From positions 1 to 37,124 of the IMG/VR virus record IMGVR_UViG_3300044971_000040: 37,124 nt of DNA, one strand, 5' to 3'. The stretch's first letter is position 1. The number at the start of each line of letters is the position of its first letter. The notes beneath the pieces are model-generated. The model was not told where the DNA came from. It saw only the letters and a list, made by a program, of their open reading frames with translations, and did no database searches. The stretch is from a virus. Below, piece after piece: positions 1 through 37,124 of this stretch. Position numbers and translations under genes: made by a program.

Positions 1-448
1 TTTATCCTTAAACAAAATAAATTACTGAACCGCGAATTACAGCGGCAGAATATGCTGCGTTAGTATTATTTGACCCACCAGCGGCAAGTCTAAAACTAAT
101 TGTTGTTGCACCACTTAATAAAAGATTTAATGCGTTTGCATAGGTTGTATAAGTAATAAATCCACCACAAACACCTTGAGATGCAGCAGATGCACTAAAA
201 GGCAAACCACCTAATAATTGGGTGCTGGCATTAGCCGTAACTGGAAAAGTTATGTCAAAAGCAGCCGTTACTTGTCTGCCTATTTTTGTGTAAGTGCAAT
301 TGCCAACTGTAAATGAAAGACCCGCCCCACTTGCATCTGTAGGTGTCCAAGTGCCTTCTTCATAGTCAGCCAACAACTCGCTTGTGCCTGAACCCGCAGT
401 GGCAGAAAAGTCGATGCCTTTGCCAGATGTGCCGATGACTAAGTTGCC
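1..448. repeat. Diverged ~448-bp direct repeat, copy 1 (fibre tip)
   Basis: Bases 1-448 match 33,687-34,134 in the same orientation with scattered substitutions and no length change. The match covers the stop codon, some 3' flank and the tip-coding part of two fibre genes. It ends abruptly where the two proteins diverge, which points to domain duplication or recombinational swapping. Confidence 0.9.
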
Positions 449-1177
449 TGTGTACAACTGAAAGTCTCCGCTGGTGCTTTTTAGTTCAGCGCCCAAAGTA
501 AGGTTGGCAGCAGTAAAACCACCTTGCGGGGTGTACAAGCGAATATTCTCGCCATACAAACGCATATTTTCGGGGTTGCCCACATCGTTTTCAGCCGACA
601 ACGCAATGTTTGTGTCGTACTTTGTTGTCATCCAACGATCAGAAGCAAGTTTTACATCTAATGGCCCTTTAGGTGCATTAGAACCAATGCCCAAACGATT
701 GTTTGTGTCATCCCAAAAAAAGTTAGCATTGTCTTGAGAATAAACGCCCGATGCGCCAGCAAAGACAACAGACCCCGCAGTGAACGCAGTTGTTGTGCCT
801 GTGCCGCCATTAGCAACGGGCAAAGTCCCACTCACATGGGTTGTAAGGCCAATCTTGCCGTAACTTGGGGCAACTCCAACGCCACCCGAAATCAAAGCAT
901 TGCCTGTTGCTACGTCAGGAAGTTTTGCAAGGGTTGTTGTGGTGTTGGCATAAAGCAAATCACCCACAGCATAAGAAGTCTGACCCGTACCACCCGCAGT
1001 CGCAGGGACAACCTTCCAACCAATTACTTGAACAGCACTTGCATTGTCTTTATAAAACAGCTTGCCATCAGTAATGTTGATCGCCAACTCACCATTAGCA
1101 AGGTTTGCCGCCAAAGGAACATTGGTAGCTGTACTGCTGAAATACAGTTGAATTGGGGTGAATCCTACTTGTGCCAT
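8..1177 (-). CDS. Tail fibre protein with conserved C-terminal tip domain
   Basis: 389 aa. A low-complexity Gly/Thr/Ala fibre protein with GGTGQT and GGTGTTT turns at about residues 57-130, a repeat type common in phage fibre shafts. The tip domain begins around residue 246 and includes DYEEGTWTPTD, a motif I associate with C-terminal fibre domains. The last ~144 residues are nearly the same as the C-terminus of the fibre gene at 33,694-34,479, also at the DNA level. The ATG follows GTAAGGTAAAAAT, a good Shine-Dalgarno. It sits last in the leftward fibre cluster, at the left edge of the window. Role (inferred): receptor-contacting fibre. The receptor is unknown. Confidence 0.85.
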   Translation of the reverse strand: MAQVGFTPIQLYFSSTATNVPLAANLANGELAINITDGKLFYKDNASAVQVIGWKVVPATAGGTGQTSYAVGDLLYANTTTTLAKLPDVATGNALISGGVGVAPSYGKIGLTTHVSGTLPVANGGTGTTTAFTAGSVVFAGASGVYSQDNANFFWDDTNNRLGIGSNAPKGPLDVKLASDRWMTTKYDTNIALSAENDVGNPENMRLYGENIRLYTPQGGFTAANLTLGAELKSTSGDFQLYTGNLVIGTSGKGIDFSATAGSGTSELLADYEEGTWTPTDASGAGLSFTVGNCTYTKIGRQVTAAFDITFPVTANASTQLLGGLPFSASAASQGVCGGFITYTTYANALNLLLSGATTISFRLAAGGSNNTNAAYSAAVIRGSVIYFV

Positions 1178-1186
1178 ATTTTTACC

Positions 1187-3181
1187 TTACTTTGCAACCC
1201 AACCCGTGTTACCTGAACCAGATTCTTTGATGTACAAAGTTGTATTAGCACCACCATCAGTGCGAGTAAAAAGCGACCCAACTGGCGCTGTAACAGCACC
1301 TTCGGGTGTGCCTGTACCAACCAACCATTTTTGTCCACCATTCCAATTGATTTGACCTTGTGCAGTGTTAAAACTTATTTGATCGCCAAAAACTTGCGGA
1401 GTTCCTGATGGAAAAAATGTTTGCCCTGTTTGTAACCCGCCATTTAATGCTGGCTGATAAAAGATTTTTGATAACGCTAATGTTCCCGCAATTTGAGAAT
1501 TGCTACCCACGGGAATTGAAATATCACAACCACGCACATAACCATTATTACTGGATTGAATGGCAACACCCGATGTTTTTGATGCTTCCCATAGACCATT
1601 TATAAAAGTAATTGCTTGGCAATATGCCGTATTTCGCATTGCATTTGGAATTGATGGGTTGTTATATTCCCATGCTTGACCCATACGAACCAAGTCGTAA
1701 CTTATTGCTTCAAAACGGGGCGCAATAAATGTAATCTCACGAATGTTTGGCGATGTTCCACTAGTTGATGTTCTTTGGTCTAGCGTTGCGCCACGCAACG
1801 AATTTTCAAACCTCATGCCGACAAATGTTTGATTGCAAATTGTTTCGTCAATTGCATCGGGTTGTAAAACAAGACAATACGCTGCCGCTTGAATAGAACA
1901 TCCTGTCCATGTGCCAAGTGTGCAATCTCTACCCAACTGAATACCAACATAATTGGCAGAACAATTCACTGCGTTTGCGGTGATAGGCCAAGAATTTCTA
2001 GCATAAATACCAGTTGCAAATCTTCGGATAAAAATGTTATCCATGACCACATCAAGAGCATTATTGAGTTTTAATCCCGTAGTTGTAGTGTCTGCGGTTG
2101 GAAAAGTTGGTGGGGTTGTTGCCGCACAGTTTTGGCTTTCAGGGCCAATAATTCGCAAATTGCGGATAGCAATAAAAGACGCTTCACGATATGTAAAGTT
2201 GTTTCCTGTTGCGCCAATCTCTAATGCAGCACCAGTTGTTAAAGTGCTATTTGCCCAATTTAAAGTTGCACCATTGCCTTCAATGATCCATCCACGGGCA
2301 TCCATTTCAACATTGGCAAGCAAAGTTAAATTGCCGCTTAAATCATACTCACCCGCTGGAATTGTTAAAGTGCCGCCTTTTTCAAGATCACGCAAATAAT
2401 CTAGTGCTTTTTGAAAAGCAACGTTATTTGCCGTTCTGCTATTGCTTGGACTAGCGCCAAAATCCCTTACGCTTACAATTTCACGCATTTTGTCTTGCGC
2501 TGATCGAGCAACCGCATTGGTTACATTTGGCTCAAAACCAATCCAATCAGAACCATCATCATCGGCAAGATTTTGCACATTGCCAGTTTGACCTTTGAAT
2601 CCAGTAAATGCAGTTTGAGCCGCTGTTTGACCAGATGATGAATTGATTTGTGATGTAGTAAATTTTACCAACGCCCCAACATGAAGCCCCGAAATAAAAG
2701 TTACTGATGTGCTACTGGTTTCTAAGAACGCATATGTTGCACCAGGCCCATACTGATTTACGCCATCCACAAAAACCGACAAACTGTTTGTGCCAGGCTG
2801 ATAAGCCATTGTGGTCAAAGTAAAAACAGTTTGACCCGCAGTTGCAGTTTGGATTTCTTGTTGGTTTGTGAAGTTTATAAAATTGGAATTGATGCCAACA
2901 ATGTTGTCGTAAGTACCAATTAAAATTTCACTTGAGTTTTTGATAACAAACTTGTAAGTAACGCCATCAGTCAACCAAATTTCACCGCTTGGCACACGAC
3001 CCGCTGAATCCAAAATAATAGGATTTGAGTGGGAAATAGAGCCAGCGCTTGTGGTGTATGTTGTAGCGGGTGTTGATGACCCTGCGACATAAGTGTAAAT
3101 CTTGCCACCCGACAGCACATTGCCATCATTGTCAAAAAATTGGGCTGCTACGCCTCCAACTGGTGATAAATTAACAGCCAT
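1187..3181 (-). CDS. Tailspike-like protein, adaptor plus beta-helix
   Basis: 664 aa. Residues 1-~180 form an adaptor domain (starts MAVNLSPVGG; SGEIWLTDGVTYKF; QYGPGATYAFLET) shared closely with the 681-aa spike at 34,495-36,540. From about residue 236, VRDFGASPSNS followed by a Gly/Asn-rich region looks like a pectate-lyase-type right-handed beta-helix, the fold of many host-polysaccharide depolymerases. No catalytic residues can be assigned by eye. The Shine-Dalgarno TAAGGAAAGAAC precedes the ATG. The neighbours are other fibres, so this is probably one of several alternative receptor-binding or capsule-degrading spikes attached through the common adaptor. Confidence 0.85.
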   Translation of the reverse strand: MAVNLSPVGGVAAQFFDNDGNVLSGGKIYTYVAGSSTPATTYTTSAGSISHSNPIILDSAGRVPSGEIWLTDGVTYKFVIKNSSEILIGTYDNIVGINSNFINFTNQQEIQTATAGQTVFTLTTMAYQPGTNSLSVFVDGVNQYGPGATYAFLETSSTSVTFISGLHVGALVKFTTSQINSSSGQTAAQTAFTGFKGQTGNVQNLADDDGSDWIGFEPNVTNAVARSAQDKMREIVSVRDFGASPSNSRTANNVAFQKALDYLRDLEKGGTLTIPAGEYDLSGNLTLLANVEMDARGWIIEGNGATLNWANSTLTTGAALEIGATGNNFTYREASFIAIRNLRIIGPESQNCAATTPPTFPTADTTTTGLKLNNALDVVMDNIFIRRFATGIYARNSWPITANAVNCSANYVGIQLGRDCTLGTWTGCSIQAAAYCLVLQPDAIDETICNQTFVGMRFENSLRGATLDQRTSTSGTSPNIREITFIAPRFEAISYDLVRMGQAWEYNNPSIPNAMRNTAYCQAITFINGLWEASKTSGVAIQSSNNGYVRGCDISIPVGSNSQIAGTLALSKIFYQPALNGGLQTGQTFFPSGTPQVFGDQISFNTAQGQINWNGGQKWLVGTGTPEGAVTAPVGSLFTRTDGGANTTLYIKESGSGNTGWVAK

Positions 3182-3190
3182 GTTCTTTCC

Positions 3191-3466
3191 TTAAATGCTC
3201 GGTGTAAAGACTTGGGGCAACCAAGGGGCAACCACAGTTCTTGCCGCTGTTGCCGCTTGCTCATCAAGCCTTGCCTCAACTTGTGCGCCAATGTCTCTTG
3301 TAACCCAACCAATAACCATTTCCTCGGTCACATCAGCAAATGGAGTTGTCAGAACAGGCTCGGCAAAATTCCACCATCCCTCTGTTTCAACCCCGTTTTT
3401 AGCGCAGAAATACCTAGCGCCTGTGATCAGATCGCCATCGGCTTGAATTTCTAGAATTTTCCACAT
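3191..3466 (-). CDS. Small fibre-cluster protein (DUF7936-like)
   Basis: 91 aa, starts MWKILEIQADGD, with FADVTEEMVIGWV in the middle and a Pro-rich end. The opening MWKI/VWKI, the central TE-x2-V-x2-WV segment and the hydrophobic Pro-containing tail match the 106-aa protein at 32,005-32,325, so I treat them as distant paralogues. I recall such proteins beside phage tail fibre genes under DUF7936; this is from memory. Its ATG overlaps the stop codon of the upstream 711-aa fibre gene (TGATG), suggesting coupled translation. Function unknown; a fibre chaperone or tail accessory role is possible. Confidence 0.7.
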   Translation of the reverse strand: MWKILEIQADGDLITGARYFCAKNGVETEGWWNFAEPVLTTPFADVTEEMVIGWVTRDIGAQVEARLDEQAATAARTVVAPWLPQVFTPSI

Positions 3467-5601
3467 CAGAATGTGCCTCCAAGAACGCCACCAGTTGCGG
3501 TCAAAACGCCTGTGGATGGATTAAATTTCAGTTTAGTGGATGATACCTTGATTGGCAAATTTCCTGTAGTGGAAGTTACCCAAGAAAGGTACATCTCAGA
3601 AGCCGTTGTGGTGTCATCGGTAATTGCCACATTATTGGCATTTGTTGCCGTTCCCGCAGTCGTTGCAGAACCCGCTGACCCGTCAATGTTCACGCCTGTC
3701 AGGGATTGTGCGCTACTAGATCGATTCAAAGCAATGGCAGTCGTGCCAATGTAAAGGCTTGAATTGCCCAATACACCGCTTGGAATCGTTCCCGATAGTT
3801 GACCCGCAGGGAGGCTTGTCAAACTCGCCCCAGAGCCGCTAAAGCCCGTTGCCGTGAGCAATCCTGAACTTGGGTTGTAGTTGTACTTGGTAGAACTGAC
3901 CAAAGTGGTCGCAAGATTGCCTGTGGTCTGATCAGCAAACAGGGGATAACGCACCGCATTTGTGGTAGTGTCATCTGTGACTGTGGCATAAGCCACGGGG
4001 GTTGTCCAAGTGGGTGCGCTTGCGCCATTGGAAGTCAGAACTTGACCCGCTGAACCCGTTGCACCCGACACAGCCAAAGTGCTGTTGAAATCTATTGTGG
4101 TGAATTTGCCTGTTGATGCTGTAGTTGCACCAATGGACATATTGTTGATCGTGCCAAGGTTTGTCGGGGCAATCTCAATCGCACCAGTTCCTGTAGGCTT
4201 CATGTGAACATGGCCTGTCCCTGTGGGGCTAATGTCAATCTGAGCATTTGCACCATTCATGTTTGTGGAAACATTCAATGTCAGATTGTCGCCACCACCA
4301 CCGCCCCATTGAAGTTGGGCAGTGCCGCCAGCATTACGCAAAGCACCGCCACCACTTGTCGCAGCATCAAAATAAGGGCCAACAAACTTGGTTGTTGCCG
4401 TGATCGTTGTGCCTCGCACTGTGTTTGCCGTTGTCCCACCAATCGCAGGGGGTGCAGACAAATCTAATGTGCCACCCAATGTCAGATTGCCTGTGGTGGT
4501 TACTGTGCCACTTAGGGAAATCCCTGAGACTGTGCCTGTGCCGCTAACCGATGTGACAGTTCCCGATGAGGCATTTATCCATGCGGGGATGCCGCCTGTT
4601 AAGGATAAGACTTGACCATTTGTTCCCGCAGCCAAGAAAGCTGTTGTGTCAGTTGCGCTTTGGTAAGGCAAAGAGCCAGCCGCACCACCCGCCAAATTAG
4701 TGGATTTGGTTGCTGTGGTGGCAGTTCCCGCATTTCCTGAGATTGATCCTGAGATTGTGTTTGTCACAGTCAGGTCGCCAAGAGTGCCAAGCCCTGTGAT
4801 GCCTGAGTAACTTCCTGAAAGCCTGGCACTGTCAATCGTGCCACTTGTGACTTGCGTTGCCGCTATTGAAATGCTTGTGCTTGCCGCCAAAGTCAATTGA
4901 CCTTGAGCATTTACAGTGAAAGTGGCAACTTGAGAAGATGAACCATAAGCAGCCGCTGTGACCGCTGTGTTTGTGATGCTGAAAGTGTTGCCTGTCAGCG
5001 TCAGTCCTGTTCCCGCAAGGTAAGAACCCGCACCCGAAAACTGAGACCAAGGCATTGGGGTCACATTGATTGTGCCGCCCTGATTGGCAGTTGAAACCCA
5101 TCCTGTGTCAGCTAGGGTTGTCCCTGATTCGATAAAAGTGAACGCAGATGGCACTTCAGCCCATGTGTTCATGTCGGCTGATCTTGCCCAAGCGGTGCTA
5201 GACGCAACATAAATGCCGTTGAATTGGCTGCTTGACTGATTCTTGACAAGAATCCGATCACCCGCTGTCAGTGTTGATGTCCAATCACCACCCGCCTGAA
5301 CTGCCAAGCCCGACAAAGTAATGTCAGCAGTTGTGGAATATACGCATGAAGCCTTGACATCAAGACCTTGTGCAACCGAATCCACATAACCCTTGTTGGC
5401 AATGTCTGTATCGCCAACAGGAGTGGTTGCAATCGTTCCTGTGATGGTCGCAATGTTTGTAAAGGTTGCGTTCTCAGGGCCATAAAAGGGCGTTCCCGCT
5501 GGCCCAACAAAGTATTGGAGGGCAAACGATGGTTCAGGGGCAAAAACGCCCTGAACGGGGACAATGTTGGTTGTCTGAGTGACAGCCGTATTGTTTGACA
5601 T
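3466..5601 (-). CDS. Long tail fibre protein with repeat modules
   Basis: 711 aa, dominated by Thr, Ser, Gly and Ala. An N-terminal part contains NKGYVDSVAQGLDVKASC and DRILVKNQSSSQFNGIY, a module frequent in phage fibres. A long shaft of GTVTS, SGT and TTTGN repeats follows. Near the C-terminus a unit is repeated: DDTTTNAVRYPLFADQTTGN...YNPSSGLLTATG, then DDTTTASEMYLS...FNPSTGVLTATG. It ends GGVLGGTF; the 87-aa protein at 28,986-29,249 has a similar KGGTF end. The ATG has no clear Shine-Dalgarno and overlaps the previous stop (TAATG), so it is probably translationally coupled. Likely a trimeric fibre. Confidence 0.85.
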   Translation of the reverse strand: MSNNTAVTQTTNIVPVQGVFAPEPSFALQYFVGPAGTPFYGPENATFTNIATITGTIATTPVGDTDIANKGYVDSVAQGLDVKASCVYSTTADITLSGLAVQAGGDWTSTLTAGDRILVKNQSSSQFNGIYVASSTAWARSADMNTWAEVPSAFTFIESGTTLADTGWVSTANQGGTINVTPMPWSQFSGAGSYLAGTGLTLTGNTFSITNTAVTAAAYGSSSQVATFTVNAQGQLTLAASTSISIAATQVTSGTIDSARLSGSYSGITGLGTLGDLTVTNTISGSISGNAGTATTATKSTNLAGGAAGSLPYQSATDTTAFLAAGTNGQVLSLTGGIPAWINASSGTVTSVSGTGTVSGISLSGTVTTTGNLTLGGTLDLSAPPAIGGTTANTVRGTTITATTKFVGPYFDAATSGGGALRNAGGTAQLQWGGGGGDNLTLNVSTNMNGANAQIDISPTGTGHVHMKPTGTGAIEIAPTNLGTINNMSIGATTASTGKFTTIDFNSTLAVSGATGSAGQVLTSNGASAPTWTTPVAYATVTDDTTTNAVRYPLFADQTTGNLATTLVSSTKYNYNPSSGLLTATGFSGSGASLTSLPAGQLSGTIPSGVLGNSSLYIGTTAIALNRSSSAQSLTGVNIDGSAGSATTAGTATNANNVAITDDTTTASEMYLSWVTSTTGNLPIKVSSTKLKFNPSTGVLTATGGVLGGTF

Positions 5602-5864
5602 TATTCGAAATAAACAGTGACGCTTGCTGTGCCGCTAATGACAACATACAGACCATTTTCACAGTTGATGCCATCATAGAAGTTCATGTTCGTTGCCGCT
5701 GTCAGGGTGTAGGTGTCAATGATCTTGACATCTGTGCCTGGGGTTTGGGCATCGTACACAGTGATTGTTGGGGAACTGGTCACGCTACTGCAAAAAATGC
5801 CTTTTAGTTTGCCAGGCTGATTCTTCACCAAAGTGGTAGCGGAAATCTGTGAATAGTTGGACAT
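5601..5864 (-). CDS. Small virion-region protein, unknown function
   Basis: 87 aa, starting MSNYSQISATTLVK. I place the start at the ATG preceded by AAAGGATCATC. The frame extends upstream only through a TTG without a good ribosome site. The protein is beta-rich in appearance (ITVYDAQTPGTDVK, YTLTAATNMNFYDG, VVISGTASVTVYFE) and resembles small single-domain structural or fibre-accessory proteins. It lies between the glycosyltransferase and the long fibre gene and overlaps the latter at TAATG. I do not recognise the family with certainty. Confidence 0.75.
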   Translation of the reverse strand: MSNYSQISATTLVKNQPGKLKGIFCSSVTSSPTITVYDAQTPGTDVKIIDTYTLTAATNMNFYDGINCENGLYVVISGTASVTVYFE

Positions 5865-5891
5865 GATGATCCTTTGCAAAGGTGATTAAGT

Positions 5892-6554
5892 TTAACGATT
5901 TTTGAGCCAATTTCCAAGATGTCCTTGGAACATTTTGTGTCCAGTGTGTCCCATGTGCATTTCAGGGTCAATCCACACTTTCCCGCCTATTTTGCGCCAG
6001 CGGATGCAAAAACTGTAGTCCTCGCCCCACTTGTAGTCATCCTCAAAAATATGGTCAAAAAGAGGATAAAAACGCTTCTCACTGTCTGCCTCATATCTGT
6101 GGCTCTCGGGGAAAGTCTCAATCAGTTTAGCAATGCAGTTTCTTGAAATCTTTAAAAAGCCCGTTGGAACGGCTTTGACCTCCAATAATCCTGTCTCAGG
6201 ATTTGCCCACAATTCTTCTTTTTCTAGGTAGTGAACAGCGTATTCGATGGGGTCTTTGCGTCTTGGGTAGATACCCGCCACCAAATCTTCGGGGGCATCG
6301 ATCAGTTTGAGCAATGCGCCAGCTTCCCATGAAACGTCATTGTCAACAAATATCAGTTGATCACAATCCGATTCTTCAAAGAATTTAGTCGCTGTGATAC
6401 TGCGAGAGTCTGCAATTAAGGCATTGCCAATGTCATCCACAAAGGTGTAGGTGTCGCCCCGTTTAATGAGTGTTGTCAGGTCTGTGAACAGACATCTCAT
6501 TGTCCCCATGTGAACCACGCCCGTGTAGGCGGGCATTGCAATCATTATGTGCAT
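5892..6554 (-). CDS. Family 2-like glycosyltransferase
   Basis: 220 aa, starting MHIMIAMPAYTG. The ATG is chosen because GGAG lies 5 nt upstream; an upstream GTG in frame falls inside the terminator stem. The protein has the pattern of a GT-A nucleotide-sugar transferase: N-terminal strand and small-residue turn, then DQLIFVDNDVSW near residue 70, where DND fits the metal-binding DXD. Later GEDYSFCIRWRKIGG resembles the catalytic ED region and the acceptor side. Similar phage enzymes glycosylate virion proteins or DNA bases. Its place just after the capsid genes and before the fibres suggests virion glycosylation (inference). Confidence 0.8.
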   Translation of the reverse strand: MHIMIAMPAYTGVVHMGTMRCLFTDLTTLIKRGDTYTFVDDIGNALIADSRSITATKFFEESDCDQLIFVDNDVSWEAGALLKLIDAPEDLVAGIYPRRKDPIEYAVHYLEKEELWANPETGLLEVKAVPTGFLKISRNCIAKLIETFPESHRYEADSEKRFYPLFDHIFEDDYKWGEDYSFCIRWRKIGGKVWIDPEMHMGHTGHKMFQGHLGNWLKNR

Positions 6555-6567
6555 TTGTTCTCCAAAT

Positions 6568-6598
6568 AAAAAAGCCACCCCCCGATGTGGAGAGTGGC
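6568..6598 (-). terminator. Intrinsic terminator after capsid genes
   Basis: On the minus strand GCCACTCTCC-ACATC-GGGGGGTGGC forms a 10-bp stem (with G-U pairs) and 5-nt loop, followed at once by TTTTTT. It lies directly downstream of the coat/77-aa pair and upstream of the glycosyltransferase. It would reduce or stop capsid transcripts before the tail fibre genes. Confidence 0.85.
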
Positions 6599-6616
6599 CT
6601 TATCCATCAATTCACA

Positions 6617-6850
6617 TTAAGACGTAATGCCAATGTTCTTGATAGCGGTGATGATGGCGTTCACTGCCGCAACTGTTTCAGCAGTTGAGGGAGTGGCTGT
6701 CAATGCGGTGATAGCACCAGCACGAACAACGGGAGTAATGCCATAAAAACCGACCTTGCCGCTAACAGCGCCCAATTGGACACCATCGGAAGCACTACCA
6801 TTCATTAGGTAGTTGACTGTTTGCGTACTTGCTGCGCCTGGATTAGCCAT
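6617..6850 (-). CDS. Small protein co-transcribed with coat, possible decoration protein
   Basis: 77 aa, starting MANPGAASTQTVNYLMNG. A small Ala/Gly/Thr-rich protein with VQLGAVSGKVGFYG in the middle and a C-terminal amphipathic helix (AETVAAVNAIITAIKNIG). The gene follows the coat gene by 22 nt with a strong Shine-Dalgarno (GGAAGGAAACGCATC) and precedes a terminator, so it should be made at coat-like levels. That context, and the resemblance of its C-terminus to short phage head-fibre proteins, suggests a decoration or head-fibre role. This is inference; the family is not certain. Confidence 0.75.
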   Translation of the reverse strand: MANPGAASTQTVNYLMNGSASDGVQLGAVSGKVGFYGITPVVRAGAITALTATPSTAETVAAVNAIITAIKNIGITS

Positions 6851-6872
6851 GATGCGTTTCCTTCCTAGTTAA

Positions 6873-8120
6873 TTAAGCTGCAACTCGGCAAGCGAGTTCA
6901 GGGTACAGAGGGGCCCAGCCGTAGAGTACATCTACACGGGTTGGGATCGAATCATTGTTAATCGTGTATTGACGAACAACACGCATTGACAAGCCAAGTT
7001 CCTTATCGGAAGCACGACCAGCGAACACAACGCCATCAGGCAATTCCAAGTCAGCAGTAGCCAAGGTGAAAGCATTTTTGTGCATAACCAAGTTCTGTGG
7101 TGACACAGTACCAGCTTTGTTGAATGGAGTCACAACAGCAGTGGTGCTTGTTGAACCAATGATGGTCACGTTTTGGAACTGACCGCCTGTGATGATCGCA
7201 GGGGAAACAGTCACAGCAGTGCCGCCACCAGAAGCAACAGTCGTTTGAGCAGTCACAACGAAGTTACGCAGTTTGCCAGAGCCGTAAGCAGAACGATTCT
7301 GGGGGTTAACAGCGTACACGCCAGCGATCTGGATAACGTCACCTTGGTTGAGGGTAGCAGTACCAGCAGACGACACCAAAGTGATCGTAGAAGTTTGCGC
7401 CCAACCAGAAGTCAAAGAACCAGTGAAAGTGGTGGTGTTGGTGGAGAGGGTGTCGGAGTATGAACCAAATGTTTGGTTCACAACGTTCTGATCCATCTTC
7501 CAGTTCATACCAGCAGAGTCACGGCCCATCATGCCTTTTTGGTATTGCTTGCCAATCACATCGGATGGAACAAACAAACCCTTCAAGCTGTCCACAATAG
7601 TTGCGCCAGTGAAAGGCTCAACGATGCATGAACGACGACCATCACGGGGTGCGCCCTCTGAGTCCAAGTAAGCACCAGCGGTCAAGTAGGTGAGCAAGGA
7701 TGTGGGAGGAGTGCCAGCAGTACCAACGATGTTGGCAGTTGCGTTTTTAGCCATTGTCAGACCATCAAAGTCAATCTTGTTGGCTACGGCTGCGACAGCG
7801 GGCTTCAACACACGATCAGAGAACTGATCAAGGCTCAAAGCCAAGTCTTGTGTGGTGAACTGTGTGTCAACGTGGAACTGAGTTGACAAAGTAACGGGAA
7901 CAGAAGTCTCGTTAAAGTCCTCAACGTTCAATGCAGGGCCAGAAGTACCGATGAAACGGCCTGGTCTACGAACGTTCAGTGTGTTACCGATCTTTGCGCC
8001 TGAAACAGCGAATTGATCATCATAGTTGCGGTCAACTTCGCTAGAGAAAGTCAACTCGTTTTCCAAGACCATCAACGCTTCGTTGGTGATCATGGAGATA
8101 GTAAGCAGATTATTGCTCAT
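6873..8120 (-). CDS. Major capsid (coat) protein, P22 gp5-like
   Basis: 415 aa; P22 coat is 430. The N-terminus (ITNEALMVLENELTF...VDRNYDDQF) and IGNTLNVRRPGRF are typical of the P22 coat family. Residues ~225-325 are Gly/Thr/Val-rich (TITLVSSAGTATLNQGD), as expected for the inserted I-domain that P22-type coats carry on the HK97 fold. It sits downstream of the scaffold and portal genes in standard order, with Shine-Dalgarno AAGGAAATAAA before the ATG. It should self-assemble on the scaffold into the icosahedral procapsid. Confidence 0.95.
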   Translation of the reverse strand: MSNNLLTISMITNEALMVLENELTFSSEVDRNYDDQFAVSGAKIGNTLNVRRPGRFIGTSGPALNVEDFNETSVPVTLSTQFHVDTQFTTQDLALSLDQFSDRVLKPAVAAVANKIDFDGLTMAKNATANIVGTAGTPPTSLLTYLTAGAYLDSEGAPRDGRRSCIVEPFTGATIVDSLKGLFVPSDVIGKQYQKGMMGRDSAGMNWKMDQNVVNQTFGSYSDTLSTNTTTFTGSLTSGWAQTSTITLVSSAGTATLNQGDVIQIAGVYAVNPQNRSAYGSGKLRNFVVTAQTTVASGGGTAVTVSPAIITGGQFQNVTIIGSTSTTAVVTPFNKAGTVSPQNLVMHKNAFTLATADLELPDGVVFAGRASDKELGLSMRVVRQYTINNDSIPTRVDVLYGWAPLYPELACRVAA

Positions 8121-8148
8121 TTTATTTCCTTAAAAGAATGGGTTTATG

Positions 8149-9069
8149 TCAGCGGATTCGCCCTGCAAGTCTAGCCGCTTTCCAAGCCTGATACGAACCA
8201 TGAAAATTCCCATCGGAAGTCAGATTCACATCACGCCCATTAGCCGCAGACCTGATCGGGTTGATCGGTGCTGGCGCTTTACTTTTCCCAACAACAGTCT
8301 TTGTCTGAGGCTCTGCCTTTTCAAACTGAGCCTCCAATCTCCCAATAGTTCTCAATGCGGATGTGACTGTCATGCCTTGCAGTTTTTCGGCAATTTCGGG
8401 ATTCTCAGCCAAGTGATACAGCACTTGAGGGCCAACATCTGATTCAAAGATTGCATCACGCACTTCGTTGCTCACAACAACATCGGCTGACCCAACCATT
8501 GCCTCAAAATCAGGCATCTCAGCTTTGGCAGATTCAACTCGCTTTGCCCAAGTGTTGATCACTTGTTGCCTTTGAGCCTCTACTTTGGCTTGTGCTTCCT
8601 TTTGCTTTTCTTCCGCTAACCGCTGATCCACTTTATAGTCTGTCAATGCTTTCGCATATTCATACATATCAGTGAACTGCTCTGGTCGGGGTTCTTCAGA
8701 CGATTCAACCTTTTGGGGCTGAGTTCTGCCTTCCAATTCCCTGACCTTGGCTTCTAAAGATTCCCTTGCTTCACGCTCTCGTTGGGCTTCTGCCCTTGCT
8801 TCCTCACGTTGCTTGGTTATCTTCTCAAACCGAATTTCCAACTTAGGATTTCGTTTTCGATCCTCTGTTGCTGTCGCTTCCTCTGACGCTTCAACTGGTT
8901 CACTCTGCCCATTATCGACCTCTGGCGGCTCTGCAACTGGTGCAGCCTCGCTAGGCGTTGAATCAGCTAAACCCATTCTCTTAGCGTTAAATTCAGCTAA
9001 ATTTTCACTTGTCACCACAGTAGTGGAGACCTTTGGTTGTGCAACTTGCACTTCCTGAACTTCTGACAT
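8149..9069 (-). CDS. Scaffolding protein, P22 gp8-like
   Basis: 306 aa; P22 scaffold is 303. Highly charged and helical: acidic Pro/Ala/Glu-rich N-terminus, a long Arg/Glu/Ala coiled coil at about residues 75-175 (KQREEARAEAQREREARES), then a basic C-terminus (YQAWKAARLAGRIR) like the coat-binding end of P22 scaffold. It is encoded between portal and coat. Good ribosome site GAGGAAACTCA. The role is to direct coat assembly and portal incorporation and then leave the procapsid. Confidence 0.9.
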   Translation of the reverse strand: MSEVQEVQVAQPKVSTTVVTSENLAEFNAKRMGLADSTPSEAAPVAEPPEVDNGQSEPVEASEEATATEDRKRNPKLEIRFEKITKQREEARAEAQREREARESLEAKVRELEGRTQPQKVESSEEPRPEQFTDMYEYAKALTDYKVDQRLAEEKQKEAQAKVEAQRQQVINTWAKRVESAKAEMPDFEAMVGSADVVVSNEVRDAIFESDVGPQVLYHLAENPEIAEKLQGMTVTSALRTIGRLEAQFEKAEPQTKTVVGKSKAPAPINPIRSAANGRDVNLTSDGNFHGSYQAWKAARLAGRIR

Positions 9070-9091
9070 TGAGTTTCCTCAAAGAATTTTC

Positions 9092-9108
9092 CCAGTGAGC
9101 CTCACTGG
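9092..9108 (-). other. Perfect palindrome/hairpin between portal and scaffold
   Basis: CCAGTGAG-C-CTCACTGG is an 8+1+8 inverted repeat in the 81-bp gap before the scaffold gene. As RNA it makes at least a 6-bp stem with a 5-nt loop. There is no U-tract, so it is more likely an mRNA processing or stability element than a terminator. Confidence 0.6.
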
Positions 9109-9150
9109 TAAGGTTTGAGTAATTATTTACCCTAATTCATTATCTGTCAA

Positions 9151-11268
9151 TTATTGCTGCATAAATGGATTTTGTTCGTGATCAATGTCCATTGCCGCAC
9201 CCATCGCATACTGCTGTTGTTCAGCGTTCAAGCGGTCGATCTCAGCCAACAATTGATTGGGTGACATTCTTGCAATAAGCATTTTGACCAACGCATCAAT
9301 CTCAGTCTTATTCTGCTCAGTAACTGCTTTGACATTGGTTTGATTAACTTTTGCCTCGTTAATAGTCTCAGTGTTGTGCGCTCTTGCGGTGACATCCATG
9401 AGTTTGCGCTTAGTAGCGCCTTCCTCTTTGATCTGTGCCACTTGCATCCGATTGTTGATCTCAAGACCAGCGGCTTGCAATTGTTGTTGCAACTGCTCAA
9501 TCATCTGCTGAGACTGAGCCAAACGCATCTGAACTTCAGGTGGGATGTCTGATTTCTCATCAATCTGAGCCAATGGGTTCATGGCGGCAAGGCGGTCTGC
9601 AATCACATCAGCGCCTGGGAAGTCCATGTTTCTGAACACCAAATCACCCGCAATGTTGAACAGTTCTGCGTTGCCTGTAAGCAAGGGCATCATGCTTTCA
9701 ACGGCTTGTTGGCGCTTGGTTTGGAAGCCAGGCCCTGTGTCCATCACCACATCGTATTCACCCACAGTCACATCGTTCAGCACTTCACCGATGGCGTTGG
9801 CTTGGTTGATGGTGGTCATGTCGGGTTGACCATCTGAGCCAATGATTCGCATCACTCGCTCGGTGTCGTAAATCTTGGGAATCAAATCCAAGATGATTTT
9901 GCCCGTCTGACGAATCGAACGGGTCATGTTGTCGTAGAAGTGGAAGTTTGACAGATCAACTTGGTTCTGTTGACCAGCCAATGCCTTGCCTGAGATATTC
10001 CCGCTTGGCAGTTGGTTGGGGTCAAGAACGCCCAAAACCATCTGCAAGTCTGCGGAAATAGCGCCAGCCGCCTCCATGATGCCTGTTGGTGGTGGTTCAG
10101 GCTGAAGTCGGGTTGGTGCGGGTGCGGGTTGACCCTCAATGTCCTTCTGTTTGTAGCGCAGAACAGGGGTTGACTTGATGTTAGCCATTGCCCATTCGTT
10201 CTCATGTCCCTCGTCTTGACCCTCGGCAAGCAGCCACTTAGCCTTTGGTGCAAGGGCGACACTTTCGGTCATGGATGTGCGCCAGAAGTTGTACATCCGC
10301 TGTGGGTCTTTAGCAAATCTGACCAAGCCGTATTTCTTACGCTTGTCATCAATGATCACTTGTGCGCCATAACAAGGGACAACAGGGATGTATTTACCCG
10401 CCCATGTCTTTTCCTCAAGGATTTCCATTGCGGTGCATTTCATCCACTTCACTGCCTTGCGGAAGCTGTCACGCTCATCAACCACAGTCAGACCCGATGC
10501 CTCTACACGGGCAAAGAAGTTGTCTGAGTCGGCAAAGCCTGATGTGCCATCACTGAGCAAATACAGTTTGGCTCGTTCACGCTCAATGTAGAAGTATTCG
10601 GCAACCCGAATGTCCTCTTTGGTGAGCCATGAGGCTGTGTCATCACCAGTGGAACGCTGCTGAAAGTTTGCCCCATCATCAGCGCCTGGGTAATTCTCCC
10701 TAAATATCTTCTTATCCATCACTGTGGTGATCAAGCAACGTTCTGCGTCTGAGCCATCAGGGAGGATTGAATTGGGGTCGAAATAGACTGTGAAAGGGTT
10801 ATCGATGGTGTCGATAAAGATTTCCTGATCAAAGGAAGTCTCACTCACATACTTTGTGTTGACACGCCAATAGCCCCATCCCATGCGAACTGCGTAATCA
10901 AACGCTGTGTCATAGGCGGTGTCTGCGTTGGAGTTGACCTCAATGTGGCGGGTGATGCCCTCAATCACTTGGGCAATCTTGTAGTCAGCCAAGTTATTAA
11001 CGGGATGCACCTTAATGCGGGGGCGTTGCATCCTTTGCTGATTGGTCACTTGACGAATGTATGCGTCAATCTTGTTGATCGTCAGACATGGGCGTGATTC
11101 AAGGTTGCGTGAGTTTTGAATCTCAACAGGCCATTGGTCGCCAGCGGCAAACTTCACATCCATCAACGCTTCTGCTCGGTTGGTGGAGTCGGCATCGTTG
11201 ACCAAGCGCCAGAACTTGATCACCTCGTTAATCTTGTTGTTGTTTCCTGATTCGTCTTGGTAAGCCAT
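9151..11268 (-). CDS. Portal protein, P22 gp1-like
   Basis: 705 aa; P22 portal is 725. It shows the family pattern: RAEALMDVKFAAGDQWP, then RPCLTINKIDAYIRQVTNQQRM near the N-terminus, PFTVYFDPNSILPDGSDAE near residue 140, a long helical C-terminal part (QQMIEQLQQQLQAAG) and a charged Gln/Asn-rich tail. It forms the dodecameric ring at the packaging vertex. It is directly downstream of TerL and upstream of scaffold, as in P22-like phages. Shine-Dalgarno AAAGGGCTGAAT. Confidence 0.95.
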   Translation of the reverse strand: MAYQDESGNNNKINEVIKFWRLVNDADSTNRAEALMDVKFAAGDQWPVEIQNSRNLESRPCLTINKIDAYIRQVTNQQRMQRPRIKVHPVNNLADYKIAQVIEGITRHIEVNSNADTAYDTAFDYAVRMGWGYWRVNTKYVSETSFDQEIFIDTIDNPFTVYFDPNSILPDGSDAERCLITTVMDKKIFRENYPGADDGANFQQRSTGDDTASWLTKEDIRVAEYFYIERERAKLYLLSDGTSGFADSDNFFARVEASGLTVVDERDSFRKAVKWMKCTAMEILEEKTWAGKYIPVVPCYGAQVIIDDKRKKYGLVRFAKDPQRMYNFWRTSMTESVALAPKAKWLLAEGQDEGHENEWAMANIKSTPVLRYKQKDIEGQPAPAPTRLQPEPPPTGIMEAAGAISADLQMVLGVLDPNQLPSGNISGKALAGQQNQVDLSNFHFYDNMTRSIRQTGKIILDLIPKIYDTERVMRIIGSDGQPDMTTINQANAIGEVLNDVTVGEYDVVMDTGPGFQTKRQQAVESMMPLLTGNAELFNIAGDLVFRNMDFPGADVIADRLAAMNPLAQIDEKSDIPPEVQMRLAQSQQMIEQLQQQLQAAGLEINNRMQVAQIKEEGATKRKLMDVTARAHNTETINEAKVNQTNVKAVTEQNKTEIDALVKMLIARMSPNQLLAEIDRLNAEQQQYAMGAAMDIDHEQNPFMQQ

Positions 11269-11292
11269 ATTCAGCCCTTTATTGATGCCTAA

Positions 11293-12567
11293 TTATCCCA
11301 TCCATCCGCTTGCCATTGCAATCTGCGCTGACTTTTTGCGTTTAGGCGGCTCTTTAATCATAAGGGCAATGTAACGAAATGCGTCTGCCCCGTGTGAGTA
11401 GTGGTCGTGTAGCGGGTTGCGGCTGAACTGCCCTGTTTCGGGGTCAACCTCGTACCGATAGTGTCTAAGGCAAGCCAAACCATCCGCTGTGTGTTCCCTG
11501 TCAAAGTAGCAATTAGGGAAGATTGTCCTTGCGGCATTGATTGAGTCAAGAACAGGCACTCTTGGCATGATCTCGGTCTTGTACCCTGCGGCTCTCACGA
11601 TGTCATCAATTGACCGACCCGCTGCCGCCAAGGTCTTGTTCTCTGCGTCATGGGGAAGCCAAATCTTGTCATACACATACCCATAAGTCTGCATGGTCGC
11701 CAAGTAATAACTGATGGTCTTTTGGCTGTCCTCGATGTAGCGGATTAGCCTGGTCTCCATGCCCACAAACTGCAAAAACCAAATGGCTGTGCTGTCTGAC
11801 CATCCCAAGTCAAAGATTGCGTGAACTGGCTTTGTAGCGTCATAAGGCACACGGCAGATTCGCCCATCCTTCTCGGCCTGTTGCATCTCTTTGGCAAAGA
11901 TCGCCCCATCCACAGTCTGTCGGCATAAGCCTTCCCACACTTGGTTATAGGCTTCCTCATCCCTTGCTTTGAGGGCATCTTTCTCAAGTCTGAGGGTGTC
12001 GGGAAACCAAGGGTTGTCGTACCAATTCACCTTCATGGTGATGCAATCTGCGGGTGGGTTTGCCACAAACCTTTGATAGGTCTCGTCTGTCTCCAACTCA
12101 GGGTTGAAGCTGATCCATATCTCAGAGCCTTCCTTTCGGATGGTCGGGATCAGGATGTTCCAACTTAGGCGGCTGGTGGTCTGCGCTTCCTCAACCCAAC
12201 AAATGTCAACGCCCTCATAGGATTTGATGTTTGAGACATTGTTCTTGAGGCCAACAAAGCTGAACTCTGTGCCGTTTCTGCCCCTGATGCTTGTTTGAGT
12301 GATCTCGTAGAAGCTAAGTAAGCCAAGACTTTCGATCTGGTCGCACAGTAACTTGTGAACCGAATCCTTGATGGATGTCTGAAACTCACGGGCGCACAGT
12401 ATGCGGATTGGGTCTTTTGCGCCTTTGATCAGTAACGCTCGGGCAATTCCCCAACTCTTAGCCCCGCCCCTTCCACCATAAAGAACCTTGTAACGGCTCT
12501 TTTTAAACAGACCTTCCAACTTGACGGGAAACTCTGCCTTGGCAATGGCATCGGTTACATCGCTCAT
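11293..12567 (-). CDS. terL: Terminase large subunit
   Basis: 424 aa, packaging ATPase/nuclease. Walker A is GGRGGAKS at residues 31-38. Walker B is VDICWVEEA at ~120-128, with the catalytic Glu pair at 126-127. The RNase H-like nuclease domain shows FDLGWSDST (Asp253), LPHDAEN (Asp307) and SHGADAFRY (Asp395), the expected three acidic sites. Length fits the Terminase_3/PBSX-type group better than the longer P22 gp2. The ATG overlaps the stop of the upstream small-subunit candidate as ATGA, indicating translational coupling. Confidence 0.95.
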   Translation of the reverse strand: MSDVTDAIAKAEFPVKLEGLFKKSRYKVLYGGRGGAKSWGIARALLIKGAKDPIRILCAREFQTSIKDSVHKLLCDQIESLGLLSFYEITQTSIRGRNGTEFSFVGLKNNVSNIKSYEGVDICWVEEAQTTSRLSWNILIPTIRKEGSEIWISFNPELETDETYQRFVANPPADCITMKVNWYDNPWFPDTLRLEKDALKARDEEAYNQVWEGLCRQTVDGAIFAKEMQQAEKDGRICRVPYDATKPVHAIFDLGWSDSTAIWFLQFVGMETRLIRYIEDSQKTISYYLATMQTYGYVYDKIWLPHDAENKTLAAAGRSIDDIVRAAGYKTEIMPRVPVLDSINAARTIFPNCYFDREHTADGLACLRHYRYEVDPETGQFSRNPLHDHYSHGADAFRYIALMIKEPPKRKKSAQIAMASGWMG

Positions 12568-12836
12568 TCGGGCTTAATGAATGTGACTTGAATCCCACCC
12601 AATAGGGGTGTTCCATCTGCGTTCTCAATCGTTGTCGCCTGAACCGCTTTGCCATCCACTCGGTCGATGATCTCTTTGATCGCCCAAGGCTCTCCCGCCT
12701 CGGCTTGTGTCACCAGTTGGTCGGCAATGCTTCTAAGGCGGTGAGGCTCTTGTGTCAGAACAAGACGCAACTTATCGTAGAACATCCTGCTTTTGGCAGC
12801 ATTGTGATTCCCGATTGGTGCGCCTCTCTCAGCCAT
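12564..12836 (-). CDS. Terminase small subunit candidate
   Basis: 90 aa, starting MAERGAPIGNHNAAKS. The basic N-terminal GxxxGNxNAxK region followed by helices (LVTQAEAGEPWAIKEIIDRVDGKAVQ) is a pattern I associate with small phage DNA-binding proteins encoded immediately before TerL. Its gene overlaps terL by 4 nt. It is shorter than classical small terminases (P22 gp3, 162 aa), so DNA recognition may be minimal. The ribosome site is AGGA 10 nt from the ATG. Assignment rests mainly on position. Confidence 0.7.
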   Translation of the reverse strand: MAERGAPIGNHNAAKSRMFYDKLRLVLTQEPHRLRSIADQLVTQAEAGEPWAIKEIIDRVDGKAVQATTIENADGTPLLGGIQVTFIKPE

Positions 12837-12867
12837 TTAATTTAATTCCTAAGTCCTTGAGCCTAAA

Positions 12868-13032
12868 TTACTTTTTTGTCTTAGGCGTTGGTTTCTTATC
12901 AGCCTTTTTCTCGGCTTCACGCTTAACAGAATAGGCAATTGCCACCGCTTGCTTGGGTGGCTTGCCAGCTTCTATCTCTTTTTTGATATTGGCTTTAAGT
13001 GCCTTGGGGGTCATCGATGCTATTAGAGGCAT
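12868..13032 (-). CDS. Small Lys-rich protein
   Basis: 54 aa, MPLIASMTPKALKANIKK... The start at 13,032 is chosen for its AAAGGAACAAA ribosome site; the frame stays open upstream but without one. Basic, with a helical core (ANIKKEIEAGKPPKQAVAIAYSVKREAEKK) and a Lys/Pro tail. Similar short basic proteins occur widely in phage structural operons; I recall DUF6496-like annotations. Possibly nucleic-acid associated. Overlaps the next upstream small gene by 38 nt. Confidence 0.7.
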   Translation of the reverse strand: MPLIASMTPKALKANIKKEIEAGKPPKQAVAIAYSVKREAEKKADKKPTPKTKK

Positions 13033-13168
13033 TTTGTTCCTTTGACAGTTCAGCCAATAAGTTGGTGAGTTCTTGCACCGCACCGCTGATCTGCATTAAC
13101 ACCGCTTCATGTTGTTTGGCAGTGCTTCTGAGTTCCTCGATGCGGTTTGCTATTCTCTCAGCGTTCAT
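12995..13168 (-). CDS. 57-aa coiled-coil protein
   Basis: Starts MNAERIANRIEELRSTAK and is predicted to be almost entirely helical (heptad-like I/L/V spacing through AVQELTNLLAELSKEQ). Start and stop: the ATG overlaps the upstream stop as TGATG, and TAA lies at 12,995-12,997. It has no strong Shine-Dalgarno of its own, so coupling is likely. It overlaps the following gene by 38 nt in another frame, which is ordinary for phages. Function unknown. Confidence 0.6.
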   Translation of the reverse strand: MNAERIANRIEELRSTAKQHEAVLMQISGAVQELTNLLAELSKEQNASNSIDDPQGT

Positions 13169-13383
13169 CAGGAAGCGGCAATTGCACCACGGGTGTCAAC
13201 ACGCAACCAGCTTGAGCCATTTGAAAAGGCCATGATGGGCTGACCAGCAGCGCCATTGGACACATAAATCATTTGACCAGCGGGTGAGGCTGTTGGGACA
13301 GTAGCCACAGTGTAGGCTTGAAATTCAACCAAAGTAACCAATGGGTCAGCGTATGCTACGCCAGTTGCAATTGAGTTTGTCAT
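13168..13383 (-). CDS. Small structural-type protein
   Basis: 71 aa, MTNSIATGVAYADP... The C-terminal half (GQMIYVSNGAAGQPIMAFSNGSSWLRV) matches a motif I know from phage fibre and small virion proteins, where a Tyr-Val-Ser-Asn strand precedes a Ser-Asp/Asn-Gly-x-x-W turn. Ribosome site AAAGGAAACATC precedes the ATG. Encoded in a run of small genes before the terminase genes. Exact function unknown. Confidence 0.7.
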   Translation of the reverse strand: MTNSIATGVAYADPLVTLVEFQAYTVATVPTASPAGQMIYVSNGAAGQPIMAFSNGSSWLRVDTRGAIAAS

Positions 13384-13393
13384 GATGTTTCCT

Positions 13394-13672
13394 TTAACAG
13401 TTCCAGTTTTTGAGGGATGCCTTAGCCCGTTCCGCTGGGCCTTTGGCGTTTTTAACTACCCCCTCCATCCTAGCGCAAAATGATGCTTTGCGACCAGCAT
13501 CGGCTTTTGTCTTTGGATTTGGGGCGGGTGGTTTCAAATTTGCATTGTTCTTGGCATTGTATTCAGCACGACCTTTAGCGGTCATTCCCGCACCTTTTTC
13601 AGTGGGGTTGTAGGTTTTCCCCTTGCCTGTGGTCTTATGGGGAATGGGCTTGTCGTGCTTTTTCGTTGCCAT
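13394..13672 (-). CDS. Conserved basic phage protein (DUF6321-like)
   Basis: 92 aa. The central AEYNAKNNANLKPPAPNPKTK followed by DAGRKASFCARMEGV and the terminal LKNWNC are a pattern I recall from many aquatic phages, annotated DUF6321. Strongly basic with a conserved Cys in SFCARM and a Cys at the last position. No recognised enzymatic motif. It sits in the small-gene cluster between the GroES-like gene and terminase. Start at the only upstream ATG; its ribosome site is weak (AAGAAG). Confidence 0.8.
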   Translation of the reverse strand: MATKKHDKPIPHKTTGKGKTYNPTEKGAGMTAKGRAEYNAKNNANLKPPAPNPKTKADAGRKASFCARMEGVVKNAKGPAERAKASLKNWNC

Positions 13673-13674
13673 GA

Positions 13675-13842
13675 TTATTTCTTCTTCGCAGTCTTTGCAG
13701 ATTGTTTGAAAGCCTCGGCAGTGGGTGCGCCCTTTGCGCCTGGCGATCTCATGCGCTCGGGAGTCTTACCCGCAGCCTTTTGGCGCTCGATGCGCTCTTG
13801 CTTGGCATGGATGTTGGCATATAGCCCTTGTTTAGTCGCCAT
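13675..13842 (-). CDS. Small basic phage protein
   Basis: 55 aa, MATKQGLYANIHAKQERI... The start at 13,842 has GGAGGAATAAAC upstream, one of the best ribosome sites in the window, so the longer frame starting CGCGG is rejected. The pattern GLYANIHAK-x-RI, then a Gly-Ala-Lys-Gly-Ala-Pro-Thr segment and an Ala/Lys tail recurs in phage genomes in company with the DUF6321-like protein. Function unknown; the charge suggests nucleic-acid contact. Confidence 0.75.
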   Translation of the reverse strand: MATKQGLYANIHAKQERIERQKAAGKTPERMRSPGAKGAPTAEAFKQSAKTAKKK

Positions 13843-13844
13843 GT

Positions 13845-14102
13845 TTATTCCTCCACAACCGCACAAATGTCGGCTTCTTGAATGATTTGGTAATCTTGAC
13901 CATCAATCTTTTGGGTGGGCCAATTAAGGTAATCCCCGTTTCCATACTTGATGAAGTCTCCCACTTTGACATCGTAAACCTTTGGGCCGATGGCGACAAT
14001 AGTTCCCTCGTTAAAGGGTTCTTTATTGTTGATGAAAATAATATCGGACAGGTTTCGGACTTGTGGTTTTACCACAACACGATCACGCAATGGTGTCAGC
14101 AT
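13845..14102 (-). CDS. GroES-like co-chaperonin (Cpn10)
   Basis: 85 aa; bacterial GroES is ~97. Visible family marks: N-terminal TPLRDRVVVKP, a mobile-loop segment carrying the hydrophobic SDIIFINN (equivalent of the GroES Ile-Val-Leu tripeptide), then GTIVAIGP, VKVGDFIKYGNG and the C-terminal strand QDYQIIQEADICAVVE. The roof-loop part is reduced. Phage versions, such as T4 gp31, replace or assist host GroES so that GroEL can fold capsid proteins. Placement ahead of the terminase-capsid genes fits that. Overlaps the upstream gene by 7 nt. Confidence 0.9.
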   Translation of the reverse strand: MLTPLRDRVVVKPQVRNLSDIIFINNKEPFNEGTIVAIGPKVYDVKVGDFIKYGNGDYLNWPTQKIDGQDYQIIQEADICAVVEE

Positions 14103-14332
14103 TTCTTGGGTCTCCCAGGCTTTTTCTTGACAGGAACAGAAACCTCAGTGGTCTCGTCAGTCATGATGTCGTACACGGGAAGTTTCACGACCTCAACTTG
14201 CATGGGTTCGTGTTGACCGCACCAATCGTTTTGGTGCTTGTTCTGCTGTTGGGGGCTTTGGCGACAGATGCCCATGATTTGCTGATTCCTGAAGAATCGG
14301 CAGTTTCCACAATTAGAATGTGATTCAGCCAT
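14096..14332 (-). CDS. Small Cys-rich putative Zn-binding protein
   Basis: 78 aa. CGNCRFF near the N-terminus, GICRQSP, then DWCGQHEP give four Cys at C-x2-C...C...C spacing, typical of short metal-binding phage proteins of unknown role. The tail is basic (KKKPGRPKKC), with GRP resembling an AT-hook core. Good ribosome site GAGGTATTGA. Could bind nucleic acid. It is encoded directly upstream of, and overlapping, the GroES-like gene. Confidence 0.75.
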   Translation of the reverse strand: MAESHSNCGNCRFFRNQQIMGICRQSPQQQNKHQNDWCGQHEPMQVEVVKLPVYDIMTDETTEVSVPVKKKPGRPKKC

Positions 14333-14361
14333 TCAATACCTCTTTTATTGCTTGGTTAGAA

Positions 14362-14391
14362 GCGCCCCCAGATTCTCCGTCTGCGGGGCGT
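14362..14391. other. Intercistronic hairpin
   Basis: CGCCCC (14,363-14,368) pairs with GGGGCG (14,385-14,390), with an inner CAGA/TCTG stem and a 7-nt loop, in the 65-bp gap between two leftward genes. No U-tract on the minus strand. Possibly an mRNA processing or stability element; on the plus strand it is followed by a T-rich stretch. Confidence 0.5.
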
Positions 14392-14397
14392 TTCGCT

Positions 14398-14604
14398 TTA
14401 TTGGCAGGATTTGCGGTCGTGAGTGTAGCAAACGCCAGAGGACTTGCCACCTTCAAACTTGGAATCTTTGCCGACCTTGTTGGTCATAGCATCGGGGATG
14501 CGGTTCTTTACGCTGCCATTAGGCTTCATTTCGGGGGCGGGGTTGCCAGCCATCTTTGCGCTGTTGCCGTAGCCGTAGCCTTTGGGTTCGTTCTTGTTCA
14601 TCAT
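14398..14604 (-). CDS. Small Gly/Asn/Lys-rich protein
   Basis: 68 aa, MMNKNEPKGYGYGNSAK... Low complexity, basic, with a Cys pair near the end (GVCYTHDRKSCQ). Two adjacent ATGs are preceded by AAGGAATCATC, a good ribosome site. Proteins with a Tyr-Gly-x-Gly N-terminus and PEMKPNG-like segment are common small products in phage structural operons. Function unknown. Confidence 0.7.
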   Translation of the reverse strand: MMNKNEPKGYGYGNSAKMAGNPAPEMKPNGSVKNRIPDAMTNKVGKDSKFEGGKSSGVCYTHDRKSCQ

Positions 14605-14613
14605 GATGATTCC

Positions 14614-14982
14614 TTATTTCAGGGTTAGTAAATACAAAGTTGAATTGATCAGATCGGCAATTTCATCAACGATGTTTTGCAGTTCTGAATCTTGCGGGAT
14701 TTCTTCACGGGCTTCCTCAACAAACTTTTTCAGTTGTGTAAGGTATTCGGTGGGGGTTTCCTGTGGCTGATGCAGTTCATCAGGAAACTTTGTCATTCGG
14801 GTGTTGTAGCGACCTTGATAACTCTCAGCTAACTGGTCTGCCAAGTCAACAATCTTGGGGTAAAACTTGCCCAAAGCCTTGTGAATAGCGTATTCCCGTG
14901 TCTGCAAATGCTGAAAATGGGTAATCGTGCCACTGTGAAACAGAGTAGCCACGAACTCAGCAACTTCGGCATTTTTTTCCAT
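14614..14982 (-). CDS. Helical protein, DUF5856/ferritin-like type
   Basis: 122 aa. An all-helical pattern: FVATLFHSGTITHFQHLQT, YAIHKALGKFYPKIVDLADQLAESYQGRY, then a C-terminal helix. The HLQT-x3-YA-x-HKAL segment with conserved His/Glu recalls DUF5856, which resembles ferritin-like four-helix proteins. First gene of the late leftward operon. There is no Shine-Dalgarno: the ATG lies only 6 nt after a -10 box, so the message is probably leaderless. Function unknown. Confidence 0.8.
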   Translation of the reverse strand: MEKNAEVAEFVATLFHSGTITHFQHLQTREYAIHKALGKFYPKIVDLADQLAESYQGRYNTRMTKFPDELHQPQETPTEYLTQLKKFVEEAREEIPQDSELQNIVDEIADLINSTLYLLTLK

Positions 14983-14988
14983 ATTTGC

Positions 14989-15016
14989 ACTATACCAAAA
15001 AAAGCGGGGGAATCAA
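14989..15016 (-). promoter_or_regulatory. Leftward late promoter with extended -10
   Basis: Minus strand: -35 TTGATT (15,011-15,016), 16-nt spacer, then TGG-TATAGT (-10 at 14,989-14,994, extended TGn type). The next ATG begins 6 nt after the -10, so transcription would start at or near the start codon. The -35 is exactly the loop of the terminator at 14,997-15,026. Confidence 0.65.
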
Positions 15017-15026
15017 CCCCCAAAAA
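14997..15026 (-). terminator. Intrinsic terminator after the recombination operon
   Basis: Minus strand GGGGG-TTGATT-CCCCC, then GC and seven T (14,997-15,003). It lies 15-20 nt beyond the stop of the YbcO-like gene and closes the leftward 18,146-15,041 operon. It shares bases with the following promoter. Confidence 0.8.
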
Positions 15027-15040
15027 GGCAACTGCATAGC

Positions 15041-15373
15041 CTATTCAAATTCTGCCACAAAAGGCAGTGGAACTTCAACAGGCCATCTTCCTTGTTTGCA
15101 AAGCAATAAAACTGTGCCAATGTGAGCCTCTGCCCACTTCTTTTGGCGTTCTTTCTTAGTCAGGTTCTTGCCCTGGTCAATCTCGTAATGACAAGTCAGG
15201 CAGAGTGCCGCAATTAAATTATCGTCAGCTTTGATGCCACGACCACGACCACCGCCCCAATTACTGTGAGCCGCCTGAACGCCATTGTCCATGCCACAGC
15301 TTTGACAGGAGAGACCCGCCACTAGTTTTAGGAGTTTCTGGCTTCTCACATAATGGTGTTTCGGATATTGCAT
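15041..15373 (-). CDS. YbcO/HNH-like recombination nuclease
   Basis: 110 aa. LSCQSCGMDNGVQAAHSN, then GRGRGIKADDNLIAALC and LTCHYEIDQGKNL: a C-x2-C ... AH ... C-x2-CH-x2-ID layout matching the ββα-metal (HNH) fold of lambdoid YbcO/DUF1364 nucleases, which act in phage recombination. The expected Zn pairs are Cys24/Cys27 and the CLTCH pair, with the His of QAAHS as catalytic candidate. It is grouped with NinB and RusA. The start ATG lies 113 nt inside the upstream Zn-ribbon gene, and its ribosome site is weak, so its expression may be coupled. Confidence 0.8.
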   Translation of the reverse strand: MQYPKHHYVRSQKLLKLVAGLSCQSCGMDNGVQAAHSNWGGGRGRGIKADDNLIAALCLTCHYEIDQGKNLTKKERQKKWAEAHIGTVLLLCKQGRWPVEVPLPFVAEFE

Positions 15374-15491
15374 ATTCTTTGGTGTAAAACTTGTGGTTGT
15401 TTTCGCATTGACGTTTGCGGCTGACGAATTCAGGATTTGATCGGGTGTCCAAAACTTTAAGGGTTTCAGAGCCGCAACGGGGACACATCAT
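15261..15491 (-). CDS. NrdR-type Zn-ribbon protein
   Basis: 76 aa. MMCPRCGSETLKVLDTRS then RKRQCENNHKFYTKEYAI: an N-terminal zinc ribbon of the kind at the start of NrdR (C-x2-C ... C-x3-H here) without the ATP-cone domain. Good ribosome site AAGGGAACAAGC. The C-terminal half (KTSGGSLLSKLWHGQWRSGG) overlaps the start of the YbcO-like gene by 113 nt in another frame and is probably less constrained. Likely a small DNA-binding or transcription-related protein; target unknown. Confidence 0.75.
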   Translation of the reverse strand: MMCPRCGSETLKVLDTRSNPEFVSRKRQCENNHKFYTKEYAISETPLCEKPETPKTSGGSLLSKLWHGQWRSGGSQ

Positions 15492-15715
15492 GCTTGTTCC
15501 CTTGCTCGAATGGCATCAGCACAGGCTTCTGCATCCCAATATTTTCTTTGTGACCAACACAATTTTGCACACGCCTCACGCTCGGCTTCTACGCCAGCCT
15601 CATAAATCTTCTTAACCGCTTCACTAAAAGTCGTGTCAGAAAATTGAATAAGGATGCCGCCCATCAAAGCAGTACCACCCAAACTTTCAACTGTTTCAAT
15701 TAACTCTTTATTCAT
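15488..15715 (-). CDS. Small hypothetical with Cys/Ala-rich end
   Basis: 75 aa, MNKELIETVESLGG... The C-terminal stretch EAEREACAKLCWSQRKYWDAEACADAIRAR is a very common phage motif (REACAK-x-C ... AD-x-IRAR) of unknown role. It overlaps both neighbours by 4 nt (ATGA-type), so it belongs to a tightly coupled operon with NinB upstream and the Zn-ribbon gene downstream. Confidence 0.8.
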   Translation of the reverse strand: MNKELIETVESLGGTALMGGILIQFSDTTFSEAVKKIYEAGVEAEREACAKLCWSQRKYWDAEACADAIRAREQA

Positions 15716-16113
15716 GTCTCAATTCCTTTATTTGCCATCCATGCCAAGAGCCATTCAATGAACTCTGAGCCTTCTTCTTTCGTGAATTTGTGGCTTTGTA
15801 GCCCTAATTGAACAACTCGTTCCCCGTCTAGGCTTGGGGCGACCTTGCCCACCTTGCGCCCTGTTTCGTGCGCCCATTGGTCAATCAAGAGCCTTTTCCA
15901 ATCGTCTGATGACCAGGCACTGCCAGCCGCCTTCATTTGCTTGGCAATCATGTCAATCAGGGCGTGAAACATATCGTTCTGATCTGTGCTGCGGGTGGCT
16001 TTTTTCACCTCTAAGCGCAGTTGTTTACCCGCCTGTAAGGTTTCTTTAATCTTGGGCCATAGGTCTTTCAACACAGTGTGGGCTTGTTGGGGGTTATGGA
16101 GAGAAACAATCAT
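15712..16113 (-). CDS. ninB: NinB family recombination protein
   Basis: 133 aa; lambda NinB (Orf) is 146. The family signature is seen in RLEVKKATRSTDQNDMFHALIDMIAKQ (arginine, then S-x-DQN...H) and in the DDWKRLLIDQWAHET segment. Lambda NinB is a recombination mediator that loads strand-annealing proteins onto SSB-coated single-stranded DNA. Ribosome site GAGGCAAAC. It overlaps RusA upstream, and its partner here would be the annealing protein at 19,912-20,466. Confidence 0.9.
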   Translation of the reverse strand: MIVSLHNPQQAHTVLKDLWPKIKETLQAGKQLRLEVKKATRSTDQNDMFHALIDMIAKQMKAAGSAWSSDDWKRLLIDQWAHETGRKVGKVAPSLDGERVVQLGLQSHKFTKEEGSEFIEWLLAWMANKGIET

Positions 16114-16529
16114 GTTTGCCTCACTACAACTTCAACTTTTGCCACTTCGCCATAAACCTTAGTGGCATGAATAGATGTGATCTGCGAATCCGATAAAAAC
16201 ACGATGTCTGACATTCCATCAAGCACCGCTTTGACAACATTGTCCAGATCGGGTTTTTTGGTGTGTTTTTCTTGACCGCTTAAACAAGCCTCAGTGCGTT
16301 TTTTTGAATATGAGGCGGGGACAGGAAAGGTCACATAAATAAACGCCTCTAAAGCCCCTTCTAGCGGTTCTGATGCACCCATAGCCGCTTTTGCCATCAT
16401 CCCAACATCGGATTCATAGTTCTTGGTTTTTTCAGGTGTGTAGGCAACAGGGAACTTACCCCTTGTGGAAAACCTTGGTCTGCCCTTTGGTACAGGCTCG
16501 CCATAAATCGTGAACATGATCTGCATCAT
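16110..16529 (-). CDS. rusA: RusA-type Holliday junction resolvase
   Basis: 139 aa. N-terminal YGEPVPKGRPRFSTRG and the catalytic segment KKPDLDNVVKAVLDGM with Asp94, Asp96 and a later Asp114 (FLSDSQI) correspond to the three acidic residues of RusA. It cuts four-way junctions symmetrically during recombination and packaging-substrate maturation. Part of the NinB-RusA-YbcO set. Start codon choice between the two ATGs at residues 1 and 2 is not decisive; the ribosome site is weak. Confidence 0.92.
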   Translation of the reverse strand: MMQIMFTIYGEPVPKGRPRFSTRGKFPVAYTPEKTKNYESDVGMMAKAAMGASEPLEGALEAFIYVTFPVPASYSKKRTEACLSGQEKHTKKPDLDNVVKAVLDGMSDIVFLSDSQITSIHATKVYGEVAKVEVVVRQT

Positions 16530-16705
16530 TTTTTATCTTTCTGTTCGTTCATGCGTTTTTTCAGGTCATCAGCAGCCGCTTGGCCTCGCCTCTTGGCAAT
16601 ATCCAACAGGGTTTGTTGCCACCAGTATTGGGCTTCTCCCCGACCCTCCTCCAAGGCTTTCTTGCGGTAGCGTCTGATCCATTCTTGGGCTTCTGTGTTC
16701 CTCAT
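16526..16705 (-). CDS. Small Arg/Trp-rich helical protein
   Basis: 59 aa, starting MRNTEAQEWIRRYRKK. The start at 16,705 has ACAGGAG just upstream. The same frame is open to an ATG at 16,795 that overlaps the Dcm stop (ATGA), but that extension is Ser/Asn/Leu-rich and does not look like protein. The body (RYRKKALEEGRGEAQYWWQQTLLDIAKRRG...DLKKRMNEQ) is a pattern I recall from phage genomes next to RusA. Function unknown. Overlaps the gene before it out of frame. Confidence 0.65.
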   Translation of the reverse strand: MRNTEAQEWIRRYRKKALEEGRGEAQYWWQQTLLDIAKRRGQAAADDLKKRMNEQKDKK

Positions 16706-16805
16706 AGTCTCCTGTAAGTTCAAGCGCCCTTGTGATGACAAATTCGCTAAATTGTTGTCCTTCTCTGACCCGATCAAGAATTCTGTTTGCTTCATAGTGA
16801 TTCAC
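16569..16805 (-). CDS. Small protein with GTG start, overlaps next gene
   Basis: 78 aa from GTG, MNHYEANRILDRVREGQQF. CTGGAGAATCCTAA provides a ribosome site. The first ~38 residues, to ALELTGDYEE, look like a genuine helical domain and like a small phage family I recall. The rest (GGGSGRSPILVATN...) overlaps the following gene in another frame and looks like its shadow. Either the protein carries a junk tail or a frameshift joins the two. Start overlaps the Dcm end by 14 nt. Confidence 0.5.
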   Translation of the reverse strand: MNHYEANRILDRVREGQQFSEFVITRALELTGDYEEHRSPRMDQTLPQESLGGGSGRSPILVATNPVGYCQEARPSGC

Positions 16806-17778
16806 TTAGGATTCTCCAGGCTGTTGCTGCACAGAGAGGGACTTGTCCATTCCCAATGGCTTTAAGTCTGTCCACTCTAGAGGCCACCCCATCAACCACT
16901 CGACCCACGTTGGGTTCAGTTGCCCAGAAGTCGGAGAAACCGATTGGCTTAATAAGATTTGCTTGCCTATTGCTACTCGTCTTTGAACTACTGCATTGCT
17001 CATGTTGCCCCTGTCCCTGTTGTCTGAGGCTTGCGGGGTTGGCCATTTCTTTTTCATGTCCAGATTGATTGCATCCGACAGTTTCGCTCCAAACTTCACA
17101 CCCGTAGTCAAGCTGGTTCTGACATATCTGCCGTTCACCAGATTTATTCCATTCTGTTTTGGACTCATCCAATCTGATGCCGTTGGTGTTGGAAATTTGG
17201 CTTCTTCTTTCCTCTTTTTTAAGGCTTTTCTGCTGTTGCTCCCACCATCTAATCCTGTTGTGTTGGGTGTGTGGAAGCTGTCCACGCCATTTGGCGACAA
17301 TCCATATCCTGTCCCTCTGATGGTTTGCTCCAACGTCCGCTGCTCCCAACACTCCCCATCTCGCATCAAACCCCATTGCGGCCAGGTCTCCGAGAACTTT
17401 TCCAAGTCCCCTAGAAGTGAGCATTGGTGAGTTTTCCACAAAGACAAATCTGGGTCGTACTTCGTGAATGATCCTCGCCATTTGTCCCCACATTCCGCTT
17501 CGCTCTCCATCAATTCCTGCGCCTTTTCCCGCTGAACTAATGTCTTGGCATGGAAATCCTCCAGATACAACATCAACAATTTCTCGCCAAGGTTTTCCGT
17601 CAAAGGTTTGTACGTTATCCCAAATCGGGAAAGGCGGGAGAAGCCCATCATTTTGTCTGGCGCATAGTACGCTTGCTGGGTATTGCTCCCATTCAACTGC
17701 ACAGACTGTTCTCCAACCAAGGAGGTGTCCACCAAGTATTCCTCCACCAGCGCCTGCGAAAAGAGCCAACTCATTCAT
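16792..17778 (-). CDS. DNA cytosine-5 methyltransferase
   Basis: 328 aa. Motif I LALFAGAGGG at 4-13 (AdoMet site); motif IV GGFPCQDIS at 73-81 with nucleophile Cys77; motif VI VENSP at 114-118 (Glu115); motif VIII NHQRDRIWIVA at 152-162; motifs IX/X EPNVGRVVDGV...RLKAIGNGQVP near the end. Residues ~165-285, the target-recognition part, are Gln/Asn/Ser-rich and contain three repeat units. It modifies host or phage DNA, probably as protection from restriction. The ATG overlaps the stop of the upstream gene (ATGA), with AAAGGTAGGTT as ribosome site. Almost the whole gene is overlapped by another ORF. Confidence 0.92.
   Translation of the reverse strand: MNELALFAGAGGGILGGHLLGWRTVCAVEWEQYPASVLCARQNDGLLPPFPIWDNVQTFDGKPWREIVDVVSGGFPCQDISSAGKGAGIDGERSGMWGQMARIIHEVRPRFVFVENSPMLTSRGLGKVLGDLAAMGFDARWGVLGAADVGANHQRDRIWIVAKWRGQLPHTQHNRIRWWEQQQKSLKKEERRSQISNTNGIRLDESKTEWNKSGERQICQNQLDYGCEVWSETVGCNQSGHEKEMANPASLRQQGQGQHEQCSSSKTSSNRQANLIKPIGFSDFWATEPNVGRVVDGVASRVDRLKAIGNGQVPLCAATAWRILSESL
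16806..17774 (-). CDS. Overlapping same-strand ORF within dcm, possible second gene
   Basis: 322 codons in the +1 frame of dcm, open from 4 nt after its ATG to 11 codons before its stop region. It does not look like random shadow: SRFGITYKPLTE (50-60), SLWKTHQCSLLGDLEKFSETWPQWGLMRDG (111-140), (F/W)PTP-x-ASD at 194-201 and 244-251, and LNPTWVEWLMGWPLEWTDL at 286-304. I recall such segments from phage hypothetical proteins and, for the last one, from C-termini of other phage DNA methylases. Both starts could use the same ribosome site; an internal ATG at 17,648 is an alternative. Whether it is translated is unproven. Confidence 0.5.
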   Translation of the reverse strand: MSWLFSQALVEEYLVDTSLVGEQSVQLNGSNTQQAYYAPDKMMGFSRLSRFGITYKPLTENLGEKLLMLYLEDFHAKTLVQREKAQELMESEAECGDKWRGSFTKYDPDLSLWKTHQCSLLGDLEKFSETWPQWGLMRDGECWEQRTLEQTIRGTGYGLSPNGVDSFHTPNTTGLDGGSNSRKALKKRKEEAKFPTPTASDWMSPKQNGINLVNGRYVRTSLTTGVKFGAKLSDAINLDMKKKWPTPQASDNRDRGNMSNAVVQRRVAIGKQILLSQSVSPTSGQLNPTWVEWLMGWPLEWTDLKPLGMDKSLSVQQQPGES

Positions 17779-18146
17779 AACCTACCTTTCAAGGATGCCA
17801 TTTTTTGCCTTATATGTTCGGGGATTGGAACTGCTCGTTTTTTGTCAGCTTCAATCTTTGCCAAGGCGGGGTCTATTGTTGTTTTGGGTTTGATTTCAGG
17901 CACTTCTGCGCCATCCCATCGTTGTTGGTTGAGATAGACCAAAGGGGCGGGAATAAAAGCACCATTGCCTTTAAGCCATTGCTCTGTGGTTTTTAACCAT
18001 TCAATGTGTTTGATGATCTGGTCGGTCTGGGTTTCGCAATAATGCTTCTCCCATTTCTTTTTACATTCTGACTTCGCACCCTTTCTTGTTGATGCGGGCC
18101 ATGCTCGCCAGAATCTCTCAAACCCTGATTCAAATAGTTCAGGCAT
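17775..18146 (-). CDS. Helicase-loader/replisome-organiser-like protein
   Basis: 123 aa, starting MPELFESGFERFWRAWP. The start at 18,146 is chosen for GGAGAACCT; upstream in-frame ATGs lack ribosome sites. The pattern F-x2-FW-x-A(W/Y)P...KG-x4-C...W (about residues 9-34) then FIPAPLVYLNQQRWD is typical of the C-terminal domains of phage replication proteins related to DnaT/primosome components. It would bind DNA and recruit the host helicase. Shorter than full initiators, with no separate winged-helix N-terminus. Overlaps dcm by 4 nt. Confidence 0.7.
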   Translation of the reverse strand: MPELFESGFERFWRAWPASTRKGAKSECKKKWEKHYCETQTDQIIKHIEWLKTTEQWLKGNGAFIPAPLVYLNQQRWDGAEVPEIKPKTTIDPALAKIEADKKRAVPIPEHIRQKMASLKGRL

Positions 18147-18197
18147 AGGTTCTCCAAGGGTGGATATACCACCTTTCTCCATCGATCTGTTTTCCAT

Positions 18198-18426
18198 AAT
18201 TCATCTTAATTTAGCTAACTAAAAACAAACGCGACCAAGTGCGCTTGACGGGTCAATTCACTTATAGACTGGGCCTTGTTCCACCGTTGTACCCAATCCT
18301 TTACCAGTCGCTTAACCAACGCTGGTCGGCAAGTCAGGGGGTGTGTCCTGTTGTCGGTGTTTTCTTCCAAGCCATCCATGCAAATGCGCTGCTGTCGTGT
18401 GGAGTACGGCTGCACGAAAAGAGGAC
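18198..18426. other. Intergenic stretch without a convincing gene
   Basis: About 230 bases between the cro terminator hairpin and the leftward operon. The minus strand is open here (part of a 97-codon frame at 18,215-18,508), but that frame has no ribosome site and runs through the hairpin. It has a TTAGCTAA palindrome near 18,205-18,215. The promoter for the leftward recombination operon should lie here; I could not identify one with confidence. Confidence 0.4.
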
Positions 18427-18505
18427 ATAAAAAAAGCCGTTTACTACTGCCCTCGGTAGGAACCCTGAAGTAAAAACCAAGGGCGAGAGCATGAGTAAAC
18501 GGCTT
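18427..18505 (-). terminator. Two-tier hairpin with U-tract downstream of cro
   Basis: A perfect 12-bp outer stem, AAGCCGTTTACT/AGTAAACGGCTT (18,434-18,445 and 18,494-18,505), encloses an inner 8-bp stem, GCCCTTGG/CCGAGGGC on the minus strand (18,449-18,456 and 18,477-18,484), and a ~20-nt apical loop. Seven T follow on the minus strand. One inner pair is G-U on the minus strand but A-C on the plus strand, so the RNA is probably read leftward, as the 3' end of the cro transcript. Confidence 0.75.
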
Positions 18506-18551
18506 CAATTTATTGCTTCCTACGGCAACGATTTAATTATAAGCACATTTT

Positions 18552-18710
18552 TTATTTGTTGTCAAACCACTCTGGCTTGAGGATCATCAATTGATACAAA
18601 CGCCCCGTTGGGATCATCTTCCAATTGTGTACTGCTGCCCTGGTGATGCCCAAGATACGGGCAAGCTCACTCTGTGAGCCAGCAAGGGTGATAGCCTTTT
18701 GTTTATCCAT
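18552..18710 (-). CDS. Cro-like repressor (P22 Cro family)
   Basis: 52 aa, MDKQKAITLAGSQSELARIL... A minimal helix-turn-helix: SQSELARILGITRAAVHNWK matches the P22-Cro/YdaS pattern (x-Q-x2-LA-x-x-LGI-x3-AV-x-x-W), then IPTGRLYQLMIL and a short tail. Size is close to P22 Cro (61 aa). It would bind operators in the divergent region 18,711-18,856 and repress early transcription. It has no Shine-Dalgarno; TGC-TATACT ends 6 nt before the ATG, implying a leaderless message. No partner CI repressor was found. Confidence 0.88.
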   Translation of the reverse strand: MDKQKAITLAGSQSELARILGITRAAVHNWKMIPTGRLYQLMILKPEWFDNK

Positions 18711-18725
18711 TTAACAAGTATAGCA
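18711..18725 (-). promoter_or_regulatory. cro promoter, extended -10
   Basis: Minus strand TGC-TATACT (-10 at 18,717-18,722), 6 nt before the cro ATG. There is no good -35 at 15-18 nt, which the TGn extension may offset. Position predicts initiation at or next to the start codon. Confidence 0.6.
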
Positions 18726-18758
18726 AAATAAACATTTAAGCATTTGCATAAATACAAC

Positions 18759-18776
18759 ATTAGGGAAAGTCCTAAT
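18759..18776. promoter_or_regulatory. Candidate Cro operator
   Basis: ATTAGG-GAAAGT-CCTAAT, a perfect 6-bp inverted repeat with a 6-bp centre, between the divergent cro and early promoters. The half-site spacing suits a small dimeric helix-turn-helix repressor. Only one copy was seen, so the assignment is tentative. Confidence 0.4.
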
Positions 18777-18785
18777 AAAAGAACC

Positions 18786-18813
18786 TTGTTGTGTGTTTAG
18801 TTTGGTGTACACT
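18786..18813 (+). promoter_or_regulatory. Rightward early promoter
   Basis: TTGTTG (18,786-18,791), 16-nt spacer, TACACT (18,808-18,813). The -10 overlaps the palindrome GTGTACAC. An ATG follows 6 nt later and opens a 14-codon leader ORF (18,820-18,864) that ends just inside the first early gene. Confidence 0.4.
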
Positions 18814-18856
18814 TGCGCCATGCCCTACTTTTGGGGTCTATTTAGAAAGGAAGCAA

Positions 18857-19129
18857 ATGATTGACTACAAACTCAAATACCACTTTGATGAATTCGTCAC
18901 TTATGACGATGGCACAACCCTTGAAAAAGTCAAGGTCGGGTATGACTACTACCCAGAAGAATTTAATCTGCCCCATGACCACAACTCAGCAGAAATCTAC
19001 GATGTGTTTGTCTTTAGCAAAAAGGGTGATGACATTTCTTGCGATCTGCCCTCATCCGAATTTGAACGCATTGTTTCTGAGGCCAAGATTCACCACACTC
19101 GTATGTTGAAAGAACAAAATGAAATCTAA
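18857..19129 (+). CDS. First early gene, unknown function
   Basis: 90 aa, starting MIDYKLKYHFDEFVTYDD. Start chosen for AGAAAGGAAGCAA upstream. Acidic, with aromatic-rich strands (VKVGYDYYPEEFNLPHDH; AEIYDVFVFSKKGDD) and a helical end. I do not recognise it. As the first gene of the early rightward operon it is a candidate host-takeover or anti-defence protein, by position only. A short leader ORF overlaps its start in another frame. Confidence 0.75.
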   Translation: MIDYKLKYHFDEFVTYDDGTTLEKVKVGYDYYPEEFNLPHDHNSAEIYDVFVFSKKGDDISCDLPSSEFERIVSEAKIHHTRMLKEQNEI

Positions 19130-19211
19130 GATCATCACAACAATTGTCGAATGGACATTGGCGATCATCATCTTTGGTGGTTGGGGCGTAATGCTCGCAT
19201 GGAGAGGCTAA
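19119..19211 (+). CDS. 30-aa single-pass membrane microprotein
   Basis: MKSKIITTIVEWTLAIIIFG then GWGVMLAWRG. A short basic N-terminus, one hydrophobic helix (about residues 8-27) and a terminal Arg. It overlaps the end of the preceding gene by 11 nt, and its stop overlaps the next ATG (TAATG). That nesting in a compact operon argues for a real gene; the ribosome site is weak (GAAAGAAC), so it may be coupled. Function unknown; membrane location inferred. Confidence 0.55.
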   Translation: MKSKIITTIVEWTLAIIIFGGWGVMLAWRG

Positions 19212-19456
19212 TGACAAGAGATGAAATCATTGAGATGGCTAAACAGTCTGGTCTTATTAACAAAGACTATGACGCTAGCTTTTTAAATAAATTTACATAT
19301 GCAGTTGAAAACTTTGCAAAGTTAGTAGAAGAAAATGTGCGTAGAACAATAAACGAAGAAGCCAAAGATTATTTGGAAGAACTACGCAAAAACTTTGACG
19401 CTGAAAGTGCAAAACAGCGATTGGAAATGTGGTCACAGGAGAAAAAAATTGATTGA
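19211..19456 (+). CDS. Helical early protein, unknown function
   Basis: 81 aa, MTRDEIIEMAKQSGLI... The opening MTR-x-E(I/L)-x-x-MA-x-x-(A/S)GL is common in small phage early proteins. The rest is amphipathic helix (AVENFAKLVEENVRRTINEEAKDYLEELRKN). The start at 19,211 follows GGAGAGGCTA; the frame open upstream is rejected for lack of such a site. Overlaps the next gene, which starts at a TTG inside its end. Function unknown. Confidence 0.75.
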   Translation: MTRDEIIEMAKQSGLINKDYDASFLNKFTYAVENFAKLVEENVRRTINEEAKDYLEELRKNFDAESAKQRLEMWSQEKKID

Positions 19457-19634
19457 CAAATTCAAAGATTATTTCCGCTTGCCATCACCAAAAGAGTTGG
19501 CTGCTAAAGAACTTGAAATGGCACAACGCAAGCTGTTAGAGGCTCTCAGCGCACAAGAATATGCCAAACGCATGGGTGAGTATCACCAAGACCGAATCAA
19601 ACGCTTAACAACTTATTTGAAAGACGAATCATGA
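19449..19634 (+). CDS. Small helical protein with TTG start
   Basis: 61 aa, translated from TTG as MIDKFKDYFRLPSPKEL. AGGAGAAAAAAA precedes the TTG, and an upstream in-frame ATG at 19,395 lies deep inside the previous gene without a ribosome site. FRLP-S-x-x-x-LA-x-x-ELE-x-A-x-x-x-LLEA-x-SAQEYA-x-x-M...RI-x-RL-x-x-YL is a pattern I recall from many phage early regions. Predicted coiled coil; function unknown. Confidence 0.75.
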   Translation: MIDKFKDYFRLPSPKELAAKELEMAQRKLLEALSAQEYAKRMGEYHQDRIKRLTTYLKDES

Positions 19635-19903
19635 AAATGTTTACATTTACCCTTCTTTGCACTCTCGGCATGGTTACAACTGGATGCTCAATGATGCCAG
19701 GCCATGTGCCATCACCACCCAACCAAGACCTGATTGTTGACAAGCAAGTTCAGCCAATGGGTCGCAATGAAGTGATCGATGCTGTGCGCCAGTGCGAGTC
19801 ATCAGGGCTTCGTGCCATTCCCTTGTATGCAAAACGCAAGGTCGGTGGCTACACAGTTGAGACAGTGATTGAAGTGTCTTGTGGCCCTAAATACAAATTC
19901 TAA
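19631..19903 (+). CDS. Small phage lipoprotein
   Basis: 90 aa. N-terminal lipoprotein signal: MKMFTFTLLCTLGMVTTGCS, with Cys19 as the likely lipidated residue. After a Pro-rich linker, the domain RNEVIDAVRQCESSGLRAIPLYAKRKVGGYT...VEVSCGPKY contains two more Cys. I recall similar domains in phage and prophage early genes. It should sit in the periplasm or at a membrane. Phage lipoproteins of this size can block superinfection, but nothing here proves it. Overlaps the previous stop by 4 nt. Confidence 0.75.
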   Translation: MKMFTFTLLCTLGMVTTGCSMMPGHVPSPPNQDLIVDKQVQPMGRNEVIDAVRQCESSGLRAIPLYAKRKVGGYTVETVIEVSCGPKYKF

Positions 19904-19911
19904 GGATCATC

Positions 19912-20466
19912 ATGTCAATCGCTAATTTACTGACTTTGAATGTCAACGAACACACTGAGAAAAAAGCCAATCTGACTTATCTGTCATGGGCATGGGCATG
20001 GGCTGAAGCACTCAAGGCAGACCCCAAAGCATCGTTCAAGGTTGAGATGTTTGGTGACAAGTGCTTTATGGATATCAACGGCACAGCAATGGTGTGGGTC
20101 ACAGTCACCATGTTTGATAAGCCAATGACTTGCCAGCTTCCCGTGATGGATCACCGCAACAAAGCCATCGTGAACCCTGATGCTTTCCAAGTGAACACAG
20201 CCATCATGCGTTGCATGACCAAAGCACTCAGCTTGCATGGTCTCGGTCTGTACATCTACAACGGGGATGATCTGCCCTCTTTCATAGAGCCTGAGTCAAC
20301 CATTGAGCCTGACAGCATGACAGACTTGTTTGCGGCTATTGAGAACGCCACTACTCAAGACGAACTCAAGATTGCCTATAAAGTAGCGTATGCCGCTTGT
20401 GATGGCGACAAGGGTTGGCAGATCAAAGTTATTGCAGCCAAAGACAAAGCAAAGGCCAAACTATGA
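19912..20466 (+). CDS. Single-strand annealing protein, Sak3/DUF1071 type
   Basis: 184 aa. N-terminal LNVNEHTEKKANLTYLSWAWAWAEALK, then FMDINGTAMVWVTVTM, DHRNKAIVNPDAF and VNTAIMRCMTKALSLHGLGLYIYNGDDL are the conserved blocks of the DUF1071/Sak3 recombinases. It would coat and anneal single-stranded DNA, working with the YqaJ exonuclease encoded just downstream and with NinB. Ribosome site AAGGATCATC. A short C-terminal helix (about 138-184) is the usual variable tail. Confidence 0.92.
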   Translation: MSIANLLTLNVNEHTEKKANLTYLSWAWAWAEALKADPKASFKVEMFGDKCFMDINGTAMVWVTVTMFDKPMTCQLPVMDHRNKAIVNPDAFQVNTAIMRCMTKALSLHGLGLYIYNGDDLPSFIEPESTIEPDSMTDLFAAIENATTQDELKIAYKVAYAACDGDKGWQIKVIAAKDKAKAKL

Positions 20467-20672
20467 AAACAGATGAAGATGACGAATTCGACCGCATCGC
20501 CCATGAAGCGGAAATGAAAAGTGGTCAGCCATACCATTGGGATGTTTTTGTGTCTCCCTCACAGCGCAATCAGGTGCTTGAGGAAGTGGCAAAAGAAATA
20601 GAAAAAATGACAGCGTTTGGCAAAGACACAATCGGCAGTTTTACAGCATACATAAGGGGTATGAAAAAATGA
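20463..20672 (+). CDS. Small acidic protein between annealing protein and exonuclease
   Basis: 69 aa, MKTDEDDEFDRIAHEAEMKS... Acidic N-terminus, then YHWDVFVSPSQRNQVLEEVAKEIEKM and GSFTAYIRGMK. Starts by ATGA overlap with the annealing-protein stop. No family recognised. Its place between the two recombination partners suggests an accessory role, as for small genes between lambda bet and exo, but this is inference. Confidence 0.7.
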   Translation: MKTDEDDEFDRIAHEAEMKSGQPYHWDVFVSPSQRNQVLEEVAKEIEKMTAFGKDTIGSFTAYIRGMKK

Positions 20673-20782
20673 TTGAACTTATTGCCGCATTTATTGTTGG
20701 ATGGATGTTAAGACCATTGGGAGATGTGTTTTTTTTCATATTGAATAACGCTATCAAAGCAACCATAAAGGATAAAAAATGA
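20669..20782 (+). CDS. 37-aa membrane microprotein
   Basis: MIELIAAFIVGWMLRPLGDV then FFFILNNAIKATIKDKK. Two short hydrophobic stretches split by Arg-Pro, and a Lys-rich end that would stay in the cytoplasm. The ATG overlaps the previous stop, and its own TGA overlaps the ATG of the exonuclease gene (ATGA), so it fits the operon with no free bases. AAGGGG lies upstream. Function unknown. Confidence 0.6.
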   Translation: MIELIAAFIVGWMLRPLGDVFFFILNNAIKATIKDKK

Positions 20783-21405
20783 TTGAAATGATGGATCAAG
20801 GCACAGAGGAATGGTTCACCATTCGCATTGGCAAAGTAACCGCATCTCGTGTAGCTGACGTTCTTGCCAAGACAAAGACGGGCTATTCAGCAACCCGTGA
20901 CAACTACATGGCTCAGTTGGTGTGTGAACGCCTCACAGGTCAAAAGGGTGAGAATTTCACGAACGCTGCCATGCAACACGGCACAGAGACAGAACCCCTT
21001 GCCAGAGCCGCTTATGAGGCTTTACAGGATGTTTTGGTTGATGAAGTGGGGTTTGTACCCCATCCCTCAATAATCATGGCTGGCGCTTCTCCTGATGGCT
21101 TGGTGGGTGATGATGGTCTGATTGAGATCAAATGTCCCAACACAGCCACGCACATTGAGACTTTGCTCAGTCAATCAGTACCAAGCAAGTACAACACCCA
21201 GATGCAGTTTCAGATGGCTTGCACAGGGCGACAGTGGTGTGACTTTGTGTCTTTTGACAATCGTCTGCCAGAGGAACTTCAATTGTTTGTTAAACGTGTC
21301 CCAAGGGACAATATGTATATCAGACTAATGGAAGAAGAAATTGTCAAATTCTTGAATGAACTTGACATCAAAATTGCTCAACTTATGGAAATAAAAAATG
21401 TCTAA
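20779..21405 (+). CDS. YqaJ-type viral exonuclease
   Basis: 208 aa. PD-(D/E)xK nuclease: QGTEEWFTIRIGKVTAS near the start, HGTETEPLAR (His68/Glu72 region), then GASPDGLV with Asp106 and IEIKCP with Glu116 and Lys118, and a Gln-rich QMQFQMA helix. This is the layout of the YqaJ/lambda-exonuclease family, which degrades one strand of duplex ends to feed an annealing protein. It is paired here with the Sak3-type gene 300 nt upstream. Confidence 0.93.
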   Translation: MIEMMDQGTEEWFTIRIGKVTASRVADVLAKTKTGYSATRDNYMAQLVCERLTGQKGENFTNAAMQHGTETEPLARAAYEALQDVLVDEVGFVPHPSIIMAGASPDGLVGDDGLIEIKCPNTATHIETLLSQSVPSKYNTQMQFQMACTGRQWCDFVSFDNRLPEELQLFVKRVPRDNMYIRLMEEEIVKFLNELDIKIAQLMEIKNV

Positions 21406-21634
21406 ACTTTACGAAATTACCATTGTTTCAGGTAAATACAAAAACAAAGATGGTGTGGAAAAATCCCGCTATCAGAACATCGGCTCGGTCATTGAGACCA
21501 AGAACGGGCCGATGTTGAAACTTGACATGATTCCGCTTATAGATGGTGGATGGAATGGTTGGGCATACATGAATGAACCAAAGCCTAAAGACGATTACAA
21601 AGGCTTGCCAAAGGATGATGACATCGATTTTTGA
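21398..21634 (+). CDS. Small OB-like protein, possible ssDNA-binding role
   Basis: 78 aa. MSKLYEITIVSGKYKNKDGVEKSRY-QNIGSVIETKNGP shows strand-turn-strand repeats and an acidic tail (KDDYKGLPKDDDIDF), the arrangement of small phage single-strand-binding proteins. I recall very similar short proteins beside phage recombinases, usually hypothetical. The acidic, Phe-ending tail resembles SSB C-termini. The function is inferred. Overlaps the exonuclease gene by 8 nt. Confidence 0.7.
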   Translation: MSKLYEITIVSGKYKNKDGVEKSRYQNIGSVIETKNGPMLKLDMIPLIDGGWNGWAYMNEPKPKDDYKGLPKDDDIDF

Positions 21635-21644
21635 TTAACGGGTG

Positions 21645-21720
21645 AAAGCGGATGCTGGAGGGAGGTAATAGCCCTCGCCACTCGGAACACCTTGTGGCAA
21701 ACAGACGCAGCGAGTAGCCC
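21645..21720 (+). ncRNA. Structured intergenic RNA element candidate
   Basis: The 104-bp gap between two early genes holds two adjacent hairpins: GAGGG (21,658-21,662) with CCCTC (21,672-21,676), and GCCAC (21,677-21,681) with GTGGC (21,694-21,698). CTCG/CGAG (21,681-21,684 and 21,711-21,714) could form an alternative pairing. No ORF, no U-tract. The sequence feels familiar from aquatic phage genomes, but I cannot name a family. Could be a small RNA or a leader controlling the next gene. Confidence 0.5.
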
Positions 21721-21738
21721 AACTATTTAGGAAATATC

Positions 21739-22065
21739 ATGGACTATAAAGACGCATTTAAAAGAATTTTCGCCATGCCCGAATTCCCAAGAGTCAGGGC
21801 AAATGATCCCCTAACATCGTTTCAGGCGGCAGATTCCATCAAGGAAGCCGCCACCCAACACCATCAAACAATCTTGGAGTGCCTCCAAACACACGGGCCA
21901 CTAGGCAAGGATGGCATCTCAGCTTGTACCAACTTGGACAGCAATCAGGTTGCCAGGCGGCTTAACGAAATGAAAATAATGGGCTTGATTGAACTGACAG
22001 GCAACACAGTCAAATCCAACTCAGGCAGAAGTGAAAGAGAGTGGCAATGTACCCAATCGAACTAG
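21739..22065 (+). CDS. Winged-helix DNA-binding protein
   Basis: 108 aa. After RANDPLTSFQAADSIK, a motif seen in small phage regulators, the region HHQTILECLQTHGPLGKDGISACTNLDSNQVARRLNEMKIMGLIEL reads as a winged helix: helix, helix, recognition helix with QVARRL, then a wing containing SNSGRSEREW. Similar to MarR/phage wHTH proteins. It is late in the early operon, preceded by the structured element, and could be an early-to-late regulator (inference). Ribosome site TTAGGAAATATC. Confidence 0.8.
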   Translation: MDYKDAFKRIFAMPEFPRVRANDPLTSFQAADSIKEAATQHHQTILECLQTHGPLGKDGISACTNLDSNQVARRLNEMKIMGLIELTGNTVKSNSGRSEREWQCTQSN

Positions 22066-22226
22066 GCGGCAATCAGCCTGTTCATAGATTACGAACTTGT
22101 AATAAATGTGATGAGACAAAGCCGCCAGAGGGCGGGGTTGATATGGGACACAAATGGATTTGCCAAACTTGTTGGATCATGCGTTTGACAGGCAAACATT
22201 TGCGCCAAAACTTAACTCAGAAATAA
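22047..22226 (+). CDS. Small zinc-ribbon protein
   Basis: 59 aa. RTCNKCDETKPPEGGVDMG then KWICQTCWIMR gives two C-x2-C pairs about 22 residues apart, a treble-clef or ribbon type site. The start at 22,047 has GAGAGTGGCA upstream; a GTG two codons earlier is possible. It overlaps the winged-helix gene by 19 nt. Its end overlaps the convergent endolysin gene by 15 nt, so the early and late messages are antisense to each other there. Confidence 0.75.
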   Translation: MYPIELGGNQPVHRLRTCNKCDETKPPEGGVDMGHKWICQTCWIMRLTGKHLRQNLTQK

Positions 22227-22688
22227 CGCTCTTTCGTCAATTCTGCGCTTTTGTAAGCCCTTGAGAACTTTGCCGCCAGCCATGCAGTACTTTAGAAGTT
22301 CCTCGGCAGCGCCCTCCATGTCTCCCCTAAGTACCTTTTGGCGCAGGGTTGACCTCTGGAGTGTGCCTAGCCCTACATTGAAAGAAAATGAAACCAGTGC
22401 GTCAAACTGTCCCTGAGTAAGAGGCACAGGACAATAAGAAGCCACGCCTTTCTCAAACCTAGTAAGGTCTGCCCTAAGTATTGCATCTACTTCCTCCATT
22501 GAATGTTTACGCATGGCTTCTGGCGGTGGCACAAAGGCATCTCGTTGGTCTATCTTAAGTTTGCCTTGCTCTGGAAACATCACATGACCAACCCCTACAG
22601 TCCACAGCTTTGCAGGGCATTTATAGGGATTCTGCCTCACGCCCTCGTGATGGCGAATCATGTGCAAGCACTTGTCTGAGATGTTCAT
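22212..22688 (-). CDS. Endolysin, GH24 lysozyme
   Basis: 158 aa. T4-lysozyme family: IRHHEGVRQNPYKCPAKLWTVGVGH gives Glu15-(8)-Cys24-(5)-Thr30, the E-D/C-T triad with Cys in the Asp position, as in P1 Lyz and phage 21 R. Later QFDALVSFSFNVGLG is the family's second conserved block. Cleaves peptidoglycan. There is no signal or SAR helix at the N-terminus, so it should need a holin to reach the periplasm. The holin-like gene overlaps its start (ATGA). Confidence 0.93.
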   Translation of the reverse strand: MNISDKCLHMIRHHEGVRQNPYKCPAKLWTVGVGHVMFPEQGKLKIDQRDAFVPPPEAMRKHSMEEVDAILRADLTRFEKGVASYCPVPLTQGQFDALVSFSFNVGLGTLQRSTLRQKVLRGDMEGAAEELLKYCMAGGKVLKGLQKRRIDERALFLS

Positions 22689-23200
22689 TTGCCAAAAGCC
22701 CGACCACCAAAGTGGAAAGCAATGATTGAGGCAAACAACGCTTGGGTGTCAGAGTCCCAAAGCATTTCAGCCAACTCGGTGAATGGCACACCACGATTCC
22801 AACCATAAGCAAACAAACCAACATCCACAAACAGCAACAAGAAAAAGAAGCCGTAAGTAATGACAGGGCGCACACTTGCTCTAAGGTTCTTCATCCACTC
22901 GCTAGTGCCTTCATTCAAACTTGTGTCATGGGCATAGATGGCTTGCATTTCAGCTTGTTGTGCGCCAATCAGAACTTGAGTAGTGTTGGCTGCGCTCTCA
23001 GTAGCCAACTGCTCTGACTTGATGTGTTCAATTCTTTCCTGTGCTTCAAAACCCGCTTTACGCAGTTCTAACTCACGGGTAATCTGCATCTGGGCTAAGT
23101 CTAGTTCATGCTTTTTATCTGCCCTGTCTTGGAAAAAATCCAAGAGTTTTGGCAAGCCGCCCATTAAGAAACTGATAAGGGTTGAAAGTAGTGTCAGCAT
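22685..23200 (-). CDS. Holin-like membrane protein (GTA_holin_3TM type)
   Basis: 171 aa. N-terminal hydrophobic patch (LLSTLISFLMGGLPKLLDFF), long charged helix at ~25-105 (DKKHELDLAQMQITRELELR), then ASVRPVITYGFFFLLLFVDVGLFAYG as a strong membrane helix and a C-terminal hydrophobic segment (ALFASIIAFHFGGRAFGK). The RP-x-ITY and FGGR marks fit the 3TM holin family of gene transfer agents and related phages. It overlaps the endolysin gene, so it is the best holin candidate. Confidence 0.85.
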   Translation of the reverse strand: MLTLLSTLISFLMGGLPKLLDFFQDRADKKHELDLAQMQITRELELRKAGFEAQERIEHIKSEQLATESAANTTQVLIGAQQAEMQAIYAHDTSLNEGTSEWMKNLRASVRPVITYGFFFLLLFVDVGLFAYGWNRGVPFTELAEMLWDSDTQALFASIIAFHFGGRAFGK

Positions 23201-23350
23201 TTAAAGTCCAATCATTCCAAGAAGTTTATCTACGATTTTTGAAGCCAACTCGTCAGGCAGGTAGGGGAGTAGACCAAGCACCCACCAAGCCACGCACAGC
23301 CTGACAAAGACTTTGAGGAATAGATCAAATTGCTTTTGGTACTCATTCAC
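23201..23350 (-). CDS. 49-aa membrane protein, GTG start
   Basis: Translated from GTG as MNEYQKQFDLFLKVFVRLCV then AWWVLGLLPYLPDELASKIV. One hydrophobic segment (about residues 12-31) and a short C-terminal helix. AAGGTG lies upstream. The GTG overlaps the stop of the upstream gene (GTGA), and its TAA abuts the holin ATG, so it is locked into the lysis cassette. It could be a holin regulator or second holin; no family recognised. Confidence 0.65.
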   Translation of the reverse strand: MNEYQKQFDLFLKVFVRLCVAWWVLGLLPYLPDELASKIVDKLLGMIGL

Positions 23351-23841
23351 CTACCACACCTTGTTTTGGCACACAAATCTTGTATCTCAGCAATGCCCCA
23401 ACCAACTGCACCCAAGAGCATCACGATCACGACAACGCCAATTGCCCATGCCATGTATTCTTCTTCTTCTTCTTTTCTTTTCTTTTCTTCTTCTTTGGCT
23501 TGTCTGGCTAAATGAGCATCTTCAATGTCCATTTGTTGCTGGCGCTGCTTAATCTTAGCCCACACGTCTGCACGGCCCGTAGCCTGGAATAAGAGCATCA
23601 ATTCGGCCTCAAACCGCTTGGCCTCATCCAAAGCCATCTCGATTTGAAGCGCAGTGCCTAAGTTTGATTTGTTACCAGATCGTTTGGCTTCAAGCATCGC
23701 CTTTGTTGCAACGCTCTTAGCGTCAAACATCTTGGCGATAGATGGGGCTAAACCAGCAAGATCATTTGCAACCTTACTGGCTTTTTTGACTACGCTGATT
23801 GCAGTCTGTAGCCCCGCTAAAGCTGTGATTGGATCAATCAT
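23347..23841 (-). CDS. Coiled-coil membrane protein of the lysis region
   Basis: 164 aa, MIDPITALAGLQTAI... The start at 23,841 overlaps the previous stop (ATGA) and is preferred to an upstream TTG. N-terminal half helical and Ala-rich; residues ~95-130 strongly charged (KQRQQQMDIEDAHLARQAKEEE), ending in a Glu/Lys run encoded by a TTC/TTT-rich plus-strand tract; then a membrane helix (MAWAIGVVVIVMLLGAVGWG) and a short Cys-containing tail. I recall similar proteins in aquatic P22-like phages. Spanin-like or holin-accessory function is possible but unproven. Confidence 0.7.
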   Translation of the reverse strand: MIDPITALAGLQTAISVVKKASKVANDLAGLAPSIAKMFDAKSVATKAMLEAKRSGNKSNLGTALQIEMALDEAKRFEAELMLLFQATGRADVWAKIKQRQQQMDIEDAHLARQAKEEEKKRKEEEEEYMAWAIGVVVIVMLLGAVGWGIAEIQDLCAKTRCGR

Positions 23842-24041
23842 TTTGTCCAATAACTACTGAAGTACCCCATAACAGTAGAAACGCCTGAAACAAGTGCCAT
23901 GCCCATCCAAAAGCCGCCACGACCCTTGTTAGCCAAAGCAATCAAGGTTTCCATGTTGGCTTCTAGCTTGTCAATCTTGGCCTCCATAGATTCGACCTTT
24001 TGCCAAAGAACGCCATATTTGACCAAATCAATATCAGACAT
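23838..24041 (-). CDS. XhlA-like small membrane protein
   Basis: 67 aa. A coiled coil (LWQKVESMEAKIDKLEANMETL, residues ~12-35) followed by a C-terminal membrane helix (GFWMGMALVSGVSTVMGYFSS). This is the architecture of XhlA-type lysis accessory proteins. Good ribosome site GGGGAAATA. With the two neighbouring membrane proteins and the holin it makes a four-membrane-protein lysis block upstream of the endolysin. Confidence 0.7.
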   Translation of the reverse strand: MSDIDLVKYGVLWQKVESMEAKIDKLEANMETLIALANKGRGGFWMGMALVSGVSTVMGYFSSYWTK

Positions 24042-26284
24042 TATTTCCCCAAATCTTGAACTTTGTTTTTGCCAGTTTGTTGAGTGCCAGCGCCCGTTTC
24101 AAGTGCCTTTTTGGTTTGTGCTTCTGCGGCTCGTCTTGCTCTCATCTCCATCACAGAAGTTCCAAGCTGCAAGCCTGGCACTGCCAAGTTCAAACCGCTT
24201 TCCACGCCCATAGCAACGCCTTTACCCGCTTTTTCAGCAAGCGCACCCACCAATGTATTGGAATTGTTTACAAACGCACCACGGGGCTGCGCTTGGGTAT
24301 ATCGTGCAACATTTCCCAAAGTCTTGAGTTGGGATGCCGCCTCTTGATTAAAGATGGCATTTACATTTTGAACATCGTCTAATTGTTTAAGCGCCCTGTT
24401 GTAACCCGCTTGGCTGAAGTTACCAGTTTCGTCAACAATCCCTGCCTTGTCTTTTAACCAATTAATAGTTCCCGCAGCCATGTGCTGATGGGCGGGTGAG
24501 TCTCTGCCTAAATGCTCAACCATTGTGTTGATGTTCTTGTTTACCCCTTTAACCACAAATGTGTCAATAAATTTATCTGCGGGAACAGAATCTTCTACAG
24601 CCGCTTTCATGGCGGGGTCTTTTTCAAGCATCTGGAATCTTGCTCTTGCAGATGCTCTTGCTTTGTCAGCCAAAGGCTTGAGGGCTGCGGCTTCCTTCTG
24701 CAAAGGCAACTTTTCCAATTCTTCAATCATGTAACTGGCGGCTTTGCGAGTGTTTCCATCTTGGCTTGTTCTAGCAATAGCGCCAAGATTTCGCCTCAGA
24801 GACAAATAATCCTCAAAGGTCATAGCGTTGCTGTCAGCCAATCGTTTCAATTCACTAAACTGACCCGCTGGTGCTTCGTTAGACAACAATTCTTTTTTAA
24901 GTTTTGACTGTACATTTTTGAGCAATTGAGGGGCATCAACAGGGAATTGACCACCAGCTGCATCACGCAAGGCTTGGTAGTCTGCATCAATCCCTTTGTT
25001 TAGATTGGTGTCCAACTCTTTGTAGGCATCAATAATGCCTTGGCTGTTTTCAATCTTTTTAGTGCCGTAAACATCAGGGGCGGCTTTGTCACGAATCAAA
25101 CCAAGATTCTCAACAAGCTGACCATTCTGTTCATTGAATCGTTGAGCCAACACAGGGTCTTTACCACGCCTGTTTTGCTCGTTGGACAACTTGACCACAT
25201 CACCAGTGGCTTGACCTTCTGTCAAACGAACGGGGACAGGCAATGTGTCAGCCTCAATATGCCGTTGCAAAGTTGGGATGTTTACCTTGTCAATAGGAAT
25301 GGAGGCAATGGCTTGTTGTAGTTCAGGAGTCGCCACAGACAAGGCTTGCTTGATTGTGGTGGCATCGGGAACGACCGCAGCGCCAGCACTCACCATGCCG
25401 CCAGATGGGGCAGTTGGTGCAGCGGGCTGAACTTGCAATTCACCAACGCCTAATTTCTTACCCACAACAGGGGCAGTCTCTTGAATAACTTTTGCAGTGG
25501 TGGTTGCCGCTTTGCTAACTGCGGGGGCTGCCGCCACAGTCGCAGTTCCCATCATGTTCTGCACATCACCAACAGGAACGCCTGTTTTCTGAGAAATCCA
25601 TTCAGCACCTTTGTTGATGTTTTGACCAATGAAGTCCATCAACTGTCGGCTTGCTTCGCCTTTGTAGGCTTGAGTCTCGGTCACGCCCAATAATTTACCA
25701 AACGGCTTCTCAGTAGCGCCAACAACCTTTTGTTCAAGGGCTGCGGCTTGCTCTGGTGTCTTGCCAATAAATCGTGCGCCAGCGTAAGTCACAGGGCCTG
25801 TAATGCCTGGGATAATCCCGCCCACAGTCACATCAGCCAATGATGCAACGCTTGCACCAAACTCTTGTTTAGCTTTCTGTGCTGACCCAAGCAACTCAGC
25901 CGCCTTGCGACCTACGGCAGTGCCGCCTTGCTTTTTTTCTTCTGTGACTTGTTCTTTGGGTTGTTCTTTAGTTGTAGCCGCAGGGGTTGATTCCCACAGA
26001 TCAGCCAATGTGCCACTTGTAGCGGGGGCGGCAGTTGGTGCGGCAGTTGGAGTCGCTGTAGGCGTTGTACGGGCAACCTTGCCACCCATCTCACGGGTCA
26101 GAGCCTCAATGTCTCTTTGCGCTCTAGCATCGCCTCTAGCAAGTCTTTCTTGGGCGCTTTTCATCTCCGCTTGGAGAATATCCATTCGGCTTTTTTCACG
26201 CATTGCTTGATCTTGAGATGGAACTTTTGCGCTTTTAACTGGCGCTGGGGCTTCCGCTTCCCACAGTTCAGCAAGTGTTGCCAT
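24041..26284 (-). CDS. Ejection (internal virion) protein, P22 gp16-like
   Basis: 747 aa; P22 gp16 is 609. Ala/Lys/Gln-rich, mostly helical. The N-terminal 100 residues are disordered (Pro/Thr/Ala repeats) and carry a short motif twice: TLAELWEAEAPAP at 3-15 and TLADLWESTPAAT at ~92-104. The middle contains hydrophobic helices (ADVTVGGIIPGITGPVTYAG), fitting membrane insertion; the C-terminus is basic. It follows gp7-like and gp20-like genes in P22 order and would be injected ahead of the DNA to form the trans-envelope channel. The assignment rests mostly on order and composition. Confidence 0.75.
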   Translation of the reverse strand: MATLAELWEAEAPAPVKSAKVPSQDQAMREKSRMDILQAEMKSAQERLARGDARAQRDIEALTREMGGKVARTTPTATPTAAPTAAPATSGTLADLWESTPAATTKEQPKEQVTEEKKQGGTAVGRKAAELLGSAQKAKQEFGASVASLADVTVGGIIPGITGPVTYAGARFIGKTPEQAAALEQKVVGATEKPFGKLLGVTETQAYKGEASRQLMDFIGQNINKGAEWISQKTGVPVGDVQNMMGTATVAAAPAVSKAATTTAKVIQETAPVVGKKLGVGELQVQPAAPTAPSGGMVSAGAAVVPDATTIKQALSVATPELQQAIASIPIDKVNIPTLQRHIEADTLPVPVRLTEGQATGDVVKLSNEQNRRGKDPVLAQRFNEQNGQLVENLGLIRDKAAPDVYGTKKIENSQGIIDAYKELDTNLNKGIDADYQALRDAAGGQFPVDAPQLLKNVQSKLKKELLSNEAPAGQFSELKRLADSNAMTFEDYLSLRRNLGAIARTSQDGNTRKAASYMIEELEKLPLQKEAAALKPLADKARASARARFQMLEKDPAMKAAVEDSVPADKFIDTFVVKGVNKNINTMVEHLGRDSPAHQHMAAGTINWLKDKAGIVDETGNFSQAGYNRALKQLDDVQNVNAIFNQEAASQLKTLGNVARYTQAQPRGAFVNNSNTLVGALAEKAGKGVAMGVESGLNLAVPGLQLGTSVMEMRARRAAEAQTKKALETGAGTQQTGKNKVQDLGK

Positions 26285-27789
26285 TATCGAATAATCCCCA
26301 TTTGTCGTGCCAAACGAATCTTACGGGTCAATTCTGCCTGTTCTGCGGGAGACATGGAAGCCTTTAATTTGGCAACATCTTGGGCAGTCATTTCTTGGAA
26401 GATTCGGGGATCGGCAATCTGATCAAACTGCAATTTGCGTTGACCATATTGAATTGCATCATTCTGAACAGGGCCTAAATAATTAGACTTTGCAATTTTC
26501 ATGTTCTCAATGCCAATCATCTGATTAGCAATGGCAAGAATGGCTTTCTCATCTAGCTTCTTATTAGGAGTGGCAACTTCAGCCAAAGCCCTTGCCGCAT
26601 CTGTATTACCACCCGCCAAGGTCAACAAAGCAGAGTTCTTTGCCAATTGCTCGGTGCTGACTTTTTCAGCTTCATAAGCAGGGATGCCGATGGCGTTGAG
26701 AATACCCGCAGCCAATTCTTTTCGTTGACCGCCAACGCCTGTGAAAGCATCGGGGGTGAACTTTTTGATGTTTTGAAAGATGGCGACACGACCAGGCGCT
26801 TCTGCGCCTTCTTTCAGAGTTATTTGTAGGTCTGAGCCAATAGTTTCACCACCCGCTGTCAACAACGCTGTTTGAGCAGGGCCAAGATTTGTCGTAAGGT
26901 CTGCTGTACCACGCTGAGACATTGGGCCAATCATTTTCTTTGCGCCTGTTGCAGACACAACTTCTGCGGTTGGCGGGATTTGAGTCTCGAACGTAGTGCC
27001 AGGCAAGGCTTGACCAGGCGCATAAGGGCCAAACTGACCCGTTTGAACAGTAGCCCCACCCGCACCAGTACTGACAGCCACGCCAGTAGGTTGCATGGCT
27101 GTAATCCGTGAACCTTGATCCAAAGTGCTTAACAACTTGTCTTTTAAGAACTGACGAATCCCCGCAGGGTTTTTTGTTTGATCTAAGTAAGGTTGCATTA
27201 ATTGACTGGCTTTGTCTTTTGACATACCCAATGCAGATGCTTGTTCTTCGCCATAATTTTTGATAATTTCTGCCAGTTGATTGGCATTAACCGCTTGAGG
27301 ATTTTGCTCGGCAGCAATAATCAAAGGATTGTTGATCAGACTTGTCAAACGACCCGCAATAGCATTGACTTGCTTATTAGCAAAATCCATTGCAGAAGAT
27401 TCAGCACCCGTTGCCGTAGTTTTAAATGTTTCTTGTGCGCCAAAAGAATTCGCCATATCTTTGAGATATGACAAACCCGTCAGCGGTGCAACTTGAGTGG
27501 CAATTGCCGTTGCTTTGGCTGGATCATATTTGCCATTAGTTGAATAAAGTGATGGATCAGTCATCACTCTTTGCATATTGATGCGCTCTTTGTCTTTTTG
27601 TTCTTCAACATTTAAAGCAATCTCGCCTGTGCGAGTTAATTGTTGCTTTTGTTGAAGTTCTAGCGGGTTAATTTGAGCCGCTTGTTGGTACTGTTGTGCG
27701 CCACGGGCGACATTTATCATGTCACCAAGGCTCATGCCTGGCACAGGCTTAATCTGTGCTGCAACTGGAGAAACGCTTAAATCTGCCAT
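26284..27789 (-). CDS. Ejection (internal virion) protein, P22 gp20-like
   Basis: 501 aa; P22 gp20 is 471. Gln/Ala-rich N-terminus (MINVARGAQQYQQAAQINPLELQQKQQ), long helical regions, few Cys or Trp, and a basic C-terminal end. The pattern LQQ-x-QLTRTGEIAL and a Met/Gln-rich helix are usual for gp20-like proteins of aquatic P22-like phages. Between the gp7-like and gp16-like genes. Role: part of the set of proteins delivered into the host during DNA entry. Ribosome site GGATAAAA. Confidence 0.78.
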   Translation of the reverse strand: MADLSVSPVAAQIKPVPGMSLGDMINVARGAQQYQQAAQINPLELQQKQQLTRTGEIALNVEEQKDKERINMQRVMTDPSLYSTNGKYDPAKATAIATQVAPLTGLSYLKDMANSFGAQETFKTTATGAESSAMDFANKQVNAIAGRLTSLINNPLIIAAEQNPQAVNANQLAEIIKNYGEEQASALGMSKDKASQLMQPYLDQTKNPAGIRQFLKDKLLSTLDQGSRITAMQPTGVAVSTGAGGATVQTGQFGPYAPGQALPGTTFETQIPPTAEVVSATGAKKMIGPMSQRGTADLTTNLGPAQTALLTAGGETIGSDLQITLKEGAEAPGRVAIFQNIKKFTPDAFTGVGGQRKELAAGILNAIGIPAYEAEKVSTEQLAKNSALLTLAGGNTDAARALAEVATPNKKLDEKAILAIANQMIGIENMKIAKSNYLGPVQNDAIQYGQRKLQFDQIADPRIFQEMTAQDVAKLKASMSPAEQAELTRKIRLARQMGIIR

Positions 27790-27800
27790 TTTTTATCCAA

Positions 27801-28544
27801 TCAACCTATTGGGGGGGGTGTAGGTGTGAAATAAGGGCTGAGTGCAGGGTTCATGACTGTCGCCCCGCCTGGCGTTATGCCTCCCCCACCTTGCGGGGTC
27901 AACAAACTTGACAATGTTAGAGCATTTCCGATATTGCCATAAGCGCCAGCCATTGCGTTAGCCGCACCCACTTGACCCGCACCCAAAGCAGAAGCGCCAC
28001 CAATACCCAACTGGCTCAATGCGTTTGCAGTGTTTGTGCCTAAAGTGTTGGTTTGAGACTGAGCCGTTTGACCGATACCCGCAAGGCTTGCCAATCTGTT
28101 ATAAATGTTTGACTGTTGGTTTTGGTAATTGGTAAAAGCCTGTTGTGCGCCTGACTTAGCATATTCTTGAGCAAACCTTTGTCGTGCCAAATCTACATTA
28201 GAGCCACCACCGCCAACATTCATGGCTTGACCAGTAGCACCCAATCCTTGCTGAAGCATAAATTGGTAACTTGGGTCTAAGTTTTTTATCAGATCGGCAG
28301 ATGTAAATTCCTTCGTGAACTGAGGCAACATCGTATTGATCTGATTTAATGCCCCATAACCAGCTTCACGATAAGGTGCTTGCTGTGCATTAAGGATGTC
28401 AAACATCTCACGCTGTTGTTTGGCAGCGTCTGAAGTTGCTTCATATTGAAGTTGAGAAGCACTTTCTGCGGCTTTAGCTTGTTTTCTTGACCCCATGTAA
28501 CCCAATAGGGCTGATCCACCAATTGCTACTGCTACAAAAGTCAT
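27801..28544 (-). CDS. DNA transfer protein, P22 gp7-like
   Basis: 247 aa; P22 gp7 is 229. N-terminal small hydrophobic glycine-rich segment (AVAIGGSALLGYMGSRKQAKAAE), then a Gln/Ala-rich helical body with REAGYGALNQINTML and DPSYQFMLQQGLGA, a segment common in this family, and a Gly/Pro/Ala-rich end. Precedes the gp20-like and gp16-like genes. Ejected with DNA in P22. Ribosome site GGGGAATAAT. Confidence 0.85.
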   Translation of the reverse strand: MTFVAVAIGGSALLGYMGSRKQAKAAESASQLQYEATSDAAKQQREMFDILNAQQAPYREAGYGALNQINTMLPQFTKEFTSADLIKNLDPSYQFMLQQGLGATGQAMNVGGGGSNVDLARQRFAQEYAKSGAQQAFTNYQNQQSNIYNRLASLAGIGQTAQSQTNTLGTNTANALSQLGIGGASALGAGQVGAANAMAGAYGNIGNALTLSSLLTPQGGGGITPGGATVMNPALSPYFTPTPPPIG

Positions 28545-28545
28545 A

Positions 28546-28989
28546 TTATTCCCCTTCAGTTCTTAATTTTTTGATTTCATTATTGGCATCAAAAAGTGCG
28601 GTTGTATCTGGCTCAATCAATTCAGCTTCGATTTCATCAAGATCGGTTTTATCTGTTTTGTGAATGGTGATGCCAATCGCATCTGTCACAGCCAAAGTCA
28701 CCCGTTTCGTGCCAGGCTTGGATTCAACAACATCCCCTGCCTGAAGCCTTTTCATTCCGCTTTCTGTCCATGCGATTATCTCGCCTTTTGCACATAAAAA
28801 AAAGTGGGGTTCTTTATGAACTTTGCCAACAATTAAAGTGCCAGCGGGTCGAAAGACTTTCCGCAAATACATACCTGGGCTGAACTGGTGTTCTGTCGTT
28901 AATTCAGCCTGTGGCATTGATGCCATTTCCGCTTGGAGGCGCTCAACTTGCTCACGGGATACATGGTTTGGCAAATCTAAATCGTTCAA
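28546..28989 (-). CDS. Cupin-like virion-region protein, TTG start
   Basis: 147 aa from TTG (MNDLDLPNHVSREQVERL). GGGAGG lies 6 nt upstream of the TTG, while the first ATG (codon 22) has no such site. Residues ~42-110 read as a cupin barrel: YLRKVFRPAGTLIVGKVHKEPHFFLCAKGEI then MKRLQAGDVVESKPGTKRV, with His58/His62 as possible metal ligands. A phage family with this look sits between gp10 and gp7 genes in related genomes. Function unknown; possibly assembly. Confidence 0.75.
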   Translation of the reverse strand: MNDLDLPNHVSREQVERLQAEMASMPQAELTTEHQFSPGMYLRKVFRPAGTLIVGKVHKEPHFFLCAKGEIIAWTESGMKRLQAGDVVESKPGTKRVTLAVTDAIGITIHKTDKTDLDEIEAELIEPDTTALFDANNEIKKLRTEGE

Positions 28990-29249
28990 AATGTGCCTCC
29001 CTTGACCCCATTCAGGGCGGTGAAATCGGTAAATTTACCCGCTGCGGGGGTAGTCAATCCAATGGTGGAACTGTTAATAATCACATTATTGATCGTGCCG
29101 CCATTAATGTTTGTGTTGGCTGCGTTAAAAGTAATCACATTCGGATTCATCAACCACTGCAACCATGCTTGAGATGGGCGACCTGTGCTTTCATCCAAAA
29201 ACGCTGCATAGGGGATGTTAATGTTGGCATTTGGAATTGCCGTAGCCAT
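28986..29249 (-). CDS. Small fibre-like/tail protein
   Basis: 87 aa. N-terminal IPNANINIPYAAFLDESTGRPS-QAWLQWL, then a Thr/Asn/Ile-rich part, then TTPAAGKFTDFTALNGVKGGTF, which resembles the end of the long fibre gene (TTASTGKFTTIDFN; VLGGTF). The domain order W-x2-WL then fibre repeat is common next to gp10. Probably a short tail-tip protein; it could be the tail needle's replacement, but this is speculative. Overlaps gp10 stop (TAATG). Confidence 0.7.
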   Translation of the reverse strand: MATAIPNANINIPYAAFLDESTGRPSQAWLQWLMNPNVITFNAANTNINGGTINNVIINSSTIGLTTPAAGKFTDFTALNGVKGGTF

Positions 29250-30727
29250 TAGTTATCCCCTGCGCTTGCTTTAAGGTTTGCAGACACAATAACCGCCTTG
29301 ATGGGGTCAGTCAGCACCACCTCAAAGATTCTGTCCCTAGACCATCCCAAACGCCTCCAAATGGCTCGGTTTAAGTATTGACCAATCTTGCCAATAGTCA
29401 CCCAATGCTCGTTTGAAAATGTAGAGCCGCCATCGTTTGACCATCTCAGCATGGCTTGTGGGTCTTGGCCTTGACCTAAGTTGAGACCAACGCCAGGCTG
29501 AAATTGTATTTGGAATTCTTCAAAATACTGTCTTTGTAAGTCAGTAGTCAGGTGCTTTGCTCTACGCAAACGCCTAATGGTCGCACCATCATCGGTGTAA
29601 ACCTCATTCTCTAAACTGTACAGCTTGCCGTTCTCGTAGTCGCCTACGATGTACATATTATTGAAGTAAGCACCGCAGTTGGAACGATGGCGCTTATAGA
29701 CAGCGTTGGCAGAATCCCAATAAAGCCATTTGTGCCATGACTTTGTGGATAAGTCATAAACCCATGTGAGGCCATACTCACCCACAGATGGGAAAGTCAC
29801 CACATACATTTCGTGACCTTCGATCTGATAGGTATAGGCAACGGCATCCGACACCACTTGGTTAAGCAAAGATTGCTCAACAGCATGGGTGGAAATCTTC
29901 TGCCAAGCATAACCCTGCATCATCTCGATGGTTGAGTTACCCCTTGTGTCTTTTGCCACAATCACAAAAGAGTCGGCAAATCTAGCGACAGAGTATTTAG
30001 CGCCACATCCAGTTTGGCTAAACGTGCCAGGCACTCGTTGGAAAGGGAAAGTCGTGATGCCAGCAATCACGTTTCCAACATCTGTCCAAACCTCGGTGGT
30101 GGTCTCGCCCATCAAATAGACTTGTCTGCGGTCTGCAATCAGCGTTACCAGTAGGTCTGATGAGCCATCAGAAGTGCCGTAAAGCGCCTGAGTGGATAGT
30201 CTTGAGCCTAGATCAGTACAAGCCCAATTCTGTGAGTTTGGCTCGTTATAGATGTTGTAGTTATCGATCACATCTACTACAGTAGCACCTTGCCACGGGC
30301 CATCGGTGCTTGGCAGTTGTGTAAATGTGTTTGTGGAAACAACCCATGTGTAGCGGTTTGGGCCATCCACAATGTAGGCAATCAAACCATCAGAATTGGT
30401 GATGTTGTCAGAAATGGAAACTTGACCCGTTGTGGTGGTCAATGTGCCGATCTGGGTCGCCACCATTGAAAGGTTGACTTGGTAAACAATGTTTCCCGCC
30501 ACTGCAATCAGGATTTGACCACCCGACATGGTGTAAAGCCCACGAACTTGTGCGTCAAGTAATTGGGTTCTCAGAGTCAGACCTGGCGTTGGATACAGCG
30601 CCACAATCCCTCTTTCACCAGGCTGTTTGGTTACATCAATCTCAGCAAAAAAATTGATGCACTCCTGATCGTCTTGGTAAATCGATGGGGCGGTGTAGGA
30701 TGTGCCGACAAAGCCAAAGTCTGCCAT
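29249..30727 (-). CDS. Tail hub/packaged DNA stabilisation protein, P22 gp10-like
   Basis: 492 aa; P22 gp10 is 472. Family marks: GFVGTSYTAPSIYQDDQECINFFAE near the start, YPTPGLT, then IVDGPNRYTW, a beta-propeller-like set of strands (ADRRQVYLMGETTTEVW; FPFQRVPGTFSQTGC), HKWLYWD, and a C-terminal RRLGWSRDRIFEV. It plugs the portal after packaging. Encoded after gp4-like, as in P22. Start overlaps the gp4-like stop (TAATG). Confidence 0.92.
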   Translation of the reverse strand: MADFGFVGTSYTAPSIYQDDQECINFFAEIDVTKQPGERGIVALYPTPGLTLRTQLLDAQVRGLYTMSGGQILIAVAGNIVYQVNLSMVATQIGTLTTTTGQVSISDNITNSDGLIAYIVDGPNRYTWVVSTNTFTQLPSTDGPWQGATVVDVIDNYNIYNEPNSQNWACTDLGSRLSTQALYGTSDGSSDLLVTLIADRRQVYLMGETTTEVWTDVGNVIAGITTFPFQRVPGTFSQTGCGAKYSVARFADSFVIVAKDTRGNSTIEMMQGYAWQKISTHAVEQSLLNQVVSDAVAYTYQIEGHEMYVVTFPSVGEYGLTWVYDLSTKSWHKWLYWDSANAVYKRHRSNCGAYFNNMYIVGDYENGKLYSLENEVYTDDGATIRRLRRAKHLTTDLQRQYFEEFQIQFQPGVGLNLGQGQDPQAMLRWSNDGGSTFSNEHWVTIGKIGQYLNRAIWRRLGWSRDRIFEVVLTDPIKAVIVSANLKASAGDN

Positions 30728-31701
30728 TATCTAAAGCCTCCATCCATGATGAAGCCAGCGTCTTTAGCACGACCCACCATCAGACTGTCAGGGTATCGTG
30801 CAATCTGTACAGGGCGCATATTGGTGCGCTTGATTGTTGCCTTGCCTTGTGCAGCATAGGCGTTGATGATGCCAATAGATACTTGGTTCACCTTGCCAAA
30901 CATGGGCAACAGTCTCTCAGCCAAGCACCACCGCAAAGCCATGTTGTAACCTTGTGGCAGTTGGATGGTGTCGTTCAGGCTGTTAAATTCCCTGAAGATT
31001 GTCTGAGTAAACAAGTGCAACTCGCCCTGAGATGGGTTGGGGTAAACATAAATTGTTCCCAACAACTCTGAGGGTTGGTAGTAAATGCCTTTAGCCCAAG
31101 GGCCGTTCAATTGCTTGATGCCAATCGATTCGTATTCTTCAAGGCTGAACACTGTTAAGGGATAGTCTAAGTAGCCACCCGCAATGTTTGAGCCGCCTTG
31201 CATGGTTGCCACACGAACAAAGCCTGATTCAATCGTCAGAGGGCGCTCATAGTAGGCTGTAATCGTTGTGCTAGACGCTGTTTGGCTTGGACTGACAGTG
31301 TATGTGCCACCCTCGTTCACATTGCCACCAGCGCCCGTTTGGAACGCCACAATGCGAGTGCCTGGCGTTATGCCTGTGCCACTCAGCGTCATGCCAATAT
31401 TGATGCCACCCGCAGTCACGCCATTAGCGGGGACTGTCAAAATATTGCCCGCAATTGAGCCTGTAAATGTAGCGCCCATCTGACCGCTTGGGCCAATGGT
31501 GTACTGAACTTGGTTTTGGGTGGTTTGGAAAATGATCTCTGATCGATAGAAAACCATCATGTTTTCATTTGACCATTGGGCGATCATGTCGTTGAGCATA
31601 TCCAGACCATCTTGCGCCTCATCAGCCGTTGGCACTTCACCAGCGGCAATTGCGCCAATGTCTTTCATGGCTCTGGTGATAATGTCAATTGGCTGAGTCA
31701 T
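30727..31701 (-). CDS. Head-completion/tail accessory factor, P22 gp4-like, with insertion
   Basis: 324 aa; P22 gp4 is 166. Family parts: N-terminal [37 protein letters not shown], then [40 protein letters not shown] and [19 protein letters not shown]. Residues ~76-151 are a Gly/Thr-rich beta module ([10 protein letters not shown]...[21 protein letters not shown]) inserted between [13 protein letters not shown] and [12 protein letters not shown]. It binds the portal ring first after packaging. Ribosome site AAGGATAAGAA. Confidence 0.88.
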
Positions 31702-31710
31702 TTCTTATCC

Positions 31711-31965
31711 TTAATCGGTAAGTCTAGCGGCTTCTTGGGCAGCTTGGTAGGCGGCAATCACTTCTGCGGTGTGAATAGATGCACAAATGGCTTGCACTTT
31801 GGCATCTTCAGCACTGTAGTCAGCGCCTGGCACAACAATGTGGCGGTGAAATTGGCTAGTAATTTCCACGCCATCTTCTTTGATAGCGGTCTTAGTGCGA
31901 ACTTGAATACAGCCGTTTTCGACAACTTCAATCAAATCGACAGATATAACTTTTTCAAGTTGCAT
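31711..31965 (-). CDS. Small hypothetical protein
   Basis: 84 aa. MQLEKVISVDLIEVVENGCIQVRT-x-TAIKEDG then FHRHIVVPGADYSAEDAKVQAICASIHTAEVIAAYQAAQ. The strand-rich first half with VRT-x-T...DG...S-x-FHRH-x-(I/V)-x-PGDD-like turn is a very common phage protein beside fibre genes, where it is called hypothetical. GGAG-TATAAAA precedes the ATG. Function unknown. Confidence 0.8.
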   Translation of the reverse strand: MQLEKVISVDLIEVVENGCIQVRTKTAIKEDGVEITSQFHRHIVVPGADYSAEDAKVQAICASIHTAEVIAAYQAAQEAARLTD

Positions 31966-32004
31966 TTTTATACTCCAATTAAACAGTAAACATTTCGGTC
32001 AAAT

Positions 32005-32325
32005 TTACAACCAAGGTAATGAATTAACAACAATTGTCGGTTCTTTTTTTATTTGCAATGTTCGGTCAATTTCTTTTTTTAAATTTTCAATTTTTTCTGC
32101 ACCCATTGCATCAAAAACCCAGTCCAACACACGATCTTCAGTCAATTGTTCATAAGCAACAAAATATCTGGAAGCAGAAAAATTAACATATTGCGTACCA
32201 GTCATTTTTGCGGAATTAGTTTCATTTTTTCCAGTAATTGACCAATCAACATTAAAAACAACATTTGGTTTTTCATCCAACACTGGATAACAAGTCATTT
32301 TTTCAATTTTCCAAACATATTCCAT
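32005..32325 (-). CDS. DUF7936-like small protein, paralogue of 3,191-3,466
   Basis: 106 aa, MEYVWKIEKMTCYPVLDEK... The start at 32,325 has GAGGCGCAAC upstream; the ATG four codons earlier has none. VWKIEKM, then VVFNVDWSITGKNE, a central aromatic part, LTEDRVLDWVFDAMG and a C-terminus ending in SLPWL. The TE-x2-V-x2-WV pattern and Pro-rich end are shared with the 91-aa protein at 3,191-3,466. Both lie next to spike genes. Function unknown. Confidence 0.75.
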   Translation of the reverse strand: MEYVWKIEKMTCYPVLDEKPNVVFNVDWSITGKNETNSAKMTGTQYVNFSASRYFVAYEQLTEDRVLDWVFDAMGAEKIENLKKEIDRTLQIKKEPTIVVNSLPWL

Positions 32326-32352
32326 GTTGCGCCTCATTAAACAATTGTGTTA

Positions 32353-33684
32353 TTAAAAGTTGTAAGTCTTTATGTACAACCAGTGGCAATCAGCCGCAGA
32401 ACCGCTTGATTGTGTTACTTGAATGTTTTGGCCTGAAACGCTGAATGTCAATCCACTAACTGAATTGTTAAGCAACACAGGAGTAGCGCCAACAGCACCA
32501 CTTTGAGAAACAGTTACTGTTCCAACAGAACTTGATCCGCTAAACCATACTCGCACATTGGCTGTGAAATCTTCGCCAGTTGGAACTGTGAAAATTGTTG
32601 TAGCAGTTGCAGTTGGGCAACTAACTATCCCGTTTCTTGCATAAGCAATATCGTTTGTTGTTCTTACTCTTGCATCAGGCGCATAAACAATAGTTTGGTA
32701 ATCTGCCGCCCCAGTAGGCAGCCAATCAGTGAGAGTGACAAACGCATTTGTTCTTACTTCAATGCAATTAGCTGGAACATAATCAAATCTTGGGTCACTT
32801 AACACACCACCAACTGCACTACCAGCAAAAATAATCGCCTTGTTGTAATTTACGTCAAGGTTGAAAAAGCAATCACGCACAATCAATTCAATTTGTGCGC
32901 CACCTAAAGCTGTGTAGTTGCCAGCAACCAAAGAACCAAGGTTGGGGCTTACGTTGCCATTTTGCTCAAACCAACACGATTGATAAACTACATTCTTAAT
33001 TATGCCACCTGTGCCTGGCAACAAAAACGAGCCGTGTTTTAAATTGCTTTCAAAAATACAACTTGTAAATGTTAAGCCATATCCAGTAGTAATTTCAGCG
33101 CCAACATTTACGTTGTCAGAAAATACGCAAGAATCAAAATGTATAGTAGTTGGAAAAGATATGCCAGTTGGGTCTAAGCACAACATTCCGTTATAGCAAC
33201 CAGTGGCAAAAACACGCCTAAAGTTAGATTTAAGCATTTGGCCCACACGAATACCAACACCCGATGTGCCAGTAAAGTTTTGCACATATATGGTGTCAAC
33301 AGTAACAGCACAAGAATCAACATCACCAAAATACAATCCAGTAGCATTTGTGGTGCTTGCACCGTCAACCTTGAACCCTTGCAAATAAGTTGGATAAGGG
33401 GCATTAACGCCCCCGTAGTGAATTGACATAACCTTCGTCACTGCGGATGAAGGTTTAATAATCGAATCCAATGCACTTTCACCAATGATTTGGGAACAAC
33501 GAGGTGTCAGTGTTGCAGTTGTTTTGTATGTGCCTTTTGGCAAAAATACAGTTTTACCAACTTGGTTCATTGCGTTTTGCAGCGCAACGGTATCGTCAGC
33601 AACTCCATCACCAACAGCACCAAAGTCAAATACGTTGACGACAGCGCCGTCAATCATGGAGTAAGTTACTTTTGTCAACGGCAT
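32353..33684 (-). CDS. Tailspike-like beta-helix protein without adaptor
   Basis: 443 aa. Starts MPLTKVTYSMIDGAVVNVFD then FGAVGDGVADDTVALQNAM, the classic opening of pectate-lyase-type beta-helix proteins of phage tails, preceded by only a short anchor. About 300 residues of beta-helix turns follow (FRRVFATGCYNGMLCLD; VVYQSCWFEQNGN), then a compact C-terminal domain. It lacks the long MAVNLSPVGG adaptor found on the other two spikes, so it must attach differently, perhaps through another fibre. Ribosome site GAGGATAAAAA. Probable polysaccharide binding or cleavage. Confidence 0.85.
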   Translation of the reverse strand: MPLTKVTYSMIDGAVVNVFDFGAVGDGVADDTVALQNAMNQVGKTVFLPKGTYKTTATLTPRCSQIIGESALDSIIKPSSAVTKVMSIHYGGVNAPYPTYLQGFKVDGASTTNATGLYFGDVDSCAVTVDTIYVQNFTGTSGVGIRVGQMLKSNFRRVFATGCYNGMLCLDPTGISFPTTIHFDSCVFSDNVNVGAEITTGYGLTFTSCIFESNLKHGSFLLPGTGGIIKNVVYQSCWFEQNGNVSPNLGSLVAGNYTALGGAQIELIVRDCFFNLDVNYNKAIIFAGSAVGGVLSDPRFDYVPANCIEVRTNAFVTLTDWLPTGAADYQTIVYAPDARVRTTNDIAYARNGIVSCPTATATTIFTVPTGEDFTANVRVWFSGSSSVGTVTVSQSGAVGATPVLLNNSVSGLTFSVSGQNIQVTQSSGSAADCHWLYIKTYNF

Positions 33685-33686
33685 TT

Positions 33687-34134
33687 TTTATCCTCAAACA
33701 AAATAAATTACTGAACCGCGAATTACAGAGGCAGAATATGCTGCGTTAGTATTGTTTGACCCACCAGCGGCATTTCTAAAACTAACTGTTGTTGCGCCAC
33801 TTATTAAAAGATTCAATGCGTTTGCATAGGTTGTATAAGTAATGAATCCACCGCAAACACCTTGAGCTGCGGCAGATGCACTAAAGGGCAACCCCCCTAA
33901 TGATTGAACGCTAGCATTAGCCGTAACTGGAAAAGTTATGTCAAAAGCAGCCGTCACTTGTCGGCCAATTTTTGTGTAAGTGCAATTACCGACTGTGAAT
34001 GAAAGACCTGCACCAGACGCATCCGTAGGCGTCCAAGTACCTTCTTCATAGTCAGCCAGCAACTCGCTTGTGCCTGTGCCAGCGGTGGCAGAAAAGTCGA
34101 TGCCTTTGCCAGATGTGCCGATGACTAGGTTGCC
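33687..34134. repeat. Diverged ~448-bp direct repeat, copy 2 (fibre tip)
   Basis: Same orientation and length as bases 1-448. See copy 1. Substitutions are spread along the repeat and many are at third codon positions, so the copies are not a recent assembly artefact. Confidence 0.9.
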
Positions 34135-34479
34135 GTTTGGCAACACCTGATCGCCGCCAGTTGTCCAATATGCGCGGGTTGCGCTGTTGGTGACATCACG
34201 AACTGCAAATGCGCCAGTTGGAATATCAAAATACCCAAACTGACCACCCGATGCCAATCGGTACGCAACACCACCTGTGCTGGTGTTGGTTATGTCTACG
34301 TTTGTAAAGTCAGTAGCAGCACTTGTCGCTGTAACACTTAACGCACTGACCGCACGGCCAGCAGTCAAGTTAGCAACGCTTACTTTTACAGTTGTGCTAC
34401 TTTGAACAATCGGCAGAACCTCTGTACCCGCAAGCGGTGTGGTTGATGCCGTTAGCGCGGAGATTTTTAAATCAGCCAT
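33694..34479 (-). CDS. Tail fibre protein with duplicated tip domain
   Basis: 261 aa, MADLKISALTASTTPLAG... A short N-terminal region (LPIVQSSTTVKVSVANLTAGR), a linker, and from about residue 118 the same tip as the fibre at 8-1,177: NLVIGTSGKGIDFSATAG, DYEEGTWTPTD, then CTYTKIGRQVTAAFDITFPVTANAS. Tip residues differ at only a few places. The shaft is much shorter than in the other copy. Ribosome site AAAGGATTAGAAA. Sits between two spikes. Confidence 0.85.
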   Translation of the reverse strand: MADLKISALTASTTPLAGTEVLPIVQSSTTVKVSVANLTAGRAVSALSVTATSAATDFTNVDITNTSTGGVAYRLASGGQFGYFDIPTGAFAVRDVTNSATRAYWTTGGDQVLPNGNLVIGTSGKGIDFSATAGTGTSELLADYEEGTWTPTDASGAGLSFTVGNCTYTKIGRQVTAAFDITFPVTANASVQSLGGLPFSASAAAQGVCGGFITYTTYANALNLLISGATTVSFRNAAGGSNNTNAAYSASVIRGSVIYFV

Positions 34480-34494
34480 TTTCTAATCCTTTAA

Positions 34495-36540
34495 TTACAG
34501 AGGTCGTACCACAGAATAATTGATGAAAGGCCCTGTAAAAGTTGGCGCTTTAAGCATCAAAAACCCGCCGTTATCTGTGCAAGTTACAGTTGTATCAACT
34601 GTTAAGCCTGCCGCAGTAGGAGCATAAAGCCTCCAGACGCCAGCATCATTGTCAAAAAACACAAGATACGTTTTCTGCCAGCTTGCAAGCAAATGGTCAA
34701 TCCTTACCCGCCATAAAAGCGCAGTAAACCCATCGTTTACAAACTGAGTTGTAAATTCAAACGATCCAGAGTTATTGACAAGCGTTTGGTATGGGTTGTT
34801 GTTTCCAGTGGTTATGCCGTTTCTAAAACGGCCACCATAAGCTGTGGCAATCAATCCATTGGTGTTGCGGTTGTCTAAAGACCGAACTGGCCCGTTGTAT
34901 GCGCTTGTATTGGCATCAATTTCATAGTTTGGCGTGCCCAAGCACATATTTGGCAGACCGCTAAACGACAACGGGTAAAGCGGGTCGCTATTGCAATTGA
35001 TGATTTCGCCAAAAATGTTATTGATTGCTGTATTGGTAATACCGCCGTCAAAGTAGGAGCTGATAAAAGTTGCGTTTGAGTACGCATTATTACCTAAAGT
35101 AGATACGATGTGCTGCGTTGAAGCACCATAGAACCAGCAGTTTGTTATAAACAAACGTCTAGCAATGGCTGAAAATTTCAAGTTGCACGTTGAGTTGTTT
35201 TCAAGATAAACAGTGTCCAAGTACAGAACTGTACTTTCTGAAATCAACTCAATACCAATACCGCAACCTTCAGCAGAACTACTTTCAAGTTTGCCTGAGT
35301 CAACGCCGCCAATTTGCATACCAGTAGCGTAAGTGCCTACTTTAATACCTGTCATTGGCATGATGTTGGAAAATGCTGTGGTTTTAAAACCTACGCCGCC
35401 AACACCGCTTCCCAAACCACGCAAAGAAATGTTCAAAAGTTCAAGGTAGAAGCAACGAGTTAATTCAATTCCGTTAAACGAATTTTCAACTTGAATGTCT
35501 TCTAATGAACATCCGTAATTGAAGTTATGCAGCCTAATACCAATACCAAAACCATTGAGGTTCAGGTTCATAATTTCCACGTTAGCCGCCACCTGAGTTT
35601 CAGACCCTGTGGTGTTGGCTACTGGTGTAGATCCGCTTAAATAGCCAGAAATTAAACCCGTAAAAGTAGATGCGTTTGGCGTAGCCACATTGCTCTTGAT
35701 AAGGGAGTTCCCAAAATCAAGCGTAAACATTTTATTTGTAGCGTTATTGCCGAAAGGCAATATAAGCGTACTGGTAATTAGATAAGTTCTGCAAGGCGAT
35801 GTTAATGAGCCGCCATTGATTGCAATATATGTGATTGCTGCTTGAATAGCTGCGGTGTCGTTAGTTACTCCATCACCAACAGCACCAAAATCTGTAAGAC
35901 TAATTGTCTCAGCTAGTTTATTTTTAACATTAGTTGTAACAGAGTTAGTAAAAGGTGGGTCGTAAACAACTTGAGAAGAATCAATTGCGCCGCCACTCAA
36001 TGTTTGGGTTGTGGTGAACTTGACTACAGCGCCAACATGAAGCCCGTTGACAAAAGTAACAACAGTTGAGCTTGTCTCAAGATATGCATACTGTGCGCCA
36101 GGGCCGTACTGGTTTACGCCATCAACAAACACAGACAAAGTGTTTGTGCCAGGCTGGTACTCTGTGGTTGTTAGCGTAAAAACAGTCTGGTTGGCAGTAG
36201 CTGTCTGAATTTCTTGTTCAGCCAAGAAATTGATAAAGTTTGAATTGATGCCGCTGATATTGTCGTAGGTGGCAATCAATACATCGTTGCTGTCCTTCAG
36301 CACAAACTTGTATGTGATGCCGTCAGTCAACCAGATTTCACCACTGCCAGACACACGGCCAGCAGCATCCAAAACGATAGGGTTTGTCCAAGCAACAGTG
36401 CCTGCGCCGGTAGTGTAAGCAGTTTGCGGTGTAGTTGTACCAGCCGCATAGGTGTACAGCTTGCCGCCAGTCAGGACTGCGCCGGTGTTAGTGAAAAACT
36501 GGGCCGCAACGCCGCCCACGGGGGAAAGATTGACGGCCAT
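34495..36540 (-). CDS. Tailspike-like protein, adaptor plus beta-helix
   Basis: 681 aa. Adaptor residues 1-~180 match the 664-aa spike closely (MAVNLSPVGGVAAQFF; YQPGTNTLSVFVDGVNQYGPGA). Residues ~215-240, LTDFGAVGDGVTNDTAAIQAAI, open a right-handed beta-helix of ~250 residues (LNLNGFGIGIRLHNFNYGCS; YLDTVYLENNS), then a C-terminal domain with a jelly-roll look (NNSGSFEFTTQFVNDGF...WRVRIDH). Probable host-surface glycan hydrolase or receptor-binding spike. Ribosome site GGAGTGACCTAA, which includes the stop codon of the upstream 54-aa gene. Confidence 0.87.
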   Translation of the reverse strand: MAVNLSPVGGVAAQFFTNTGAVLTGGKLYTYAAGTTTPQTAYTTGAGTVAWTNPIVLDAAGRVSGSGEIWLTDGITYKFVLKDSNDVLIATYDNISGINSNFINFLAEQEIQTATANQTVFTLTTTEYQPGTNTLSVFVDGVNQYGPGAQYAYLETSSTVVTFVNGLHVGAVVKFTTTQTLSGGAIDSSQVVYDPPFTNSVTTNVKNKLAETISLTDFGAVGDGVTNDTAAIQAAITYIAINGGSLTSPCRTYLITSTLILPFGNNATNKMFTLDFGNSLIKSNVATPNASTFTGLISGYLSGSTPVANTTGSETQVAANVEIMNLNLNGFGIGIRLHNFNYGCSLEDIQVENSFNGIELTRCFYLELLNISLRGLGSGVGGVGFKTTAFSNIMPMTGIKVGTYATGMQIGGVDSGKLESSSAEGCGIGIELISESTVLYLDTVYLENNSTCNLKFSAIARRLFITNCWFYGASTQHIVSTLGNNAYSNATFISSYFDGGITNTAINNIFGEIINCNSDPLYPLSFSGLPNMCLGTPNYEIDANTSAYNGPVRSLDNRNTNGLIATAYGGRFRNGITTGNNNPYQTLVNNSGSFEFTTQFVNDGFTALLWRVRIDHLLASWQKTYLVFFDNDAGVWRLYAPTAAGLTVDTTVTCTDNGGFLMLKAPTFTGPFINYSVVRPL

Positions 36541-36545
36541 TTAGG

Positions 36546-36710
36546 TCACTCCAAAAGAATTTGTCCACCGTCCTCTTGGACGAGGTTGTCGCCAGATTCG
36601 GTGAGAAGATTGCCTACCGATGCGCCACTGTCGCGTGTGCCTGAAAACAGCGTGACAATACCCGCTAGGCCAATGGCCACCGAATTGCGAAGGGCGACAC
36701 CAAAGCTCAT
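36546..36710 (-). CDS. Small 54-aa protein
   Basis: MSFGVALRNSVAIGLAGIVT then LFSGTRDSG...NLLTESGDNLVQEDGGQILLE. A short Gly/Ala/Val N-terminus and a C-terminal Leu-Leu-x-Glu repeat-like end (LLTESGDN; ILLE), a pattern I recall from small phage tail-region proteins. The ATG overlaps the previous stop (ATGA). Translation of the other frame here yields Arg/His-rich nonsense. Function unknown. Confidence 0.7.
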   Translation of the reverse strand: MSFGVALRNSVAIGLAGIVTLFSGTRDSGASVGNLLTESGDNLVQEDGGQILLE

Positions 36711-37015
36711 TGCTTGTTGATCGGTTTGCAGTACGCAGTGCCGTCTGTGCTACCAATACGCAGCACACTGACGCGCCAGGGGGAGCCGTTTGAGCTGAGT
36801 GTCAGAACAAAAGGAATTGGCGTGTAAGCAGGAATTGGTGTGCTGGCACTGGTAGCCACAGCACCAACGCCCACTTCAACATAGCAAGGCACATCAGCCC
36901 AGACCAACACGCCTTGTGGGCCAGCGTTCCATGCGGTTGTGTTGCCTGCACTTGCGCCAGCGGTTGCGGTAAAAGCGGGGAAATCCGCTTTGCTCATTGG
37001 GTTGAGAAGTTCCAT
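36707..37015 (-). CDS. Small beta-rich virion-region protein
   Basis: 102 aa, MELLNPMSKADFPAFTATAGAS... Ala/Thr/Val-rich strands: VLVWADVPCYVEVGVGAVATSASTPIPAYTPIPFVL, then SPWRVSVLRIGSTDGTAYCKPI. It resembles small single-domain phage virion proteins. Ribosome site AAGGATCATC, identical to that before the genes at 5,864 and 19,912. Function unknown. Confidence 0.75.
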   Translation of the reverse strand: MELLNPMSKADFPAFTATAGASAGNTTAWNAGPQGVLVWADVPCYVEVGVGAVATSASTPIPAYTPIPFVLTLSSNGSPWRVSVLRIGSTDGTAYCKPINKQ

Positions 37016-37023
37016 GATGATCC

Positions 37024-37124
37024 TTACGCCAAGAATTTCAATTTGTACAAAGTCCGGAGATATATCTCAACGATATTATCTATCAATTGTTGCATTGTTG
37101 AATCAGATTTATCACACACATCGT
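37024..37124 (-). CDS. Partial gene cut by the right edge
   Basis: C-terminal ~32 codons only: DVCDKSDSTMQQLIDNIVEI then YLRTLYKLKFLA and TAA at 37,024-37,026. Helical, mixed charge, protein-like. The stop lies just before the Shine-Dalgarno of the next gene, the usual spacing here. If the window ends are joined, a GTG (giving MCDKSDSTMQQ...) follows the AAGGAT at bases 3-8, so the whole gene might be only ~31 codons. Function unknown. Confidence 0.55.
   Translation of the reverse strand, partial: DVCDKSDSTMQQLIDNIVEIYLRTLYKLKFLA

What the first reader, a model, noticed from the sequence alone, without database searches (positions are those of the whole stretch)
21636..21738. Structured non-coding element between an SSB-like gene and a winged-helix gene
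A 104-bp gap in an otherwise overlapping operon holds two back-to-back 5-bp G/C-rich hairpins and an alternative CTCG/CGAG pairing. Such an uninterrupted gap is rare in this genome. There is no promoter, terminator or ORF that explains it. It may be a leader that controls the winged-helix regulator, a small RNA, or an origin-like element.
Basis: partly seen in the sequence, partly recalled or inferred. Interest (0 to 1): 0.55.

Follow-up and report, generated by a model that had tools for sequence, protein, structure and literature searches.

The report
Phage RNA with swappable variable head
The short gap between two phage genes holds a member of a previously uncatalogued family of folded phage RNAs that keep a constant base but carry a head domain which closely related phages have swapped for unrelated ones, as if it were a specificity cassette.

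Summary
The gap is real and holds a conserved folded RNA. A covariance model built from 25 relatives, none of the window's head type, finds window 21638-21722 at 53.2 bits, E 6e-14, its only hit in 37 kb. The fold is an outer stem, an invariant base GAAAGCGGATGC...GACGCAGCGAGTA, a short inner stem, and a variable folded head of 19-71 nt. Outer-stem pairs 1-4 form in 99, 98, 99 and 90 of 101 distinct members chosen without asking for that stem.

Heads behave as cassettes: 131 elements carry 120 distinct heads in about 86 groups. Two contigs differ at 13 of 7238 sites outside the element yet have unrelated heads. In 26 pairs, near-identical heads sit in unrelated flanks. The element usually begins 4-10 nt after a stop codon, often of a single-stranded DNA-binding protein gene. 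A short form follows it in tandem in some phages.

Rfam has no match. A 21-codon ORF, self-antisense pairing, retron and VIPR readings were tested and fail. Function is inferred: probably an RNA whose head sets specificity in conflict with hosts or rival phages.

The parts
21638..21722 (+). whole long-form RNA element as matched by covariance model R1
   Evidence: 53.2 bits, E 6.2e-14, the only match in the window; one search repeats it over the whole record
21640..21643 (+). P1 outer stem, 5' strand (GGGT)
   Evidence: pairs with 21717-21720 (GCCC); P1 covaries in relatives
21644..21657 (+). invariant 5' arm GAAAGCGGATGCTG (its last three bases are the 5' strand of P2)
   Evidence: GAA opposite AGUA resembles a loop E (bulged-G) motif, a label recalled, not tested
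21658..21701 (+). variable head (44 nt) with two hairpins: 21658-21662/21672-21676 and 21677-21681/21694-21698
   Evidence: fold; the same head type occurs in L001, L004, L006, L010; a different head stands in close relatives L156, L122, L206, L217
21702..21716 (+). invariant 3' arm CAGACGCAGCGAGTA (its first three bases are the 3' strand of P2)
21717..21720 (+). P1 outer stem, 3' strand (GCCC); in most relatives followed by ACC
21398..21634 (+). upstream ORF, 78 aa, acidic C-terminal tail DDDIDF; single-stranded-DNA-binding-like by position only
   Evidence: phrog_18187, unknown function, E 7e-4; structure model mean pLDDT 71 with no convincing PDB match, so SSB identity is unproven
21739..22065 (+). 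downstream ORF, 108 aa, winged-helix-like
   Evidence: phrog_1123 E 1.2e-13 (unknown function), MarR-type regulator family E 1.6e-4
20779..21405 (+). exonuclease gene of the same operon
   Evidence: phrog_149 exonuclease E 2.6e-49
19912..20466 (+). Sak-like single-strand annealing protein gene of the same operon
   Evidence: phrog_659 E 1.9e-45
21652..21717 (+). 21-codon ORF inside the element, rejected as a gene
   Evidence: across 129 elements the 3' arm falls in all three frames relative to this ATG position (42, 41, 46)

Best explanation
Shown: the gap encodes a conserved RNA domain with a constant base (outer stem P1, an invariant internal-loop stack, inner stem P2) that carries a folded head which is exchanged wholesale between phages. 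Inferred: the RNA is made as part of the recombination-operon transcript, possibly released as a small RNA. A host or phage factor common to many phages recognises the constant base, while the head binds a target that differs from host to host or rival to rival. Selection on that target then drives replacement of the head, by short-tract recombination through the conserved arms, perhaps helped by the annealing protein, exonuclease and SSB-type proteins encoded beside it. It would thus work like a specificity module (decoy, aptamer or immunity determinant) in phage-host or phage-phage conflict.
For: RNA fold. Head folded more stably than its dinucleotide shuffles: mean z -0.84, n=120 distinct heads, Wilcoxon p 4e-10. 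Head families show paired changes in their own hairpins, e.g. L155/L170 and L093/L129 (inspection). Head replacement: L106/L169; 3 of 4 pairs with near-identical flanks on both sides carry unrelated heads, the fourth pair identical heads; window against L156 (96% and 98% flank identity) and L217. Head movement: 26 pairs with at least 80% identical heads in unrelated flanks. Presence/absence: among 18 loci sharing a short element and downstream sequence, 7 have a long element with at least four head types and 11 have none by model R1. One long element per record in 25 of 26 records, two in the other. Position beside tRNAs in other phages.
Against: No expression data: that the element is transcribed on its own, or acts in trans, is not shown. 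No partner protein was found. The head shows no excess complementarity to its own phage, so no target is known. A neutral head that only has to fold could also vary, although wholesale replacement at 0.2% flank divergence is hard to get neutrally. Many short elements lack a long variable head altogether.
Confidence: 0.45

Rival explanations
1. Cis-acting intercistronic element: the constant base protects the 3' end of the upstream (often SSB) cistron or tunes the next gene, and the head is a tolerated filler.
For: P1 starts 4-10 nt after a stop codon in most members with an adjacent upstream ORF. The next ribosome site often follows closely. The relative L218 has a plain GC-rich hairpin in the same place.
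Against: Heads are folded beyond chance, recur in unrelated phages and are replaced between near-identical phages. Some elements lie in tRNA/ncRNA clusters, not after SSB genes.
Confidence: 0.3
2. tRNA-like, RNase P/Z-processed punctuation element: P1 plus the following ACC imitates an acceptor end, so the element is cut out of the operon transcript.
For: The base after P1' is A in 92, then C in 111 and C in 103 of 131 long elements. Burkholderia phage Bm1 has a tRNA-Met 6 nt after its SSB gene, the same slot. Elements lie beside tRNAs in L100, L138, L148. 7 of 120 heads hold a T-loop-type hairpin against 0.24 in shuffles.
Against: ARAGORN finds no tRNA at any element. The base after ACC is not enriched for A. 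P1 is only 3-7 bp. Rfam sees only a weak T-arm in the most tRNA-like head (E 0.49).
Confidence: 0.12
3. A DNA-level element: a single-strand hairpin acting as origin, primosome or recombination site, with the conserved arms as crossover sites.
For: It neighbours ssDNA-binding, annealing and exonuclease genes. Heads are exchanged at the conserved arms.
Against: G-U pairs in P1 (10 of 101 at the first pair), G-U/A-C type changes in the short form and an RNA-type internal loop point to RNA. The elements with an adjacent upstream ORF lie on its coding strand, though only that strand was examined.
Confidence: 0.07
4. Guide or antisense RNA whose head pairs with a nucleic-acid target (antisense immunity, CRISPR-like, VIPR-like).
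For: Constant part plus variable part resembles known guide RNAs.
Against: Longest run complementary to the own locus 8.76 against 8.68 for shuffles (n=129; incomplete loci, contiguous pairing only). No YNNGG repeat array. Heads are self-folded.
Confidence: 0.05
5. A retron- or diversity-generating RNA acted on by a reverse transcriptase.
For: Base stem plus constant and variable parts; replaced cassettes.
Against: A reverse transcriptase (PF00078) was found in 0 of 26 records carrying the element (records may be fragments).
Confidence: 0.02
6. A 21-residue peptide gene.
For: ORF 21652-21717 is open and its letters are nearly identical in L006.
Against: The start is lost in L004. Frame is not kept across 129 elements.
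Confidence: 0.01

Closest known systems
VIPR vrRNAs (PMC13142463, passages read)
   Same: phage-encoded RNAs with a structurally constant part and a hypervariable part, linked to inter-phage conflict
   Different: vrRNAs consist of 9-16 YNNGG repeats plus a 3' tail and a Vipr protein; here the longest such run is 2 (6 of 131 elements), the variable part is a folded head between two arms, and no partner protein is known
STAXI motif, RF01728 (PMC2864571, passages read)
   Same: a structured element often next to single-stranded DNA-binding protein genes
   Different: [quoted passage not shown] this is a single stem-base-head RNA, usually one long copy per record, and no Rfam model matches it
tRNAs and tRNA-like RNAs of phages
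   Same: same slot after SSB in Burkholderia phage Bm1, ACC after the closing stem, clusters with tRNAs
   Different: no cloverleaf, short P1, not recognised by ARAGORN or Rfam
Phage c4 antisense RNA, RF01695
   Same: small structured phage RNA tied to immunity (recalled)
   Different: no Rfam match; no antisense target found

Membership tests
Any Rfam 15 family | match at the curated gathering score | tested here: not met
   Searches (window; 20 loci): 0 matches; permissive searches give only chance-level hits
This new RNA family (long form) | covariance model from other members finds it | tested here: met
   E 6.2e-14; model built without the window's head type
This new RNA family (long form) | P1 and P2 covary across members | tested here: met
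   49 cells with both sides changed against 16.2 in shuffles, 0 of 500 shuffles as high
VIPR vrRNA | tandem YNNGG repeats, 9-16 units | tested here: not met
   longest run 2, in 6 of 131 elements
VIPR vrRNA | Vipr protein encoded nearby | not tested
   no model at hand
STAXI | pseudoknot repeated at least twice | tested here: not met
   no such repeat in the window; 25 of 26 records have one long element; no Rfam match
tRNA / tmRNA | cloverleaf recognised by ARAGORN or Rfam | tested here: not met
RNase P substrate | cleavage 5' of P1 | not testable with these tools
   only the RCC-like letters after P1' are seen
Retron or diversity-generating element | reverse transcriptase in the genome | tested here: not met
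   found in 0 of 26 records
Antisense RNA | excess complementarity to a target in the same phage | tested here: not met
   8.76 against 8.68, n=129
Small protein gene | reading frame kept across relatives | tested here: not met
   frames 42, 41, 46 of 129

The most novel reading that the evidence does not exclude
Phages carry a common RNA chassis with interchangeable aptamer-like heads: an RNA-based, horizontally traded specificity system, in which each head recognises a different host defence or rival-phage molecule and is replaced by recombination as fast as the arms race demands.
Probability: 0.35. Interest if true: 0.92.

Novelty: categorically new. Interest (0 to 1): 0.78.

Why it matters
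Rapid allele replacement in phages is familiar for proteins (tail fibres, repressors, anti-defence genes); I know of no structured phage RNA with a constant base and a head swapped wholesale between near-identical phages. If the heads are specificity determinants, this is an RNA arsenal present in well over a hundred phage contigs, with natural libraries of folded domains ready for target identification. Even under the modest reading it is a new, widespread phage RNA family that Rfam lacks.

Tried and rejected
Peptide reading: rejected. The first tblastn used a wrong frame and was repeated; no match, though a 21-residue query has little power.

Antisense to the own phage: no excess. Head origin from elsewhere in the fetched phage DNA: of 28 hits outside the listed elements the longer ones (28-48 nt) fall in further elements that my strict pattern had missed, confirmed by model R1 for L042, L047, L053, L055, L066, L072 and not checked for L102; the rest are 15-19 nt chance-size matches.

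tRNA body in the L201 head: by eye it has D-, anticodon- and T-arm-like parts, but Rfam sees only a T-arm at E 0.49, so I do not claim it.

Proof that the window's upstream gene is an SSB: profile and fold search were inconclusive.

Finding it in named phages by blastn failed with the window and L109 elements and in plasmids. Of 8 records fetched through similar SSB or exonuclease genes none has the scaffold in the stretches fetched. It was found in Bordetella phages IFTN6 and PHB04, but not in the stretches of IFTN1, IFTN2, IFTN4 and IFTN8 that I fetched. Bacterial genome contigs: 0 hits for two exact patterns, neither of which covers the general long form.

Literature: five phrase searches and one search of motif letters (0 papers) found no description; the library lacks most subscription papers.

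Full report
WHAT IS IN THE GAP. The stretch 21635-21738 lies between an ORF of 78 aa (21398-21634) and one of 108 aa (21739-22065) on the + strand. The operon before it encodes a Sak-like annealing protein and a RecE/YqaJ-type exonuclease. The 78-aa ORF has an acidic tail and sits where SSB genes sit, but its family has no known function and a structure model gave no convincing match. The gap contains a 21-codon ORF. A pattern for part of its protein found six viral contigs: four real relatives (one of them a contig identical to the window over 14,462 bases) and two chance hits. In one relative the start codon is gone, in another the stop, and the outer bases change in a compensating way, so the conserved thing is not a peptide. 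Over 129 elements the 3' arm falls in the three frames 42, 41 and 46 times relative to that ATG position.

THE FAMILY. After asking for P1 of at least 3 bp, 131 long and 57 short elements in 175 loci remained. That count includes the window's own element three times (window, L007 which is the window re-fetched, and the identical contig L002). In one search, 14 occurrences of the 3' motif had no such P1 and were left out. The long form is P1 - GAAAGCGGATGC - P2 - head - GACGCAGCGAGTA - P1' - usually ACC. Conservation of letters within the search pattern is partly imposed by the pattern. Positions 9-12 (ATGC) were not in the pattern, and were A and T in 131 of 131, G in 122 and C in 128.

COVARIATION. 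To avoid circularity I took every match of the two arms without asking for P1: 133 matches, 101 distinct. P1 pairs 1-4 form in 99, 98, 99 and 90 of 101; with 3' flanks permuted among elements the means are 49, 57, 71 and 49%. Pair 5 forms in 61 of 101 (34% permuted); pair 6 does not exceed permutation. Five members have fewer than two P1 pairs (L096, L120, L135, L162, L202). P2 has five pairs formed in 100, 99, 95, 84 and 71 of 101; beyond them nothing exceeds permutation. On an alignment of 25 of the 131 long elements (chosen by me for variety, none with the window's head), 49 cells change on both sides of a pair against 16.2 in shuffles, 0 of 500 as high, and every slid version scores far lower. 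For 31 of the 32 distinct short elements (one with an extra base dropped) the figures are 52 against 17.1, 0 of 500. One measure there, further pair types, did not exceed the shuffles (485 of 500 as high), and pair 10-34 is unpaired by the standard rules in 10 of 31 (A-C in the rows shown, where others have G-U). A model from the 25 long elements finds the window at E 6.2e-14 and nothing else in it; the short-form model touches the same place weakly (E 0.058). GAA facing AGUA next to P1 looks like a loop E motif; that label is recalled.

THE HEAD IS A CASSETTE. The 131 long elements have 120 distinct heads of 19-71 nt, in 86 groups sharing 9-mers, 65 of them singletons. Three results show exchange. 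(1) L106 and L169, from different metagenomes, differ at 1 of 287 bases upstream and 12 of 6951 downstream, but have heads of 38 and 35 nt; their inserts share no 8-mer. A third contig, L219, carries the L106 head. (2) Of 4 pairs with near-identical flanks on both sides, 3 have unrelated heads and one identical heads. The window's own relatives carry a second head (L156, L122, L206), a third (L217), or only a plain hairpin in the same place (L218). (3) 26 pairs have at least 80% identical heads in flanks sharing at most two 12-mers; several of these pairs share members. Among 18 loci with the same short element and similar downstream sequence (73-100% identical to L004; one with only 46 bases to compare), 7 have a long element and 11 none by model R1. 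Heads are more stable than dinucleotide shuffles (mean z -0.84, n=120, p 4e-10), so they are folded domains. Assembly chimeras cannot be excluded for single contigs, but head and flank associations repeat in independent contigs.

WHERE IT SITS. Of 129 long elements (window duplicates removed) 92 have a same-strand ORF of at least 50 aa ending between 20 nt before and 12 nt past the start of P1; of 57 short ones 35 do; 5 nt is the commonest spacing. These neighbours fall into unrelated families. The largest cluster, 52 elements, has a representative matched by PHROG models of single-strand DNA-binding proteins; smaller ones match the Enc34/Gp2.5 type (3) and a DUF669 type that PHROGs call SSB (2). 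The window's own family (8), a 324-aa family (9) and a 213-aa family (6) are not proven SSBs. Other neighbours are unrelated, and in some phages the element stands in a non-coding cluster beside tRNAs: L138 has two copies with different heads, another structured-looking stretch and a tRNA. Of 26 records searched whole, 25 have one long element and one has two. Named carriers with divergent arms are Bordetella phages IFTN6 and PHB04, the first with a tRNA-Arg-like sequence just downstream. Burkholderia phage Bm1 has a true tRNA-Met 6 nt after its SSB gene, in the same slot.

HOW IT MAY WORK. Shown: an RNA-level fold with a constant base and an exchangeable folded head, occurring in unrelated phages. 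Inferred: the base is recognised by something common, the head by something variable. Wholesale replacement in otherwise unchanged phages is what one expects of a specificity determinant under diversifying selection. The annealing protein, exonuclease and ssDNA-binding genes next door could supply short-homology recombination through the two arms, but this was not tested. The main rival is a cis-acting intercistronic element with a free head. The placement right after a stop codon and the plain hairpin in L218 speak for it; the stability, spread and replacement of heads and the tRNA-cluster locations speak against it.

KNOWN SYSTEMS. Rfam: no match in the window, in 20 diverse loci, or by permissive search of the region. 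STAXI shares the SSB neighbourhood but is a repeated pseudoknot (PMC2864571, passages read). VIPR vrRNAs are also hypervariable phage RNAs, but consist of YNNGG repeats with a Vipr protein (PMC13142463, passages read); here the longest such run is two. A reverse transcriptase was found in 0 of 26 records. PMC8040213, a survey of candidate structured RNAs in human microbiomes, was checked by passages only and names none of this kind. Literature searches by phrase and by motif letters found nothing; this covers open-licence papers only.

VERDICT. The existence of the family I hold at about 0.97, the cassette behaviour of the head at about 0.85, and the specificity mechanism at about 0.45.

Noticed in passing
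L004 3646-3689 (-) and many loci: A short form of the same RNA (constant bulge GGACGAA, small hairpin, no long head) stands alone or just downstream of the long form; 57 found.
   Followed up: yes
L138 3713-4164 (-): Array of two long elements with different heads, another structured-looking non-coding stretch and a tRNA-Met.
   Followed up: partly
L220 5940-6200 (Bordetella phage vB_BaM-IFTN6) and L162 11360-12080: Non-coding cluster with a divergent element, more structured-looking sequence and a tRNA-Arg, in phages of cultured bacteria; no RNA is annotated there in L220.
   Followed up: partly
L213 20388-20460 (Burkholderia phage Bm1): A real tRNA-Met sits 6 nt after the SSB gene, the slot that the RNA element occupies in other phages.
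   Followed up: partly
L094 1073-1128 (-): A further variant upstream of the long element, with GAAC in place of GAAA and a longer hairpin before CGGACGAAC.
   Followed up: no
window 1187-3181 and 34495-36540 (-): Two long proteins share nearly the same N-terminus (MAVNLSPVGGVAAQFF...), apparently a duplicated structural gene.
   Followed up: no
window 13845-14102 (-): Protein beginning MLTPLRDRVVVKP looks like a GroES-type co-chaperonin carried by the phage (recalled resemblance).
   Followed up: no
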